A stretch of 64,000 bases of DNA. Origin: Simplicispira metamorpha. GTDB taxonomy: Bacteria; Pseudomonadota; Gammaproteobacteria; Burkholderiales; Burkholderiaceae_C. Positions 1 to 64,000 of this stretch are shown here, piece after piece. The position numbers and the translations under genes are program-made. The stretch spans positions 62,001 to 126,000 of the forward strand of contig NZ_SLXH01000007.1 of the NCBI RefSeq assembly GCF_004341365.1. The letters are read 5' to 3'. Each line of letters begins with the position of its first letter. The stretch's first letter is position 1. The notes beneath the pieces are model-generated. The model was not told the DNA's origin, did no database searches, and saw nothing but the letters and a program-made list of their open reading frames with translations.

Positions 1-1126
1 GGAAGGCGACGAGGTCGCTCTTGTCCTGGGCGTTGAGGTCGATCAGGCTGATCAGCTCACTTTTGTGCGGGTTCAGGCGGCCATCGCCCGCGTAGGGGCC
101 GCTGGCTATGCGGCGGCCCCCATCGGCGTAAAAGTCCAGCACCGCCTCCAGCGTGGCCACCGAGCCGTCGTGCATGTAGGGCGCCGTCACCTCCACGTTG
201 CGCAGGCTGGGCGCACGAAAAGCACCCATGTCCTTGACCAGCGCGGTCAGCTCGAACACGCCCCGGTTGTGCTCGGGGAAGGCCCCCGTGCCGCCCAGGT
301 TGTACAGGCCGGTGTTGTGGAACGGTGTCTCCACCACGCGGCTGGCCGCATGCACGATCTGGTCGTTGAAGTTGAAGCTGCCATGGCAGTGAAAGCACTC
401 GGCCTTCTCGCCAAAGAACAGCGCCATGCCGCGCGTTTCAGGCACCGTGAGCTGCGCCTTTCCCTGCAAATACTGGTCGTAGCGGCTATGACCCGACAGC
501 AGCGTGCGCTGGAAGCTGGCAATGGCCTGGATGACCTGGCCCCAGCCCATGGGCTGGGCAGCCTCGGGAAAGGCGGCCGCAAATTTGGCCGCATACACCG
601 GCTCAGCGTGCAGGCGTGCCAGCACCTCGGCGCGGTTGTGGTCGTTCACGCCCATTTCCACGGGGTCGTCGCCAAACAGCGGCACCTCCATCTGCTTTTC
701 CAGGGTGACCAGCGAGGGGTTGGCCCAGGTCAGCGTGGCGTGGTAGGCCACGTTGGCCAGCCCCTGCGCGCCGCGCGGGTGCGCCATGCCGGTGGAGCCA
801 ATGGCCGTGCCCAGGCCGTCGGTGAAGGCTTTGTCCTGGTGGTGGCAACTGGCACACGACTGCGTGCCGTTGCCCGACAGGCGCCGGTCATAAAACAGGT
901 GGCGCCCCAGATCGACCTTGGCCTCGCTCATCGGGTTGGACTCGGGCACCTTGGGCACGGGAAAATGGGCTGGCAGCTCCCAGCGCCATTGGCCCGCACC
1001 GGGCGCCTGCACGGTGTCGTTCACCGACACCCCGCCACCGCCGCACCCGGCCAGCACGGCAGCCCCCACGAGGAGGCTGCCGCAGGCCCGGCGCAGCACA
1101 GTGGGTATGCACTGCGCTGTGGTCAT
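1..1126 (-). CDS. MbnH-like di-heme cytochrome (partial, C-terminus cut by window edge)
   Basis: Periplasmic di-heme protein of the MauG/cytochrome c peroxidase superfamily, in the MbnH-like branch that occurs paired with MbnP. Visible: a lipobox (LAGC, Cys28), a first heme site CASCH at about residues 91-95 and a second, CFHCH, at about 244-248. The reading frame runs off the left edge after about 375 residues, in a segment (LNPHKSELISLIDLN) that is normally close to the C-terminus, so probably only a few tens of residues are missing. The ATG overlaps the TGA of the upstream MbnP gene (ATGA), so the two are translationally coupled. In characterised pairs MbnH oxidises a tryptophan of MbnP to kynurenine to build a copper site; whether that happens here is inference. 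Confidence 0.88.
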   Translation of the reverse strand, partial: MTTAQCIPTVLRRACGSLLVGAAVLAGCGGGGVSVNDTVQAPGAGQWRWELPAHFPVPKVPESNPMSEAKVDLGRHLFYDRRLSGNGTQSCASCHHQDKAFTDGLGTAIGSTGMAHPRGAQGLANVAYHATLTWANPSLVTLEKQMEVPLFGDDPVEMGVNDHNRAEVLARLHAEPVYAAKFAAAFPEAAQPMGWGQVIQAIASFQRTLLSGHSRYDQYLQGKAQLTVPETRGMALFFGEKAECFHCHGSFNFNDQIVHAASRVVETPFHNTGLYNLGGTGAFPEHNRGVFELTALVKDMGAFRAPSLRNVEVTAPYMHDGSVATLEAVLDFYADGGRRIASGPYAGDGRLNPHKSELISLIDLNAQDKSDLVAF

Positions 1127-2058
1127 CGGGCCACCGGACGGAAGACGGTTTGCGCTGCGCCACCCGCAATGGGCAGGCCCGTGCCGGTGCCATCGGCCTT
1201 CCAGTCAATGGCCAGGGCCTGGAAGACACCGGCACATTCCGGATCGGTGCCGCCAGACATGCAGCCCGCAGCGCCCGCCTGGTTGCGGGTGATGTCGTTA
1301 CCCGCCAGCAGCGCCTTCAGGTCCACAGCGATTTTTTGCTGGGCCGGGTCAAACGCTGGCAGCGTGATGGCCATGCGGTTGGGGGTTTTGCATTGCACCG
1401 TCTCGCCGGTAGCGGGGTTGCCCGTGCAGCCGGTCGAACCCAGGTGAACGGTAAAGGTCTTGGCCGTCCAGGTGCCTGGGGCAGCGGCGGGGTCGGTGAC
1501 CTCGATCTTGGAGAACTTGCGCCCGGCCTGCCACGACCAGGCCATGGCGCCCACATCCAGCGGCGGTTTGGCGGTGTTCACGTCGGAATACAGCGTGTGG
1601 TTGAGCGCAAAGGGCACGCCCATGGTCATCTTCACACCGACGTAGTTGCCCGCAGGCACGCTGCCGCGCACCAACGCGTTGGTGGCGGCCGTTCCCACGC
1701 TGCAAGCGCCCGTGCCGTTTTCCAGGTCGATCAGGGTGACGCGGTGCTCGCCCGCCGTCAGATTCCAGTCGTCATTGGCGGCCAGCGTCAGCGGCACAGC
1801 GCTGCCGTCGGCGCGCAGCAAGGCGACTTCGGAGATATAGAAGCGCAAGTCCCTGATCTGTGCATCCACCGCGCCACTGCCCAGGCCAGGCACCACGCTG
1901 CCGCACTGCACGGGCGTGTTGCCCGCCACAGCCATGAATTCGAGGGCCACGCTCTGCGGCGCGCCGGGCACGGGGTCGTCACCACCGCCACCGCCGCAGG
2001 CGGTCAAGGCCGCAGCAGCGGCGAGGAAGGACAGGCGGGTCAAAAGGTTTTTTTGCAT
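1123..2058 (-). CDS. MbnP-like four-Cys lipoprotein, partner of the di-heme protein
   Basis: A 311-residue exported lipoprotein of the MbnP family (four-Cys motif member of the 'metallo-mystery pair'). It has a lipobox ending TAC at Cys21 followed by a Gly/Asp-rich linker. Further cysteines occur around residues 52 and 117 and in later pairs (STGC...VQC and AGCMSGGTDPEC). The segment MGVPFALNHTLYS and the paired Trp/Cys-rich C-terminal half fit the family. I start at the ATG at 2058, which gives a clean signal peptide; a longer frame upstream adds a non-signal-like stretch. It is followed without a gap by the MbnH-like gene and preceded by a PCuAC gene, suggesting copper binding or acquisition in the periplasm. 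Confidence 0.87.
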   Translation of the reverse strand: MQKNLLTRLSFLAAAAALTACGGGGGDDPVPGAPQSVALEFMAVAGNTPVQCGSVVPGLGSGAVDAQIRDLRFYISEVALLRADGSAVPLTLAANDDWNLTAGEHRVTLIDLENGTGACSVGTAATNALVRGSVPAGNYVGVKMTMGVPFALNHTLYSDVNTAKPPLDVGAMAWSWQAGRKFSKIEVTDPAAAPGTWTAKTFTVHLGSTGCTGNPATGETVQCKTPNRMAITLPAFDPAQQKIAVDLKALLAGNDITRNQAGAAGCMSGGTDPECAGVFQALAIDWKADGTGTGLPIAGGAAQTVFRPVAR

Positions 2059-2140
2059 GGAAAGCTTTCGCTCAAAAAAGAAGGTATTTGTTGCACCAGT
2101 GCAACATTGGTGTGTTTTGCGTGGTGTGGATGGGTGGGGT

Positions 2141-2647
2141 TCAGTGCGCGTGTGCGGCACTGCCCGCGCGCGGCTGCTGCACCCAAACCATCACTTCGCG
2201 CTCGCCCGCGCGCTCAAAACGCAGGGTGAGTGCAAAGCGTTCGCCCAGCACCAGCGGGCGTTGCAGGCCCATCAGCATCAGGTGCAGGGGCTGGCCGTGG
2301 CGCAGGGATACCGTGGTTTTGGCAGGCAGATCCATCGCCTCGATGGGGCGCATGCGCATCACGCCGTCATCGACCTGCATGCGGTGCAGCTCCACCGATT
2401 GCGCGATGGGCGTGCTGGCCGACAGCAGGCGGTCGGGTTCGGCACCGGTGTTTTCAATGGCGCGGAAATACACCGCCCCATTGGCCATGCCCGCGCCCGT
2501 GGGCGTGGCATAGGGGTGGTCTATGCGCAGCGTGCCGTGCTTGAAGTCGTGCGCCGCCGCTGGCAAGGCCAGCGCCAAACCCAGCAAAGCCGAACCGACC
2601 AGCCAGGTGCGCCGGGACAAGGGAGATACCGTGTGGAGTGAAGTCAT
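2141..2647 (-). CDS. PCuAC family periplasmic copper chaperone
   Basis: A 168-residue exported protein of the PCuAC (DUF461) family, which binds Cu(I) and hands it to cytochrome oxidase CuA or other periplasmic targets. The N-terminus is a Tat-like signal (SRRTWLVGSALLGLALALPAAA). The copper motif is visible: LHRM and MRMRP in the middle, then HGQPLHLMLMGL further on. The C-terminus carries extra histidines (AAHAH). It lies 82 bp upstream of the MbnP gene in the same orientation, so the three genes probably form one copper operon. A weak hairpin upstream separates it from the DUF2946 gene. Confidence 0.92.
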   Translation of the reverse strand: MTSLHTVSPLSRRTWLVGSALLGLALALPAAAHDFKHGTLRIDHPYATPTGAGMANGAVYFRAIENTGAEPDRLLSASTPIAQSVELHRMQVDDGVMRMRPIEAMDLPAKTTVSLRHGQPLHLMLMGLQRPLVLGERFALTLRFERAGEREVMVWVQQPRAGSAAHAH

Positions 2648-3010
2648 TCAAAAATCCTTGGCGCATGCTTGCGCGCGCACCAGCCGGTGCGGGGGCCGCT
2701 GCCATTGCAGTCAACGCACCCCTGCACCGCGCCAGCACGGGCCAGCACCGCAAAAAAAATCAAGAAACGCGAAGCGGTTCAAACCCCGCGCAGAGGCCGC
2801 AGGCACCACGGCGCCTGCCAGCCATGCGGCGGCACCGGCACAGCGACCGAAGGGTCACGGCCTGGCCACCTGCGTGCGGGCAGGGCCAGCCTGCGCACAC
2901 GCACCCCACTGGCGTGGGGCAGCGCCAAGGCAGGGGGCATCAGTGCGGGCCACACCTGCAAAGCAGGCAGCAGCGCACACCAGGCAACCAGCCTGCGGTT
3001 TGGCAAAAAA
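2648..3010. other. Gene-poor stretch between DUF2946 and PCuAC genes
   Basis: About 360 bases with no convincing gene. The best minus-strand frame (3006 to 2779, TTG start, 75 codons) has a hydrophobic N-terminus but a Pro/Arg-rich tail and no family I recognise, so I do not call it. A possible terminator lies at 2752-2780. The promoter of the copper operon should lie to its left. Confidence 0.5.
2752..2780 (-). terminator. Possible intrinsic terminator after the DUF2946 gene
   Basis: Read on the minus strand, GAACCGC-TTC-GCGTTTC forms a short stem with one mismatch, followed by TTGATTTTTTTT. It would end the DUF2946 transcript before PCuAC. The stem is short, so confidence is modest. Confidence 0.4.
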
Positions 3011-3370
3011 TCAGAGGGAGTGCGGGGGGCCGCGCGCTGGCAGGGGCGGCGCGGTCAGGGCGGCGATGCGGGCTGCCACCTGGGGTTTCAGCCGGTACGC
3101 CAAAGGCTGGTGCAGCAGCGCCAGCGGTTGTGTTGCCGGGGGGGGCGCATGGGCAGTACTGCACAGCGGACAGTCCAACGTGAGGCTGCCGACGCTTTCG
3201 GCCCCATCGCTGTTGGTGGCGACCAGCTTCATGCCACCGCCGGTGGTGCAAACCAGCTCCAGGCCACCTTGCATGCCCGCCAGCGGCGAGGCCACCGCGG
3301 CCGTCAGCGTCAGCGCAAACCACACCAGCATCCAGCGGACAAGGTGGTGGGCGTGGCGCAGGGCGTGCAT
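3011..3370 (-). CDS. DUF2946 family protein
   Basis: A 119-residue protein of the DUF2946 family, whose function is unknown but which is often found with copper genes or TonB receptors. It starts with a His-rich, hydrophobic N-terminus resembling a signal anchor (LVRWMLVWFALTLTAAVA). The family signature LVCTTGGGMKLV is followed by LDCPLC, a CxxC pair compatible with metal or redox chemistry. It precedes the PCuAC/MbnP/MbnH genes on the same strand, which supports a copper-related role by context only. Confidence 0.8.
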   Translation of the reverse strand: MHALRHAHHLVRWMLVWFALTLTAAVASPLAGMQGGLELVCTTGGGMKLVATNSDGAESVGSLTLDCPLCSTAHAPPPATQPLALLHQPLAYRLKPQVAARIAALTAPPLPARGPPHSL

Positions 3371-3447
3371 GGGGCGCGATTATGGACATGGGGCATGGCA
3401 AAAGGCAACCGGGCTCCATCGGGGGGGGTGCTGCACAATCGGCAGAC

Positions 3448-4425
3448 ATGAACCGCAGACACCTACTCCTCTCGTGCGCCGCTACTGCGCTGACACTGTC
3501 TTCTTCGTTGGCGCTGGCGCAGGATGCTGGCAAGCCCATCCGCCTGGTCGTTCCCTATGCCCCCGGCGGCCCGCTGGACGTTACCGCCCGCGCCTTGGCC
3601 GAGCGTGTACAAGCCACCCTGGGCACCGTCATCGTGGACAACAAACCCGGCGCGGGCGGCAACATCGGCGCTGACTTTGTCGCCAAAGCCGCACCCGATG
3701 GCCTGACCATTGGCCTGGCGGCCACGGCCACGCACGCCGTCAACCCCTGGCTCTACAAGCGCATACCGTTTGATGCGGCCAAGGACTTTGCTGGCATCAC
3801 GCAAATGGTGCGCGTACCCAACGTGGTGGTGGTGAACGCCGACAAAGCCGAGCGCCTGAAAATCAAAACCGTGGCCGACCTGATCGCCTACGCCAAGGCC
3901 CACCCGGGGCAACTGAACTACGGCAGCGGCGGCAATGGCAGCGCAGGCCACCTGGCAGGTGAGATGTTCAAGCAGCGCGCGGGCATCTACGCACTGCACA
4001 TTCCCTACCGGGGCGCCAACCCGGCGCAGCTGGCGCTGCTGGCGGGCGAGGTGGATTTCAACATCGACAACCTAGCCGCCGCAGCGCCCAACATCCGCGC
4101 AGGCAAGCTCAAGGCGCTGGCGATCACGTCGTTGCAAGCCAGCCCCATGCTGCCGGGCGTGCCTGCGCTGTCCGCTACCTTCCCAGGCTTTGCCATCGAC
4201 ACCTGGTGGGGCCTGGTGGCACCGGCAGACACCCCCAAGGCCGTGATTGACAAGCTGAACGAGGCTTTCACCGCCGCGCTCAAGGCCCCTGAAACCCACA
4301 CCCGCTTCGCCGCCCTGATGGCCGAGCCCGTGCCCACCACCCCAGCCCAGTTCGACGCCCTGATGGCCGCCGAACGCGCCAAGTACGAGAAAGTGGTGAA
4401 AGCCTCCGGCGCTACGGTCGATTGA
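3448..4425 (+). CDS. Bug/TctC family solute-binding protein
   Basis: A 325-residue periplasmic binding protein of the tripartite tricarboxylate transporter family (Bug/TctC), which is greatly expanded in Bordetella and Comamonadaceae. The signal peptide ends ALALA-QDAG and is followed by the typical IRLVVPYAPGGPLDVTARALAE. Other family segments are NYGSGGNGSAGHLAGEMFK and IDTWWGLVAPADTPK. The chosen ATG at 3448 gives the signal peptide directly; an upstream in-frame start would add a Gly-rich non-signal stretch. No TctA/TctB membrane genes are adjacent, so it is an orphan binding protein; its ligand cannot be read from the sequence. Confidence 0.92.
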   Translation: MNRRHLLLSCAATALTLSSSLALAQDAGKPIRLVVPYAPGGPLDVTARALAERVQATLGTVIVDNKPGAGGNIGADFVAKAAPDGLTIGLAATATHAVNPWLYKRIPFDAAKDFAGITQMVRVPNVVVVNADKAERLKIKTVADLIAYAKAHPGQLNYGSGGNGSAGHLAGEMFKQRAGIYALHIPYRGANPAQLALLAGEVDFNIDNLAAAAPNIRAGKLKALAITSLQASPMLPGVPALSATFPGFAIDTWWGLVAPADTPKAVIDKLNEAFTAALKAPETHTRFAALMAEPVPTTPAQFDALMAAERAKYEKVVKASGATVD

Positions 4426-4436
4426 GGGCACGCACC

Positions 4437-4472
4437 GTGCGGTTTGAAGCCTTTTTGGCTTCTAAGCCGCAC
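4437..4472. terminator. Bidirectional terminator between the Bug gene and folK
   Basis: GTGCGGTTTGAAGCC and GGCTTCTAAGCCGCAC form a long, slightly imperfect stem around a TTTTT loop. It lies between two convergent genes, so it probably stops both transcripts. There is no clean U-run outside the stem. Confidence 0.55.
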
Positions 4473-4497
4473 AGGGATTGCGCCAACAGCTCTCTTT

Positions 4498-5049
4498 TCA
4501 GGAGCAAGAATCCGGTGCTGATGCGCTATCGACCCAGTCCGGGCCGTGGGCGCGCGCAATGGCCTGCGCCTGCACCGCCTGCAATTGCGCGCTCGTGACC
4601 CGCTCGGGCGCCAGTTCGGCCAGCGGCAGCAGCACAAAGGCGCGCTCGTGCAGGCGCGGATGGGGCACGGTAAGCGTGGGGCTGGCGATGCGCTCATCGC
4701 CCCAGAGCAGGATGTCCAAGTCCAGCGTGCGCGGCGCGTTGCGGTAGGGGCGCTGGCGGCCCGCTTCCAGCTCAATGGCTTGCAGCGCGGCCAACAGCGC
4801 CAGCGGCGCCAGCGTGGTGGTGATGGCGGCCACGGCGTTGAGGTAGTCGGGCCCGCCTGCGTCCACGGGCGCGCTGCGGTACAGCGAGGAGGTGCGCAGC
4901 ACGCGCGTGCCCGGCAGCGCAGCCATGGCCTGCACGGCATGGCGCAGGGCGCTGGCCCGCTCGCCCAGGTTGGCGCCCAGGCCAATCCAGACAGGGACGG
5001 GGTCAGCGTCTGAGCCCACAGGATGGGGCGGTACAGGGCGGGTCAACAC
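4498..5049 (-). CDS. folK: HPPK, 6-hydroxymethyl-7,8-dihydropterin pyrophosphokinase
   Basis: Transfers pyrophosphate from ATP to 6-hydroxymethyl-7,8-dihydropterin in folate synthesis. The 183-residue protein shows GLGANLG (residues 23-29) and the catalytic RNAPRTLDLDILL (about 103-115) with the two metal-binding aspartates. It begins with GTG (GTG TTG ACC), 30 bp downstream of pcnB; the ATG in the gap is out of frame and hits a stop at once. The HAD hydrolase, pcnB and folK genes form a minus-strand operon, and pcnB-folK is a common order in proteobacteria. Confidence 0.95.
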   Translation of the reverse strand: MLTRPVPPHPVGSDADPVPVWIGLGANLGERASALRHAVQAMAALPGTRVLRTSSLYRSAPVDAGGPDYLNAVAAITTTLAPLALLAALQAIELEAGRQRPYRNAPRTLDLDILLWGDERIASPTLTVPHPRLHERAFVLLPLAELAPERVTSAQLQAVQAQAIARAHGPDWVDSASAPDSCS

Positions 5050-5079
5050 GGCGCGGGCCTGGGTTGCAGCGCCATCGGC

Positions 5080-6672
5080 TCAATCGGCGCCGCCGGGTGT
5101 ACCCGCAGCCCCACCACCTTCGCCACCACCGGGCTTGCGCCGACGGCGGCGGCGTTTTTTCGGTGCATCCGCGTCGGCGTACTCGCCAGCCACGGTGGCG
5201 TCATCAGCAGGCGCAGCGCCATCGGCGGCGGGGCCACGCGCAGGTGCGGCCTTGGGTACGCGGCGCACCACGGGCTGGGCGACGCGCTGGCGGGCCTTTT
5301 GCTCTTCGCGGGCCTGCTCCAGCAGGTCGTAGCGCTGGTTTTCATCGGCGGTGCTGAACTCTTGCCACCACTCGGCCAGCGCCTCATCGATTTCGTTGAC
5401 TTCAGCGCGCAGGCGCAAAAAGTCGAACCCGGCGCGAAAGCGCAGCTGCGCCACCATGCTCTCGGGGATGCGGCCCGTGCGCTTTTCAAAGCGCGGCTGC
5501 ATGACCCAGATTTCGCGCATGTCGGCGGCCAGCTTGCCGCGCCCGGAAACGTCGCCAATGCGCAGGTCAAACACCGAGTCGATGGCCTCTTGCAGCGCAG
5601 GCAGCGGGTGCTCGCCCGCTTGCAGGCGACGATCCCAGCCCTCGCGCACGTCTTGCCACAGCACGCAGGCCAGCAAAAAGCTGGGCGCTACGGGTTTGCC
5701 TTCGCCCACGCGGCGGTCGGTGTCGGTAAGGGCAGCGCGCACAAAGGCGGTGTCGGCGCGCTCGACCACCACGTCCAGCAGCGGGTAAATGCCGCGCGAG
5801 AGGCCGAGTTTTTTCAGCTGCTCGATGGTGGCAATGGCGTGGCCGGTTTGCAGCAGTTTGAGCATCTCGTCAAACATGCGGCTTTGCGGCACATCGGCCA
5901 GCAGGCGCTGCGAGTCGACCAGCGGCGCAGCGGTTTTGGCGTCCAGCGTAAAGCCCAGGGCACTGAGCTTGGCGGCAAAGCGCACGGCGCGGATGATGCG
6001 CACCGGGTCTTCGCGGTAACGCTGCGCCGGGTCGCCAATCATGCGCAGGGTTTTCTTTTTGGCGTCGGCCAGGCCCTTGTGGTAGTCGACCAGGATCTGC
6101 GTCTCGGGGTCGTAGTACATGGCATTCAGGGTGAAGTCGCGCCGGGTGGCGTCTTCATCCTGCGGGCCCCAGACGTTGTCGCGCAGCACGCGGCCACTGG
6201 AGCCCACGGCATGCTGCATGCCCGCCAGGGCACTGCGGCTGGTTTTTTCGTTGCCAGCGACCTGCTCGGCGGCCACGTTATCGACCTGGGCGCGGAAGGT
6301 GGAGACTTCAATGACTTCGTTCTCGCGCCCCCGCCCGTGGACGACGTGGACGATGCGAAAGCGTTTGCCGATGATGAAAGCGCGCCGAAACAGCCCCTTG
6401 ACCTGCTCGGGCGTGGCGTTGGTGGCCACGTCAAAGTCTTTGGGGCGCAAGCCCAGCAGCAAATCACGCACGGCGCCGCCGACGATGTAGGCCTCAAAGC
6501 CCGCATCCTTGAGCGTGCGCACCACGTCCACGGCACGGTAGTCCACCCGCTCGGGGTCAATACCGTGGACGGTGGCAGGCACCTCCTCGCGCTTGCCAAA
6601 AGGCGAGGCACTGGCGCGGCGCCCAGCCGGGGTGGCTTTGGCGATGAGTTTGTCGATAAATTTCTTGATCAT
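5080..6672 (-). CDS. pcnB: Poly(A) polymerase I
   Basis: Adds 3' poly(A) tails to RNAs and so promotes their decay. The 530-residue protein has the class II nucleotidyltransferase signature: VGGAVRDLLLG (about 64-74) and the metal aspartates in RPKDFDVAT (D79, D81), then RRDFTLNAMYYD and the head domain. The C-terminus is a strongly basic low-complexity tail (KKRRRRRRKPGGGEGG), as expected for RNA binding by PcnB. CCA-adding enzymes share the fold, but the basic tail and length favour PcnB. Its ATG overlaps the TGA of the upstream HAD gene (ATGA), so the two are coupled. Confidence 0.93.
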   Translation of the reverse strand: MIKKFIDKLIAKATPAGRRASASPFGKREEVPATVHGIDPERVDYRAVDVVRTLKDAGFEAYIVGGAVRDLLLGLRPKDFDVATNATPEQVKGLFRRAFIIGKRFRIVHVVHGRGRENEVIEVSTFRAQVDNVAAEQVAGNEKTSRSALAGMQHAVGSSGRVLRDNVWGPQDEDATRRDFTLNAMYYDPETQILVDYHKGLADAKKKTLRMIGDPAQRYREDPVRIIRAVRFAAKLSALGFTLDAKTAAPLVDSQRLLADVPQSRMFDEMLKLLQTGHAIATIEQLKKLGLSRGIYPLLDVVVERADTAFVRAALTDTDRRVGEGKPVAPSFLLACVLWQDVREGWDRRLQAGEHPLPALQEAIDSVFDLRIGDVSGRGKLAADMREIWVMQPRFEKRTGRIPESMVAQLRFRAGFDFLRLRAEVNEIDEALAEWWQEFSTADENQRYDLLEQAREEQKARQRVAQPVVRRVPKAAPARGPAADGAAPADDATVAGEYADADAPKKRRRRRRKPGGGEGGGAAGTPGGAD

Positions 6673-7370
6673 GGTGTGGCAGAAAACAGGTCGAGGATGC
6701 GCCAGCCGCGCTGCACGGCCAGTTCGCGCAGACGCGCATCGGGGTTGGTGGCCACGGGCGTGTTGACCTTTTCGAGCAGGGGAATGTCGTTGGTGGAGTC
6801 GCTGTAAAACGTGCTGTGCACATCGCCCCAGCCCCACTGGCGCTGGGCCAGCCACTGCTCCATGCGGCGCACTTTGCCTTCGCGCATGTTGGGCTCGCCC
6901 AGCACGTTGCCGGTGAACCAGCCTTTGGTGTCGCGCTCCAGCTCGGTGGCCAGCAGTTCGGCCACGCCCAGCGCCTGGGCGATGGGGCGGGTCACAAACT
7001 CGTTGGTGGCCGTGATGATGAGAACATGATCGCCCGCCTGCTGGTGCTGGCGCAGCAGCTCCAGCGCCTGGGGCCGAATCGCCGGGGCGATCACTTCGCG
7101 CATGAACTGCGCGTGGGCGGCGGCGGCGGCCTCGGGGCCTTGCTGGCGCACGGCTTCGGTGGCAAAACGCACGTAGGCGCGGATATCGAGCGTGCCCGCC
7201 TGGTAATGGGCAAAAAATTCGGCGTTGCGGCGGCCAAACTCCTGCGCATCCGTCCAGCCTATGCGGGTGGTGAACTCGCCCCACTCGAAGTCGGAGTCAA
7301 TGGGCAACAGGGTGTGGTCGAGGTCGAACAGGGCCAACCGGGGGGCAGATGCCGGGGTGTCAGGGGTCAT
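6669..7370 (-). CDS. HAD-IB family phosphatase (SerB-like)
   Basis: A 233-residue haloacid dehalogenase-fold hydrolase. Motif I is LFDLDHT with the nucleophile Asp16, motif II is in ITATNEFV, and motif IV is YSDSTNDIPLL. The helical cap (about residues 25-100) has the YRAGxL-like segment HYQAGTLDIRAYVRF typical of the IB subfamily that includes phosphoserine phosphatase. The substrate is not evident. It is translationally coupled to pcnB through ATGA and lies downstream of hda on the same strand. A role as histidinol-phosphate or phosphoserine phosphatase is possible but not supported here. Confidence 0.88.
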   Translation of the reverse strand: MTPDTPASAPRLALFDLDHTLLPIDSDFEWGEFTTRIGWTDAQEFGRRNAEFFAHYQAGTLDIRAYVRFATEAVRQQGPEAAAAAHAQFMREVIAPAIRPQALELLRQHQQAGDHVLIITATNEFVTRPIAQALGVAELLATELERDTKGWFTGNVLGEPNMREGKVRRMEQWLAQRQWGWGDVHSTFYSDSTNDIPLLEKVNTPVATNPDARLRELAVQRGWRILDLFSATP

Positions 7371-7416
7371 GCGGTACGAAAAAAAACAGTAGCGTGGAAA
7401 AAAGGATCAGGTGCCA

Positions 7417-8106
7417 TCACTCGGTATCAAGCATGTCCTTGAGCAGTGGGATGGTGATGGCCCGCTGGGTGCGCAGCGCATGCTGGTCGAGCTTGTCGAG
7501 CAACTGCATCAGGCTGCCCAGGTCGCGCGAGAAGCGCCGCAGCATGTAGTCCATCACCTCATCGCCCAAAGCCACCCCGCGCGCCTCGGCCTCCTGGCGC
7601 AGCACGGCGCGGCGCTCGGCCTCGCCCAGCAGGTGCAGCTGGAACACATGGCCCCAGCCCAGGCGGCTGCGCAGGTCGGCGCGCAGCGGCAAATCGGGCG
7701 GCGGCAGGGTGCCCGCAGCCAGCACCCAGCGCGGCACGCCGTTGGCCGGACTCATGGCGTTGATGAACCAGTTGAAGGCCACGTTCTGCTGCGAGGTGCT
7801 GTAGAGGTGAACATCGTCCAGGATGACAACGCTCCAGCGCTCGTCAAAGGCCGGAGCGTACTTGCTGCTGGCATCGCGCCAGCCGACACTGGCGCCCTGC
7901 TCGCGCAAGGCTTCGCGCACGGCCTTGAGCAAATGGGATTTGCCGCTGCCAGCCTCGCCCCACAGGTAGGTGGGTACGGGCTCAGTGCCTGCCGATTCGC
8001 CCAGCGCTTGCCACAGGTGCTGCAACGCAGCGGTGTTGGGCCCGGCAAAAAACCGCTCCAGCGTGGGCGCGGGCGCCAGTCCGATGTCCAGGGCCAGCTG
8101 CTTCAC
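7417..8106 (-). CDS. hda: Hda, DnaA-homologous regulator of replication initiation
   Basis: AAA+ protein that, with the sliding clamp, promotes hydrolysis of DnaA-bound ATP after initiation. The 229-residue protein starts with a clamp-binding motif (KQLALDIGL, residues 2-10), then Walker A GEAGSGKSHLL (50-60), Walker B VVILDDVHLYS (about 92-102) and sensor-type LRADLRSRLGWGHVFQL. I start at the GTG at 8106 because it places the clamp motif at the very N-terminus, as in Hda proteins. Divergent from purM, a typical betaproteobacterial arrangement with purM and the AI-2E permease. Confidence 0.92.
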   Translation of the reverse strand: MKQLALDIGLAPAPTLERFFAGPNTAALQHLWQALGESAGTEPVPTYLWGEAGSGKSHLLKAVREALREQGASVGWRDASSKYAPAFDERWSVVILDDVHLYSTSQQNVAFNWFINAMSPANGVPRWVLAAGTLPPPDLPLRADLRSRLGWGHVFQLHLLGEAERRAVLRQEAEARGVALGDEVMDYMLRRFSRDLGSLMQLLDKLDQHALRTQRAITIPLLKDMLDTE

Positions 8107-8379
8107 GGCTGCGGCCCCGCCAGGTGCATGGCAGCGCATGAAAAAGGGGCAAATCGTGGCATGAAGGCGGCTGGCGTGGTGAGAGAAAGCAGTGGAAAAA
8201 CCAGGAGCGTGTGCTGCACCAGGGTTGCTGGCGGGCCATCGTGCAGGACGGGCATTTTGGCTGTCACGCCTGCTACCGCACAGATGCCTGGGGCCATCTT
8301 GGGGCCGCACTGGGTGCGCAGCCCGTAGAATCTGCGCAAATTTTAGTCTGTCGGCACGTTGGTTCGTGTCGCACCCGCC

Positions 8380-9426
8380 ATGAGCTCTTCTGCCCCCACC
8401 CCTACCCCCTTGTCCTACAAAGATGCTGGCGTTGACATTGACGCTGGCGACGCCCTGGTCGAACGCATCAAACCGCTGGCCAAAAAGACCATGCGCGAAG
8501 GCGTGATGGCTGGCATTGGCGGCTTCGGTGCGCTGTTCGAAGTGCCCAAGCGCTACCAGGAGCCCGTACTGGTGTCTGGCACCGATGGCGTGGGCACCAA
8601 GCTCAAGCTGGCCTTTGAATGGAACATGCACGACACCGTGGGCATCGACCTGGTGGCCATGAGCGTCAACGATGTGCTGGTGCAAGGCGCCGAACCGTTG
8701 TTCTTCCTGGACTACTTTGCCTGCGGCAAGCTGGATGTGGACACTGCCGCTGCCGTGGTCGGTGGCATCGCCCGTGGCTGCGAACTCTCGGGCTGCGCGC
8801 TGATTGGCGGCGAAACCGCCGAAATGCCGGGCATGTACCCCGCCGGTGAATACGACCTGGCCGGCTTTGCCGTGGGCGCGGTCGAAAAATCCAAAATCCT
8901 CACCGGCACGAGCGTGCAAGCGGGCGACGTGGTGCTGGGTCTGGCCTCCAGCGGCGTGCATTCCAACGGTTTCAGCCTGGTGCGCAAGTGCATCGAGCGC
9001 GCGGGCGCCAGCGCCCCGGCCACACTGGACGGCAAGCCGTTCAAGCAAGCCATCATGGAGCCGACACGCCTGTACGTGAAAAACGTGCTGGCCGCGCTGG
9101 CCGCACACCCCATCAAGGCGCTGGCCCACATCACGGGCGGTGGCCTGCTGGAGAACATCCCGCGTGTACTGCCCGAGGGCCTTGCCGCCCACCTGCAAAA
9201 AGGCAGCTGGCCACAAACCGAACTGTTTGCCTGGCTGCAAGCCACCGCCGGCATTGACGACACCGAGATGAACCGCACGTTCAACAACGGCATCGGCATG
9301 GTCGTCGTGGTGCCCGCCGAGCACGCCGAAGCCACCGCCGCCACGCTGCGCGCCGCCGGTGAGCAGGTTTACACGATAGGTGCCATCGCCCCGCGCGGCG
9401 ACGGTGCTGCCGTCGTCGTGCGCTGA
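8380..9426 (+). CDS. purM: Phosphoribosylformylglycinamidine cyclo-ligase (AIR synthetase)
   Basis: ATP-dependent ring closure of FGAM to AIR in purine synthesis. The 348-residue protein shows the PurM signature [13 protein letters not shown] (67-79), [25 protein letters not shown], the ATP-site segment [15 protein letters not shown] and [16 protein letters not shown]. The ATG at 8380 gives the usual N-terminus ([21 protein letters not shown]); the TTG 21 bases upstream is unlikely. The AI-2E permease gene follows after 26 bp. Confidence 0.97.
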
Positions 9427-9452
9427 AGCGCTTTCGCCAGCGAGCACGCACG

Positions 9453-10535
9453 ATGGGGCACCCGCCGCCCTCGAACACCTCCCGCGACCTTGCACCCCTT
9501 GCGGCGTGGCCCGGCCCACGCGGTGTGGTCTTTGCCAGCTATCTCCTCATGGGGGCAGCACTGCTGCTGGTGATGTGGCGCGGCCTGCTGCCAGGCCTGC
9601 TGTGCGTTTGCCTGGGCTTTTTGCTGACCCGCTGGCTGGTGCCGCGCTTTGCCTGGTTGGGGCGGCGCGGGCAAAGTGCCACTGCCGCTGCACCCCCCCG
9701 CGCAGCGCAGGTGCTGGCGGCGGCACTGGTCATGCTCTCGCCGCTGACGCTGGTGGTGCTGGGCCTGTCGCACTCGCGCGGCTATATCGTTGATGCCCCC
9801 CAGCAGTACCGCGAGTTGCTGGACTACATGGCCCGCACCGTACTGGAATTGCGCCAAAAGCTCCCCCCCGACATTGCCGCGCAGCTGCCCGAGGGCGCCG
9901 TCGAAATACAGCGCACGATTGCCAGCTACCTGGGCGCCAAAGCAGGGGCACTGGCCATGGCCGGGCGCGTCTGGCTGGGTGGTTTGCTGTTCGCCTACGT
10001 GGGGCTGTTGATTGGTGCCCTGGCTGCCGTGCGCAAAGTCGGCCCCGCACGCGGGCCGCTGGCGCAGGCGCTGGTGTTGCGCATTGCACGCTTTGGCGAG
10101 GCTTTTCGCCAGATCGTGGCCGCGCAGTTCTGGATTGCCGCTTTCAACACCCTGCTGACAGCGCTGTTTTTGCTGTTCGTGCTGCCGTGGTGGGAGATTG
10201 CCCTGCCCTACACCCCCGTGCTCATCACCCTGACCTTTGTGGCCGGGCTGGTGCCCATTGTGGGCAACCTGCTGTGCAACGTGGTGATCACGATTGTGGG
10301 CCTGTCGGTGTCGCCCGTGGCGGCGCTGGCGTGCCTGGGCTTTCTGGTGCTGATCCACAAAGCCGAGTACGTGATCAACGCCAAAGTGGTGGGCCAGCGC
10401 ACGCACATGGGCGTATGGGAGCTGCTCTCGGTGATGTTTGTGGCCGAGGCGGTGTTCGGCCCCGCCGGTCTGGTGGCAGCGCCCCTGTTTTACGCCTACC
10501 TGAAAAAAGAACTGCACGCAGCCGGGCTGGTATAA
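9453..10535 (+). CDS. AI-2E (PerM/YhhT) family membrane permease
   Basis: A 360-residue inner-membrane protein of the AI-2E transporter superfamily. It has about seven or eight hydrophobic segments: two near the N-terminus (FASYLLMGAALLLVMWRG, LLCVCLGFLLTRWLV), one before the periplasmic helical domain (VLGLSHSRGYIV), and a C-terminal group containing ITLTFVAGLVPIVGNLLCNVV, the family hallmark region. Members move diverse small molecules or ions, and most are uncharacterised. It lies 26 bp behind purM, so probably in one transcript. Confidence 0.87.
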   Translation: MGHPPPSNTSRDLAPLAAWPGPRGVVFASYLLMGAALLLVMWRGLLPGLLCVCLGFLLTRWLVPRFAWLGRRGQSATAAAPPRAAQVLAAALVMLSPLTLVVLGLSHSRGYIVDAPQQYRELLDYMARTVLELRQKLPPDIAAQLPEGAVEIQRTIASYLGAKAGALAMAGRVWLGGLLFAYVGLLIGALAAVRKVGPARGPLAQALVLRIARFGEAFRQIVAAQFWIAAFNTLLTALFLLFVLPWWEIALPYTPVLITLTFVAGLVPIVGNLLCNVVITIVGLSVSPVAALACLGFLVLIHKAEYVINAKVVGQRTHMGVWELLSVMFVAEAVFGPAGLVAAPLFYAYLKKELHAAGLV

Positions 10536-10547
10536 GCGGCCATCAAC

Positions 10548-10602
10548 CACTATCAAATCAATAGCTGGATGCGCCCATCCTGCGGGCCTTGAAGCCCTAT
10601 TT
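10548..10602. repeat. Copy of the interspersed repeat
   Basis: Contains CTATCAAATCAATAGCTG followed by GCGCCCATCCTGCGGG and GAAGCCCTATTTGGC. It fills the gap between convergent genes, and its last bases include the stop of the esterase gene. Related to the copies at 20941, 22600, 28478, 33666, 35038, 42868 and others. Confidence 0.6.
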
Positions 10603-11739
10603 GGCTGCTGATTTCTTGAATTCCCGCGCCACAAATGCCCAGACCAGTGCCGAGGCATCGGGCCCGGCAGGGTCGCTGAAGTGCAGGCCGGGCGCGCCGC
10701 CACTCCAGGCATGGCGCAGGCCGACAATCTCTCGCACCACCACCACCGTGCGGCCCCGGGCCCTGAATTGCGTCACGCGCATCGGGTAGCGCTTGCCGCG
10801 CTGCTGGGCGCGCACGGTGCCAGCCCGGGCGCCCAGCGCCTGGGCCCACAGCTGCGCCGTCTGCGCCGCATTGCGCACCGACACGATGCCATCGGCATCG
10901 CCATGCAGCACCAGCAAGGGCGGCAAAGGCGCTGATAAAGCACTGGTGCCCGGCGATACCGCGCTGGCATGGGGCAAAGGCAATTGCCCTGCGCGGTGGC
11001 CTCGCATGGCGGCCAACGCCGTGGCAGCCGAATCTGCCGTGCCGGGCGCAACGCCCGAGTGCATGGCCACGGCACAAAAATGCGCCGGGTAACGCGCCGC
11101 CATCAGCACCGCCATCGAGGCGCCCGCCGACAAGCCCGCCACCGCCACCCGCGCCAGATCGACCGGGTGGTGCAGCGCCACCTGCTGGACTGCGGCCAGC
11201 AGCGTGGCCGCCTCGGCGTCCGGCCTGCCACTGCGCGCGCCATACCAGTTCCAGCAGCCCCGGGCATTGGCCAGCCGCTCCTGCTCGGGGTAGAGCACCA
11301 GAAAGCGATGGCGCGCTGCCAACCGGTTCATGCGCGAGCTGCTGGCCAAGTCCGCACCAGTCTGGTCGCAGCCGTGCAGCATGACCATGAGCGGCAGCTT
11401 TTCAGCACTGCGCAAGGCCAGACCTGGCGGAACGTACAAATGAAACCGCCGCGCACCAGCAGGGCCGGTGGCCACACCGGCGATCCAGTCGCCCTGGGGC
11501 GCCAGGGATTTGCGGCGCGCCACCGCGCCCGTGGGCTGACGGTGCGCCGTCTTGGCAGGCGGGACTGCCTCGTGGATGGCCTCTTTCACTGCCGCCTTGA
11601 CCGCAGATTTCACCGCCGCCTTCACGGCCTTGGTGGCTTGGGCGCGGGCGGGCCGGGTAACGCGGGCCAGGGTCTTAAGATTGCGCTGGTAGGCCCGTGT
11701 GAGCGCAGACAGCGAGAACAAGGCAGAGCGACGCGGCAT
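10597..11739 (-). CDS. PHB depolymerase-like esterase (LpqC/Esterase_phb type)
   Basis: Alpha/beta hydrolase of the short-chain PHB depolymerase/feruloyl esterase-like family (380 residues). The oxyanion segment LHGCDQTGADLA (121-132) and nucleophile box GLSAGASM (Ser204) are clear, followed by LLVLHGDADGIVSV, which carries the acid residue, and a late His (IVGLRHAWSGG). No signal peptide is visible. Instead the N-terminus has a Lys/Ala/Val heptad-like helix (about residues 36-60; KAVKAAVKSAVKAAVKEAI), resembling phasin or histone-H1 tails, which could bind granules or nucleic acid. An intracellular depolymerase is therefore possible. Substrate uncertain. Confidence 0.85.
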   Translation of the reverse strand: MPRRSALFSLSALTRAYQRNLKTLARVTRPARAQATKAVKAAVKSAVKAAVKEAIHEAVPPAKTAHRQPTGAVARRKSLAPQGDWIAGVATGPAGARRFHLYVPPGLALRSAEKLPLMVMLHGCDQTGADLASSSRMNRLAARHRFLVLYPEQERLANARGCWNWYGARSGRPDAEAATLLAAVQQVALHHPVDLARVAVAGLSAGASMAVLMAARYPAHFCAVAMHSGVAPGTADSAATALAAMRGHRAGQLPLPHASAVSPGTSALSAPLPPLLVLHGDADGIVSVRNAAQTAQLWAQALGARAGTVRAQQRGKRYPMRVTQFRARGRTVVVVREIVGLRHAWSGGAPGLHFSDPAGPDASALVWAFVAREFKKSAAK

Positions 11740-11823
11740 GATATGAAGGGCGCTGCGAACCGCAAAACGCCCTTGGCAAGAGAACAGCTGGACACCTTAG
11801 CAGTTTCCGGGCAAGCGCGTATT

Positions 11824-11880
11824 TTGCTATTTATTTAATAGCAATAGGCGCTTACCACGCAAGCTCTGGAGCCGGTTTTT
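11824..11880. repeat. Copy of the interspersed repeat with a TTGCTATT/AATAGCAA hairpin
   Basis: TTGCTATT-TATTT-AATAGCAA forms a perfect 8-bp hairpin, followed by AGGCGCTTACCACGCAAGC and GGAGCCGGTTTTT, the same layout as other copies. It lies between the esterase and SirB1 genes; the rest of the 200-bp gap holds nothing else recognisable. Confidence 0.55.
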
Positions 11881-11939
11881 ACTGTTATTTTTGCGCCATC
11901 CAAGGGGTATTCAGAACACGCCCTGGCCATCGGCTTTTT

Positions 11940-12794
11940 TCACAGGGAACCACGGGCACGGCGCAGCGCTTGCAGGCGCGCACGGACAGCATGGGCATCC
12001 TGGCTGGTGGGGGCATGCGCCAGGTACATCTCCAGGTCGGGGATGGCCTGATCGGCATGGCCGCTTTCGGCGTGCGCCAGGCCCCGGTCGCGCCATTCGC
12101 TCCAGGCCAGCGGCAACAGCACCACCAGGCGGTTCTGGACGGCAATCAGCCGTGGCCAGTCTTGCTGCGCCTGGTAGAGCTCTTTCAGATTGCGCAGCAC
12201 GCGCGCAATGATCTCGCGCGGCTTGGCCGCTTGCAGGTACAACCCCAGCGACACATCGCCATCGCTCAGGCCACTGCTGCGCTGGTAAGGCGCCAGCCGC
12301 TCTGACAAATCTTCCCGCGACAGCGACTGCCCGGTGAACGGGTCTATCACCACCTGCCCCTTGGGCAGCAGCGCCTTGACCATGAAGTGCCCCGGAAACG
12401 CCACGCCGCGCGCCTGCAAGCCCACACCCTGCGCCAGCTCCATCCACAACAGCCCCAGCGTCACGGGAATGCCCCGGCGGGTGTGCAGCACGGTGTGCAA
12501 ATAGCTGTTTTCCGGATCGTCGTAGTGGTTGATGTTGCCTGCAAAACCCAGGTCACCAAAGAAAAACTGGTTCAACACTTGCAGGCGTTGCAGCGAGGGG
12601 GCATCGGCGGCGATGCGCCGTTGCAGGCGCGCCTGCAAGCTGTCCATGTCGTACAGCAGCTGCTGCACATCCAGCTCGGGGTATTCATCCTGGGCGATGC
12701 TGGCAGCCGCCTCCAGCAGCGCAAACTCGGCGTCGCTGTGCACCAGCGAGGCAAAGTATTCCAGCGGCGTGGGTGCGGTGTAGCGGGGCAACAT
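11940..12794 (-). CDS. SirB1 family protein (transglutaminase-like fold plus TPR)
   Basis: A 284-residue cytoplasmic protein of the SirB1 family. An N-terminal helical region is followed by the transglutaminase-like core with NQFFFGDLGFAGNINHYDDPENSYLHTVLHTRRGIPVTLGLLWMELAQ, and FPGHFMVKA a little later (about residues 80-155). The C-terminal third looks like tetratricopeptide repeats (LKELYQAQQDWPRLIAVQNRLV, AIPDLEMYLAH). The catalytic Cys of true transglutaminases is not obvious, so it may be non-enzymatic. I start at ATG 12794 (MLPRYTAPTPLEYFASL). It lies 48 bp downstream of murJ on the same strand. Confidence 0.87.
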   Translation of the reverse strand: MLPRYTAPTPLEYFASLVHSDAEFALLEAAASIAQDEYPELDVQQLLYDMDSLQARLQRRIAADAPSLQRLQVLNQFFFGDLGFAGNINHYDDPENSYLHTVLHTRRGIPVTLGLLWMELAQGVGLQARGVAFPGHFMVKALLPKGQVVIDPFTGQSLSREDLSERLAPYQRSSGLSDGDVSLGLYLQAAKPREIIARVLRNLKELYQAQQDWPRLIAVQNRLVVLLPLAWSEWRDRGLAHAESGHADQAIPDLEMYLAHAPTSQDAHAVRARLQALRRARGSL

Positions 12795-12842
12795 GACAGG
12801 GGTTGTAAAGGGGCAGCCGCCAGGCGTCAAGGGCGCGGGGCT

Positions 12843-14408
12843 TCAGCGGCGCAGCGTTTCGCGCAGCTTCAGGCCGGTAGCCCACAGCACGGCAAAGTAC
12901 AGCACGGCTGCAGCGCACAGCAGCGCGGCCAACAGCGCGGCGCGTTGCAGGCCGTGGGCGCCCAAGGCAATCCAGGCAAAGTGCCGGTCGGCCCACAGCA
13001 AAAACGACGCCAGCAGCGCGCTGGCCGTGCTCACCTGCAAGCCGTAGCGCCACCAGCCGGGCCGGGGCTGGTAGCTGCCGCGCCGGCGCAGGCCGATCAG
13101 CAGCCACAGCGCATTGACCAGTGCGCCCAGGCCAATCGATAGCGCCAGCCCGGCATGGGCCAGCCAGGGCACCAGGGCGATGTTGAGCAGTTGCGTAATC
13201 ACCAGCACCACCACGGCAATCTTGACGGGCGTGCGGATGTCCTGGCTGGCGTAGTAGCCCGGCGCCAGCACCTTGATGGCCACCAGCCCCAGCAGCCCGG
13301 CGCCGTAACCGGCCAACGCCAGGGCAATTTGCTGCACATCGCTGGCCTTCAAAGCGCCGTAGTGGAACAACGTGGCCACCAGCGGCTGGGCAAACGCGAG
13401 CAGGCCCACGGCGCAGGGCAGCGCCAGCAGCACCACGATGCGCAGGCCCCAATCCAGCATGGCCGAATACTTCTGCGCATCGCCCGCCGCCTTGGCCGCA
13501 GCCAGCTGCGGCGTCAGCACCACACCCAGGGCCACGCCCAGCAGCGCGGTCGGAAACTCCATCAGCCGGTCGGCATAAAACAGCCAGGTGACGCTGCCTG
13601 GCGCCAGGTACGAGGCGATCTGCGTGTTGATCATCAGCGAGATTTGCGCCACCCCCACGCCCAGCAGCGCGGGCGCCATCAGGCCCAGAATGCGGCGCAC
13701 GCTGGCGTCTTGCCAGGCCGTGCGCAAGGCGCCCCAGGTCAGGCCGATGCGCGGCAGCAAACCCAGGCGGTGCAAAGCGGGCACCTGCACCGCCAGTTGC
13801 AGCACGCCACCGGCCATCACGCCACCGGCCATGGCGTAAATGGGCTCGATACCGCGCGCGGCCAGCAGCGGCGCGCCCCACCAGGCGGCGGCAATCATGC
13901 ACAGGTTCAGCAGCACGGGTGTGGCCGCAGGCAGGGCAAAGCGCTTCCAGGTGTTGAGCACCCCCGCCGACAGCGCCACCATCGACATGAAGCCGATGTA
14001 CGGAAACATCCAGCGCGTCATCAGCACGGCGGCCTCAAAGCCTTCGCCGCTTTGGCGCAGGCCGCTGGCCAGCATCCACACCAGCACGGGCGCCCCCGCC
14101 ACCCCGAGCACGCAGGTCAGCACCAGCGCCCAGGCCAGCGCGGTGGCTACATGGTGGATGAGCGCGCGCGTGGCCTCCTCGCCGTGCTGCGCCTTGGCAG
14201 CCGCCAGCACCGGCACAAAGGCCTGGCTGAAAGCGCCTTCGGCAAACAGCCGCCGAAACAGGTTGGGAATGCGAAACGCGACGTTGAAGGCATCGGTGAG
14301 CGCGCTGGCGCCAAACATCGAGGCCATGATCAGGTCGCGTGCCAGGCCCGTGACGCGGGACGCCAGGGTCAGCAAGGAGACGGTGGAGGCAGCTTTGAGC
14401 AGTGACAC
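12843..14408 (-). CDS. murJ: Lipid II flippase MurJ
   Basis: Flips lipid II across the inner membrane for peptidoglycan synthesis. A 521-residue MOP-superfamily protein with about 14 membrane helices. The N-terminus [24 protein letters not shown], then [36 protein letters not shown], is the standard MurJ signature. I chose the GTG at 14408; the longer ATG frame adds a non-conserved cysteine-rich leader overlapping the rpsT promoter. Divergent from rpsT, the common order in betaproteobacteria. Confidence 0.95.
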
Positions 14409-14452
14409 GGCGCCGAGTGTATGCGCTGCACGGCCCGCACAGCGCGCTGCGC

Positions 14453-14458
14453 TACAAT
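14453..14458 (+). promoter_or_regulatory. Probable -10 element of the rpsT promoter
   Basis: TACAAT lies 46 bp upstream of the rpsT ATG in a gap too small for much else. No good -35 is seen at 17 bp. It also overlaps the 5' region of divergent murJ. Confidence 0.45.
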
Positions 14459-14503
14459 CGTGGGCTTTGCTGGCATCATCCTCGAACACAAGGAATACAC
14501 ACT

Positions 14504-14803
14504 ATGGCATCCGCTAAACCCAAGAAAAAGAACCCCCGCCTGGCATCGGGCCGCAAACGCGTCCGCCAGGACATCAAGCTCAACGCAGCCAACACCTCGC
14601 TGCGTTCCAAATACCGCACCGCTGTCAAGAACGTCGAAAAGGCTGTTCTGAGCGGCGACAAGACCAAGGCTGCTGAACTGTTCGCCAAGATGCAATCCGT
14701 GGTGGACAACGTGGCCGACAAGGGCATCTTCCACAAGAACAAGGCTGCTCGCGACAAGAGCCGTCTGTCCGCCAAGGTCAAAGCCCTGGCACTGGCCGCC
14801 TGA
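14504..14803 (+). CDS. rpsT: 30S ribosomal protein S20
   Basis: A 99-residue, very basic protein that binds 16S rRNA in the body of the 30S subunit. It begins [19 protein letters not shown] and contains the conserved [19 protein letters not shown] and the C-terminal [20 protein letters not shown]. The start is the ATG at 14504, preceded by CAAGGAATACACACT with an AGGA ribosome site. It is a single-gene unit with its own terminator. Confidence 0.98.
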
Positions 14804-14879
14804 CCCTCTTCAGGCAAACAGCCCGAGTGGCCCCGGCCGCTCGCCGTTTGTAACGGGTGCGCTGCCAGCAAAAGCAAAA

Positions 14880-14902
14880 AGCCGTCGCAAGACGGCTTTT
14901 TT
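14880..14902 (+). terminator. Intrinsic terminator of rpsT
   Basis: AGCCGTC-GCAA-GACGGCT is a perfect 7-bp stem with a GNRA loop, followed by TTTTT. It lies 77 bp beyond the rpsT stop. Confidence 0.9.
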
Positions 14903-15035
14903 GTTGTGGATGGCGGGCTGCTGCTTCGGGCACAAACCAAGGCCGCCCCAGCCTGCGCTGCGCCGGCGTTGACACTCCAGAGGCTGTTGGATTGCAGGCC
15001 CAGCGCTCCAGCGCTCTATGGGCAGCGGGCGGTAT

Positions 15036-15362
15036 TCAGCGCTGTGCGGGCGCGGCCACGTCGGGCAGCAAACAGGCTTCGACCACTTGCAGGTCGTTAT
15101 CGCGGGCAAAGTTCATCACGAAGTCCCAGGCCATGGGCTCATGGCCTTGCAATGCACGGTTGACCACCACGCACTTGACACCATTGATCACCTTCGGAAT
15201 ACACCAGGGCGAATAGCTCAGATGGCTGCCAGGGCGCACGCCACCGGGGCGAAAGCTGCTCATGACGCCTGCCAGCCGCTCGGCCCAGTCGCTGGGACGA
15301 AAGGTTTTTCCGCCGTGCGTGATGCCCTGGATAAAAACTTCAGAGGTGGAAGGATGCGCCAT
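15036..15362 (-). CDS. DUF3579 domain protein
   Basis: A 108-residue soluble protein of the DUF3579 family, found mainly in betaproteobacteria and of unknown function. Conserved segments: IQGITHGGKTFRPSDWAERL, SPWCIPKVINGVKCVVVNRAL and PMAWDFVMNFARDNDLQV. It stands divergent from argD across a 250-bp gap that contains a striking palindrome. Its conserved position beside argD-argF in relatives suggests a link to that operon, but this is inference. Confidence 0.85.
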   Translation of the reverse strand: MAHPSTSEVFIQGITHGGKTFRPSDWAERLAGVMSSFRPGGVRPGSHLSYSPWCIPKVINGVKCVVVNRALQGHEPMAWDFVMNFARDNDLQVVEACLLPDVAAPAQR

Positions 15363-15433
15363 CTGGGTAGAGGGAAGGGTAGTGGGACGGTCTGCGCAGG
15401 ATCACTGCTTGTTGCGCCGCAGCAGGCTATTCT

Positions 15434-15458
15434 AACTCTTATATAAGAGATAAGAGTT
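15434..15458. promoter_or_regulatory. Candidate operator: nested palindromes between DUF3579 and argD
   Basis: AACTCTTAT and ATAAGAGTT form a perfect 9-bp inverted repeat around ATAAGAG. Inside it CTCTTATATAAGAG (15436-15449) is itself a perfect 14-bp palindrome, so ATAAGAG occurs twice in tandem. AT-rich in a GC-rich genome and in a divergent intergenic region, it looks like a dimer site for a GntR-type or similar regulator, possibly with an alternative extended site. The regulator is unknown. Confidence 0.6.
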
Positions 15459-15616
15459 ATGTTCCCGCAGGATGCGGACCGCAGCAGATGCGCGCATCAC
15501 CGCCCCATCCGCTCCAGGCAGTCGCTTCACGCCACTAGAATCTGTTTTCCTTTTTTCAGGGCTGCACGTGTTGGTACGCTGGTAGCCCGCCATTGCCCCG
15601 TCTGGAGAATAGCTGC

Positions 15617-16813
15617 ATGACCGCTTTCATTGAGGCCGCCTCGCCCCACGTGATGAACACCTATGGCCGCGTGCCGATTGCACTGGAGCGTGGTCAGGGC
15701 AGCCGCGTCTGGGATGTCAACGGCAAGCAGTACCTGGATGCACTGGGCGGCATCGCCGTCAACACCCTGGGGCACAACCACCCCCGGCTGGTGCCCGCGC
15801 TGCAAGACCAGCTCAGCAAGCTGATCCACACCTCCAACTACTACCACGTGCCTGGCCAGGAACAGCTGGCCGCCAAGCTGGTGGAACTGTCGGGCATGCA
15901 GAACGTGTTTTTCTGCAACTCGGGGCTGGAAGCCAACGAGGCAGCATTGAAAATCGCCCGCAAATTCGGTGTGGACAAGGGCATCGCCAAGCCCGAAATC
16001 GTGGTCTATGAAAAAGCCTTCCATGGCCGCTCAATTGCCACCATGTCGGCCACCGGCAACCCCAAAATCCACACCGGCTTTGGCCCGCTGGTTGAAGGCT
16101 TCATCCGCGTGCCGGTGAACAACATCGAGGCCATCCGCCAAGCCACCGAGGGCAACCCCAATGTGGTCGCCGTGTTCTTCGAGACCATCCAGGGCGAAGG
16201 CGGCATCAACCCCATGCGCATCGAGTATTTGCAGCAGCTGCGCCAGCTGTGCGATGAGCGCGGCTGGCTGATGATGATTGACGAGGTGCAGTGCGGCATG
16301 GGCCGCACCGGCAAATGGTTTGCCCACCAGTGGGCAGGCATCGTGCCTGACGTGATGCCACTGGCCAAGGGCCTGGGCTCGGGCGTGCCGATTGGCGCCG
16401 TGGTAGCGGGCCCCAAGGCCGCCACCGTGCTGCAACCGGGCAACCATGGCTCCACCTTTGGCGGCAATGCGCTGGCCATGCGGGCGGGCGTGGAAACCAT
16501 CCGCATCATGGAAGAAGACGGTCTGCTGGCCAACGCCGCCACCGTGGGCGCGCACCTCAAAGCCGCACTGCAAAGCGCGCTGGGCAGCCTGCCGGGCGTG
16601 AAGGAAGTGCGCGGCCAGGGCCTGATGTTGGGCGTGGAGCTGACCAAGCCCTGCGGCGTGCTGGTGGGCCGCGCAGCCGATGCGGGCTTGCTCATCAGCG
16701 TCACCGCCGACAGCGTGATCCGCCTGGTGCCGCCGCTGATCCTGACCACCGCCGAGGCCGACGAGATCGTCGCCCTGCTGGCGCCGCTGGTGCAAGCTTT
16801 CCTGGCGGAATGA
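15617..16813 (+). CDS. argD: Acetylornithine aminotransferase
   Basis: PLP enzyme that transaminates N-acetylglutamate semialdehyde to N-acetylornithine in arginine synthesis (and may also serve succinyldiaminopimelate). The 398-residue protein shows the class III aminotransferase core: FFCNSGLEANEAALKIARK, EKAFHGRSIATMSATGNPK, LMMIDEVQCGMGRTGKWFAHQ, and the PLP lysine K251 in PLAKGLGSGVPIGA. The ATG at 15617 is used (MTAFIEAASPHVMNTYGR). argF follows 23 bp downstream in the same operon. Confidence 0.94.
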   Translation: MTAFIEAASPHVMNTYGRVPIALERGQGSRVWDVNGKQYLDALGGIAVNTLGHNHPRLVPALQDQLSKLIHTSNYYHVPGQEQLAAKLVELSGMQNVFFCNSGLEANEAALKIARKFGVDKGIAKPEIVVYEKAFHGRSIATMSATGNPKIHTGFGPLVEGFIRVPVNNIEAIRQATEGNPNVVAVFFETIQGEGGINPMRIEYLQQLRQLCDERGWLMMIDEVQCGMGRTGKWFAHQWAGIVPDVMPLAKGLGSGVPIGAVVAGPKAATVLQPGNHGSTFGGNALAMRAGVETIRIMEEDGLLANAATVGAHLKAALQSALGSLPGVKEVRGQGLMLGVELTKPCGVLVGRAADAGLLISVTADSVIRLVPPLILTTAEADEIVALLAPLVQAFLAE

Positions 16814-16836
16814 CCCCGTCCCACGAGACACCCACG

Positions 16837-17757
16837 ATGAAACACTACCTGCAGTTCAACGACCTCAGCGCCGACGAATACGCCTACCTGTTTGCGCGCG
16901 CTGCGGTCATCAAGAAAAAGTTCAAGGCGTACGACAAGCACCACACGCTGGCCGACCGCACGCTGGCCATGATTTTCGAAAAAGCCAGCACCCGCACCCG
17001 CGTCAGCTTTGAGGCCGGCATGTACCAGCTCGGCGGCAGCGTGGTACACCTGACCACCGGCGACAGCCAACTGGGCCGCGCCGAACCCATTGAAGACAGT
17101 GCCAAAGTCATCAGCCGCATGGTCGACTTGGTGATGATCCGCACCTACGAGCAAACCAAAATCGAGCGCTTTGCCGCCGACTCGCGCGTGCCCGTCATCA
17201 ACGGGCTGACCAACGAATTCCACCCCTGCCAGATCCTGGCCGACATCTTCACCTTCATCGAGCACCGGGGCTCCATCGCGGGCAAAACGGTGGCCTGGGT
17301 GGGCGACGGCAACAACATGGCCAACACCTGGTTGCAGGCGGCGCAGCTGCTGGGCTTCAAGGTGCATGTGAGCACACCGCGCGGCTACGAAGTAGATGAG
17401 AAATTGGCCGTTGGGGCAGGCGGGGCCTGCGCGAGCAGCTATCAATTTTTCAGCAATCCGCTGGACGCCTGCCGGGGCGCCGATCTGGTCACCACGGATG
17501 TGTGGACGAGCATGGGCTACGAGGCCGAGAACGAAGCGCGCAAACAGGCTTTTGCCGACTGGTGCGTGGACGCCGAGATGATGGCCGTGGCGCAGAGCGA
17601 CGCCCTGTTCATGCACTGCCTGCCTGCCCACCGGGGCGAAGAAGTCGAGGCCGACGTGATCGACGGCCCGCAATCGGTGGTCTGGGACGAGGCAGAAAAC
17701 AGAATGCACGTGCAAAAGGCACTCATGGAATATTTGCTGCTGGGTCGGCAGGCATAA
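16837..17757 (+). CDS. argF: Ornithine carbamoyltransferase
   Basis: Forms citrulline from ornithine and carbamoyl phosphate. The 306-residue protein has the carbamoyl-phosphate motif FEKASTRTRVSFE (STRTR 51-55), the ornithine-side motif FHPCQILAD and HCLPAHRGEEV (260-270). The start MKHYLQFNDLSADEY is at 16837. The stretch around residues 190-210 (ACASSYQFFSNPLD), just before GADLVTTDVWTSMG, includes GCGAGCAGCTATCAATTTT, which resembles the interspersed repeat core. This could be a coding remnant of one copy, but the protein length is normal. Second gene of argDF. Confidence 0.96.
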   Translation: MKHYLQFNDLSADEYAYLFARAAVIKKKFKAYDKHHTLADRTLAMIFEKASTRTRVSFEAGMYQLGGSVVHLTTGDSQLGRAEPIEDSAKVISRMVDLVMIRTYEQTKIERFAADSRVPVINGLTNEFHPCQILADIFTFIEHRGSIAGKTVAWVGDGNNMANTWLQAAQLLGFKVHVSTPRGYEVDEKLAVGAGGACASSYQFFSNPLDACRGADLVTTDVWTSMGYEAENEARKQAFADWCVDAEMMAVAQSDALFMHCLPAHRGEEVEADVIDGPQSVVWDEAENRMHVQKALMEYLLLGRQA

Positions 17758-17787
17758 GCCACCAGCGCCCCTTCCACTCCCCCACAC

Positions 17788-17808
17788 AGCGGCTTCGGCC
17801 GCTTTTTT
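17788..17808 (+). terminator. Intrinsic terminator of argD-argF
   Basis: AGCGGC-TTCG-GCCGCT followed by TTTTTT: a UUCG-loop hairpin 30 bp past the argF stop and just before the next ATG. Confidence 0.88.
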
Positions 17809-17814
17809 GTCCCC

Positions 17815-18123
17815 ATGACCCACCCCTGCCTGACCTGCGGCGCCTGCTGCGCCAGTTTTCGTGTTGACTTTGCCGTGCAGGAGCTGGAGGGCTGCGGCGG
17901 GCGCGTGCCCTGCGGGCTGGCCGACCCCATCACCGAGCACCTGCACCGCATGCGCGGCACCGACTACCGCAGCCCGCGCTGCGCCGCCCTCACCGGCAAG
18001 CTGGGCGACAAGGTGGCCTGCGGCATCTACGAATGGCGCCCCTCACCGTGCCGCGAGTTCGAGGCGGGCAGCGACGCCTGCCGCCAGGCCCGCCTGCGCC
18101 ACGGGCTGACCCAGCCCGTTTAG
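17815..18123 (+). CDS. YkgJ family cysteine-cluster protein
   Basis: A 102-residue protein with the YkgJ/CxxCxxCC zinc- or iron-chelating signature: CLTCGACCASF near the N-terminus, then a spaced RCAAL...CGIYEWRPSPCREFE. Family members are predicted metal-binding; the role is unknown. The ATG follows the argF terminator by only 6 bp, so its promoter must lie upstream or it is read through. Its stop overlaps by a few bases the stop of the convergent diguanylate cyclase gene. Confidence 0.85.
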   Translation: MTHPCLTCGACCASFRVDFAVQELEGCGGRVPCGLADPITEHLHRMRGTDYRSPRCAALTGKLGDKVACGIYEWRPSPCREFEAGSDACRQARLRHGLTQPV

Positions 18124-19811
18124 GCCTGCACACAGACGCGGTTGCGCCCCTCGCCCTTGGCCTGGTAGAGCGCGGCATCGGCGCGTTGCAGCAAAGCGCT
18201 GGCGCCGTCTTCGTCGCCGCCCCGCAAAGCCGACACCCCCAGGCTGATCGTGATGTGGCCCACCTGGGGGTACTCTTGTGCAGCCACGGCCAGGCGCAGG
18301 GCATCGGCAGTGGCCTGTGCTTCTTTCAGGCCCGTGTCAGGCAGCAAGGCCACGAACTCTTCCCCGCCAATCCGTGCGGCCACATCGCTGCGGCGCAAGC
18401 GCTGCTGCAAGGTGCGCGCCAAGCCCTGGAGCACCTGGTCGCCTGCGCCATGGCCGTGGGTGTCGTTGACGCGCTTGAAGTGGTCCACATCCACCGTCAG
18501 CAGGCTCAAGGGCCGGCCACTGCGCCGGGCCAGGGCGATGGCGAAATCAAACTGCCCCTCCAGCCCGCGCCGGTTGAGCAAGCCCGTGAGCGGGTCGCTG
18601 CGCGCCTGCATCTCCAGCGCCTGGTTGGCCCTTTGCAGCTCCTGGGTGCGCTGGCGCACGGTTTCTTCCATCTCGTGGCTGTGCGCCAGCAGCCGCCGCG
18701 TCATGTGGTCGAGCGCGCTGGAGAGGATTTGCACCTCGCGGCTGCTGTGGCTTGGCACGATGCTGGCGCCTGCGGTGCCCGCACTAATCTCGTGCGCGGC
18801 CTTGGCCAGCGCGTACAAATCCATGCTGATGCGCCGCGCTGCCAGCCAGGCGATGGCAGCGCCCAGCAGCGCCACCGCCAGCCCCACACCGATGGCAATG
18901 CCCTGGGCGCGGCGGGCTTCGGCAAAGGCCAGCGCCAGTGGCTCGCGCGCCACGACGTACCACCCCAGGCTGCTGGCCGGGCCCTGCGCACTGACATGGG
19001 CCTGGGCAGTGAGGTAGCTTTGCCCGTCTTGCCAAGCCACCGCGCCGACACTGGTGCCCGATGGCAACCCCGGCAGGCGCTGGCCGCTGGCGCGGTAAGC
19101 CTCGGTCTGGCCCTGGGGGGCGTAGATGACCTGGCCCTGGCTGTCAAAAATGAACAGTTGCAACTGGCGCTCGGCAGCCCACGGGGGCAACAGGCTCTCG
19201 ATGACTTCGCGCGTCCAGTCCCAGCTGCCGTGGATGGCGAGCACGCCCACGGTCTGGCCATCGCGCACGATGGGCGCTGAAAAATCCACAAAACGCTGGG
19301 GCTCGCCGCTGGCACTGGGCGGCAGCAACTTGGCCAGGAGTTTGGCCGGGTGGACATCGCCCACATGCACGCCACGCAAGCCCTGACTGAACCAGGGGCG
19401 CTCTTTCACGCTCTGGCCCAGCAGCATGTCGCCCGTGGCGGCGCGCACCACGCCGTCCAGGTCGGCCACGCCTATCCACAGGCTGTGCGGGTGTATGGCC
19501 TGGCTGCGCGCCATGGCTTGGTGAACCATTGGCGACTGCAAGCCATGCGCCCACAAAGGCGTCGATTGCGACAGCACCTGCACCTCGCGGCTGCGGTCTT
19601 GCAGGCCATTGGCCAGCATTTTGGCGGCGTTGCGCGCAGCCAGTTCGAGGGATACACCGGCCTGCTTTTGCAGGTGCTGGCGCAGCATATCGCTCAGCAG
19701 CGTGGACAGCAACAGGCCCAGAACAATGACCAGCAGGCCAAACACCACCGCAATCTGGGTGCGCAGGCTGGCGCGGCGCAGGCGTGCAGGGATATTCACG
19801 TTTGCGCACAT
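18120..19811 (-). CDS. Membrane diguanylate cyclase with periplasmic Cache sensor
   Basis: Makes c-di-GMP in response to an extracytoplasmic signal. The 563-residue protein has a membrane helix at about residues 20-42 (FGLLVIVLGLLLSTLLS), a large periplasmic Cache-type domain containing WIGVADLDGVVRAATGDMLLGQSVKERPWFSQ, a second helix (IAIGVGLAVALLGAAIAWLAA), a HAMP-like linker with a short coiled coil, and a C-terminal GGDEF domain. The active-site loop GGEEF (482-486) is intact, and an RRSD inhibitory site stands exactly five residues before it. It should therefore be active and product-inhibited. Confidence 0.92.
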   Translation of the reverse strand: MCANVNIPARLRRASLRTQIAVVFGLLVIVLGLLLSTLLSDMLRQHLQKQAGVSLELAARNAAKMLANGLQDRSREVQVLSQSTPLWAHGLQSPMVHQAMARSQAIHPHSLWIGVADLDGVVRAATGDMLLGQSVKERPWFSQGLRGVHVGDVHPAKLLAKLLPPSASGEPQRFVDFSAPIVRDGQTVGVLAIHGSWDWTREVIESLLPPWAAERQLQLFIFDSQGQVIYAPQGQTEAYRASGQRLPGLPSGTSVGAVAWQDGQSYLTAQAHVSAQGPASSLGWYVVAREPLALAFAEARRAQGIAIGVGLAVALLGAAIAWLAARRISMDLYALAKAAHEISAGTAGASIVPSHSSREVQILSSALDHMTRRLLAHSHEMEETVRQRTQELQRANQALEMQARSDPLTGLLNRRGLEGQFDFAIALARRSGRPLSLLTVDVDHFKRVNDTHGHGAGDQVLQGLARTLQQRLRRSDVAARIGGEEFVALLPDTGLKEAQATADALRLAVAAQEYPQVGHITISLGVSALRGGDEDGASALLQRADAALYQAKGEGRNRVCVQA

Positions 19812-20021
19812 GCACGTCGCCGCCGCAGCAAGGCGGCATCGCCAAGGTGAACGCCGGATGCCATCTTGGCAGCGGCAGGAACCAGGCGGCAATTGCTGGC
19901 ACGGTGTGCAGAGGAAAAAGCCAACAGGGGTAGAAAAATCATGCGCGGCACTGTACACAAAGCAGCGCGTAAACTGCGCACCCTTGCGCCTGCACTGCTG
20001 GGCGCGCACAGGAGGTGCAGC

Positions 20022-20903
20022 ATGAAATGGGAAGGCAACCGAGAGTCCGACAACGTCGAAGACCGGCGTGGTGCAGACAGTGGTGGTGGCAGCAGCGGCC
20101 CGGTGTTTGGCGGGCGCAGCATTGGCATTGGCACCATCGTCATTGCCCTGCTGGGGGGCTGGATTCTGGGCGTGAACCCGCTGACCATTCTGGGCCTGCT
20201 CAGTGGCGGCGCCCCCCCGGCGCAGGTGCAGCAGGCGCCCGCGCAGCGCCCACCCGCCGATGACCGGCTGGCCCGCTTTGTCTCCACCGTGCTGGCCGAT
20301 ACCGAAGACGTGTGGGCAGGTGTTTTCAGCCAGGGCGGCGCCCGTTACCAAGAACCGCGCCTGGTGCTGTTCCGGGGGGCCACGCCCACCGCCTGCGGCA
20401 CCGGCGAAGCGGCCATGGGGCCGTTTTACTGCCCGGCCGACCAGAAGGTGTACATCGACCTGGGTTTTTACGAAACCCTGAAACACCAGCTGGGCGCACC
20501 CGGCGAATTTGCCCAAGCCTACGTCATTGCCCACGAGGTCGGCCACCATGTGCAAAACCTGCTGGGCATCAGCGACAAGGTCGACAGCCAGCGTGGCCGC
20601 ATCAGCCAGGTGCAGTACAACCAGCTCTCGGTGCGCCTGGAGTTGCAGGCCGACTGCTTTGCCGGTGTCTGGGCGCACCATGCCCAGACGGCACGGCAAA
20701 TTCTGGAAAACGGCGACATCGAGGCCGCCATGAACGCTGCGGCCAAGATCGGCGACGACGCCCTGCAACAGCAAAGCCAGGGCCGCGTGGTGCCCGAGAG
20801 TTTTACCCACGGCTCCAGCGCACAGCGCGTGCGCTGGTTCAACAACGGCCTGCAACACGGCAGCGTGCAGCGCTGCGACACGTTTTCTGCGCGCAGCTTG
20901 TAG
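20022..20903 (+). CDS. YpfJ/KPN_02809 family neutral zinc metallopeptidase
   Basis: A 293-residue membrane-anchored putative zinc protease. Start ATG 20022 follows a strong AGGAGGTG site. The N-terminus (MKWEGNRESDNVEDRRG) precedes a single membrane segment (IGIGTIVIALLGGWILG, about residues 28-45). The catalytic motif HEVGHH is at 171-176, with a downstream LELQADCFAG supplying the third ligand (E). The conserved CPADQKVYIDLGFY and a C-terminal CDTF match the family. Substrates are unknown. It is divergent from the diguanylate cyclase. Confidence 0.92.
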   Translation: MKWEGNRESDNVEDRRGADSGGGSSGPVFGGRSIGIGTIVIALLGGWILGVNPLTILGLLSGGAPPAQVQQAPAQRPPADDRLARFVSTVLADTEDVWAGVFSQGGARYQEPRLVLFRGATPTACGTGEAAMGPFYCPADQKVYIDLGFYETLKHQLGAPGEFAQAYVIAHEVGHHVQNLLGISDKVDSQRGRISQVQYNQLSVRLELQADCFAGVWAHHAQTARQILENGDIEAAMNAAAKIGDDALQQQSQGRVVPESFTHGSSAQRVRWFNNGLQHGSVQRCDTFSARSL

Positions 20904-20940
20904 GTCTTTGCCCCAGCGCTGCTGCCCACGCCAGTTTTTG

Positions 20941-21010
20941 GTCAAAATGGCATCAAAGCCAATAGGGATAGGCGCAATTAGCTATCAAAAATATAGCTGA
21001 TTGGCGCTAT
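20941..21010. repeat. Copy of the interspersed repeat
   Basis: GTCAAAATGGCATCAAAGCC, then ATAGGCGCAATTAGCTATCAAAAATATAGCTGATTGGCGC (in parts), with the GCTAT..ATAGC hairpin. This is one of the fullest copies and closely matches the one inside acnA. Confidence 0.7.
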
Positions 21011-21097
21011 CGCAGTGTCTTTTTTACGCGAGCGCGGCCCGGCATCGGCGGCAAAACCAAGGGTTTTACCGGTGCTGGTGCGACAATACCGGGCTAA

Positions 21098-22573
21098 ATG
21101 ACAAGTTCTTTTTCCAATTTATCGCTGGCCGAGCCGCTGGCGCGCGCCGTGGCCGAGATGGGCTACGAGTCCATGACCCCCATCCAGGCGCAGGCCATTC
21201 CGGTGGTGCTTACTGGCCAGGACGTGATGGGTGCCGCCCAGACCGGCACCGGCAAAACGGCAGCCTTCTCGCTGCCGCTATTGCAGCGCCTGCTCAAGCA
21301 CGAAAGCAGCTCCACCTCGCCCGCGCGCCATCCGGTGCGCGCGCTGGTGCTGCTGCCCACGCGCGAGCTGGCCGACCAGGTGGCCCAGCAAATCGCGCTG
21401 TACGCCAAATACACCAAGCTGCGCAGCACGGTGGTGTTTGGCGGCATGGACATGAAGCCGCAAACGCTGGAGCTGAAAAAAGGCGTTGAGGTGCTGGTGG
21501 CCACGCCGGGCCGCCTGCTCGACCACATCGAGGCCAAAAACGCGGTGCTCAACCAGGTCGAGTACGTGGTGCTCGACGAGGCCGACCGCATGCTGGACAT
21601 CGGCTTTTTGCCTGACCTGCAGCGCATCCTCAGCTACCTGCCCAAGCAGCGCACCACGCTCTTGTTCAGCGCCACGTTCTCGCCAGAAATCAAGCGATTG
21701 GCGGGCAGCTACCTGCAAGACCCCGTCACCATCGAAGTGGCGCGGCCCAACGAAACCGCCTCCACCGTCGAGCAGCGCTTTTACAGCGCGGGTGACGACG
21801 ACAAGCGCCGCGCCATCCACCAGGTGCTGAAAACGCGCGGCATCAAGCAGGCATTCATCTTCGTCAACAGCAAGCTCGGCTGTGGCCGCCTGGCGCGCAG
21901 CCTGGAGCGCGAGGGCCTGAAAACCGCCGCGCTGCACGGCGACAAGAGCCAGGACGAGCGCCTCAAAGCCCTTGATGCTTTCAAGCAGGGCGAAGTCGAT
22001 TTGCTGGTCTGTACCGACGTGGCCGCGCGCGGCCTGGACATCAAAGACGTGCCAGCGGTGTTCAACTTTGACGTGCCGTTCAACGCCGAAGACTACGTGC
22101 ACCGCATTGGCCGCACGGGCCGCGCTGGCGCCTCGGGACTGGCGGTGACGCTGGTGTCGGGCAGCGATGCGCGCCTGGTGGCCGACATCGAAAAGCTGCT
22201 CAAAACCAAGCTCAACATCGAAACGCTGGCCTACGATGACGCGCGCCCCGAACGCACCAGCAGCCGCCCCAGCGAAGGCCGCAGCGACCGGGGCGAACGC
22301 ACAGAGCGTTTCGAGCGCCCTGCACGGGCAGAACGCCCCGAGCGCTACGAAGGTTCAGCGCCGCGTGCGGCATCGCGCGGTGGTTTCCGCCCCGCCGTGG
22401 CCTCGCGCGATCCGTTCTTCGAGAAGCCCTATGAGGCCCCCACCGAAGCCGCGCTGGCCCAATGGGAAGCCGCCCGCAGTGCCCCAGCGGTGCGCGGTCT
22501 GTCGGCCAACATCAAGCCCAAGCGCAAGGTGGCCGCGCTGTTCAAGCCAGTAGAGCAGAACGCTCCCTCCTGA
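21098..22573 (+). CDS. rhlE: DEAD-box RNA helicase, RhlE type
   Basis: ATP-dependent RNA unwinding in RNA decay or ribosome assembly. The 491-residue protein has the Q motif (FSNLSL...GYESMTPIQAQAIP), Walker A AQTGTGKT (47-54), PTRELADQ, DEAD (160-163), SAT, then the helicase C domain with VCTDVAARGLDI and HRIGRTGRAG. The tail after residue 385 is rich in Arg, Glu and Ser (RSDRGERTERFERPARAE), typical of RhlE/DbpA-like extensions. RhlE is favoured over other DEAD proteins by the short core and the N-terminus MTSSFSNLSLAEPL. Its own terminator follows. Confidence 0.9.
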   Translation: MTSSFSNLSLAEPLARAVAEMGYESMTPIQAQAIPVVLTGQDVMGAAQTGTGKTAAFSLPLLQRLLKHESSSTSPARHPVRALVLLPTRELADQVAQQIALYAKYTKLRSTVVFGGMDMKPQTLELKKGVEVLVATPGRLLDHIEAKNAVLNQVEYVVLDEADRMLDIGFLPDLQRILSYLPKQRTTLLFSATFSPEIKRLAGSYLQDPVTIEVARPNETASTVEQRFYSAGDDDKRRAIHQVLKTRGIKQAFIFVNSKLGCGRLARSLEREGLKTAALHGDKSQDERLKALDAFKQGEVDLLVCTDVAARGLDIKDVPAVFNFDVPFNAEDYVHRIGRTGRAGASGLAVTLVSGSDARLVADIEKLLKTKLNIETLAYDDARPERTSSRPSEGRSDRGERTERFERPARAERPERYEGSAPRAASRGGFRPAVASRDPFFEKPYEAPTEAALAQWEAARSAPAVRGLSANIKPKRKVAALFKPVEQNAPS

Positions 22574-22599
22574 GCCAGCGGTGGGCGGGGTGGTTTTAT

Positions 22600-22659
22600 G
22601 GTCAAAATGGCCTCTCACGCCCGCCCGATAAGCGCTAGCAGCTACTAAAAAAGTAGCAA
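22600..22659. repeat. Copy of the interspersed repeat
   Basis: GTCAAAATGGCCTCTCACGC, CCGATAAGCGCTAGCAGC and GCTACTAAAAAAGTAGC (perfect hairpin). It lies between rhlE and its terminator. Confidence 0.7.
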
Positions 22660-22662
22660 CCC

Positions 22663-22687
22663 AACCCGGCACCTCAGCCGGGTTTTT
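22663..22687 (+). terminator. Intrinsic terminator of rhlE
   Basis: AACCCGGC-ACCTCA-GCCGGGTT followed by TTT: an 8-bp stem. It overlaps the last codons and stop of convergent apaH. Confidence 0.8.
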
Positions 22688-23516
22688 GCGCTTGCGGGCA
22701 CTGCACTTGCAGCCGCTCGCGCTCGGCCAACGTGGCGCCAAAACGCACGGCGCTGAGGCAGCCGCCCCACACGCAGCCCGTGTCCAGCCCCAGGGCATCG
22801 GGGCGATCCAGCCAGCCCAGCGTGGACCAGTGGCCAAACGCCACCAGCGTGCCCGCCGTGCGCCGACCCGGCACGTCAAACCAGGGCAGCAGCCCCGGCG
22901 GCGCGGCCTGGGCGCTTTCGGTGCTATTGAAATCCATCACCCCATCGGCACTGCAAAAGCGCAGCCGCGTCAGTGCATTGACGACCACGCGCAGGCGATC
23001 GGCGCCCGCCAGGTCGGCGCGCCAGTGGTCGGGGGTGTTGCCGTACATCTGGTGCAGAAAAGCGACAAATTCCGGGCCACGCAACACGGTCTGCACCTGG
23101 GCGGCCAGCGCCAGCGTATCGGCCACGCTCCAGGCGGGCAGCACGCCCGCATGCACCATCAGCAGGGTCTGGTTGGCGTGCGTGTGTGCGTGCGCCAGCG
23201 GTTGCTGGCGCAGCCAGTCGAGCAAGGCGGTGCTGTCGGGGGCGTGCAACACGCCATCGAGCGTGTCGCGGCGCGAGGGCTTGCGCACGCCGTGCGCCGT
23301 GGCCAGCAAGTGCAGGTCATGGTTGCCCAGCAGCGGGCGCAGCGCGCCATCGGCGGCCATGCAGCGGCGCAGCACGGCGGCGGAATCGGGGCCACGGTTG
23401 ACCAGATCGCCCAGCAAATAGGCGGTATCGCGGCTGGGCGAAAAGGCCATGTGGTCCAGCAGGCGTTGCAACGCGCCGTCGCAGCCCTGCACGTCGCCAA
23501 TACAGTAAAGCGCCAT
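22674..23516 (-). CDS. apaH: Symmetrical bis(5'-nucleosyl)-tetraphosphatase
   Basis: Hydrolyses Ap4A to two ADP, and can remove Np4 caps from RNA. The 280-residue protein has the metallophosphoesterase motifs GDVQG (7-11), GDLVNRGPDS (36-45), GNHDLHLL (64-71) and the later MVHAGVLPAWS and FGHWSTLG. It starts ATG 23516. Its C-terminus is slightly longer than the E. coli enzyme and ends inside the rhlE terminator. Confidence 0.96.
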   Translation of the reverse strand: MALYCIGDVQGCDGALQRLLDHMAFSPSRDTAYLLGDLVNRGPDSAAVLRRCMAADGALRPLLGNHDLHLLATAHGVRKPSRRDTLDGVLHAPDSTALLDWLRQQPLAHAHTHANQTLLMVHAGVLPAWSVADTLALAAQVQTVLRGPEFVAFLHQMYGNTPDHWRADLAGADRLRVVVNALTRLRFCSADGVMDFNSTESAQAAPPGLLPWFDVPGRRTAGTLVAFGHWSTLGWLDRPDALGLDTGCVWGGCLSAVRFGATLAERERLQVQCPQAQKPG

Positions 23517-23820
23517 GGTGTTCCTTGGGTGGGTACTGGAAAATGAATATGGTGCGCTGGCGCAGCGCTGCGCCAGATTATGGGGGCGCTATTACCGGCA
23601 ATTACCGGCCATTTGCCCGCAGGTGCGGATATTCAAGGCCAACGCACCAACCCCGCCTGCGCAAAGAGCGCAGCAGACTGATTGGGGTAGAGCGGCTGTC
23701 TTGCACTGCCCACCACGCCGATATACCCTGAATGGCAGTCATTTTATTTAACCTGTCATGCAAAAAATCAAAGTCGCCAATATACTAATGGCTTCTTAAA
23801 TCCTGATTGCCTTGACCACC
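23517..23820. other. Intergenic region with probable H-NS gene promoter
   Basis: About 300 bases with no convincing gene. Seen: a tandem ATTACCGGCA/ATTACCGGCC at about 23592-23611, an AT-rich stretch at 23735-23800, and TATACT at 23781-23786 as a probable -10 for the H-NS-like gene 35 bp downstream. AT-rich upstream DNA fits autoregulation by an H-NS protein (inference). Confidence 0.45.
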
Positions 23821-24108
23821 ATGACCTCTTACAAAGAGCTGCTCAAAGAACGTGAACTCCTTGAAACCCGAATCCAGGAAGCACGCCGCCAGGAATTGGC
23901 CGGTGCCATCGCGCAGGTGCGTGCCTTGGTGGATGAGTTTGGCCTGACATCGCAAGATATTTTCTCTGCACCCAAGGCCCGCAATGCCAACGTCGGCGCC
24001 AAAGTGGCCCCCAAATACCGTGACCCGGCTACTGGCCAAACCTGGACAGGCCGTGGCAAAGCACCAAAATGGATTCAGAACCAAAATCGCGACCAGTTCG
24101 TGATTTAA
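23821..24108 (+). CDS. H-NS family nucleoid-associated protein
   Basis: A 95-residue DNA-binding protein of the H-NS/Bv3F family that silences AT-rich and horizontally acquired DNA. The N-terminal half is a coiled-coil oligomerisation region (YKELLKERELLETRIQEARRQE). The C-terminal domain has the AT-hook-like core KYRDPATGQTWTGRGKAPKWI. The ATG at 23821 is chosen; a TTG nine bases upstream is less likely. It is monocistronic with a strong terminator. Confidence 0.93.
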   Translation: MTSYKELLKERELLETRIQEARRQELAGAIAQVRALVDEFGLTSQDIFSAPKARNANVGAKVAPKYRDPATGQTWTGRGKAPKWIQNQNRDQFVI

Positions 24109-24109
24109 A

Positions 24110-24136
24110 AAATGTCCGCCGCGGCGGACATTTTTT
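24110..24136 (+). terminator. Intrinsic terminator of the H-NS gene
   Basis: AAATGTCCGCC-GC-GGCGGACATTT followed by TTT starts 2 bases past the stop; a near-perfect palindrome that may act in both directions. Confidence 0.9.
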
Positions 24137-24305
24137 ATGGGCATTTGATAAGCACATGCTGGCATGTGTGCCATGCAATGTGGGCTATCTGCAGCGATAG
24201 CCCGGTCTATTGGCGGGCTTTGGTGGTTAATCGGCGCGGTGTCTGACTTGCCACCAGGCGCCAGGGTGCCAAAATGGCTTACCACCCTATTCCCAGGAGT
24301 TTTCC

Positions 24306-27236
<2,931 letters not shown>

Positions 27237-27267
27237 ACGCCAGCGCCGGGCAAGGCACAATTCCCCC

Positions 27268-28476
27268 ATGAAGAAACAGGTGTTGGTGGCCGGTGGCGGC
27301 ATTGGTGGGCTGGCGGCAGCGCTGGGCGCGTCGCGCGCGGGCTGGGATGTGCGGTTGTACGAACGTGCCGCCGCTTTCAGCGAGGTGGGCGCGGGCGTGC
27401 AGATCGGCCCCAACGTGGTGCGCCGCTTGCAGGCCTGGGGCTTGCAGCAGCGCTTGCAGGCAGTGGCCGCTTTTCCTACGCAGTTGCAGGTGCGCTGTGC
27501 GCTGTCGGGGCGTGAACTGGCGGTGCTGCCCTTGGGCGCGCAAGCCGTGCAGCGCTACGGCGCGGCCTACGCCACCATCCACCGCGCCGATTTGCAGGCG
27601 CTGCTGCTGGCAGCCGTGCAGGAAAGCGCCGAAGTGCAACTGAACCTGGGCCTGTCGATTGACGGCTACACGCAGGGCGACGGCGTGGTGCTGGTGCGCA
27701 CCAGCGCGGGCAAAGAGGTCGAGGGCGACGCGCTGATCGGCGCCGACGGCCTCTGGAGCCGCACCCGCACCCAGCTGCTGGCCGACGGCCCGCCGCGCGT
27801 GACCGGCCACCTCGCCTACCGCGCGCTGGCCCGCCAGGGCGCTTTGCCCAAACGCCTGCGCACCGCACAAATCACCGTCTGGCTGGGCCCACGCCTGCAC
27901 GCGGTGCAGTACCCGGTGCGTGGTGGTGCGCTGCAAAACCTGGTGGTGATCGTGCAAGGCCAGCCCCCCGAAGACCTGCAAAACTGGGACCACAGCGCCA
28001 ACGCCAGCGGCTTGGCCCAGGCACTGGCGGGCACCTGCACCGCCCTGCAAGACGTGGTGCGCGCCGCCCCGGGCGCAGGCCAGGGCTGGCGGCTGTGGCC
28101 GCTGTCTGACCGCCCGCCTTTGCGCAGCGCAGCACAAATGGCCCAGGGCCTGGTGGCGCTGCTGGGTGATGCGGCCCACCCCATGCGCCCCTACCTGGCC
28201 CAGGGCGCGGGCATGGCCATTGAAGATGCCGCCCAGTTGCAGCACGCCATGGCCATGCACGACCTGGAAGTGCCCCTGCGCCTGCGCCGCTACGCCCTTA
28301 ACCGCTGGGAGCGCAACGCGCGTGTGCAGGCGCGATCGCAGCGCAACGGGCGCATCTTCCACGCCACCGGCCTGGTGCGCTGGGGGCGCGACCTGTCGCT
28401 GCGCCTGCTGGGCGCGCGCCTGCTGGACTTGCCCTGGCTGTACCGGGGCGATGGCTCCAGTGCCAGCCTGCTGTAA
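27268..28476 (+). CDS. FAD-dependent aromatic monooxygenase (salicylate/3-hydroxybenzoate hydroxylase-like)
   Basis: A 402-residue flavoprotein hydroxylase (PF01494 type). It shows the FAD dinucleotide motif VAGGGIGGLAAALGASRAG (residues 7-25), the conserved GAGVQIGPNVVRRLQAWGL, the DG motif ALIGADGLWSRTR, and the GD motif LLGDAAHPMRPYLAQGAGMAIEDAAQL. It resembles salicylate 1-monooxygenase and 3-hydroxybenzoate 6-hydroxylase, but the substrate cannot be read. The start ATG 27268 places the Rossmann motif at the N-terminus. It lies 31 bp behind acnA. Nearby kynB and an MFS transporter hint at aromatic metabolism, weakly. Confidence 0.87.
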   Translation: MKKQVLVAGGGIGGLAAALGASRAGWDVRLYERAAAFSEVGAGVQIGPNVVRRLQAWGLQQRLQAVAAFPTQLQVRCALSGRELAVLPLGAQAVQRYGAAYATIHRADLQALLLAAVQESAEVQLNLGLSIDGYTQGDGVVLVRTSAGKEVEGDALIGADGLWSRTRTQLLADGPPRVTGHLAYRALARQGALPKRLRTAQITVWLGPRLHAVQYPVRGGALQNLVVIVQGQPPEDLQNWDHSANASGLAQALAGTCTALQDVVRAAPGAGQGWRLWPLSDRPPLRSAAQMAQGLVALLGDAAHPMRPYLAQGAGMAIEDAAQLQHAMAMHDLEVPLRLRRYALNRWERNARVQARSQRNGRIFHATGLVRWGRDLSLRLLGARLLDLPWLYRGDGSSASLL

Positions 28477-28477
28477 A

Positions 28478-28536
28478 TTGCTACTTTATTGGTAGCTGCT
28501 AGCGCTTATCCGGCGGGCGCCAGAGGCCGATTTGGC
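28478..28536. repeat. Copy of the interspersed repeat
   Basis: TTGCTACTTTATTGGTAGC (hairpin), TGCTAGCGCTTATCCGGCGG, GCGCCAGAGGCCGATTTGGC. It occupies the whole gap between convergent genes. Confidence 0.7.
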
Positions 28537-28538
28537 AC

Positions 28539-29852
28539 TTACTTTTGCTGCTGCAACATCGGCGATGCGGGCAGCCAGCGAAACGCGCACGAGCCCAGCG
28601 CCAGCATGGCGGCAATGGTGGCCATCACCGCCTGGTAGGGCTCGTGGCCCTGCGCCTGCGCCCAGCCCGCCACCACGCCCGTGAGCCACTGCATCAGCCC
28701 CACGCCCAAAAACATGGCCATAGTGAACACCGACAGCGCGCGGCCCGTCAGGTCGGGCGGGTAAGACGCGCGCACGTCCGAATATTGCAGCACCGAATAG
28801 CCCGACAGCGTGGCAATCAACAGCACCAGCGCCACGTTCAGGGTGGCGTGCTGCGTGCTCAATCCCAGCACCAGGTACAGCGACGCCACCAGCAGCGAAA
28901 AATTCACCACCCAGCGGCGCCGGCGCGTGGGGCCGGGGTCAAAGTGGCCAAAGCAGGCCGGGCTGAACAGCGAAATCAGCGACATGGCCAGCGCCGCGTT
29001 GCCGCTTTCGACCAGCGAAAAACCGTAACGCTCGATCAGCAGCGGGCCAATCCACAGCCCGCGCAGCGACAAAAACGCGGCGTAGGCCACCATGCCCAAC
29101 AGCAAGATGCCCCAGGTGTGCGGCAGCGTGAACAGCGCACCAAAGCGGCGCACTGCCGCGCCCCAGCGCTCACGCTCTGCGGGGGGCGTGGCCAGGGCGG
29201 GCTCATGCACGCAGCGCCAGATCAGCAGCCACGACAGCGCCGACAAACCCGCCAGCACAGCAAACGCCACGCGCCAGCTGGTGTGCTGCACCAGCCAGGC
29301 CAGCGGCGTGCCGGTAAACAGCAGCCCCAGCCCGCCCACGCCCAGGCCCACGCCCGACATGAAGGCAAACTGCCCCGCCGGAAAATGCCGCGCAATAAAC
29401 ACCGTGCAGGCCAGAAACGCCGGTGCGCAGCCCACGCCAATGAGCATCTGGCCCAGCATCAGCCAGCCATACTGCGGCGCCCAGGCCGACAGCGCCGCGC
29501 CCGCAATAGCCAGCGGAAACGCACTGAGCACGGTGCGGCGCAGGCCATACAAATCCATGCCGATGCCCATGAAAAACTGCATCACCCCGAACGCCAGCCC
29601 GAACAGCCCGGCAAACGCGCCCAGCGACGACGAGGACAGGCCAAAGTCGCTTTGCAGCCCCGTGGCGATGATGGCCGTGACCGTGCGGTACGACTGGCTC
29701 AGGGCAAACGCCGACAACAGCGCCAACAGCATGGGCCACAGCCCCAGCGGCTGGCGCGCACCGCGCCGCGGGGCCGGTGCCGCTGGGGGGGTGGCGGTGG
29801 TGTCGGGGGGAACGCTAGCCACAAAGGCCGTGGGATGGGTGGGCGCTGGCAC
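28539..29852 (-). CDS. MFS transporter
   Basis: A 437-residue major facilitator superfamily protein with about 12 hydrophobic helices. After a Pro/Ala-rich cytoplasmic leader (residues 1-37), TM1 begins at LWPMLLALLSAFALS. The loop 2-3 region has GIGMDLYGLRRTVL, matching the MFS motif GxLaDrxGrr loosely, and TM5 has GVGLGVGGLGLLFTGTPLAWL. Substrate unknown. It is 92 bp behind kynB on the same strand, so the two may be co-transcribed. Confidence 0.88.
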   Translation of the reverse strand: MPAPTHPTAFVASVPPDTTATPPAAPAPRRGARQPLGLWPMLLALLSAFALSQSYRTVTAIIATGLQSDFGLSSSSLGAFAGLFGLAFGVMQFFMGIGMDLYGLRRTVLSAFPLAIAGAALSAWAPQYGWLMLGQMLIGVGCAPAFLACTVFIARHFPAGQFAFMSGVGLGVGGLGLLFTGTPLAWLVQHTSWRVAFAVLAGLSALSWLLIWRCVHEPALATPPAERERWGAAVRRFGALFTLPHTWGILLLGMVAYAAFLSLRGLWIGPLLIERYGFSLVESGNAALAMSLISLFSPACFGHFDPGPTRRRRWVVNFSLLVASLYLVLGLSTQHATLNVALVLLIATLSGYSVLQYSDVRASYPPDLTGRALSVFTMAMFLGVGLMQWLTGVVAGWAQAQGHEPYQAVMATIAAMLALGSCAFRWLPASPMLQQQK

Positions 29853-29944
29853 GGGTCAAATCTCCTGGGGGACTGGAGCTTAGCGCCTGTGTTGGCGCGG
29901 CGCTGTCGCCAAGGAGCACGGCGCAGGGCTGGGGCCATCGGCGC

Positions 29945-30571
29945 TCAGGCCAGCGAGCGCAGCACTGCGCGCACGGGCGAGGCCTCGGCCTGCATGAGCT
30001 TGAGCGGCAAGGCGATCAGCTCGTAGTCGCCCTCGGGCACCTCGTCGAGCACCAGGTTCTCCAGCACGCGCAGGCCGCGCTGGCGCACGGCCTGGTGGCT
30101 GGGCAGGTCGTGGCTGTCTGCGGGGTCGATGCTGGCGGTGTCCAGCCCGACCAGCAGCACGCCCAGGTCGGCCAGGCGCTCTATGGTGGCGGGGGCGTAG
30201 GCAATCAATCGGGTATCCCACTGCGTGGGCGCTTGCGCACAGGTGCGCACCAGCACGCGCGGGGGCAGCTCGGCCAGTGCGTGCGCCAGGTGGTGCCATT
30301 CAATCAGCGGCCCGCAGGCAATGGCATGGATGACGCGGCAAGGCCCGATAAAAGGCGCCAGCGCCATCTCGCCCGCCGCCGCGCCGTGGGCGTCGTAGTG
30401 CAGCGGCGCATCGGCGTGGGCGCCCACGTGGGGCGACATGGTGATGGCGCTGACGTTGACCGGGCAGCCCGGCGCCAGGGTGGCACACCACTGCTGCCGG
30501 TAAGGCGCGTCCCCCGGAAACACCGGGGTGCCGGGGTGAACCGCAGGGGAAATGTCCCAGAGCTTTTGCAT
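29945..30571 (-). CDS. kynB: Kynurenine formamidase
   Basis: Hydrolyses N-formylkynurenine to kynurenine in tryptophan degradation. The 208-residue protein has the KynB/cyclase signature: WDISPAVHPGTPVFPGD at the N-terminus, then the metal site SPHVGAHADAPLHYDAHG, with LLVGLDTASIDPADS and the C-terminal ENLVLDEVPEGDYELIALPLKLMQAEASPVRAVL. kynA and kynU are not in the window, which is unusual for a kyn operon, so it works with enzymes encoded elsewhere. Confidence 0.93.
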   Translation of the reverse strand: MQKLWDISPAVHPGTPVFPGDAPYRQQWCATLAPGCPVNVSAITMSPHVGAHADAPLHYDAHGAAAGEMALAPFIGPCRVIHAIACGPLIEWHHLAHALAELPPRVLVRTCAQAPTQWDTRLIAYAPATIERLADLGVLLVGLDTASIDPADSHDLPSHQAVRQRGLRVLENLVLDEVPEGDYELIALPLKLMQAEASPVRAVLRSLA

Positions 30572-30624
30572 GGCCCCGAAGATAGCGCATGCCCCCCGCG
30601 TTCAGTGCCACCGGCGCGTGCGCC

Positions 30625-32955
30625 TCAGTTCAGGTTCAGCGGGCCCAGGTGGTGCAGCCAGGTTTCGCCGTTGTTTTCGTCCACGCCATCGTTGTCGTTG
30701 ACCAGCAGCGCGTCGCCGTTGGCCAGCACAGCAAAACCCTCAATCTTCTCGACCACCAAACCATGGGTTTTGCGCAGGTCGGGCAGCACATCGCGCACCA
30801 GGGTTTTGCTCAGGGTGGCGCCATCGGCCACGCCGTTCAGGTCGATGCGGTAGAGCTTTTTCACGCGGGCATCGGGGCCGCCCTGGTTGTCGCGCTCAAT
30901 CACCACGAAGCGGTTATTGCCCACAGCCGTGATTTCCGACAAGCCCACCCAGCCCTTGTTGGGCGAAGCCACCGCGTCCAGCGGGTAGAACATGAACTGC
31001 CAGGTCTTGGCGGCCAGGTCGTACACACCGATGCGCGGGTGGGCATCACCCGCCCAGGCGCGTTGGAAGGCCACCACCAGCTTGCCGCCCGATTCGGCAA
31101 TGCCTTCGAAGCCAAAGCGCTGCTGCTTGGCGTTGACCTCGGCGGGCAGCTGGATGATGTCTTCGATCACGCCCGTGGCCGAGAGCTTGAACACCAGGTT
31201 GGCCGACAGCACCGGGCGGGCGGCCTCGCCCACGGTGCCGCTTCCTTCCGAAGCAATCCAGAAGCCGCCGCCCGAGGCCAGCGCAATGCCTTCGGGGTCG
31301 AGGTTGACGCTGCCGTCGGCATTGACCAGCGCGGCCAGATCGGTGGCGTCGAAGGCGTTGGCGTCCTTGGCGGCGGGCAGCACGGCGGCCAGGGCAGCAA
31401 TCTTGCCGCTGGGGTCGGTGATGCGAATTTCGCGCTGCAGCTTGGCAGGCTTGGCGCTGGTGTCGATCTCAAAAATGCGGTTGCCCCGGAAGAAGCTGTC
31501 GTCAATCGCGTACACGACAGACCCCGTAGGCGCCGCCGCCAGACCCGACAGCGCCGACCACGGAATGGGCGTGCCGTCGGCACGGTTGGCCGACTGGATG
31601 CTCGGGTAGGCCGCTGGCGCGTTTTGGTATTGGTAAATGTTCAGCGCCGAGCGCAACGTCGAGCTGGTGGCGCGGTCGTCGTTCTCGCTGGCGGCGATCA
31701 GCAGGTTGCGCGACGGAATCGCCAGCACCCCTTCGGGGGCCAGCGCGGCGGGCAGCACCTGTTTGAACACGGGCTGGTTTTTCTGGCCCATGTCGTACAC
31801 GGCCAGGACGCTGGAGCGCTCGGAGGCCACAAACAGGTAATCGGTGCCATCAAAGCGGCCAAAGGCCACGTTCTCGGGCTCGTTGCCCTTGGCGTCCGAG
31901 CGCTTGTCGTTGGTGTGGCCGATGCGCGCCACCAGGTGCTCCAGGGTGTTGCCTGCGTCGTAGGCCACGGCCCCATCGGCGTTGAAAATGGTAAAGCCCC
32001 GGCTGCCCCCGTTCCAGTCGCCTTCGTTGGCGGTGGCGAACTGGGTTTTGGAAACCCAGGCCACGCCATCGGGCTCGCGCAGGCGGTTGGCCTGGGTTTC
32101 GGTCAGGTTGACGCTGTTGGGGCGCGGGGCATCGGTCAAATCCACCTGGGTCAGCGTGACGGCGCCCGCACTGAAGTGGCGGGTGACTTTGCCCGTGGGC
32201 AAATCGACCAGCGCGATGTGGTTGTTCTCTTGCAGCGTGACCACGGCCACGTTGTCGTCGTTGATGGAGACGTACTCGGGTTCGGCGTCCTCGGGGTAGA
32301 GCGCGGCCAGGCCTTGCAATTCGACCTTGCGGGTCTTCCAGCTGGCGGGGGCGCCCACGGTATCGACGATGGTCAGGTAGCCCGAGGGCGCCTGGGGCAG
32401 CGCGCCCTTGTTCAGGCTCTCGTCACGCTCGTTCTCAATCACCACGGCCACGTACTGGCCGTCCTTGCTGCGCGCCACCGAGTCGGGCTGGCCGCCAAGC
32501 TGGATTTCGGTGACGATGCTGCGCTTGGCCATATCGACCACCACCAGCTTGCCCGAGGCGTTGACGAAGTTGGCCGACGTGTTCACCGCTACCAGCGCGT
32601 GGCCGCCCAGCACCGTGACCGAGGTGGGCTCGCCGCCCATGGCGAGCATGCCCAGGCCCTTGGGCGCTGCCGGGTCGGTGATATCGACAAAGCCGACTTC
32701 GCCTTTGAGGCTGTTGGTATAGACCAGCGCCATGCCGTCTTCGCTGGCGGCCACGATTTCTGCGGCGGTGGGCGTGCTGTCTTCGCACGAGGAGCCGACC
32801 TGCGCGCACACCGCAAACGTGGCCGTGCGGTTGAAGAACTTGCCAGGATTGCTGACCGAGGGAATATCGACCGGGCCATCGTCGCTACCACCACAGGCTG
32901 CCAACAGCCCGGACAAGGCCACACCCACCGCCAGTGCAATCGCTGATTTCTTCAT
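30625..32955 (-). CDS. Lipoprotein with beta-propeller and phytase-like esterase domain
   Basis: A 776-residue exported lipoprotein (signal ending LLAAC, then GGSDDG). The first half is a repeat-rich propeller-like region (GEVGFVDITDPAAPKGLGML, SGKLVVVDMAKRSIVTEIQLGG) resembling choice-of-anchor or YVTN-type surface proteins. The second half has the 'esterase-like activity of phytase' features: DPEGIALASGGGFWIASEGSG, FGFEGIAESGGKLVVAFQ, KIEGFAVLANGDALLVNDNDG. It is likely a cell-surface or periplasmic calcium-dependent phosphohydrolase, but the substrate is unproven. The start is ATG 32955 with GGGGGAG just upstream. Confidence 0.86.
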   Translation of the reverse strand: MKKSAIALAVGVALSGLLAACGGSDDGPVDIPSVSNPGKFFNRTATFAVCAQVGSSCEDSTPTAAEIVAASEDGMALVYTNSLKGEVGFVDITDPAAPKGLGMLAMGGEPTSVTVLGGHALVAVNTSANFVNASGKLVVVDMAKRSIVTEIQLGGQPDSVARSKDGQYVAVVIENERDESLNKGALPQAPSGYLTIVDTVGAPASWKTRKVELQGLAALYPEDAEPEYVSINDDNVAVVTLQENNHIALVDLPTGKVTRHFSAGAVTLTQVDLTDAPRPNSVNLTETQANRLREPDGVAWVSKTQFATANEGDWNGGSRGFTIFNADGAVAYDAGNTLEHLVARIGHTNDKRSDAKGNEPENVAFGRFDGTDYLFVASERSSVLAVYDMGQKNQPVFKQVLPAALAPEGVLAIPSRNLLIAASENDDRATSSTLRSALNIYQYQNAPAAYPSIQSANRADGTPIPWSALSGLAAAPTGSVVYAIDDSFFRGNRIFEIDTSAKPAKLQREIRITDPSGKIAALAAVLPAAKDANAFDATDLAALVNADGSVNLDPEGIALASGGGFWIASEGSGTVGEAARPVLSANLVFKLSATGVIEDIIQLPAEVNAKQQRFGFEGIAESGGKLVVAFQRAWAGDAHPRIGVYDLAAKTWQFMFYPLDAVASPNKGWVGLSEITAVGNNRFVVIERDNQGGPDARVKKLYRIDLNGVADGATLSKTLVRDVLPDLRKTHGLVVEKIEGFAVLANGDALLVNDNDGVDENNGETWLHHLGPLNLN

Positions 32956-32975
32956 GAAAGCTCCCCCAAGAACAA

Positions 32976-32996
32976 AGGCCCCAATCTAGGGGGCCT
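32976..32996 (-). terminator. Probable terminator of dcd
   Basis: On the minus strand AGGCCCC-loop-GGGGCCT is followed by TTGTTCTT. It lies after dcd and 20 bp before the next ATG. Confidence 0.5.
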
Positions 32997-33073
32997 CTGT
33001 GTCGGGTGCATGACAGTTTGCGCTGTGGGGCCAGCGCCGCTGTCTGCCTGTGTGGGCGGCGGGGGGGGCGGAC

Positions 33074-33649
33074 TCAGGCGCGCGGCAGTGTCACGCCGTG
33101 CTGGCCCTGGTATTTTCCGCCCCGGTCTTTGTACGACACCTCGCAGACATCGTCCTTATCGCTTTCAAAGAACAGCACCTGCGCGCAGCCTTCGCCCGCG
33201 TAAATGCGCGCAGGCAGCGGCGTGGTGTTGCTGAACTCCAGCGTCACATAGCCTTCCCATTCAGGCTCGAAGGGCGTGACGTTCACGATGATGCCGCAGC
33301 GTGCATACGTGCTTTTGCCCAGGCAAATGGTCAGCACGTTGCGCGGGATGCGGAAGTATTCGACGGTGCGCGCCAGCGCAAAGCTGTTGGGCGGGATGAT
33401 GCAGCTGTCGCCTTCAAAATCGACAAAGCTTTTTTCATCGAAGTTTTTGGGATCGACCACGGTGCTGTGGATGTTGGTAAACACCTTGAATTCCGGTGCG
33501 CAGCGGATGTCGTAGCCGTAGCTGCTGGTGCCGTAGCTGATGACCTTGTTGCCGTTGGCGGCCTGGCGCACTTGCCCGGGCTCGAAGGGCTCGATCATGC
33601 CGTGCTGCTCGGCCATGCGGCGGATCCATTTGTCGCTCTTGATGCTCAT
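33074..33649 (-). CDS. dcd: dCTP deaminase
   Basis: Converts dCTP to dUTP for thymidylate synthesis. The 191-residue protein contains the family core: [78 protein letters not shown] and the C-terminal nucleotide-binding [16 protein letters not shown]. The ATG at 33649 follows AGGAGCG. It stands alone between the phytase-like gene and BMP1. Confidence 0.96.
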
Positions 33650-33665
33650 GCGCGCTCCTGTCTGA

Positions 33666-33724
33666 ATTACTACGGTTTTGATAGCTGCAAGCGCTTGTCC
33701 TTCAAGCGCCAAAGCCGTATTTTG
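33666..33724. repeat. Copy of the interspersed repeat
   Basis: TACTACGGTTTTGATAGCTG, CAAGCGCTTGTCCTTCAAGCG, CCAAAGCCGTATTTTG. It fills the gap between dcd and the BMP gene upstream of it. Confidence 0.7.
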
Positions 33725-33747
33725 CTTGAGAAATGGCGGCGCGCAGG

Positions 33748-34869
33748 TCAGTGCGGCAGCTGGCCTTGCACGCCTTCGGCCAGCCAGTTCATTTGCAGGA
33801 TTTGCGCGTCGCTCAGGGTCTGGCCACGGGCAATGACCACCCGGCCCGTGTTGTCGCGCACCGCCGCCGTGGCAGCGCTGAAGGGGTGCAGCTGGCCCGC
33901 CCCCACGGCCTTTTGCGCGGCCAGCACTTGCTGCTGCACGTCGGCGGGCACTTTGGAGCCGAAGTCGCCCACGCGGATCATGCCCTCGCGCACACCGCCC
34001 CAGGTGTTGCGGCTTTTCCAGGTGCCTGCCAAGGCGGCGCGGGTGCGCTCGGTGTAGTAGCCACCCCATTCGTGGGTGACGGCCAGGATTTGCGCGTCCG
34101 GCCCCACTTTGCGCATGTCCGAGTGGTAGGCCACGGCCAGCTTGCCGCGCTCTTGCGCGGCCACCATGGCCGCGTTGGTGGCGGTGTGGAAGGCCAGCAC
34201 GTCCACGCCCTCGTTGAACAAGGCCATGGCCGCATCGCGCTCGCGTGGCGGATCGAACCAGGCGTTGAGCCACACCACCTTGACCTGCGCCTGCGGGTTC
34301 ACCGAGCGCATGCCCAGCGTGAAGGCGTTGATGCCCTGCAACACCTCAGGGATAGGAAAGCCCGCCACGTAACCGGCCACGCCACTCTTGGCCATGCGCC
34401 CAGCGGCAATGCCGGCCAGGTAGCGGCCCTCGTAGTAGCGGGCGTTGGCGGTGGCCACATTGGGCGTTTGCTTGTAGCCGGTAATCGACTCGAACTTCAC
34501 GCCCGGAAAATCCTGCGCCACCTTGAGCGTGGGCTCCATGTAGCCAAAACTGGTGGTGAAGATCAGGCCGTGGCCCGTGGCGGCCAGCTCGCGCACCACG
34601 CGCTCGGCGTCGGCGCCTTCGGGCACGTTCTCGATGCGGGTGGTTTGCACGCTGGCGCCCAGCGCCGCCTCGACGGCGCGGCGGCCTGCATCGTGCTGGC
34701 GCGTCCAGCCCACTTCCAGCACCGGCGTGACATAGACAAAACCGACCTTGAGCGGGGCCGCAACGGGCGCCGCAGCCGGTGCGCTGGCGGCTGCCGTGGC
34801 AGCAGTCTGCGAAAAAGCGGGAGAGAAAAAACAAGCGGCCGCGAGTGCGGCAGCGAGGTTTTTGTACAT
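33748..34869 (-). CDS. BMP family ABC transporter substrate-binding protein (copy 1)
   Basis: A 373-residue periplasmic binding protein of the BMP/PnrA (Med) family, which binds purines or nucleosides. Signal peptide ends about AFS-QT, followed by an Ala-rich linker. Core segments: [59 protein letters not shown] and [24 protein letters not shown]. It is clearly paralogous to the two copies at 36741 and 38012 but has no clear lipobox and lies outside their operon. Its mRNA has a structured GC-rich leader ending in a terminator hairpin 24 bases before the ATG, suggesting control by attenuation. Confidence 0.92.
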
Positions 34870-34893
34870 GGTGTTCCTCTACATGGCCCCCAG

Positions 34894-34984
34894 AAAAGAA
34901 AACACCCGGCGCTGGGGCTACGCGCCGGGTGAGGGTGCCGCCACAGGCGGGCATCGCTGCCAATTATCGCTGCGGGCGCAGCCC
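34894..34984 (-). promoter_or_regulatory. Structured 5' leader with terminator: candidate riboswitch or attenuator
   Basis: Read 5'-3' on the minus strand: a GGGC-TGC-GCCC hairpin (34974-34984), two direct GCAGCGAT repeats (34966-34973 and 34953-34960) flanking AATTG, a CCGCC-TGT-GGCGG hairpin (34938-34950), then CACCCGGCGC-loop-GCGCCGGGTG (34903-34931), a perfect 10-bp stem followed by TTTTCTTTT. The terminator sits directly before the BMP1 ATG, so it must be bypassed for expression. A purine-type aptamer is a guess from the downstream gene; nothing in the sequence proves a ligand. Confidence 0.6.
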
Positions 34985-35037
34985 GTACCGCCACTGCGGG
35001 CCAGCGCCCTGCCCGATTGCAAGGGTTCTCTTTTTTT

Positions 35038-35089
35038 AAAAACCATAGCTGCCAGCGCTTACCCCATAAGGGCCGGAAGCCATTTTGAC
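35038..35089. repeat. Copy of the interspersed repeat
   Basis: AAAAACCATAGCTGCCAGCG, CTTACCCCATAAGGGCCGGAAGCCATTTTGAC (in parts). It lies between the leader of BMP1 and the HIT gene. Confidence 0.65.
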
Positions 35090-35139
35090 TATGATGAACC
35101 CGCCCCGAATCCCCCCACAGGCTTTACCGGAGACCGCCC

Positions 35140-36740
<1,601 letters not shown>

Positions 36741-37907
36741 TTACTGCTTGTCGCCGCCGGGAATCTTGCCTTCCACGCCCTTGACGTAGAAGTTGACGCC
36801 AGAGAGGAACTGATCGTCAGCTACCACGTCTTTGTCCAGCACCGGCTTGCCGTCCTGGCCTGCGATGGGGCCTTTCCAGATCACGAAGCTGCCGTCTTTC
36901 AGGCCGTTTTTCACGGCTTCGACTTTGGCCTTGGTGTCGGCGGGCACATCGTCGGCAATGGAGACAAGGTCAATGGCGCCCTCTTTCATGCCCCACCAGG
37001 CCTGGCCGGTGCTCCAGGTGCCGTCCAGCGCATCGCGGGTGGCCTTGATGTAGTAGGGGCCCCAGTTGATGATGGCCGATGCCAGGTGGGCCTTGGGGCC
37101 GTAGGCGGTCATATCGGAATCCCAGCCAAACGCGCGCTTGCCTTTTTCCTGGGCGGTCTTGAGCACAGCGGGCGAATCGGTGTTCTGGAACAGCACGTCA
37201 GCGCCCCCGTTGATCAGGCTGGTGGCGGCCTCGGTTTCTTTGGGGGGGCTGAACCATTCGTTCACCCACACCACCTTGGTCTTGATTTTGGGGTTCACCG
37301 ACTGCGCGCCCAGCGTGAAGCTGTTGATATTGCGCAGCACTTCCGGGATCGGCACGGAGCCGACCACGCCCAGCGTGTTGCTCTTGGTCATGGCGCCCGC
37401 GATGATGCCTGCCAGGTACGCGCCTTCGTAGGTGCGGCTGTCGTAGGTGCGCAGGTTGGCAGCGCTCTTGTAGCCGGTGGCATGCTCGAACTTGACCTCG
37501 GGGTGGTCTGCGGCCACTTTCACCATCGACTCCATGTAGCCAAAGGTGGTGCCAAACACCAGCTTGTTGCCTTGGCCGACGAAATCGCGCAGCACACGCT
37601 CGGCGTCGGCGGATTCGGGCACGCTCTCGACGAAGGTGGTCACGATCTTGTCGCCAAACTCTTTCTCCAGCGCTTTGCGGCCATTGTCGTGGGCATACGA
37701 CCATCCACCGTCGCCCACAGGGCCGACGTAGGCGAAGGCAATCTTCAGTGGCTCGGGCTTGGGGGCGGGGGCCTCTGCCGCAGGCGCCGGGGCGGGAGCG
37801 GGCGCCGGAGCGGGTTCCTCCTTCTTGCCACAGGCCACCAGCATGGCGGCGGCCACAGCAGACAGGGCTGTTGCCTTGAGCAGGGAGCGTTTTTGAAGAT
37901 CGGTCAT
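36741..37907 (-). CDS. BMP family ABC transporter substrate-binding lipoprotein (copy 2)
   Basis: A 388-residue lipoprotein of the BMP/PnrA family: lipobox LVACGKKEE at about Cys26, followed by a Pro/Ala repeat spacer (PAPAPAPAPA) and the ligand domain starting LKIAFAYVGPVGDGGWSYAHDNGRKALE. Other landmarks: FGTTFGYMESMVKVA, AYLAGIIAGAMTKSNTLGVVGS, WVNEWFSPPKETEAATSLINGGADVLFQNTDS. It closely resembles copy 3 upstream; the start is ATG 37907 (MTDLQKRSLLKATALSAV). Together with the permeases and ATPase it should import purine bases or nucleosides. Confidence 0.94.
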   Translation of the reverse strand: MTDLQKRSLLKATALSAVAAAMLVACGKKEEPAPAPAPAPAPAAEAPAPKPEPLKIAFAYVGPVGDGGWSYAHDNGRKALEKEFGDKIVTTFVESVPESADAERVLRDFVGQGNKLVFGTTFGYMESMVKVAADHPEVKFEHATGYKSAANLRTYDSRTYEGAYLAGIIAGAMTKSNTLGVVGSVPIPEVLRNINSFTLGAQSVNPKIKTKVVWVNEWFSPPKETEAATSLINGGADVLFQNTDSPAVLKTAQEKGKRAFGWDSDMTAYGPKAHLASAIINWGPYYIKATRDALDGTWSTGQAWWGMKEGAIDLVSIADDVPADTKAKVEAVKNGLKDGSFVIWKGPIAGQDGKPVLDKDVVADDQFLSGVNFYVKGVEGKIPGGDKQ

Positions 37908-38011
37908 GGTGGTAATTTCCTTAAAGGGGGGTCTGTGTTCCACAGGTAGAGGGGTGCCAGCGCAGGTCTGCCCGACATGGCACGGACAGGCTGCGCCAAT
38001 ATAACCAGTGC

Positions 38012-39163
38012 TTATTTGGCGCTGGGCACTTTGCCATCAACGCCGTTGACGTAGAAGTCAATGCCGGTCAGGAAAGCGTTGTCACCGACCTTGCCTGCGG
38101 GCAGCACTTCTTTGCCGGTGTTGTCCTGCACCGGGCCTGTCCAGACGTGGAAGCTCCCGTCCTTCAGGCCCGCCCTGGCCTTGGCCACGCGGTCTTTGAT
38201 CTCCTGGGGTACGTCGTCGGCGATTTTCACGAGGTCGATAGCGCCCTCCTTGACGCCCCACCAGAAAGAGCCGCCTTGCCACTGGCCGTTGAGCGTGTCC
38301 TGGGTGACTTTGGTGTAGTAAGGCGCCCAGTCGATCACTGCCGAGCCCAGGTGTGCCTGGGGTGCAAAGGCGCTCATGTCGCCATCTTTGCCAAAGGCAC
38401 GCACGCCGCGCTCTTGTGCGGTTTTGAGCACGGCGGGGGAGTTGGTGTTCTGGTAGAGCACATCGACGCCGCCGTTGATGAGGCTGGTGGCGGCTTCAGA
38501 CTCTTTGGGCGGGCTGAACCATTCGTTCACCCACACCACCTTGGCCTTGATGGCGGGGTCCACACTTTGCGCGCCCAGCACAAAGCTGTTGATGTTGCGC
38601 ACCACTTCGGGGATGGGCACGGAGGCCACTACGCCGATGGTCTTGGTTTTGCTCATGCCACCCGCAACGATACCGGCCAGGTACGCACCCTCAAAGGTCT
38701 TGGTGTCGTAGGTGGCCACGTTGTCGGCGGTTTTGTAGCCGGTGGCGTGCTCGAACTTCACGCCTTTGAGGTCGGCAGCGGACTTTTGCACAAACTCCTG
38801 GTAACCAAAGCTGGTGGCAAACACCAGCTGGTTGCCTTGGCTGGCCATATCGCGCAGCACGCGCTCGGAGTCAGCGCCCTCGGGCACGCTCTCGACAAAG
38901 CTGGTCACGATCTTGTCGCCAAACTTGTCCTGGATGGCACGGCGGCCCAGCTCATGCTGGTACGTCCAGCCGCCGTCCCCGATGGGGCTGACGTACATGA
39001 AAGCGATTTTCAAAGGCTCGCTCTTGGCACTGGCCGGAGCCACGGGGGCAGCCGCAGGTGCAGCTTCTTCTTTTTTGCCACAGCCAGCCAGGGCGGCAGT
39101 GGCCGCCGCTACGGCGGCCCAGGCAGCCGTTTGGAGCAGCCAGCGTTTGTGCAAATTGGTCAT
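38012..39163 (-). CDS. BMP family ABC transporter substrate-binding lipoprotein (copy 3)
   Basis: A 383-residue lipoprotein paralogous to copy 2. The lipobox is LAGCGKKEE, with an Ala-rich spacer and LKIAFMYVSPIGDGGWTYQHELGRRAIQ. The core is nearly collinear with copy 2 throughout (RVLRDMASQGNQLVFATSFGYQE, WVNEWFSPPKESEAATSLINGGVDVLYQNTNS), so a tandem duplication is likely. It lies directly behind the second permease gene (51-bp gap). The two copies may differ in ligand preference or affinity. Confidence 0.94.
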   Translation of the reverse strand: MTNLHKRWLLQTAAWAAVAAATAALAGCGKKEEAAPAAAPVAPASAKSEPLKIAFMYVSPIGDGGWTYQHELGRRAIQDKFGDKIVTSFVESVPEGADSERVLRDMASQGNQLVFATSFGYQEFVQKSAADLKGVKFEHATGYKTADNVATYDTKTFEGAYLAGIVAGGMSKTKTIGVVASVPIPEVVRNINSFVLGAQSVDPAIKAKVVWVNEWFSPPKESEAATSLINGGVDVLYQNTNSPAVLKTAQERGVRAFGKDGDMSAFAPQAHLGSAVIDWAPYYTKVTQDTLNGQWQGGSFWWGVKEGAIDLVKIADDVPQEIKDRVAKARAGLKDGSFHVWTGPVQDNTGKEVLPAGKVGDNAFLTGIDFYVNGVDGKVPSAK

Positions 39164-39214
39164 GTGCAGTAGTCCTTCAGGGTCAAAAAAAGCAATAGGG
39201 CCATGGCCACGGGC

Positions 39215-40135
39215 TCAGGCACCGGGATAGAAAGGCTTGCCCAGCGAGGCGGGCATGTTGGCGCGAATCCAGGCCGGGTTGCGCGAGATCAGCACCAGCA
39301 CCACGATGGTGGCCAGGTAGGGCAACATGCTCAGCAACTGGCTGGGCAGCGCCACGCCACTGGCCTGCAAGTGAAACTGCAGCATGGTGACGCCGCCAAA
39401 CAAATAGGCCCCCAGCAGCACGCGCGCCGGGCGCCAGGTGGCAAAAGTGGTCAAGGCCAGCGCAATCCAGCCGCGCCCGGCCACCATGCCCTCTACCCAC
39501 AGCGGGGTGTATTCCAAAGAGATGAAAGCGCCCGCCAGCCCGCACAGTGCGCCGCCCGCCACCACGGCAGCCCAGCGGATCCAGCGCACACGGTAGCCCA
39601 GCGCATGGGCCGAGGCGGGCGATTCGCCCACCGCGCGCAGCACCAGCCCGGCGCGTGAGCGCTGCAAAAACCACGCCAGTGCCAGCGCCAGCACGATAGC
39701 GCCATAGACCAGCGGGTCGTGCGCAAACAGCGCGGGCCCGGCCAGCGGCACATCGCGCAGAAAGGGAATGCCATCTTCGGCCAGCGCGGGCAGCTTGGCC
39801 TGCACATAGCCCAGGCCCGCAAAGGCAGAAAAGCCCACACCAAACAAAGACAGCGCCAGCCCCGTGGCGTACTGGTTGGTGCCCAGCCAAATCACCAGCC
39901 AGCCAAAAATGCCCGCCAGCAGCGCCCCGGCGCCCATGCCGGCGGCAAAACCCAGCCACTCGTTGCCCGTGGCCACTGTGGTGGCAAACCCGGCCAGCGC
40001 AGCACACAGCATCATGCCCTCGGCCCCGAGGTTGACGATGCCCGCTTTCTCGTTGATGAGCAGGCCCAGCGCGGCCAGCGCCAGTACCGTGCCCGCGCTC
40101 AGGGTGGCGCCCATCAGCAATGCATAAGATTCCAT
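39215..40135 (-). CDS. ABC transporter permease, nucleoside/purine type (NupQ-like)
   Basis: A 306-residue inner-membrane permease of the BPD_transp_2 type, with about 8-9 helices. The conserved EKAGIVNLGAEGMMLCAALAG near residues 29-49 and the cytoplasmic coupling region LRAVGESPASAHALGYRV (about 165-182) identify the branch related to YufQ/NupQ and branched-chain amino-acid permeases. Its ATG follows the TGA of the other permease after one base, so the two are coupled and likely form a heterodimer. Confidence 0.92.
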   Translation of the reverse strand: MESYALLMGATLSAGTVLALAALGLLINEKAGIVNLGAEGMMLCAALAGFATTVATGNEWLGFAAGMGAGALLAGIFGWLVIWLGTNQYATGLALSLFGVGFSAFAGLGYVQAKLPALAEDGIPFLRDVPLAGPALFAHDPLVYGAIVLALALAWFLQRSRAGLVLRAVGESPASAHALGYRVRWIRWAAVVAGGALCGLAGAFISLEYTPLWVEGMVAGRGWIALALTTFATWRPARVLLGAYLFGGVTMLQFHLQASGVALPSQLLSMLPYLATIVVLVLISRNPAWIRANMPASLGKPFYPGA

Positions 40136-40136
40136 G

Positions 40137-41219
40137 TCAGCGCCCTCCCTTCAGGGCCGTGGGGGTACGCACCCAGCGGATGCGGTAGGCAATCAAGGTG
40201 TCGCAGGCCAGCAGCGCGAACAAGAGCAGGCCCTGGAACACCCCCGTGAGCGACTTGGGCAACCCCAGGCGCGACTGCGCCAGCTCACCGCCGATATAAA
40301 ACATGCTCATCAAGATGGCTGAAAACACCATGCCCACCGGGTGCAGCCGCCCGACAAAGGCGACGATGATGGCGGCAAAACCGTAGCCCGTGGGCACATA
40401 CGGCGTGAGCTGGCCCAGCGGCCCGGCCACTTCCAGCGCCCCAGCCAGACCGGCCGCAGCGCCCGACACCAACAGCGCCGTCCACAGCGCCCGGCGCGAT
40501 GAGAACCCCGCGTAACGCGCCGCCGCCGGTGCCATGCCGCCGGCCTGCTGCGCAAAACCGGCGCGGGTGCGAAACAAAAACACCCACAGCGCCGCCGCAC
40601 CGGCCAGCGCCAGCAGCAAGCCGATGTTCATGCGCGAACCGGCCATCAGGCGCGGAATCTGCGTCACTTTCTCGAACGTCTTGGTTTGCGGAAAGTTGTA
40701 GCCCATGGGGTCTTTCCAGGGCCCGAACACCAGGTAGCCCAGCACCAACGTGGCCACATAGACCAGCATCAGGCTGACCAGAATTTCGTTGGCATTGAAG
40801 CGGTCGCGCAGCCAGGCCACCAGGCCCGCCCACACCATGCCGCCCAGCACCCCGGCCAGCAGCACCACCGGCACGATCCAGGCGCCGGTATTCTTGTCGG
40901 CCAGCAGCGCCACGCCACCGGCCGCAATGGCGCCCATGACAAACTGCCCCTCGGCACCAATGTTCCAGACGTTGGAGCGAAAGCACACCGCCAGCCCCAG
41001 CGCAATCAGCAGCAGCGGCGTGGCCTTGACCACCAGTTCGCCCAAGGCGTACTGCGACTTGATCGGCTCCCAGAAAAACACCTGCAAAGCGCGCACCGGG
41101 TCTTTGTCCAGGGCGGCAAACAGGGCGATGCCGATCAGCACCGTAATCGCCAGCGCCAGCAGCGGCGAGCCATAGCTCCACAGGCGCGAGGCCTGCGGAC
41201 GCGGTTCAAGCCTGAGCAT
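40137..41219 (-). CDS. ABC transporter permease, nucleoside/purine type (NupP-like)
   Basis: A 360-residue membrane protein, partner of the downstream permease. It begins MLRLEPRPQASRLWSYGSPLLALAITVL and has the family segment FRSNVWNIGAEGQFVMGAIAAGG and the coupling loop GGMAPAAARYAGFSSRRALW. About 9-10 helices. Its start overlaps the end of the ATPase gene by 14 bases, again showing translational coupling. Confidence 0.92.
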   Translation of the reverse strand: MLRLEPRPQASRLWSYGSPLLALAITVLIGIALFAALDKDPVRALQVFFWEPIKSQYALGELVVKATPLLLIALGLAVCFRSNVWNIGAEGQFVMGAIAAGGVALLADKNTGAWIVPVVLLAGVLGGMVWAGLVAWLRDRFNANEILVSLMLVYVATLVLGYLVFGPWKDPMGYNFPQTKTFEKVTQIPRLMAGSRMNIGLLLALAGAAALWVFLFRTRAGFAQQAGGMAPAAARYAGFSSRRALWTALLVSGAAAGLAGALEVAGPLGQLTPYVPTGYGFAAIIVAFVGRLHPVGMVFSAILMSMFYIGGELAQSRLGLPKSLTGVFQGLLLFALLACDTLIAYRIRWVRTPTALKGGR

Positions 41220-42831
41220 GGTGTGCCTCCTGGTCCAGTGCGTTCAGTTGATCGCGGTTGCGGGCCAGGTGGGCCTGCACATCGGCGTGCCACAGGCCGC
41301 TCATCCACTCGCCGATGCGCTCGACCGTAGCCTGCTCGCGCGCTACCGGCGGCGACAGGTGCCCCTTGGCGATCACGTACAGCCGGTCGCTGATGTCAAA
41401 CAGCTCCTCCAGCTCTTCGCTCAGCACCAGCACGGCGCACCCCGCATCGCGCAGCGCCAGCAGGGCCGCGCGGATTTGCTGCGCCGCGCCCACGTCCACG
41501 CCCCAGGTGGGCTGCGAGACGATGAGCAGCTGGGGGCGCGCGTCGATTTCGCGGCCCACGATGAACTTTTGCAAGTTGCCCCCCGACAACGACTGCGCCG
41601 GTGCATTCACCCCGCCCGCCTTGACGCGAAAGCGCTCAATGATGCGCTGTGCCTGCGCCTGCAACTTGCCCATGTCGATCCAGCCCAGCGCCCCCACGGC
41701 ATCACTGCGCGTGAGCAGCAGGTTGTGCGCCAGCCCCATGCTGGGCACGGCACCGCGCCCCAGCCGCTCTTCAGGCACAAAGTGCAGGCCCAGCGCACGC
41801 CGTTCGCGCGGGCCCAGGCGGCCAGCGCGGTGGCCTGCTACCTGCACCATCTCCGGTGCTGGACGCAAATCTTCGCCCGAGAGGGCGTACAGCAGTTCTT
41901 TTTGCCCGTTGCCCGAAACACCGGCAATACCCACCACCTCGCCCGCACACACTTCCAAGTCCAGGTCGATGAGATCCACGCCAAACTGGTCGGCGCGTGC
42001 CAGATTCAGGCCCTGCACACGCAGCACCGGTGCGCCCGTGTGCGCAGCGCGGTACTCCAGCGCGGGCGGCTCGGCGCCAATCATCAGGCGCGAGAGCGAG
42101 GCGTTGGACTCCTCGCGCGGGTCGCACACGCCCGTCACCTGGCCACCGCGCAGTACCGTGCAGGCGCTGCACAACGCGCGGATTTCGTGCAGCTTGTGGC
42201 TGATGTAGAGAATGCTGCAGCCCTCTGCGGCGATCTTGCGCAGCACCACAAACAGCTTCTCGACGGCCTGCGGCGTGAGCACCGAAGTGGGCTCGTCCAG
42301 AATCAGCACCTTGGGCTCGGCGAGCAGGGCGCGGATGATTTCCACGCGCTGCATCTCGCCCACGCTCAGGGTGTGTACCGGGCGCAGCGGGTCCACGTCC
42401 AGCCCGTACTCGGCGGCCTTGGCGTTGATGCGCCGCGTCACCTCCGACAGGGGCAGGCTTTTGTCCAGCCCCAGCCAGACGTTCTCGGCCACCGAGAGCG
42501 TGTCAAACAAGCTGAAGTGCTGGAACACCATGGCAATGCCCAACGCACGCGCCTCTTGCGGGTTGCGCACCTGCACCAGTTGGCCGTTGAACTGCACGCT
42601 GCCCTCGTCAGGCTGGACAGCGCCATAAATGATCTTCATCAGCGTGGATTTGCCAGCGCCGTTTTCGCCCAGCACGGCGTGGATTTCGCCCGGCTGCACT
42701 GTCAGCGAGACGCCGCTGTTGGCCACCACGGCGGGGTAGCGCTTGGTGATGCCGGTCAACTGTAGCCGTGGCGGTGGCGGCTCAGGCAGCGGCGACGCCC
42801 CAGGCGCGCAAGGAGGTACGGTAGAACTCAT
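41206..42831 (-). CDS. ABC transporter ATP-binding protein, tandem-NBD nucleoside type
   Basis: A 541-residue double ATPase (NupO/YufO-like) powering the purine importer. NBD1 has Walker A LGENGAGKSTL (about 54-64), signature LSVGEMQRVEI and Walker B VLILDEPTSVL. NBD2 has a degenerate P-loop (GVSGNGQKEL), an intact signature LSGGNLQKFIVGREI and an altered Walker B (LLIVSQPTWGVD), the usual asymmetry of this family, in which NBD1 is the active site. First gene of the operon; an interspersed repeat and the divergent DUF4148 gene lie upstream. Confidence 0.93.
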   Translation of the reverse strand: MSSTVPPCAPGASPLPEPPPPRLQLTGITKRYPAVVANSGVSLTVQPGEIHAVLGENGAGKSTLMKIIYGAVQPDEGSVQFNGQLVQVRNPQEARALGIAMVFQHFSLFDTLSVAENVWLGLDKSLPLSEVTRRINAKAAEYGLDVDPLRPVHTLSVGEMQRVEIIRALLAEPKVLILDEPTSVLTPQAVEKLFVVLRKIAAEGCSILYISHKLHEIRALCSACTVLRGGQVTGVCDPREESNASLSRLMIGAEPPALEYRAAHTGAPVLRVQGLNLARADQFGVDLIDLDLEVCAGEVVGIAGVSGNGQKELLYALSGEDLRPAPEMVQVAGHRAGRLGPRERRALGLHFVPEERLGRGAVPSMGLAHNLLLTRSDAVGALGWIDMGKLQAQAQRIIERFRVKAGGVNAPAQSLSGGNLQKFIVGREIDARPQLLIVSQPTWGVDVGAAQQIRAALLALRDAGCAVLVLSEELEELFDISDRLYVIAKGHLSPPVAREQATVERIGEWMSGLWHADVQAHLARNRDQLNALDQEAHHAQA

Positions 42832-43157
42832 GCGCGCGATTGTCTCTCAGTTTGCTTTGGCTTTATGAACCAAATTAGGCTTTAGCGCAATGTGGTCGTG
42901 CGCTAGCAGCTATCGTTTTGATAGCTTTCACAGAGCAGCTGGATAACAGGTCTGTACCGTGCAGCCCATGCCAGTTGACGACACAGTCGCAAAAGTTCCC
43001 CCTTGATTGCACCAAGAACTGGAACAGTCAGTTTGCGACTGGATAGTTTTTCTTTAAACGAATAAGGAATAAAGTTCACTCACTCGATAAGCAACCCGTT
43101 ACCCGGGCTGGCATCGACCAATTTTTGAAGTCACTTTTTTTGCACAGGAACACTGCC
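42832..43157. other. Divergent intergenic region between the purine operon and DUF4148 gene
   Basis: 326 bases without a gene. It holds a copy of the interspersed repeat (42868-42928) and, at 43020-43085, an AT-richer stretch (GGATAGTTTTTCTTTAAACG, AATAAGGAATAAAGTTC) that may carry the DUF4148 promoter. No riboswitch-like structure was seen for the purine operon. Confidence 0.45.
42868..42928. repeat. Copy of the interspersed repeat
   Basis: ACCAAATTAGGCTTTAGCGC, GTCGTGCGCTAGCAGCTATC, GTTTTGATAGC; the GCTATCGTTTTGATAGC part is a hairpin. Confidence 0.7.
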
Positions 43158-43466
43158 ATGAACACCGCTCGCATCCTTTCCATCGCCGCCATCGCCGCTC
43201 TCTCCAGCCTGGGCGCCCAGGCACAAGACCAGTTTGACACCGTTTACGGCATCAACTACCAAGCCCAGACCCAATCCGAGCGCACCCGCGCCGAAGTGAA
43301 CGCCGAAGCGGTGCAGGCCGTCGCCCACTTCAAGAACGATGTGGTGGGCAGCGCCCCCGCCGCCCAGGCAGCCACTGCGGGCACCGCACTGAGCCGCGAT
43401 ACCGTGCGCGCTGAAGCCGTGACTGCCGTGCGCTCGGGCACGCTGGCTTCGGGCATCCGCAGCTGA
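43158..43466 (+). CDS. DUF4148 small exported protein
   Basis: A 102-residue protein with a signal peptide (MNTARILSIAAIAALSSLGAQA-QDQFD). The mature part is short, Ala-rich and likely helical, with SERTRAEVNAEAVQAVAHFKN and LSRDTVRAEAVTAVRSG, the repeated R-x-E-V-x-A pattern of DUF4148 proteins that are abundant in Burkholderiales. Function unknown; often stress- or envelope-related by expression. The ATG at 43158 is used. It is a single-gene unit with its own terminator. Confidence 0.82.
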   Translation: MNTARILSIAAIAALSSLGAQAQDQFDTVYGINYQAQTQSERTRAEVNAEAVQAVAHFKNDVVGSAPAAQAATAGTALSRDTVRAEAVTAVRSGTLASGIRS

Positions 43467-43504
43467 TAACACGGGAGCGCCTGCTGCGGCAGGTGATCCG
43501 TCCA

Positions 43505-43536
43505 ACCCCGCAAGGCCCGTGCCGCTGCGGGGTTTT
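43505..43536 (+). terminator. Intrinsic terminator of the DUF4148 gene
   Basis: ACCCCGCA-loop-TGCGGGGT followed by TTT, 38 bp past the stop. Confidence 0.8.
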
Positions 43537-43551
43537 GTGTTTTGGGCCGGG

Positions 43552-45648
43552 TCACGGCGTGTCGGGGCCGTGCGGGCTGTGCCGGTCCCCCACCACCACG
43601 CGATTGCGCCCGGCGCGCTTGGCCTGATAACAGGCCATGTCCGCAGCATGCAGCACGGACTGCACCTGGTCGCGTGCCGTGTCCAGCACCACCAGCCCGA
43701 TGCTCACGCCCAAGGCAAAGCTGCGGCCCTGGTAGGCAGGGGCCCAGGCCTGCACGGTGGCGCGCAATTGCTCGGCCACCACCTGGGCATGCGCCAGCGT
43801 ACAACCGGGCAGAACCACCACAAACTGATCTCCCCCCAGGCGGGCAGCCCAGCCAATCTGGCGCACCTGCGCTTGCACCAGACCCGCAACGCGGCGCAAT
43901 ACATCGTCGCCCGCTCCATGGCCGGCCACGTCGTTGACCACACTGAAGTGGTCCAAATCCAGAAACAGCACCACGCCATCGCAGCCCTGACCCGCGGGCG
44001 CAGGCTCGGGGGAAGGCACTGGCGGCGCAACGCTCAGGCGCTGTGCCCGCTCGGCCAGCAGCAGGTGCAGGCGCTGCTCCAGACCCTGGCGATTGGGTAG
44101 CTGAGTCAGGCTGTCGTGTGTGGCGGCCCAGGCGCCATGCTGGCGGGCCGCGCGCAGGGCCGTGATGTCTTCCAAAATCCAGACCGTGCCGCCCCGCATG
44201 CTGTGGGCTTGCACCGCCCGCCCTTGCACCCGTGCCCACACCGGGCTGGCATCCTTGCGCCGAAAGCACACTTCGCCCTCGAAAGCGCCATGTGCCGCAA
44301 ACCCCGCCTGTACACGCGCACCCAGTTCGGCGTAATCCGCCTCAGAGGGATAAAGGATGCGTGCTGGCTGGCCTTGCAGTTCTTGCGCTGTATAGCCCAG
44401 CATCTGGCAAGCTTGGCGGCCCAGCACCTTCAGGCGCCCACCCCGGGTGATAACAATGCCCACCGAGGCGTGCTCCAGAATGGCCTGAAAGCGCCCAGCC
44501 AAGGCCTGGTGCTGTTGTTGGTGATGGGCACGTTGTTGCTCCAGGTACTGAAACACCTGCACCAGTGCGCCCACCTCGCCACCAGCGCGCGGCCAGTCTG
44601 GCGCAGGCCCGGGCGCCGGGGGCCAGAGCGCCTGCGCACGCTCACACAAATGCGCCAGAGGCTGCGCCAGCCACAGCATGGTCAACACGACCAGCGCGCC
44701 CAACAGCGCCATGCTGGCGGTGGCCAGCCACCACGCCTGGCGCTGCGCCTCTTGCAGCGGTGCCAGCACCGCACCCGAATCCGTCACCCGGGCCACCATC
44801 CACTGCGGCAGCGGGATGCCAGCCATGCTCACGATGTAACCTGGCAGGCGCTGTGTACTGCCAGCACCCGTGATGGGCTGTGCCTCGGCCAGCCACCGGG
44901 CATGGGCCTGGGCCAGACCTGGCTCATCACGCACCAGGGTCTGGGTACGGGCGGGATCGGAGTGCAACAAGATCGTGCCATCGCGCGTGAACACCACCAG
45001 GCGCGAGTGGCCGCGCTGGGGCGGTGCCATGGAGGCGGGCAGCAGCCCCTGGGATTGCAGCCGCAACGCCCCAGCCACCACCCCCAGCACAGCGCCATCA
45101 CTTCGCAACAAGGGCATGGTGAACAGGACACGCGCCTCGCTGGCACGCCCGGCGACCAGCTCGGACACCATGGGCTTGCCGCTCACCAACGTGCGGCGCA
45201 AGGCATCGCGCTCGACGGGCTCCACCCCAGCCAGCGACTCAAAACGGCCATTGCGCAGGTTCACGCGCAACTGGCCGTCTTGGCGCGCCACCTGTACCGC
45301 ATCAAAAAATGGCACTGCGGGCAGGCCTTGTTGCAGCAGCCCCTGCAATAGCGCAGGCGAGTCCAGCATGGCTGGTGTGATGCCTGCGGCCAGCGTGCGC
45401 AGCACTTTCTGGCTTTGTTCTATTTTGCTGGCCAGCAGCCGCGCCACCATTTCCACTTCATCGGTTTGCTGCGATTGCAGTTGCTCCAGGGCTTGCTGGC
45501 CTGCGGAGCGGGCCAGCAGCCACGCCGAAACCACACCCGAGAGCACCATCGCCAGCAAGGCCAGGCACACCAGTTGCCACACCAAAGGGCCGGGCAGTGG
45601 CCAGCGCTGCACATCGCCCTCGGATCGCACGGGCCCATGCGCACTCAT
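43552..45648 (-). CDS. Membrane sensor with Cache, PAS and degenerate GGDEF domains
   Basis: A 698-residue membrane protein: TM1 (WQLVCLALLAMVLSGVVSAWLLA), a periplasmic sensing region of about 250 residues, TM2 (WWLATASMALLGALVVLTMLW), a HAMP-like linker and coiled coil, a PAS domain (FQAILEHASVGIVITRGGRLKVLGRQACQMLGY) and a GGDEF domain. The active loop reads GGDQF (605-609) instead of GG[D/E]EF, so a catalytic glutamate is replaced by glutamine, and no RxxD site precedes it. It is therefore doubtful as a diguanylate cyclase and may act as a c-di-GMP or GTP sensor. ATG 45648 chosen; an upstream extension is possible. Confidence 0.85.
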   Translation of the reverse strand: MSAHGPVRSEGDVQRWPLPGPLVWQLVCLALLAMVLSGVVSAWLLARSAGQQALEQLQSQQTDEVEMVARLLASKIEQSQKVLRTLAAGITPAMLDSPALLQGLLQQGLPAVPFFDAVQVARQDGQLRVNLRNGRFESLAGVEPVERDALRRTLVSGKPMVSELVAGRASEARVLFTMPLLRSDGAVLGVVAGALRLQSQGLLPASMAPPQRGHSRLVVFTRDGTILLHSDPARTQTLVRDEPGLAQAHARWLAEAQPITGAGSTQRLPGYIVSMAGIPLPQWMVARVTDSGAVLAPLQEAQRQAWWLATASMALLGALVVLTMLWLAQPLAHLCERAQALWPPAPGPAPDWPRAGGEVGALVQVFQYLEQQRAHHQQQHQALAGRFQAILEHASVGIVITRGGRLKVLGRQACQMLGYTAQELQGQPARILYPSEADYAELGARVQAGFAAHGAFEGEVCFRRKDASPVWARVQGRAVQAHSMRGGTVWILEDITALRAARQHGAWAATHDSLTQLPNRQGLEQRLHLLLAERAQRLSVAPPVPSPEPAPAGQGCDGVVLFLDLDHFSVVNDVAGHGAGDDVLRRVAGLVQAQVRQIGWAARLGGDQFVVVLPGCTLAHAQVVAEQLRATVQAWAPAYQGRSFALGVSIGLVVLDTARDQVQSVLHAADMACYQAKRAGRNRVVVGDRHSPHGPDTP

Positions 45649-45895
45649 GCGTACCCCACGCAGGAGGCCTTGCGCCTGGAGCGAACGGGCAGTGGACGGG
45701 GCGGACAGCACAGGCGACAGCAAACACGCCAGCGCCTGGCATCCAGAACGGGAAAAATGGACATGGTGGCAGCGACTTACCGGAGGCAAGAGGCCAATAT
45801 ACGCAGCCATTGGCACCCCGACCTTGGGTGGAACCCTCGCTTGAACCGGGGTAAAAACCCTGAGAAGGGGTATGACCTTCAGTCCACCAGACCCA

Positions 45896-46519
45896 TCAAC
45901 CGCCCACCATGTTCTGCAAGACGCCCGGCTGCGGCAAGCGCAGCACGTTGCCGGTTCCTGCAATCAACCCATGTTCGCGCAGACTGCGCAGTACGCGCGA
46001 GAACGTCTCCGGAGCGATGCCCAGCTGCGCCGCGATCAGGCGCTTGCGCTGTTGCAAGGTGACGCTCAGGGCGCCACTGCCATCTTGCTGAGCGTGGTGC
46101 AGCAACCACTGGGCACAGCGCGCCTCTGCGTCCTGGGCCAAGCGGCTGATGGCCAGTTCGGTTTGCTGGCGGTAGCCACTGGCCATATCGCGCAACAACC
46201 CCTGCATGGCTGGCGCCATGGCCTGCACCTCGCGCAGAAAAACCTCCAGAGGCTGGCTCCGCAATTGCACCCGGGTTTCAGCGACCATGTCCACGGGACA
46301 GGGCAGCCCCAACAAGGCCGAAGCGGCATCCAGCCAGGACGGCCCTTCGACGCTGCCCAATTGGTGGCGCATCTGGCCACCTTCACGCACGCCCATGACC
46401 ACCCGCCCACTGTCCAGGTACAGCACAGAGGTCAGCCGCTGCTGGCGCAGCCGCAACACGGTACCGGCAGCGGCTTCATCGCTCACCATGGAGAGGCCAG
46501 AATCGAAGTGGTTCAACAT
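45896..46519 (-). CDS. Crp/Fnr family transcription regulator
   Basis: A 207-residue regulator with an N-terminal cyclic-nucleotide-like beta domain (TVLRLRQQRLTSVLYLDSGRVVMGV) and a C-terminal winged helix with KRLIAAQLGIAPETFSRVLRSLREHGLI as the recognition region (about 158-185). It lacks the N-terminal cysteine cluster of Fnr, so oxygen sensing by an iron-sulfur cluster is unlikely. It lies between two c-di-GMP-domain genes, reading on the same strand as the GGDQF sensor (248-bp gap) and divergent from the EAL protein. This suggests it controls one or both. Confidence 0.88.
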   Translation of the reverse strand: MLNHFDSGLSMVSDEAAAGTVLRLRQQRLTSVLYLDSGRVVMGVREGGQMRHQLGSVEGPSWLDAASALLGLPCPVDMVAETRVQLRSQPLEVFLREVQAMAPAMQGLLRDMASGYRQQTELAISRLAQDAEARCAQWLLHHAQQDGSGALSVTLQQRKRLIAAQLGIAPETFSRVLRSLREHGLIAGTGNVLRLPQPGVLQNMVGG

Positions 46520-46700
46520 GACGGCGACTGTGCAGGGGTGGTTGCAATTGTGTTTTGCGCAATATCAAAAGTGCGATGTGCGGCGGCCACCAAACTGCCG
46601 TGCAAAACACCCGGCCACAGGATGCCCCGCGCAGCACCTGCGGGGCCACACACGCACTGCTGTAATACGACTGTCACCGCGGATCGCTACGCTGCCAGCA

Positions 46701-48662
46701 ATGACCATGCTCCGCACCAGACGCCCGCTGCCCTTCGTGCGCCCACCCTGTCCACGGGTGCTGGCGGCGCTGTCGCCCGCGCTACAGCAAGGGCAAGGGC
46801 CACTGGCCCAGTTGGTGCGGTCGGGGCAGTTGTATTGCGTTTTTCAGCCGCTGGCCGATCTGCGCGAGGGCACGGTATACGCCCACGAGGCACTCATCCG
46901 GGGGCCGCAGGGATCGCCCTGGCACACACCCGATGTCTTGCTGGACATGGCACGCCAGGAGCACCTGCTACAAGACTTTGAGCTGGTATGTGCCTACACC
47001 GCACTGCAAGGCTGGGGCGCCGCCCGCGCAGCGGGTCGGATATTCATCAATATCAGCGCCGATGCGCTGGTACAGGCCGTGGCATTGTGTGGTGCCGATA
47101 CGCTGGCGCGTACAGTGCGCACCTTCGGCGTACAACCGCGCATGGTGGTGCTGGAGATCACAGAACACGAGCGCGTGAGCGACATGGCCCGGCTGCGCCA
47201 AGCCGTACAGTGCGTGCATGGTGCAGGCATGCGACTGGCACTGGACGATTTTGGCGATGGGCGCTCCAGCCTGCGGGTGTGGTCTGAGGTCAAACCCGAC
47301 TTCGTCAAAATCGACAAATACTTCGTGCGCAACATCAGTGCGCAGCCCCAGAACCTGCAAATGGTGCAAGCCATCAAGAGCATTGCCCAGGTGTTTGGCA
47401 CCACCTTGGTGGCAGAGGGCATTGAAACACCCGCTGATTTGCGTGCATTGCGCGACCTGGACATCGCCTACGGCCAGGGCTGGCTGCTGGGCTATCCAGA
47501 CATCCAGCCGGTCGGTGTATTGCCTGCCGAGGCGCTCACAGCACTGCAAGATCGCCGTGTGGCGGTGCTGCCGCAACTGGCGCACCAGAGTGCGCGCCCC
47601 GGCATCCTGCGCCATGTGCCGGTGCTACAGGCGCCCACGCTCACCCCCGACACCGTCAACGACACCGTAGCCGCCTGCTTTCAAAACCATGAAAACCTGC
47701 ATGCGCTGGCCATTGTGGAAGATGGACGCCCGGTCGCACTGATCAATCGCCAGCAGTTCATGACGCACTACGCCACGCTGTACTTTCGGGAGGTGCATGG
47801 CCGCAAACCCTGCCTGGGCTTTGCGAATGTGCAGCCGCGCGTGGTGGAGCGCGATTGCGACGTTGAGCAGTTGCTGGGCATTCTGACGTCACAAGACCAG
47901 CGCTACCTGAGCGATGGCTTCATCGTCACGGCCAATGGCCGCTACATAGGCTTGGGCACAGGCGAGCAATTGGTGCGCACCGTGACCGAGGCACGCATCG
48001 AAGCAGCCCGCCACGCCAACCCCCTGACCTTTTTACCGGGCAATATCCCTATCAGCCTGCACATCACGCGCTTGTTGGAAAACCAGGTGAGCTTTGTCGC
48101 CTGCTATGCCGATTTGAACCATTTCAAACCATTCAACGACCAGTACGGCTATTGGCGCGGCGATGAAATGATCCGGCTGCTAGCGCGCGTCATCACCACC
48201 CACGCCAACGCGGAGCGCGATTTTGTCGGCCATGTGGGAGGGGATGATTTTCTGGTGCTGTTCCAAAGCCAGGACTGGCTGCCACGCTGCCAGGCCATCG
48301 TCGAGGAGTTTGGCCAGCAGGCGCGGCTGCTGTTTGATGCAGATGCCCAAGCCGCAGGGGGCATCCACGCTGAGGACCGGTATGGCGTGGAGCGATTTTT
48401 TCCGTGCACCACGGTGTCGGTGGGCGCTGCCTGCATTGCCCCAGATCAGACACTACAGGCCGAAGACGTGGCGAACCTGGCGGCGCTGGCCAAGCACGAT
48501 GCCAAACACCGCGCACTGCCCATCGTGGTGCACGAGAGCGCACAGGCGCCAACGCCCCAGAGCATTGCCACCCGCAGTCCTGCACACCTTCACTGCCACG
48601 GCCACGCACACGGCCATGCACATGCGCACAGCCCGATTGCGCCAGTGCTGACTGCCTATTGA
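46701..48662 (+). CDS. EAL-CBS-GGDEF protein with His-rich tail
   Basis: A 653-residue cytoplasmic protein. The EAL domain (about 40-285) keeps the catalytic residues: EAL (63-65), FINISADAL, LEITEHE, ALDDFGDG, VKIDKYF, AEGIETPADL and GQGWLLGYP, so c-di-GMP hydrolysis is likely. A CBS-pair-like region follows (VAACFQNHENLHALAIVEDGRPVALI). The C-terminal GGDEF domain reads GGDDF (513-517) without an inhibitory site and is probably regulatory. The extreme C-terminus is His-rich (HLHCHGHAHGHAHAHS), a possible metal sensor. Tandem ATGs at 46701 and 46707. Confidence 0.9.
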   Translation: MTMLRTRRPLPFVRPPCPRVLAALSPALQQGQGPLAQLVRSGQLYCVFQPLADLREGTVYAHEALIRGPQGSPWHTPDVLLDMARQEHLLQDFELVCAYTALQGWGAARAAGRIFINISADALVQAVALCGADTLARTVRTFGVQPRMVVLEITEHERVSDMARLRQAVQCVHGAGMRLALDDFGDGRSSLRVWSEVKPDFVKIDKYFVRNISAQPQNLQMVQAIKSIAQVFGTTLVAEGIETPADLRALRDLDIAYGQGWLLGYPDIQPVGVLPAEALTALQDRRVAVLPQLAHQSARPGILRHVPVLQAPTLTPDTVNDTVAACFQNHENLHALAIVEDGRPVALINRQQFMTHYATLYFREVHGRKPCLGFANVQPRVVERDCDVEQLLGILTSQDQRYLSDGFIVTANGRYIGLGTGEQLVRTVTEARIEAARHANPLTFLPGNIPISLHITRLLENQVSFVACYADLNHFKPFNDQYGYWRGDEMIRLLARVITTHANAERDFVGHVGGDDFLVLFQSQDWLPRCQAIVEEFGQQARLLFDADAQAAGGIHAEDRYGVERFFPCTTVSVGAACIAPDQTLQAEDVANLAALAKHDAKHRALPIVVHESAQAPTPQSIATRSPAHLHCHGHAHGHAHAHSPIAPVLTAY

Positions 48663-48700
48663 ACAGCCCACCCGGAGAGCCGAAGCCCCCCGGCTCTTGC

Positions 48701-50137
48701 TTACAGCTGCGGCGCCTGCGCGCTCCAACCGCCTCCCAGCGCCTTGTACAACGCCACCCGGTTTTGCTGCTGCGCCAGCTGTGTCTGGGCCAGCGCTTGC
48801 TGGGTAGCAAACAGGGCGCGCTGCGCATCCAACACATCCAGGTAGCTGGCTACGCCGTTGCGGTAGCGCAGATCGGCCAGGCGAAAACGGTCAGCTTCAG
48901 CATCGGCCTGGGCTTGCTGGGCGCGCACCTGCTCGCCCAACGTGGCTTGGCCTGCCAGGGCATCGGCCACTTCACGGAACGCACCCTGGATGGCTTTCTC
49001 ATATTGGGCCAATGCCATATCGCGCCCGGCCTGTGCTGACTCCAGCGCCGCCTGGTTGCGCCCGGCATCAAAAATGGGCAGTACCGCCTGGGGCGCCAAC
49101 GTCCAACCCCAAGCGCCGCTTTGGAACAAGCCCGAGAGCGCGCCACTGGCCGTTCCGGCGCTGGCCGTGAGCGCAATGCGCGGGAAAAATGCGGCCCGCG
49201 CGGCGCCGATGTTGGCGTTGGCAGCTATCAGCTGTTGCTCGGCCTGGCGGATGTCGGGGCGGCGCTCCAGCAAATCCGACGGCATGCCTACCGGAACATC
49301 GTGCAGGGACTGCGCTGCCGGGATGGCGGGCGCCGCCAGCAGGGCTTCAGGCAAAGGCTGTCCCACCAATTGCGTGAGCGCGTTCACATCCAGTGCCCGC
49401 AGGCGCCGCTGCTGTGCCAGCGTGGCCTGCGCTGCGGCAGTGAGCGATTCAGCCTGGCGCAAATCCAGGGCCGAGGTCACGCCCTGCTCAAAACGCATGC
49501 GGTTCAGGCGCAGCGAGTCTTGGCGTGTAGCCAACGTACGCTGCGTCAGGGCCAGCAGTTCGTTGTTGGTTTGCAGGCTCAACCAGGTGCTGACGACGGA
49601 GGCAATCAGGCTGGTCTGTACCGCATTGCGCGCCTCTTGCGTGGCCAGGAACTGGGCCAGGGCAGCGTCTTTCAGACTGGCCACCCGGCCAAAAAGATCC
49701 AACTCCCATGAGGCCATGGCCAAGCCAGCGGTATAGGCGCTGCTGATGGACTCACCATCGCTGCTGGGCTGGCGGTTGCCTGCGACCGCAGCGTTGATGG
49801 TGGGCAGCTGATCGGCGCGGCGAATCTGGTACTGGGCACGTGCCTGCTCGATGGCAGCCAGCGCCACACGCAGGTCGCGGTTATTGGCCAGCGCCAGCGT
49901 GACCAGCTCGCGCAGACGGGCATCACCCACAAAATCCTGCCAAGCCATGTCTGCCGCTGCTGTGGTGGCAGCGGTGTTATCGGCGCTGGATGCGGGCCAC
50001 TGTGCGGCCACAGGCGCCGGGGGACGCTCGTAGATGGGTGCCATGGAGCAGCCCGCCAGCAGAGCCAGCACACTCAGGGACAGGAGCCGGGGAATCCGGG
50101 CATTGCTATTGCGCATGGGCTTTACCTTCGTTGTCAT
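48701..50137 (-). CDS. Outer-membrane efflux channel (NodT/OprM family)
   Basis: A 478-residue TolC-like lipoprotein of the RND system. The lipobox LLAGC places Cys30 after a signal peptide, followed by SMAPIYERPPAPVAAQWP. The two repeated OEP halves are visible (VTLALANNRDLRVALAAIEQARAQYQ and LRLNRMRFEQGVTSALDLRQAES; later ERRPDIRQAEQQLIAANANIGAARAAFFP and AEADRFRLADLRYRNGVASYLDVLDAQRALF). Its ATG overlaps the TGA of the pump gene. Third gene of the operon. Confidence 0.94.
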   Translation of the reverse strand: MTTKVKPMRNSNARIPRLLSLSVLALLAGCSMAPIYERPPAPVAAQWPASSADNTAATTAAADMAWQDFVGDARLRELVTLALANNRDLRVALAAIEQARAQYQIRRADQLPTINAAVAGNRQPSSDGESISSAYTAGLAMASWELDLFGRVASLKDAALAQFLATQEARNAVQTSLIASVVSTWLSLQTNNELLALTQRTLATRQDSLRLNRMRFEQGVTSALDLRQAESLTAAAQATLAQQRRLRALDVNALTQLVGQPLPEALLAAPAIPAAQSLHDVPVGMPSDLLERRPDIRQAEQQLIAANANIGAARAAFFPRIALTASAGTASGALSGLFQSGAWGWTLAPQAVLPIFDAGRNQAALESAQAGRDMALAQYEKAIQGAFREVADALAGQATLGEQVRAQQAQADAEADRFRLADLRYRNGVASYLDVLDAQRALFATQQALAQTQLAQQQNRVALYKALGGGWSAQAPQL

Positions 50138-53100
50138 TGGTGGGCCTCGATACCTGCGGCCTTGGCATGCTCTGCGTGCATTTTTCGCTGGCGCTCGCTG
50201 CCCTTGAACAGGCTGCGCACCACCACAAAGAACGTGGGCACAAAAAATACCGCCAGGAAGGTACCAACCACCATGCCCGCGATCACGCCGGTGCCAATGG
50301 CCCGCTGGCTGGCCGAGCTGGCGCCCGAGGCCATCGCCAACGGCACCACACCCAAAATGAAGGCCAGCGAGGTCATGATGATGGGACGGAACCGCAGGTG
50401 CGCGGCCTCCAAGGCAGACTCGACTACGCCACGGCCCTGCGCTTGCAAGTCTTTGGCAAACTCGATGATCAAAATCGCGTTCTTGGCGGACAGGCCAATG
50501 ATGGTGATCAGCCCGACCTGGAAATACACGTCATTGGCCATGCCACGTCCGGTAATGCCCAGCAGCACACCCAGAACGCCCAGCGGCACCACCAGAATCA
50601 CCGCCAGCGGAATCGACCAGCTCTCGTACAGTGCAGCCAGACACAAGAACACCGCCAGGATGGCAAAGCCATACAACACCAGCGCTTGCGAGCCTGCCAG
50701 TTTTTCTTCACGTGACTGGCCCGTCCATTCAAAACCAAAGCCTGCGGGCAGCTGCGCTGCCAGGCGCTCCATCTCGGCCATGGCCTCACCGGTGCTGTGA
50801 CCGGGGGCTGCACCGCCAGAAATACGCATGGCCGGGTAGCCGTTGTAGCGCACCGTCTGCATGGCGCCGCTGACCCAGCGGGTGCTGGCAAACGCCGACA
50901 ACGGTACGGCCTTGCCCTGGCTGTTGAGCACCGTCAGCTTGAGGATGTCTTCAGGCTGCATGCGCGCCTGCGCCTCGGCCTGTACCACCACGCGCTGCAA
51001 GCGCCCAGCGTTGGGAAAGTCATTCACATAAGCGGAGCCCAGCGCCGCAGAGATGGCGTTGTTGATGGCGGCAAAACCAACCCCCTGGGCACTGGCCTTG
51101 TCGCGGTCAATATCCACCTGCAACTGTGGTGCATCTTCCAGACCGTCGGGACGCACACCGGCAAGCACCTTGCTCTTGGAGGCCATGCCCAACATCTGGT
51201 TGCGTGCGGCCACCAAAGCATCATGGCCATTGCCACCGCGGTCTTGCAGCCGGAAGGTGAAGCCAGAGCTGACACCCAGCTCCGGAATGGGTGGCGGACT
51301 GAGCGCAAAAATAAACGCATCGCGGACACCCGACAACGCCCCCATGGCACGGCCAGCCAAAGCCTCAGCGGTCTGGCCGGCACCTTTGCGCTCACTCCAG
51401 TCCTTGAGCGTCACAAAAGAGAACCCGGCGTTTTGTCCCTGGCCCGAGAAGCTGAAGCCCATCACCGCCACCATGCTCTTGACTTCAGGCTGCTGGAGCA
51501 TGAAGCCTTCCACTTTTTCCACGACGGCCTGCGTACGCTCCAGCGTTGCACCTGGCGGCAATTGGATATTGACCAGCAAACTGCCCTGGTCTTCGTTGGG
51601 CAGGAACGAGGTCGGCAGGCGCATATACAAAACACCCACAGCAGCGATCAGTGCCACGTACACCACCATCATCCGGCCACCCCGGCGCAGCAGCTTGGCC
51701 ACCCAGCCCTCGTAGCCCTTGGCGGTGCGCGCAAAGCCCCGGTTGAAGCCACCGAAGAAACCGGTTTTGGCATGTGCATGTCCTGCCACCACAGGCTTGA
51801 GCAGCGTGGCGCACAGCGCTGGCGTAAGCGACAAGGCCATAAAGGCAGAAAAACCAATCGACACGGCCATCACTGCCGAGAACTGGCGGTAAATGTTGCC
51901 CACCGAGCCAGCAAAGAAAGCCAGCGGCACAAACACCGATATCAGCACCACGGTAATACCGACGATGGCACCGGAAATCTGGCCCATGGCCTTGCGCGTG
52001 GCCTCCAGCGGCGGCAGCCCCTCTTCGCTCATGATGCGCTCGACGTTTTCAACGACCACGATGGCATCGTCCACCACGATACCGATCACCAGCACCATGC
52101 CGAACATCGTCAGCACGTTGATCGAGAACCCCATGGCCAGCAGTGCGCCAAAGGTACCCAGCAGCGCCACCGGCACCACGATGGTAGGGATGATGGTGTA
52201 GCGGATGTTTTGCAGGAACAGAAACATCACCAGGAACACCAACACGATGGCTTCCAGCAGCGTCATCGCCACCTGCTGGATAGAAATCTTGACGAAGTCG
52301 GAACTGTCAAAAGGCACTGTCCAGGTCACGCCGGGCGGAAAGTACTTTTCCAGCTCAGTCATGCGTTTTTTGACCGCTTCCGCAGCCGCCAGCGCATTGC
52401 CTGAGGGCGACAACTGCACGCCCATGCCGGCCGCCGGTTTGCCGTTGAGGCGTGCCGTGGTGGCGTAGGACTGTGCGCCCAGCTCAATGCGGGCCACATC
52501 CTTCAGCCGCACGCTGGAGCCATCGGCATTGGCGCGCAGCACGATGTTGCCAAACTCGGCTGTCGTGCCGAGCTGCCCGGGCACCACTACCGTGGCAGAA
52601 ATAGTCTGGCCGCTGAGGTTGGGCAGCTCGCCCAAGCTACCGGCAGAAACCTGCGCGTTTTGTGCCTGAATGGCACTGGCCACATCAGCTGGCGACAGGT
52701 TGTAGCCCTGCAGCTTGGCCGGATCCACCCAGACGCGCATGGCGCGCTCGGAGCCAAACAACTGCACCTGGCCGATACCAGGCAGGCGCTGTAACTCGGG
52801 CACGATGTTGCGCGAGGCGTAATCGCTCAAGGCGGTCACGTCAGTTTTGGGATCGGACGACGACAGCATCGCAAACAACAGGAAGTTGGAGCGCGATTTT
52901 TCTACCCGCACACCCTGCTGATTCACCACAGCAGGCAAACGTGGCGTAGCCCGTGCCAAGCGGTTTTGCACTTCGACCTGGGCCAGATCGGCGTTGGTGC
53001 CGGGCTCAAAGCTCAGGGTGATGCTGCCCGAGCCGTTGGCCTGGCTGACCGCCTCCATGTAGGCCAGACGGGGCGCGCCATTCATCTCGCGCTCGATCAC

Positions 53101-53289
53101 GGCCAGCACACTGTCTTCCAGCGTCTGTGCCGACGCGCCCGGGTACGCGGCAGAAATCACAATGGTGGGCGGCGCCACCGACGGGTATTGCGCAATCGGC
53201 AGCTGGGTAATGGACACAGCGCCCAACACCATCACAAACAGCGCAATCACCCACGCAAAAATCGGGCGATCAATAAAAAACTTGGCCAT
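50134..53289 (-). CDS. RND multidrug efflux pump, HAE1 (AcrB/MexB) family
   Basis: A 1051-residue inner-membrane proton antiporter exporting drugs and hydrophobic toxins. It begins MAKFFIDRPIFAWVIALFVM, the family hallmark. The TM4 proton-relay pair is GIVVDDAIVVVENVERIM, porter-domain segments include GSGSITLSFEPGTNADLAQVEVQNRLA, and the second half repeats the fold (GLITIIGLSAKNAILIIEFAKDL in TM10-11). Length fits the family. It lies between the adaptor and channel genes as in acrAB-oprM type operons. Confidence 0.96.
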   Translation of the reverse strand: MAKFFIDRPIFAWVIALFVMVLGAVSITQLPIAQYPSVAPPTIVISAAYPGASAQTLEDSVLAVIEREMNGAPRLAYMEAVSQANGSGSITLSFEPGTNADLAQVEVQNRLARATPRLPAVVNQQGVRVEKSRSNFLLFAMLSSSDPKTDVTALSDYASRNIVPELQRLPGIGQVQLFGSERAMRVWVDPAKLQGYNLSPADVASAIQAQNAQVSAGSLGELPNLSGQTISATVVVPGQLGTTAEFGNIVLRANADGSSVRLKDVARIELGAQSYATTARLNGKPAAGMGVQLSPSGNALAAAEAVKKRMTELEKYFPPGVTWTVPFDSSDFVKISIQQVAMTLLEAIVLVFLVMFLFLQNIRYTIIPTIVVPVALLGTFGALLAMGFSINVLTMFGMVLVIGIVVDDAIVVVENVERIMSEEGLPPLEATRKAMGQISGAIVGITVVLISVFVPLAFFAGSVGNIYRQFSAVMAVSIGFSAFMALSLTPALCATLLKPVVAGHAHAKTGFFGGFNRGFARTAKGYEGWVAKLLRRGGRMMVVYVALIAAVGVLYMRLPTSFLPNEDQGSLLVNIQLPPGATLERTQAVVEKVEGFMLQQPEVKSMVAVMGFSFSGQGQNAGFSFVTLKDWSERKGAGQTAEALAGRAMGALSGVRDAFIFALSPPPIPELGVSSGFTFRLQDRGGNGHDALVAARNQMLGMASKSKVLAGVRPDGLEDAPQLQVDIDRDKASAQGVGFAAINNAISAALGSAYVNDFPNAGRLQRVVVQAEAQARMQPEDILKLTVLNSQGKAVPLSAFASTRWVSGAMQTVRYNGYPAMRISGGAAPGHSTGEAMAEMERLAAQLPAGFGFEWTGQSREEKLAGSQALVLYGFAILAVFLCLAALYESWSIPLAVILVVPLGVLGVLLGITGRGMANDVYFQVGLITIIGLSAKNAILIIEFAKDLQAQGRGVVESALEAAHLRFRPIIMTSLAFILGVVPLAMASGASSASQRAIGTGVIAGMVVGTFLAVFFVPTFFVVVRSLFKGSERQRKMHAEHAKAAGIEAHQ

Positions 53290-53301
53290 AGCGTGCGCTC
53301 C

Positions 53302-54633
53302 TTATTGCTGCGCAGCGCTGGCGGTAGCGGCAGGGCTGCTGGCCGCTGGCGCTGGGCCAGAAGCGGGCGCAGCTGCCGGTGCGGGCGCAGTCTGCGGCAC
53401 GGGCGCTGCACTGCCCGGCGCCTGCCACGGCACGGCTTTGACGGGGGTTCCGGGCGGCAGCATTTGCAGCTTCTGGAAGCCATCGACCATCACCTGCTCG
53501 CCCGCCTTGAGGCCGTCGAGCACCACCCACTGGTTGTTGCGCGCAGCGCCCACCTTGACCATGCGCGGGCTGAGCGTGCCGTCGGCGGCAACCACCGTCA
53601 CCTTGTCACCCTGCTGGGTACGCGTGACGGCCTGCTGCGGCAGCGTAAAAGCATCGGACACCTGTGCCTGTTCCAGTCGCACACGCACATACAAGCCGGG
53701 CAGCAACTCGCCCTTGGGGTTGGGCACCTCAGCACGCAAAGTGACCTGGCCTGTGGTGGCATCCACCGTCAGATCAGAAAACAACAGCTTGCCCGGCAGG
53801 GCGTATTCACTTCCATCGTCCAGCACCACGCGCACGCTGGCCGCATCGCCACCAGAGGCTTTTTTGAACTGCCCGGCCTCCAGCGCCCGGCGCAGCTTCA
53901 TGACTTCGGCAGCAGACTGGGTGAAGTTGACATACACCGGGTTGATCTGCTGCACCACGGCCAGCTGCGTGGCCTCGCCCTGGCCCACCAGCGCGCCTTC
54001 GGTGACCAGTGCGCGCCCGATGCGCCCGGAGATGGGCGAGGTAACGCTGGCGTAATTCAGATTGATGCTGGCCGTTTGCACCGCTGCTTTGCCAGCGGCC
54101 ACATCGGCAGCGGCCTGCTTCTGGGCGGCCACGGCATTGGCATATTCCTGCTGGCTCACGGCATTGGCGGCCACCAGCGGCTGGTAGCGCTCGGCCAGCG
54201 CACTGGCCTGGGCCAGGTTAGCCTGCGCCCGCGCCAACTGCGCCTGGGCGCTTTGCAGCGCCGCCGCGTAGGGCGCCGCATCAATGGTGAACAGTGCCTG
54301 CCCGGCCTTGACATCGCTGCCCTCGCGGAACAGGCGCTTTTGCAAAATACCTGCCGCCCGCGCCCGCACCTGCGCCACGCGCGAGGCCTCCAGGCGACCG
54401 GGCAGCTCAGTGACCAGACCCACATCGCGCAGTGCCACGGTAACCACGCCCACTTCGGGCTGCGGCATGGCGCGCGCCGCAGGGCTACCTGCGCCAGGGG
54501 CGTCGGTTTTGCCACAGGCCGACAACAGCAAAACGGCACTCAAACCGCCCGCCCACCAGGAACGCCGCCCCCAGCAGCGCGAAGGAGCAGAAACAACAGG
54601 AACGGCAGTCTTGGCGTAGCACAAGGCAGGCAT
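53302..54633 (-). CDS. RND efflux adaptor (membrane fusion protein, AcrA/MexA type)
   Basis: A 443-residue periplasmic lipoprotein linking pump and channel. Lipobox LLLSAC (Cys40). The lipoyl/barrel parts (LPGRLEASRVAQVRARAAGILQKRLFREGSDVKAGQALFTID) surround a helical hairpin (AALQSAQAQLARAQANLAQASAL). A long Ala/Pro-rich C-terminal tail follows residue about 400. The ATG at 54633 follows AAAGGA; a longer upstream frame runs into the operator and is not used. First gene of the operon and divergent from the TetR gene. Confidence 0.94.
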   Translation of the reverse strand: MPALCYAKTAVPVVSAPSRCWGRRSWWAGGLSAVLLLSACGKTDAPGAGSPAARAMPQPEVGVVTVALRDVGLVTELPGRLEASRVAQVRARAAGILQKRLFREGSDVKAGQALFTIDAAPYAAALQSAQAQLARAQANLAQASALAERYQPLVAANAVSQQEYANAVAAQKQAAADVAAGKAAVQTASINLNYASVTSPISGRIGRALVTEGALVGQGEATQLAVVQQINPVYVNFTQSAAEVMKLRRALEAGQFKKASGGDAASVRVVLDDGSEYALPGKLLFSDLTVDATTGQVTLRAEVPNPKGELLPGLYVRVRLEQAQVSDAFTLPQQAVTRTQQGDKVTVVAADGTLSPRMVKVGAARNNQWVVLDGLKAGEQVMVDGFQKLQMLPPGTPVKAVPWQAPGSAAPVPQTAPAPAAAPASGPAPAASSPAATASAAQQ

Positions 54634-54751
54634 GAAAAATCCTTTGGCGGAGATGGTTGACAAGGGCACAGCAGCAGGCAAACCCCAGGCTGCGGCCCAC
54701 AGCCCGCGCATCACACAGCAACGCCCTGCAATGCACTGAAAAAAATCGCAG

Positions 54752-54779
54752 TATACATACATTCCAGAATGTATGTATA
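54752..54779. promoter_or_regulatory. AcrR-type operator between efflux operon and tetR gene
   Basis: TATACATACATT-CCAG-AATGTATGTATA is a perfect 12-bp inverted repeat. It matches the pattern of the E. coli AcrR site (TACATACATT...AATGTATGTA). Placed between the divergent genes, it is the likely site by which the TetR protein controls both itself and the efflux operon. Confidence 0.88.
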
Positions 54780-54815
54780 GTGAGGCTTTGGACACCATTG
54801 GCAGAGGTAATTTTC

Positions 54816-55493
54816 ATGGCCCGACGCACCAAGGCAGACGCACAGGCCACCCGCAGCAGCCTGCTGGATGCTGCCGAACAACTGTTTCAGGCCCGTGGCG
54901 TATCGCGCACTTCGCTCAACGACATTGCGCTGGCGGCAGGCACCACGCGTGGCGCCATTTATTGGCATTTCAAAGACAAAGCCGACTTGTTCAACGCCAT
55001 GATGGAGCGCGTGACCTTGCCCCTGGAAGCGCCCATGGCGCGGGCGGGCCTGGCCCACGGCACCAACACCCTGACGCAATTGCGCGCAGCACTCCTGGAT
55101 GCCCTGCACCTCATTGCCAACGACGATCAGACCCGCCGGGTACTGCAAATCGCCACCCACAAGATGGAGTTCACCGATGAACTCGGTGATGTGCAAACGC
55201 GCCGCCTGCGCACACACAACGACTGCGTGGCCTACAACCGTGCAGCCCTGGAACGCGCCTTCAATGAGCAACAAAAAGCACCGCCCATCGCACTGGACAC
55301 AGCCGCGCTGGGCTTGCAAATCATGGTGGAGGGACTGGTGCAACACTGGCTGCTGAACCCGCAAGCCTTTGACCTGGTGCACAGCGGCCAAGCCATGCTG
55401 GACACCTACCTGGCAGGCCTGGGCCTGCACGCCACCCACACTCCAGCGCTTGAAAATATCAAGCCAAAAGTGCCTCCAGCGCCCGCTCTATAA
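54816..55493 (+). CDS. TetR family repressor of the efflux operon (AcrR/TtgR-like)
   Basis: A 225-residue regulator. The N-terminal DNA-binding domain (ADAQATRSSLLDAAEQLFQARGVSRTSLNDIALAAGTTRGAIYWHFKDKADLFNAM, about 7-63) matches AcrR/TtgR. The C-terminal ligand domain is helical, as in drug-sensing members. Control of the efflux operon through the palindrome upstream is inference from location and operator match. The last residues (ALENIKPKVPPAPAL) and stop are encoded by a copy of the interspersed repeat, so the C-terminus was probably altered by it. Confidence 0.92.
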   Translation: MARRTKADAQATRSSLLDAAEQLFQARGVSRTSLNDIALAAGTTRGAIYWHFKDKADLFNAMMERVTLPLEAPMARAGLAHGTNTLTQLRAALLDALHLIANDDQTRRVLQIATHKMEFTDELGDVQTRRLRTHNDCVAYNRAALERAFNEQQKAPPIALDTAALGLQIMVEGLVQHWLLNPQAFDLVHSGQAMLDTYLAGLGLHATHTPALENIKPKVPPAPAL

Positions 55494-55530
55494 GCGCAAG
55501 CAGCTTCACTTTCAATAGCAAAATCGGGCC
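55460..55530. repeat. Interspersed repeat copy spanning the tetR gene end
   Basis: ATCAAGCCAAAAGTGCCTCC, AGCGCCCGCTCTATAAGCGC, AAGCAGCTTCACTTTCAATAGC. It supplies the last codons and stop of the tetR gene and the start of the gap. Confidence 0.6.
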
Positions 55531-55642
55531 ATGCCGGGCACACTGGTGACAGGGCCTGCACCACCAGCACGTCGTTCGCACTACACTGCGCCCCCAGCAG
55601 GCCCGCACAAGACTGGCGCGCCGCCCTCTCGCAGTCCAGCGA

Positions 55643-56170
55643 ATGCCATCCATGCCCTTGCCACCACGCCCCCGCCCATCCGGGCCTCGCAGCCACTGGC
55701 TGATCACCGGCCTCATGGCTGCCGTGACGGCCTTGGTCAGCGCCTGCAAATCCGCCCCCGAAGGGGCCAGCGACAGCCGCTGGCCCGGCACCGACACACC
55801 GGCCAGCAGCCTGCCCGGCTCGGCACGCTCCTCTGCGGCCACCACGCCGCGCGCCTACCGCCAGGACGCAGCAACGCACCTGTACGGACTCAACGCCCAG
55901 CGCATCTATCCGGGCAAGCTGCCCGCCATGCTGTATGCCATTGGCGTATTGGAGGTGGATATCGACGCCAAGGGACAAGTGCAGCGCCTGCGCTGGATGC
56001 GCGCGCCACGCCACGCTCCCGAGGTGGTGGCAGAAATTGAACGCACTGTGCGCGCTGCCGCCCCTTACCCCGCGCCCACACGCATGGGCCGCGTTACCTA
56101 CACCGACACCTGGCTGTGGGACAAAACCGGGCGTTTCCAGCTCGACACCCTGACCGAAGGCCAGCATTGA
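55643..56170 (+). CDS. Putative exported protein, TonB-C-terminus-like
   Basis: A 175-residue protein. A hydrophobic N-terminal segment (HWLITGLMAAVTALVSAC) ends in a possible lipobox, then a Ser/Pro-rich linker. The C-terminal half (GVLEVDIDAKGQVQRLRWMRAPRHAPEVVAEIERTVRAAAPYPAP) has the look of a TonB C-terminal or energy-transducer-like fold (xVxIDxxGxVxxxxxxxS, then a helix and AxPFP-like). No partner genes ExbB/ExbD are near, so I infer an independent periplasmic protein of unknown role. It is the last chromosomal gene before the integrated element. Confidence 0.6.
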   Translation: MPSMPLPPRPRPSGPRSHWLITGLMAAVTALVSACKSAPEGASDSRWPGTDTPASSLPGSARSSAATTPRAYRQDAATHLYGLNAQRIYPGKLPAMLYAIGVLEVDIDAKGQVQRLRWMRAPRHAPEVVAEIERTVRAAAPYPAPTRMGRVTYTDTWLWDKTGRFQLDTLTEGQH

Positions 56171-56196
56171 GGGCCAGGTGGCATGCCGAAAAATCA

Positions 56197-56229
56197 AAAA
56201 CCCTGCTACCAGACTGATAGCAGGGTTTT
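56197..56229. terminator. Bidirectional terminator next to the attachment site
   Basis: AAAACCCTGCTA-loop-TAGCAGGGTTTT: 12-bp stem with A-run and T-run, so it can end the gene to the left and, before integration, the minus-strand tRNA to the right. Confidence 0.88.
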
Positions 56230-56240
56230 CTTGTATGGCT

Positions 56241-56288
56241 TGGTAGGGCGTGACAGACTTGAACTGTCGACCAAAGGATTATGAGTCC
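56241..56288 (-). tRNA. 3' fragment of a CAT-anticodon tRNA: left attachment site
   Basis: On the minus strand GGACTCATAATCC is an anticodon arm with loop CTCATAA (anticodon CAT: elongator Met or Ile2), followed by TTTGGTCGACAGTTCAAGTC (T arm) and TGTCACGCCCTACCA (acceptor 3' end). No D arm or 5' acceptor strand lies upstream; the sequence to the right is unrelated. So this is only the 3' part, as left at one end of an element that integrated into the tRNA gene. The intact tRNA should be at the other end, outside the window. Confidence 0.82.
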
Positions 56289-56308
56289 CGGCAACGCTGT
56301 ATTTGGGG

Positions 56309-56438
56309 GTGTTGATTAGTGTAGGCATAATCAATACAAATCAACACCTTACGAGACTTTTCCACTGAATCCGGCCCACTGCTGTGTTGATGTTTATGCG
56401 GCTTTATCGGGTACTTCAGTCTGTAAACAGTCTGTAAA
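56309..56438. promoter_or_regulatory. Candidate integrase/excisionase binding region
   Basis: GTGTTGATT (56309-56317) and AATCAACAC (56339-56347) are a perfect inverted pair, and GTGTTGAT recurs at 56384-56391. Next to the integrase start, CAGTCTGTAAA occurs twice in tandem (56417-56438). Such repeats between att and int are typical arm-type or promoter sites. Confidence 0.5.
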
Positions 56439-56455
56439 TCCAAAAAGGGGCCTGT

Positions 56456-57850
56456 ATGGCGCGACCAAGCAAGACCGCAGCGATTGACTACAGCGCCGCC
56501 CACGACCTGACGCACGGGCTACTTGAACGCGCCACCTGCCCACCAGAACGCCCGTTTGTGCTGGTCAAGGATGCCGACAAAAAGGGCCTGCGCCTGCGGG
56601 TGACAAAGGCAGGCGGCAAACACTGGCAGTTTGAAACCCGCATCAAAGGAAACCTGTTCACCCGCGCGCTGGGCGAATGGCCCGCCGTCTCGATTGGTGA
56701 CGCAAGGGCAGAAGCCCACCGGCTGCGCGGGCTGACCGAGGCGGGCACCGACCCGCGCGAGATCGAGCGCCAGCAGCAGACCGAGCACGATGCCGCCCAG
56801 GCTGCCGCTGCTGCTGCGCAAGCCCTGGCCGAACGCGAAGCCACCGCCCAGGCCCTGACCGTGGGCGAGGTGTGGGCCACCTATATCAAAGAGCGCACAC
56901 CCCACTGGGGCGAACTGCACCGCAAAGACCATGAGCGCCTGGCCCGTGCCGGTGGCGAGACTGCCCGGCGTGGCACCCGTGGCCGTGGCCTGACCATTGC
57001 TGGGCCACTGCACCCACTGATGGCGCTGGCGCTGCGGGACTTGACCCCCGCAACCATCGAGGCATGGGCAGCGCGCGAAGCCCAGACCCGGCCCACCGCC
57101 GCCCGCCTGGCATGGCGTCTGCTGAAAGCGTTTTTAGGCTGGTGCGCAGAGCAACCCCACCTGGCCACCATCGTGTCCGGCACCAACCCGGCCAAGACCA
57201 AAAAGACCCGCGAGGCATTGGGCAAGCCGCGCGCCAAGGATGACAGCCTGTTGAAAGAGCAACTGCCCGCATGGTTCGCCGCCGTGCGCAGTATCGGCAG
57301 CGCCACCGTGTCGGCCTACCTGCAAACGCTGCTGCTGACCGGCGCCCGCCCTGGCGAGGTGCTGGCCATGCGCTGGGAGGACTTGAACACCCAGTGGCGG
57401 GGCCTGACCATCCGCGACAAGGTAGAAGGTGCGCGTGTCATCCCCCTGACGCCCTACGTGTGGCACCTGCTGGCCAGCCTGCCCCGGCGCAATGAATACG
57501 TGTTTGCCAGCACCAGCGCAAAGAGCGGGGTCATGACCGAACCCAACCACGCCAACGACAAAGCCTGCACCGTGGCCGGTATCGAGCGCCTGACCCTGCA
57601 CGGCCTGCGCCGCAGTTTTGGCAGCCTGGCCGAATGGCTGGAGATACCCGCAGGCGTGGTGGCCCAGATTCAAGGCCATAAGCCCAGTGCCACCGCAGAA
57701 AAGCATTACCGCGTTCGCCCCCTGGACTTGCTGCGCCTGCACCATGAGCGCATCGAGGCGTGGATGCTGGAGCAGGCCGGGGTGCAGTTCACCAGCGCCA
57801 GCGAACCGGGCACGCTGCGCCTGGTGGCCGGTGGCGCAGGGGCCGAGTGA
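56456..57850 (+). CDS. Tyrosine integrase (P4-like, with DUF4102 arm domain)
   Basis: A 464-residue site-specific recombinase. The N-terminal arm-binding DUF4102-like domain (KKGLRLRVTKAGGKHWQFETRIKGNLFTRALGEWPAVSIGDARAEA) is followed by an Ala-rich helix, a SAM-like core-binding domain (about 140-240) and the catalytic domain with R298, H382, R385, H408 and nucleophile Y418 (TGARPGEV, HGLRRSFG, GHKPSA, KHYRVRP). All five conserved residues are present, so it should be active. It lies 168 bp from the tRNA fragment and would catalyse integration there. Confidence 0.95.
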   Translation: MARPSKTAAIDYSAAHDLTHGLLERATCPPERPFVLVKDADKKGLRLRVTKAGGKHWQFETRIKGNLFTRALGEWPAVSIGDARAEAHRLRGLTEAGTDPREIERQQQTEHDAAQAAAAAAQALAEREATAQALTVGEVWATYIKERTPHWGELHRKDHERLARAGGETARRGTRGRGLTIAGPLHPLMALALRDLTPATIEAWAAREAQTRPTAARLAWRLLKAFLGWCAEQPHLATIVSGTNPAKTKKTREALGKPRAKDDSLLKEQLPAWFAAVRSIGSATVSAYLQTLLLTGARPGEVLAMRWEDLNTQWRGLTIRDKVEGARVIPLTPYVWHLLASLPRRNEYVFASTSAKSGVMTEPNHANDKACTVAGIERLTLHGLRRSFGSLAEWLEIPAGVVAQIQGHKPSATAEKHYRVRPLDLLRLHHERIEAWMLEQAGVQFTSASEPGTLRLVAGGAGAE

Positions 57851-57866
57851 TGACGTAGCCACCCCG

Positions 57867-57900
57867 TGGCTACTGGCTACAGTGGCTACAGTGGCTACAG
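57867..57900. repeat. Tandem TGGCTACAG tract
   Basis: TGGCTAC then three full TGGCTACAG units. Related by one base to the TGGCGACAG tract 116 bp further on. It starts 17 bp past the integrase stop. Confidence 0.85.
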
Positions 57901-57911
57901 TCTGATTTACC

Positions 57912-57966
57912 AGCCAAAACCAGCGCCAGCCCTTATGTAGCGGGTGCAAGCAGCTATCCTTTTTGA
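57912..57966. repeat. Copy of the interspersed repeat inside the element
   Basis: AGCCAAAACCAGCGCCAGCC, CTTATGTAGCGGGTGCAAGC, AGCTATCCTTTTTG. It lies between the two tandem tracts. Confidence 0.6.
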
Positions 57967-58015
57967 AGTCCGATAGCCGGACAACAAGGCCCGACCCGTG
58001 AGCGCGTAACCCCCC

Positions 58016-58066
58016 TGGCGACATGGCGACATGGCGACAGCGGCGACAGTGGCGACAGTGGCGACA
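58016..58066. repeat. Tandem TGGCGACA(G) tract
   Basis: Six units: TGGCGACA, TGGCGACA, TGGCGACAG, CGGCGACAG, TGGCGACAG, TGGCGACA. Unit length varies between 8 and 9. The 285-bp gap between integrase and toxin gene holds this, the first tract, an interspersed repeat copy and the toxin promoter, but no gene. Confidence 0.85.
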
Positions 58067-58135
58067 AGGGCCGGTGCTGCTGGCGCTGGTGGCCAGCAAT
58101 CTGCATGGCGCCCAAAGGGTACGGTTTAAGATACC

Positions 58136-58462
58136 ATGATGGACATTCAGATATACAGCGACAGCACAGGCCGTGTGCCTTTCGTGCAGTGGCTAGACGC
58201 GCTGGCCGACCGGCAAGGCCGCGCAGCCATCAAGGCCCGGCTACTGCGCCTGCAAGCGGGCAACTTTGGCGACTGCAAGCCCTTGCGCAGTGGGGTACAG
58301 GAACTGCGCATCGACAAGGGGCCTGGCTACCGCGTGTATCTGAGCCGACAGGGGCCGGTGCTGGTACTGCTGCTGTGCGGAAGTGACAAAGCCGACCAAG
58401 ACCGCGCCATCGGGCAGGCCATCCAATATCTGGACGACTGGAAGCAAAGGGGACGAATATGA
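58136..58462 (+). CDS. RelE/ParE-superfamily toxin (HigB/Gp49-like)
   Basis: A 108-residue putative toxin. The segments FVQWLDALADRQGRAAIKARLLRLQAGNFGDCKPLRSGVQELRIDKGPGYRVYLSRQGPVLVLLLCGSDKADQDRAI match the Gp49/HigB-type addiction-module killer branch, in which the family cleaves mRNA at the ribosome. It starts with two ATGs; the first, at 58136, is used. The antitoxin ATG overlaps its TGA (ATGA). Toxin before antitoxin is the HigBA order. Confidence 0.88.
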   Translation: MMDIQIYSDSTGRVPFVQWLDALADRQGRAAIKARLLRLQAGNFGDCKPLRSGVQELRIDKGPGYRVYLSRQGPVLVLLLCGSDKADQDRAIGQAIQYLDDWKQRGRI

Positions 58463-58758
58463 ATGCGCCGCGAAACGTGAGTTATCAGGGCTATCTGCTG
58501 GAATCGCTGAAAGACCCGGCAGAGGCCGCTGCCTACGTGGAGGCAGCGCTGGAGCTGGACGACCCCGCAGCGCTGCTGCTGGCACTGCGCCAAGTAGCCA
58601 AGGCACACGGCATGGCCGAGGTGGCGCGCCGTGCTGACGTGGGAGAAAAGACGCTGTTCCGCACCCTGAGCGAGAACGGGAACCCGACTATTGCCACCTT
58701 GCACAAGGTGTTGCACGCCGTGGGCTTGCGCCTGAGCATTACGCCTGAGCACGCTTAG
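58459..58758 (+). CDS. HigA-like antitoxin
   Basis: A 99-residue addiction-module antidote with the helix-turn-helix QVAKAHGMAEVARRADVGEKTLFRTLSENGNPTIATLHKVLHAVGLRLS in the C-terminal two thirds and a helical N-terminal toxin-binding part (YLLESLKDPAEAAAYVEAALE). It should neutralise the toxin and repress the pair's promoter. AAAGGGGAC serves as ribosome site within the toxin gene end. Confidence 0.9.
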   Translation: MNAPRNVSYQGYLLESLKDPAEAAAYVEAALELDDPAALLLALRQVAKAHGMAEVARRADVGEKTLFRTLSENGNPTIATLHKVLHAVGLRLSITPEHA

Positions 58759-58789
58759 GCAGCCAGCGCCCAGCAATGACAGCCCACGC

Positions 58790-59074
58790 ATGAAAACGCT
58801 CAAGACCCTTAAAGCCCAACTGCTGGCAAACCCCGACACCAGCGCCGCCTACGACGCCATGGCCGATGAATTTGGCATGGCCCGCGAACTGATAGCCGCC
58901 CGCGCCAGCATGGGCCTGACCCAAGCGGACGTGGCCCAGCGCATGGGCACCACCCAAAGCGTGGTGGCACGGCTGGAGAGCGGCAAGCGCCCGCCATCAC
59001 TGCGCAGCGTGCAACGCTATGCCCAGGCGATTGGGTGCCGTGCTGTGGTGCGGCTGGAACCAGCCCACGCCTGA
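58790..59074 (+). CDS. XRE family regulator (orphan antitoxin-like)
   Basis: A 94-residue helix-turn-helix protein. The helical start (LKTLKAQLLANPDTSAAYDAMADEFGMARELIAARAS) and HTH (LTQADVAQRMGTTQSVVARLESGKRPPSLRSVQRYAQAIG) match antitoxins that usually sit behind a RelE/HigB toxin. Here there is no second toxin: it follows the HigA-like gene after 31 bp. It could be a second antitoxin, a repressor of the element or a remnant. Confidence 0.87.
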   Translation: MKTLKTLKAQLLANPDTSAAYDAMADEFGMARELIAARASMGLTQADVAQRMGTTQSVVARLESGKRPPSLRSVQRYAQAIGCRAVVRLEPAHA

Positions 59075-59261
59075 CCCGTTTACACCCCAGATAGACCCGC
59101 CTCGAAACCGGGCCGAAAAGCGGGACACCTTCACCCGCCTGCTGGAGTATCTCGACAAGCTCCACGACAACTTCATGCGTGAAATGGAAGAAGGCTCCAA
59201 CATCCACGCCAAGAACGACGACTCCACGGTGTACAACGCGCGCAGATGTGTAAATGTTTGA
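59019..59261 (+). CDS. Possible small gene overlapping the XRE gene end
   Basis: 80 codons with a polar, helix-like stretch (RDTFTRLLEYLDKLHDNFMREMEEGSNIHAKNDDSTVYNA). The first 18 codons overlap the XRE gene in another frame and no ribosome site is clear. It may start later (for example in the GTGTAC-free part after 59075) or not be translated. No recognised family. Confidence 0.3.
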   Translation: MPRRLGAVLWCGWNQPTPDPFTPQIDPPRNRAEKRDTFTRLLEYLDKLHDNFMREMEEGSNIHAKNDDSTVYNARRCVNV

Positions 59262-59623
59262 AACGAAAATCTGCACCTCCCATCGTTGCATAGAGTTGCA
59301 TAGCGTTGCATGGGGGTTCACAGGGGCACAAATTCACTGTTTTGCACCACCGTCTGAGCGGTCACGACCACTACCGAGCGGGGGGCAGCCGCTTTCAACT
59401 GTGGCAGCATTGGGTTGCCTGTGTGGACAAACAGTAGTCCACAAACGGCGAAGGCTCCAGGTGTTCCACCACCTAGAGCCTTCAAAGACAGCCAAGACCC
59501 AAGCCTTGAAAGTCCTCCCAACGACGGGACTTTGAGGGTATCACGACCAACCTGTTGGACTTTTTCATCGGCTTGAGCGTGTTGGGGTTTTGGTTCTTCG
59601 TAGCCATCAATCAAGACTTTGCA
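59262..59623. other. Non-coding region with short direct repeats and hairpins
   Basis: No gene seen. It carries GTTGCAT three times at an exact 10-bp spacing (59285, 59295, 59305), the hairpin TGTGGAC-AAACAGTA-GTCCACA (59422-59443) and a second hairpin AAGGCTCCAGGTG-TTCCAC-CACCTAGAGCCTT (59451-59482). Phased repeats fit a regulator binding site or iteron-like element before the AlpA gene. Confidence 0.5.
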
Positions 59624-59830
59624 ATGAACCCAGCCCAAGCCCCGGCCCAGCAATTCCAAGACAGCCTCCTTCGAGTCCCAACGATCACCGAGCGCATGGG
59701 CGTGTCCCGTAGTTACTGGTGGAAGGGTGTGAAGGAAGGCCGCTTCCCGGCTGGAATCAAGCTTTCCACCCGCGTGACAGTTTGGCGCGCAAGCGAAATC
59801 GACAGCCTCATCGCCAATTTCGGCAAGTAA
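59624..59830 (+). CDS. AlpA-family excisionase-like regulator
   Basis: A 68-residue winged-helix DNA-binding protein: LLRVPTITERMGVSRSYWWKGVKEGRFPAGIKLSTRVTVWRASEIDSLIANFGK fits the AlpA/Prophage-CP4 regulator family, in which members activate integrase or excision genes. ATG 59624 gives the standard length; a longer start would add a non-conserved Phe-rich leader. It opens the chain of small genes in the element. Confidence 0.85.
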   Translation: MNPAQAPAQQFQDSLLRVPTITERMGVSRSYWWKGVKEGRFPAGIKLSTRVTVWRASEIDSLIANFGK

Positions 59831-59839
59831 GGGGCGCCC

Positions 59840-60085
59840 ATGCACAGCAAACAGAATGCCGTACAGGCAGGGAAAGTCGCGCCCACATTTCCACCAATTG
59901 AGCTGGAGCACCGTCCGGTAGTGCCCACCAACCAGGCCGCTCACTACCTGAGCCGCCGTCCCCAGACCCTGCGCGGCTGGGCTTGCAACGAGGATGGCCC
60001 GCTGCGCCCCCTGCGCTTGCATGGCCGCTTGCTGTGGAGCGTGGCCGACATTCGCCGCCTGCTTGGTTTGGAGGTGGCGCAATGA
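59840..60085 (+). CDS. Small helix-turn-helix protein
   Basis: An 81-residue protein. The segment VPTNQAAHYLSRRPQTLRGWACNEDGPLRPLRLHGRLLWSVADIRRLLG has the MerR/Xis-like winged-helix pattern (N/T-x-x-A-x-x-L...R-x-x-L-x-W-x-x...xx-L-x-W-x-x-x-D-I-x-x-L). Probably a regulator or recombination directionality factor. It is 9 bp behind the AlpA gene and its TGA overlaps the next ATG. Confidence 0.7.
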   Translation: MHSKQNAVQAGKVAPTFPPIELEHRPVVPTNQAAHYLSRRPQTLRGWACNEDGPLRPLRLHGRLLWSVADIRRLLGLEVAQ

Positions 60086-60489
60086 CCGGCACCACCCCAA
60101 TCTACGTCCACCCCGACGGCCACGAAATCACCGTGGGCCAGGGCCTGATAACCGCCTGCACCGCCGAGGGCATTGCCCTTTCCATGCCCATCGGCCCCGA
60201 TGGCCTGGCCGCCTTGGGCGCTGCGCTGCTGGAACACGCGACTACCGCGGCCCAGGACGAGAGCGAGCGCGCTGGCGCTGCTTTGGGCACCGACCTGGTG
60301 CGTGAACTGTCCGCGCTGCTTGGCCGCCCCCAGGCCGAGACGTTCCGCGCTGTACGTGAAGCCCTGCGCGCCCTGGTCAAGCTGGAGCACGGCGACAGCG
60401 CTGCCGGTGGTTTTGCTGGTGCCATCGTCAACGTGCTGGAGCTGGGCATTGCCAACCTGCCTCAGTTCGATGAAGGGGGCGAGTCATGA
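60082..60489 (+). CDS. Hypothetical protein of the element
   Basis: A 135-residue acidic, Ala/Leu-rich, probably helical protein (LGAALLEHATTAAQDESERAGAALGTDLVRELSALLG). No family recognised. Coupled at both ends by ATGA overlaps, so it belongs to the same translational chain. Confidence 0.7.
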   Translation: MTGTTPIYVHPDGHEITVGQGLITACTAEGIALSMPIGPDGLAALGAALLEHATTAAQDESERAGAALGTDLVRELSALLGRPQAETFRAVREALRALVKLEHGDSAAGGFAGAIVNVLELGIANLPQFDEGGES

Positions 60490-61136
60490 AAAAAGCGCCC
60501 GACACCACAAAAGCAGCATCGAGCGCACCAGACACCGCGCAGTTTACCGCCATGGCCCGTGGGCTGGCGCTGGTTGACGCCCTCAACACCGCCGTGCTGC
60601 GCGCCTGGTGTGCCTCGCCATCGGCGTGGAGCCGTGGCACAATTCGCCTCAAGCCGAAAGGCCCGGCGTGTGATGACGCCTTTGGACAAGTGGTTGCAAC
60701 CCCCACCAACAAGCGGGGTTTTGTCTCGCCAAAATTCTTGGGACTGGTGCGTCTGCACTGGCCCTGCATGGTTTCGGGCGGGGTGGGCCTACCCGCAAGG
60801 ATGGCCGCACGGCTTGTCCCGTGTCATCAACACTCCCGCCCACCCGTTGCGTGTGATGACGCAGCGTGTGGTTCTCAGTCTCGACAAGGAGCAACCATGC
60901 ACCACACCACCGTGGCCAGCGCCAGCGCGCGCACGCCTGCCACCCTGCCCACCACGGGCAATACCCCCACCACTATCGACCTGGTAGCCCTGCACGGCGA
61001 GGTCGTCAACGCCTGTGCCATGGCCCGCTGGTATGCAGCCCGCCACCGTCACACCGAAGCGGCACGCAAGCTGCGCCAAGCCCTGGCAGCCCTGCGCCGC
61101 CTGGCCGCGTTTGAGCGAGCGGAGGCCGCAGCATGA
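60486..61136 (+). CDS. Ash-like protein, two possible starts
   Basis: Frame of 216 codons coupled by ATGA to the gene before and after. The middle (HWPCMVSGGVGLPARMAARLVPCHQHS, then CDDAACGSQSRQGATMHHTT) has the compositional look of P4 Ash-type proteins encoded across the immunity region. An internal ATG at 60897 has a far better ribosome site (AAGGAGCAACC) and gives a 79-residue protein with a helical end (RWYAARHRHTEAARKLRQALAALRRLAAFERA). Either or both may be made. A terminator-like hairpin lies inside the 5' part, odd for a coding frame. Confidence 0.55.
   Translation: MKKAPDTTKAASSAPDTAQFTAMARGLALVDALNTAVLRAWCASPSAWSRGTIRLKPKGPACDDAFGQVVATPTNKRGFVSPKFLGLVRLHWPCMVSGGVGLPARMAARLVPCHQHSRPPVACDDAACGSQSRQGATMHHTTVASASARTPATLPTTGNTPTTIDLVALHGEVVNACAMARWYAARHRHTEAARKLRQALAALRRLAAFERAEAAA
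60666..60862. promoter_or_regulatory. P4-immunity-like repeats and terminator within the ash-like frame
   Basis: GCGTGTGATGACGC occurs at 60666-60679 and again at 60849-60862; an inverted relative, GTGTCATCA, lies at 60821-60829. Between them AACCCC-loop-GGGGTT followed by TTTTGT (60698-60724) looks like an intrinsic terminator. Complementary short repeats around a terminator resemble the antisense-controlled termination of P4 immunity. Confidence 0.5.
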
Positions 61137-61852
61137 GCACCACACCCTGGACTCCTACCCACCACGCCAGCACCCACAAAACCAAGCCCGTGCGCCTGCT
61201 GGCGCTGGGCACCGGCCCCCACGGCAAGACCGCATTGCTGGAGTTCCCCGAGGGCTGGCAGCGCACCATTGACCTGCCCACCCAGGCCGACGCCTGGCAC
61301 CCGCTGTTTGATGAACTGGCGGCAGACGACAAGGACAAGCTGCACAAGCACACCGCCCACCCAATCATCCGCCACGCTGACGGCACCCGCACCAGACAAG
61401 GCGCACTGTCCTTCATCACCCAACAAATCAGCCGCAATGGTGGCCGGATAGGTGAACGCTGCTTTGACGTGCCCGAAGAGGACTACTTAGCGGGCAACAT
61501 CACAGGCTACCGCTGTGCAGGCGATTTGCTGGCTGCGTTGCAGTGCGGCTACGGGCCATACATTCCGCTGAACAACATCCTTGATGAGGCGATAGCGGCC
61601 ACACATGAGTCTTTTGACAAGACTGGCCGCCGTGGTGCCGCCGTGGCGTTTCTGGAAGTCGTCAGGGAGTCCATGACCTTCATGGCCAAGCACGCCATGC
61701 ACACCGAGTTCGTGAGCGGCCGCATTGCCCGGGCCGAGCAATACCAAGCCTATTGCGCAGAGAGCGAAGCATCCGACAAAGCCGCGTTCGTGCAGCGGAT
61801 GAAGGACGCAAAAGCAGCGAAGGCGCAGCGCGCAAACGGCGGTGCAGCATGA
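61133..61852 (+). CDS. Hypothetical protein of the element
   Basis: A 239-residue protein with a mixed, soluble composition; no family recognised. Landmarks are PIIRHADGTRTRQGALSFITQQIS and LAGNITGYRCAGDLLAALQCGYGPYIPLNNILDEAIAATHESFDK. It starts with ATGA coupling to the gene before and ends with the same coupling to the next. Confidence 0.75.
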   Translation: MSTTPWTPTHHASTHKTKPVRLLALGTGPHGKTALLEFPEGWQRTIDLPTQADAWHPLFDELAADDKDKLHKHTAHPIIRHADGTRTRQGALSFITQQISRNGGRIGERCFDVPEEDYLAGNITGYRCAGDLLAALQCGYGPYIPLNNILDEAIAATHESFDKTGRRGAAVAFLEVVRESMTFMAKHAMHTEFVSGRIARAEQYQAYCAESEASDKAAFVQRMKDAKAAKAQRANGGAA

Positions 61853-62370
61853 GTGCGCCCCACAAGAGCATCCCGCATCACAACGCCTTCGACGTGCTGC
61901 GCAACAGCCACGGCGTCATCCTCACCGAGCTTGAGACATCCCGCCTAGCAACCGCGCTGCAAGGCGTTCAGACCATTGCCGCCATCCTGCAACAGCGTGA
62001 ACTCGATGTTGACCAAGACCCCGGCGATGGCCTGACCTTTGACAGCAACGTGGCGCAGGGGCTGATTGCCGCCCTGGCCACCTGTGCCAAGTACGCCGAG
62101 GGCATCGTGGACACGGGCGGCCTCATGGGCCAATGCGCAACACACAACACCCCAGCCTATGCCGAGTTGGAGGCCGCCCGCTGGCGTGTGCTGGAAGCCA
62201 ACCGCAAGGGGGCCAGCGAATGGGCGAAAGAGCAGCAGGCCGAGCACCACCAAAACCCACAGCCAAAACAGGCTGAAAACCATACCCAGCAAGCGCAAGC
62301 AGCTATCAAAGATGAAGCGCCGAAGCCTGCCCGCCGCACTGTGAACACCAGCGCGCAGCACATCCAGTAA
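61849..62370 (+). CDS. Hypothetical protein of the element
   Basis: A 173-residue protein: an N-terminal part (LETSRLATALQGVQTIAAILQQRELD) and a helical middle, then a Gln/Lys-rich tail. The tail (about residues 140-160; THTQQAQAAIKDEAPK-like) is encoded by a sequence resembling the interspersed repeat (CAAGCGCAAGCAGCTATCAA), so it may be repeat-derived. No family recognised. Confidence 0.72.
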   Translation: MSAPHKSIPHHNAFDVLRNSHGVILTELETSRLATALQGVQTIAAILQQRELDVDQDPGDGLTFDSNVAQGLIAALATCAKYAEGIVDTGGLMGQCATHNTPAYAELEAARWRVLEANRKGASEWAKEQQAEHHQNPQPKQAENHTQQAQAAIKDEAPKPARRTVNTSAQHIQ

Positions 62371-62379
62371 GGGCACACC

Positions 62380-62724
62380 ATGACCGATTTTCAGAAGCCC
62401 GAGCAGTCGGGCCAGGCTGCTGCATTGCCTGGAACATCCATGCAGCACTCTTTGCGCGCTGTCTTCCCTGGTCTTTGCGATGAGCAAATCCATGGACGCA
62501 TCGACGGCGTGATCCCAATGAGCAAGCCAGAAATTGAGGCCGTTGTGGCTTCGGACTGGTTCAAGTCGCTGAAGAAATCACAGCGCGCGGTGTTTGCCTG
62601 CGGCTGGTTCCACTGGCTTGAACGTGGAAGCAACCAGCACAAGCGCGTCACCAAGACCACCACGCCCCGCTTCGCTGCGGAGGCAGCCCAAAGCCTGATT
62701 GCGGAGGTTTCCCATGCTGCTTAA
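62380..62724 (+). CDS. Hypothetical protein of the element
   Basis: A 114-residue soluble protein with a distinctive ACGWFHWLERGSNQHKRVTK. No family recognised. It follows the previous gene by 9 bp and overlaps the ParB-like gene by 11 bp, so it is part of the same transcript. Confidence 0.72.
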   Translation: MTDFQKPEQSGQAAALPGTSMQHSLRAVFPGLCDEQIHGRIDGVIPMSKPEIEAVVASDWFKSLKKSQRAVFACGWFHWLERGSNQHKRVTKTTTPRFAAEAAQSLIAEVSHAA

Positions 62725-63652
62725 CCTGCACTCCATTCGCATCGACGGCGGCACCCAATCGCGTGCCGAGCTGAACAACACGACGGTGGAGGAATACACC
62801 GAGGCGATGCTGGAGGGCGCGGCATTCCCGCCCATCGTGGTGTTCTTCGATGGTGCCTCCTACTGGCTGGCCGATGGCTTTCACCGTTACTTTGGCGCCG
62901 ACCACGCGGGCCTCGATGAAGTAGATGCCGAGGTGCGCCAAGGCACCCAGCAGGACGCCCAGCTTTTCAGCTTTGGCGTGAACGCAAGCCATGGCCTGCG
63001 CCGCACCAACGCCGACAAGCGCAAAGCCGTCACTGGAGCGCTGCAACACCCGGTTTCAGGCCAGTGGGGTGACCGCCAGATCGCCAAGCACTGCGGTGTT
63101 GACCATAAGACGGTGGCAGCAGTTCGCGCCGCTATCTGGGGAAATTCCCCAGATACGCCCACCGAACGCACCGTTACCCGCAACGGCACCAGCTACCAGC
63201 AGAACACCACCAACATCGGCAAGACCGACAGGCCAGCCCCGGCAGCCATTCCGGCACCTGCACCGGCAGCGCCGCTGCCGAAGCCCGTGGTTGTGGTGCC
63301 GCCGCCCAAGACCAGCCAGCCCGATCATTTCAGGGTGCCCCATGGCGAAGGCCCACCCGAAGGCATGAACGAGGACGACTTCGGCCCCAGCCCCGAGGAG
63401 ATCGCAGAGGCCGAAGCCGCCGACCGTGCCGAGCGCGAGCTGGTAGAGAAGATGCTGGCCGCCGACGACAAGATGGCGATGCTGTTCGATGAGGTCAAGA
63501 TGCTCAAGGCCCAGGTTGACCGGCTGGAGCGCCACCGCGATGAGCTGATGAACAAGGCCCACGCCCTCGACCAGATTGCCAGGAAGCGCGACCGCGAGAA
63601 CCTGCGCTTGCTCAAGCAGCTGGACGAGCTGAAGAAAGGCGGTGCCCGATGA
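62714..63652 (+). CDS. ParB N-terminal-domain protein with coiled coil
   Basis: A 312-residue protein. The ParB/sulfiredoxin-like N-terminal domain runs to about residue 85 (IRIDGGTQSRAELNNTTVEEYTEAMLEG, FFDGASYWLADGFHRYFGA), with a helix-turn-helix segment WGDRQIAKHCGVDHKTVAAVR (about 117-140), a Pro/Ala-rich linker and a long C-terminal coiled coil (VEKMLAADDKMAMLFDEVKMLKAQVDRLERHRDEL). Such proteins occur in phages and islands, for segregation or transcription control. The ATG at 62714 gives the shortest clean N-terminus. It is coupled to the helicase by ATGA. Confidence 0.85.
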   Translation: MLLNLHSIRIDGGTQSRAELNNTTVEEYTEAMLEGAAFPPIVVFFDGASYWLADGFHRYFGADHAGLDEVDAEVRQGTQQDAQLFSFGVNASHGLRRTNADKRKAVTGALQHPVSGQWGDRQIAKHCGVDHKTVAAVRAAIWGNSPDTPTERTVTRNGTSYQQNTTNIGKTDRPAPAAIPAPAPAAPLPKPVVVVPPPKTSQPDHFRVPHGEGPPEGMNEDDFGPSPEEIAEAEAADRAERELVEKMLAADDKMAMLFDEVKMLKAQVDRLERHRDELMNKAHALDQIARKRDRENLRLLKQLDELKKGGAR

Positions 63653-64000
63653 ACGCCGCCACCGATGCCCGGCTGTTTGCCGACGAGGCACCCAGCTATG
63701 AAGCTGCCCGGTTTCCCGCGCCGCGCCCGTTCCAGGAATCGGCCCACCAAGCGCTGCGCCAAGGCTTTCGGGATGGCCACCGCTGCCAGTTGATTGCCGC
63801 GCCCACCGGCGCAGGCAAAACGCTGCTGGCGCTGCGCGTGGCCCACGAAGCCCTGCTGCGCGGTAGGCGCGTGGTGTTTCTGGCTGACCGCACGACGCTG
63901 ATCAACCAGACCAGCGCCGCCGCCGATGCCGTGGGCCTGACCCAGCACGCGATCATTCAGGCCGGGCACCCGCGCCGTGACAACAGCTTGCCGTTCCAGA
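63649..64000 (+). CDS. Superfamily II DEAD/DEAH helicase, partial
   Basis: The first 117 residues of a helicase: RPFQESAHQALRQGFRDGHRCQLIAAPTGAGKTLLALRVAHEALLRGRRVVFLADRTTLINQTSAAA shows a Q-like motif, Walker A (APTGAGKT, about residues 51-58) and motif Ia. Probably an XPB/SSL2-type element helicase used in replication. It is cut by the window edge; the rest and the true size are not visible. Confidence 0.88.
   Translation, partial: MNAATDARLFADEAPSYEAARFPAPRPFQESAHQALRQGFRDGHRCQLIAAPTGAGKTLLALRVAHEALLRGRRVVFLADRTTLINQTSAAADAVGLTQHAIIQAGHPRRDNSLPFQ

Follow-up and report, generated by a model that had tools for sequence, protein, structure and literature searches.

The window analysed here is a stretch of 64,000 nt from Simplicispira metamorpha (GCF_004341365.1, contig NZ_SLXH01000007.1, positions 62,001-126,000 of the forward strand). 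BMP1 and the leader that precedes it are read on its minus strand (Table 1), and at 33616-33748 BMP1 gives way directly to the dCTP deaminase gene dcd. Elsewhere in the window (36741-39163, minus strand), two tandem Bmp substrate-binding genes are followed by two permease genes and an ATPase gene; the two Bmp proteins are about 64% identical to each other and about 44% to BMP1, and the exact leader block described below is found only at BMP1.

Table 1. The leader and BMP1 in the window, listed in the direction of transcription
Feature	Position	Strand	Sequence	Remarks
-10-like box	34963..34968	-	GATAAT	start of transcription predicted from sequence about 7 nt downstream
Extra sequence	34932..34962	-		between the -10-like box and S1; outside the conserved element
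Small hairpin	within 34932..34962	-	CCGCC-TGT-GGCGG	within the extra sequence
S1, 5′ strand	34922..34931	-	CACCCGGCGC	predicted pseudoknot stem
L1	34919..34921	-	GTA	loop
S2, 5′ strand	34914..34918	-	GCCCC	inside the hairpin loop of S1
S1, 3′ strand	34903..34912	-	GCGCCGGGTG	predicted pseudoknot stem
L3	34891..34902	-	TTTTCTTTTCTG	U-rich loop; the U-run of the sequence-only reading
S2, 3′ strand	34886..34890	-	GGGGC	downstream of the U-run
Initiation block	34855..34886	-	CCATGTAGAGGAACACC-ATG-TAC-AAA-AAC-CTC	-17 to +15; SD GAGGA, start codon, codons 2-5
BMP1	33748..34869	-		PnrA-like (Bmp) ABC-transporter substrate-binding protein; Pfam PF02608; gene presumed to be controlled

A sequence-only reading of positions 34894-34984 had pointed to direct repeats, a perfect 10-bp hairpin and a U-run ahead of BMP1, and all of these are present: S1 is a perfect 10-bp stem (CACCCGGCGC/GCGCCGGGTG) followed by TTTTCTTTT, and GCAGCGAT occurs twice (34973-34966 and 34960-34953, minus strand). 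The 91-nt range folds at -47.9 kcal/mol, compared with -37.4 ± 3.07 for shuffled sequences (z -3.42; none of 200 shuffles as good), and the 141-nt stretch reaching the start codon shows ordinary nested-fold stability (z -0.74). The structure placed in this range is real but its boundaries were wrong, as they omit 34890-34886 and also 34886-34855, the most conserved part. One copy of GCAGCGAT (34960-34953) falls within some 25 nt of additional sequence ahead of S1; the second copy overlaps the GATAAT box. No copy was found in the 260 nt before BMP1 in any of 13 relatives of the same genus; the repeat was therefore rejected as a conserved feature and placed outside the conserved element.

Homologous leaders were collected by two protein searches. 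The genus search covered 26 genomes, of which 21 gave a BMP1 match (76-100% identity in 14); the family search covered 250 genomes, 90 with a match at E≤1e-120, one of which (G210) was left unread as its start is missing. As only 90 of the 250 family genomes carry such a match, not every member of the family can be expected to have the element. A near-invariant block spanning the BMP1 start was found before BMP1 in 95 of the 100 distinct homologues for which a start was readable (14/14 close orthologues in the genus set and 84/89 readable ones in the family set, three genomes being common to both). Two of these carry one-letter variants counted as having the block (L244 and L247, the latter by eye, as the pattern missed it); L263 came from the pattern search and stands outside the 95/100. 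What these leaders have in common is a hairpin whose sequence varies, a usually U-rich loop and a short, usually G-rich strand, followed by the block; this arrangement is absent in L061, L083, L086, L095 and L096. In L086 the block appears decayed (GTCGAGCAACACCATGATGTTCAAAACC) and the pseudoknot is not evident, a possible case of element loss. Further upstream, the context varies between genomes (a divergent HIT gene; a tRNA-like stretch in L004 and L005, seen by eye; other sequence), and the element therefore belongs to BMP1.

Scanning the GTDB collection with a sequence pattern returned at least 117 stretches, of which at least 112 were judged true on leader and coding start; chance matches lacking the coding part (L156, L173, L194, L202, L212) were dropped, and L204 was excluded from the leader sets because of an assembly gap. 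Of the 112 matches listed, 102 are Burkholderiales according to their record titles, 8 carry no order and 2 bear other titles. Records titled Akkermansia muciniphila (L208) and Sulfuritalea (L206) hold elements before BMP1 or queE, possibly as mis-binned contigs or through transfer. In a sample of 399 genomes of the order, true elements outside the window's family (whose records are titled Comamonadaceae or similarly) were limited to two genomes, both from a single second family (L115, L116), in both cases before BMP1 with guaD behind it; a sample of 274 genomes of the class gave no further element judged true. A covariance model (R1) built on sequence, S2 and the GAGG/CCUC pairs scored 19 of 200 genomes at E≤0.1, of which four, in the window's family, were convincing. 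The other 15 loci (about 3 kb each) had no match to BMP1, QueE, QueD or GuaD, and elements in other families proposed through R1 were set aside as unconvincing on this ground. In the window genome itself the block occurs exactly once, at BMP1, which limits inference from gene association; four further candidate copies require 3 mismatches and were rejected, a backward control giving 3.

The leaders share more than a hairpin. In the window, the S1 loop GCCCC (34918-34914) can pair with GGGGC (34890-34886), a strand 3′ of the stem as in an H-type pseudoknot, and compensatory changes are seen in both stems. For S2, relatives carry GTCCC/GGGAC, GCTCC/GGAGC, GCTTC/GAAGC, GCTGC/GCAGC, GCCAC/GTGGC, GCGCC/GGCGC and others, with 27 five-mer combinations among the leaders when wobble and 4-bp cases are counted. 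When the hairpin was picked blind to S2, at least 5 Watson-Crick pairs between the loop and the leader's own downstream strand were obtained in 56 of 76 leaders, where 2000 permutations averaged 19.5 and never exceeded 32; the remaining 20 leaders had fewer than 5 such pairs. This blind test avoids a bias inherent in the pairing across the leader set, the geometry of the 189 leaders and the tree test below, where the S2 strand was taken as the best-pairing one, which favours S2.

Covariation was scored on a MAFFT alignment (A2) of 62 of the 76 leaders, from which 14 near-duplicate or hard-to-align leaders were omitted (L004, L005, L008, L009, L010, L012, L033, L044, L058, L075, L085, L088, L090, L094). 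Double-sided changes were observed at 9/9 S1 pairs and 5/6 S2 pairs. Paired cells amounted to 90.3% for S2 and 70.1% for S1, the latter figure reflecting misalignment, partly or wholly. Taken as a whole, the structure had a covariation score of 0.253 against 0.123 ± 0.009 for shuffles and at most 0.140 for slid versions (62 leaders), and the count of 14 pairs changed on both sides was equalled by 5 of 500 shuffles. At least 47 changes of the S2 variant were counted on a FastTree phylogeny built from 120 BMP1 proteins; among independent tree pairs, both sides of S2 changed together in 4.6/14, 3.5/7, 5.2/8 and 5.2/8 (positions 2 to 5) and almost never in opposite directions (average 0.0), single positions all staying above p 0.05 at the median. 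The compensatory changes that the sequence-only reading would have looked for in homologous leaders are thus abundant in S1 and in S2.

Under a permissive score, both stems are present in 178 of 189 distinct leaders and are weak or missing in 11 (L200, L217, L224 and L240, for example). Among these 178, S1 has 8-11 bp in 155, 11 being the longest stem searched for; L1 measures 1-2 nt in 158, L2 0 nt in 154, S2 5-7 bp in 167 and L3 10-15 nt in 143, L3 being 54% U; these dimensions resemble those of classical H-type pseudoknots. In L085 the U-rich L3 carries an additional GGCGCC hairpin, both pseudoknot stems being retained. We conclude that the leader is almost certainly a real RNA element, and the pseudoknot fold, as read from pairing and covariation, is well supported.

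The position of the putative promoter bears on how this fold is placed in the mRNA. The nearest TANVAT box ends 5-8 nt ahead of S1 in 104 of the 178 leaders, 9-12 nt ahead in 15 and 0-4 nt ahead in 13, none being found within 30 nt in 39. As 5-8 nt is about the normal spacing from a -10 element to the transcription start, the transcript probably begins at S1 or shortly before it, and the pseudoknot would then form the 5′ end of the mRNA. A promoter scan of the leader region reported no sigma-70 site. In the window, GATAAT (34968-34963) stands 31 nt from S1 because the extra sequence with a GCAGCGAT copy intervenes.

The most conserved part of the element is the block CCATGT[A/C]GAGGANNACC-ATG-NNN-AAAAACCTC, which extends from -17 to +15, about the footprint of an initiating ribosome, and whose ATG is the BMP1 start. 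Apart from the N and bracketed positions, every column from CCATGT through CTC shows little or no variation across 143 distinct leaders, some of which were found by a pattern fixing the 5′ half of the block and leaving codons 2-5 free. AAA stands at codon 3 in 99% of these leaders, and all of them have AAC at codon 4 and CTC at codon 5. In the rest of BMP1 (89 genes), AAA accounts for 23.5% of Lys, AAC for 76.5% of Asn and CTC for 23.3% of Leu codons; because codon usage elsewhere in these genes differs, codons 3-5 are constrained at the nucleic-acid level. Pairing of GAGG (the SD) with CCUC (codons 4-5) and of CAUG with CAUG could form a second, SD-hiding pseudoknot; both helices are invariant in the aligned leaders, so that covariation neither backs nor counters them. 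A folding program put forward a UGUA/UACA helix covering the SD; this helix was discarded since codon-2 variants such as AUGACC, AUGCUC and AUGAAU break it. An AUG-UAG start-stop (34885-34870 in the window), 15 nt before the start codon and in frame with it, is found in 87% of the 143 leaders; in the other 13%, UCG replaces UAG and would lengthen BMP1 by five residues, and this in-frame read-through led us to reject the upstream ORF as a regulator. The two halves of the block are alike (CCATGTAGAGGAACA / CCATGTACAAAAACC, 34855-34886), as though they came from a 15-nt duplication.

The genes associated with the element form a metabolically coherent set, and a conserved structured 5′ leader of such genes is what is expected of a riboswitch. 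Among the 112 matches listed, the element is followed by BMP1 in 99, ADA lies upstream in 62 and queE downstream in 14; the first gene is undecided at L143, L154 and L243, where loci are incomplete or broken. Of the listed BMP1 loci, 26 were too short for guaD to be judged. The 73 judgeable ones divide into 44 with guaD no more than 3 kb behind BMP1 and 29 without it over 2.5 kb or more of sequence. A dCTP deaminase gene directly behind BMP1, as in the window, occurs in 10 of the listed loci. The order BMP1-queE-queD-guaD is found in L171 and L172, and also in L146 with broken reading frames; in L172, QueE and GuaD score above NCBIfam cut-offs and QueD below. The window genome has queE away from BMP1 and gave no guanine deaminase match in a search run there without a positive control.

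At 11 of the listed loci (L137, L147, L152, L180, L184, L186, L195, L199, L206, L220, L239), BMP1 is lost or truncated at this place, the element and a 15-nt start ATGTAYAAAAACCTC are retained, and queE follows. Behind queE, with some contigs being short, queD is found in 7/11 and guaD in 6/11 of these listed loci; in L199, guaD is absent over 5.2 kb. At 6 of these 11 loci the stub ORF and queE share an ATGA overlap, and several stubs are not recognisable as BMP1 past the first codons. Because the element and ATGTAYAAAAACCTC stay where BMP1 is lost, the arrangement argues that the leader and the first five codons would act as a unit serving the operon, whatever its first gene.

The solved structures nearest to the BMP1 protein are 3s99, in which adenine was modelled, and AtzT (6pi5), a close homologue (E 1.4e-98). 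AtzT co-purified with guanine, for which its affinity is 110 nM according to the available text of its description (PMC6834077), which mentions no leader RNA. With residue numbering matched by hand on the SF and NTN motifs of the pairwise alignment, the AtzT contacts given in that text are kept at Ser97 (S107 in BMP1), Phe98 (F108), Glu165 (E175) and Trp194 (W204) and changed at Tyr45 (W55), Asn218 (H228) and Asn220 (A230). The BMP1 pocket is therefore likely, as far as residue comparison can tell, to be of the purine type with an altered specificity.

We then compared the leader with known RNAs. In the Rfam 15 search of the window, the copy searched presumably including the NMT1 and preQ1 models, no family reached its gathering score in the leader stretch; the 11 sub-threshold matches there (E≤10) comprise no riboswitch. 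The only gathering-level match of the window is an int-alpA RNA (59084-59160, plus strand, 42.6 bits), which suggests a nearby prophage or integrative element. Leaders of 20 relatives yielded three matches, to rnk_pseudo, tfoR and P6, at E≤1, each scoring well below gathering and none a riboswitch; preQ1-I, -II and -III covariance models matched neither the window stretch nor these relatives. The NMT1 and purine models proposed as a check by the sequence-only reading thus yielded no riboswitch match even far below threshold, and membership in NMT1 or any Rfam family was rejected on these sub-threshold, non-riboswitch matches. In the open-access PMC literature, judged by titles and abstract openings, no description of the leader was found. 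It may overlap Burkholderiales-1, which appears, in the available text of PMC2864571, as a table entry without an Rfam number.

NMT1 (xanthine-I) shares with the present element its occurrence in proteobacteria, genes of purine oxidation and transport, control at the ribosome-binding site (probable in the present case) and targets of the guanine-deaminase type; as described in the available text of PMC7373994, in which the word pseudoknot does not occur, it is a two-stem bulged hairpin with conserved junctions, in contrast to the variable S1 hairpin and loop-to-downstream helix found here. The earlier suggestion of NMT1 or an undescribed class thus holds for a structured regulatory leader, possibly undescribed, and fails for NMT1. 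The nearest in style is preQ1-I, an H-type pseudoknot of queuosine genes able to hide the SD (type III in particular), according to the available text of PMC11625349: the present element is likewise a small H-type pseudoknot near the SD, for which a translational mode is plausible, and queE and queD follow it in a minority of the listed loci. It differs from preQ1-I in its main first gene, BMP1, in the near-invariant part reaching codon 5, in the variability of S1 and the knot strand, and in the lack of an Rfam match. AAAAA precedes CCUC, and GAGG/CCUC could resemble the P2 of preQ1-I with its A-rich tail, but this pairing never varies. Purine (guanine/adenine) riboswitches, three-way junctions with kissing loops, have a different fold and gave no Rfam match. 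SAM-II and SAM-V are H-type pseudoknot riboswitches with the pseudoknot near the SD, as here, but are associated with other genes and other conserved letters, and no Rfam match to them was obtained. The mRNAs of T4 gene 32 and rpsO carry autoregulatory pseudoknots that control ribosome entry and resemble the present one in lying near the mRNA 5′ end; in contrast to their products, BMP1 is predicted to be periplasmic, and its binding to its own mRNA is therefore unlikely.

Four other explanations have to be weighed. A conserved trans-acting sRNA or an RNA-binding protein could target -17 to +15, the pseudoknot presenting the site or protecting the 5′ end. The near-invariant block does cover the ribosome landing site, where repressive sRNAs often bind, and its internal helices show no covariation; the strong covariation of S2 beside the SD would however require a separate reason, and we consider this explanation unlikely, if deserving of attention. 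Alternatively, a 5′-terminal knotted hairpin might stabilise the mRNA next to an optimised ribosome-binding site, without any sensing. 5′-terminal hairpins are known mRNA stabilisers, S1 lies at the predicted transcription start and L3 is U-rich, but neither the invariance of CCAUGU and of the CTC at codon 5 nor the compensatory stem between the loop and the downstream strand would be explained, which makes such a constitutive role improbable.

The sequence-only reading had taken the hairpin and U-run for a terminator, which would make the leader a transcription attenuator with S2 as the alternative to S1. Both parts are there in the window (10 perfect bp followed by TTTTCTTTT), and a run of 5 T or more among the first 8 nt past S1 is seen in 129 of the 178 leaders that hold both stems. 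The reading as a terminator is nonetheless doubtful: the loop is one half of the pseudoknot, 49 of the 178 keep both stems and have fewer than 5 T, the 3′ strand of S2 would be transcribed only past the termination point, and the terminated RNA would measure only about 35 nt if transcription starts at S1. A terminator scan did not report the S1 hairpin, its loop limit being 8 and the S1 loop 9. Of the four explanations, we give the attenuator the slimmest chance. A known riboswitch (NMT1/xanthine-I, preQ1-I/II/III or purine) that has diverged beyond its model is very improbable as well: the gene company suits purine and queuosine classes and preQ1-I is also an SD-hiding H-type pseudoknot, but the sub-threshold Rfam matches include no riboswitch and NMT1 is a bulged hairpin. 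To our knowledge, invariant letters in the ribosome site and codons are unlike the consensus models of the NMT1, preQ1 and purine classes.

We lean, by little more than an even call, towards an undescribed cis-regulatory RNA leader that controls translation initiation and is perhaps a purine or 7-deazapurine riboswitch. Taken separately, control of translation initiation is probable; that the leader binds a metabolite is evenly balanced; a guanine-like ligand is less likely than not, the candidates being guanine, xanthine and a 7-deazaguanine such as preQ1. In the proposed mechanism, the transcript would start at or shortly before S1, and S1 and S2 would make an H-type pseudoknot whose 3′ edge, at -17, borders the ribosome landing site. 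This site (-17 to +15, with the SD and codons 3-5) would in turn belong to the RNA element. The SD and start codon would be accessible in one state; in the other, with a small purine-like ligand bound, the knot together with GAGG/CCUC, and possibly CAUG/CAUG, would hide them. The operon so controlled would comprise BMP1, in many relatives guaD and sometimes queE-queD. A bolder version, which we regard as rather unlikely, would be a new class of guanine/7-deazaguanine riboswitches with the landing site inside the aptamer: the pseudoknot would stack on a second one made of CAUG/CAUG and GAGG/CCUC, ligand binding would bury the SD and AUG, and at loci without BMP1 the stub ORF would pass ribosomes to queE.

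If the favoured reading is true, the leader present before 95 of the 100 sampled BMP1 homologues would be a new orphan riboswitch candidate, with an aptamer extending into the coding sequence, and BMP1 would be an importer of purines or queuosine precursors. The gene associations narrow the ligands to guanine, xanthine and preQ1/preQ0, so that the question of the ligand would be directly testable.
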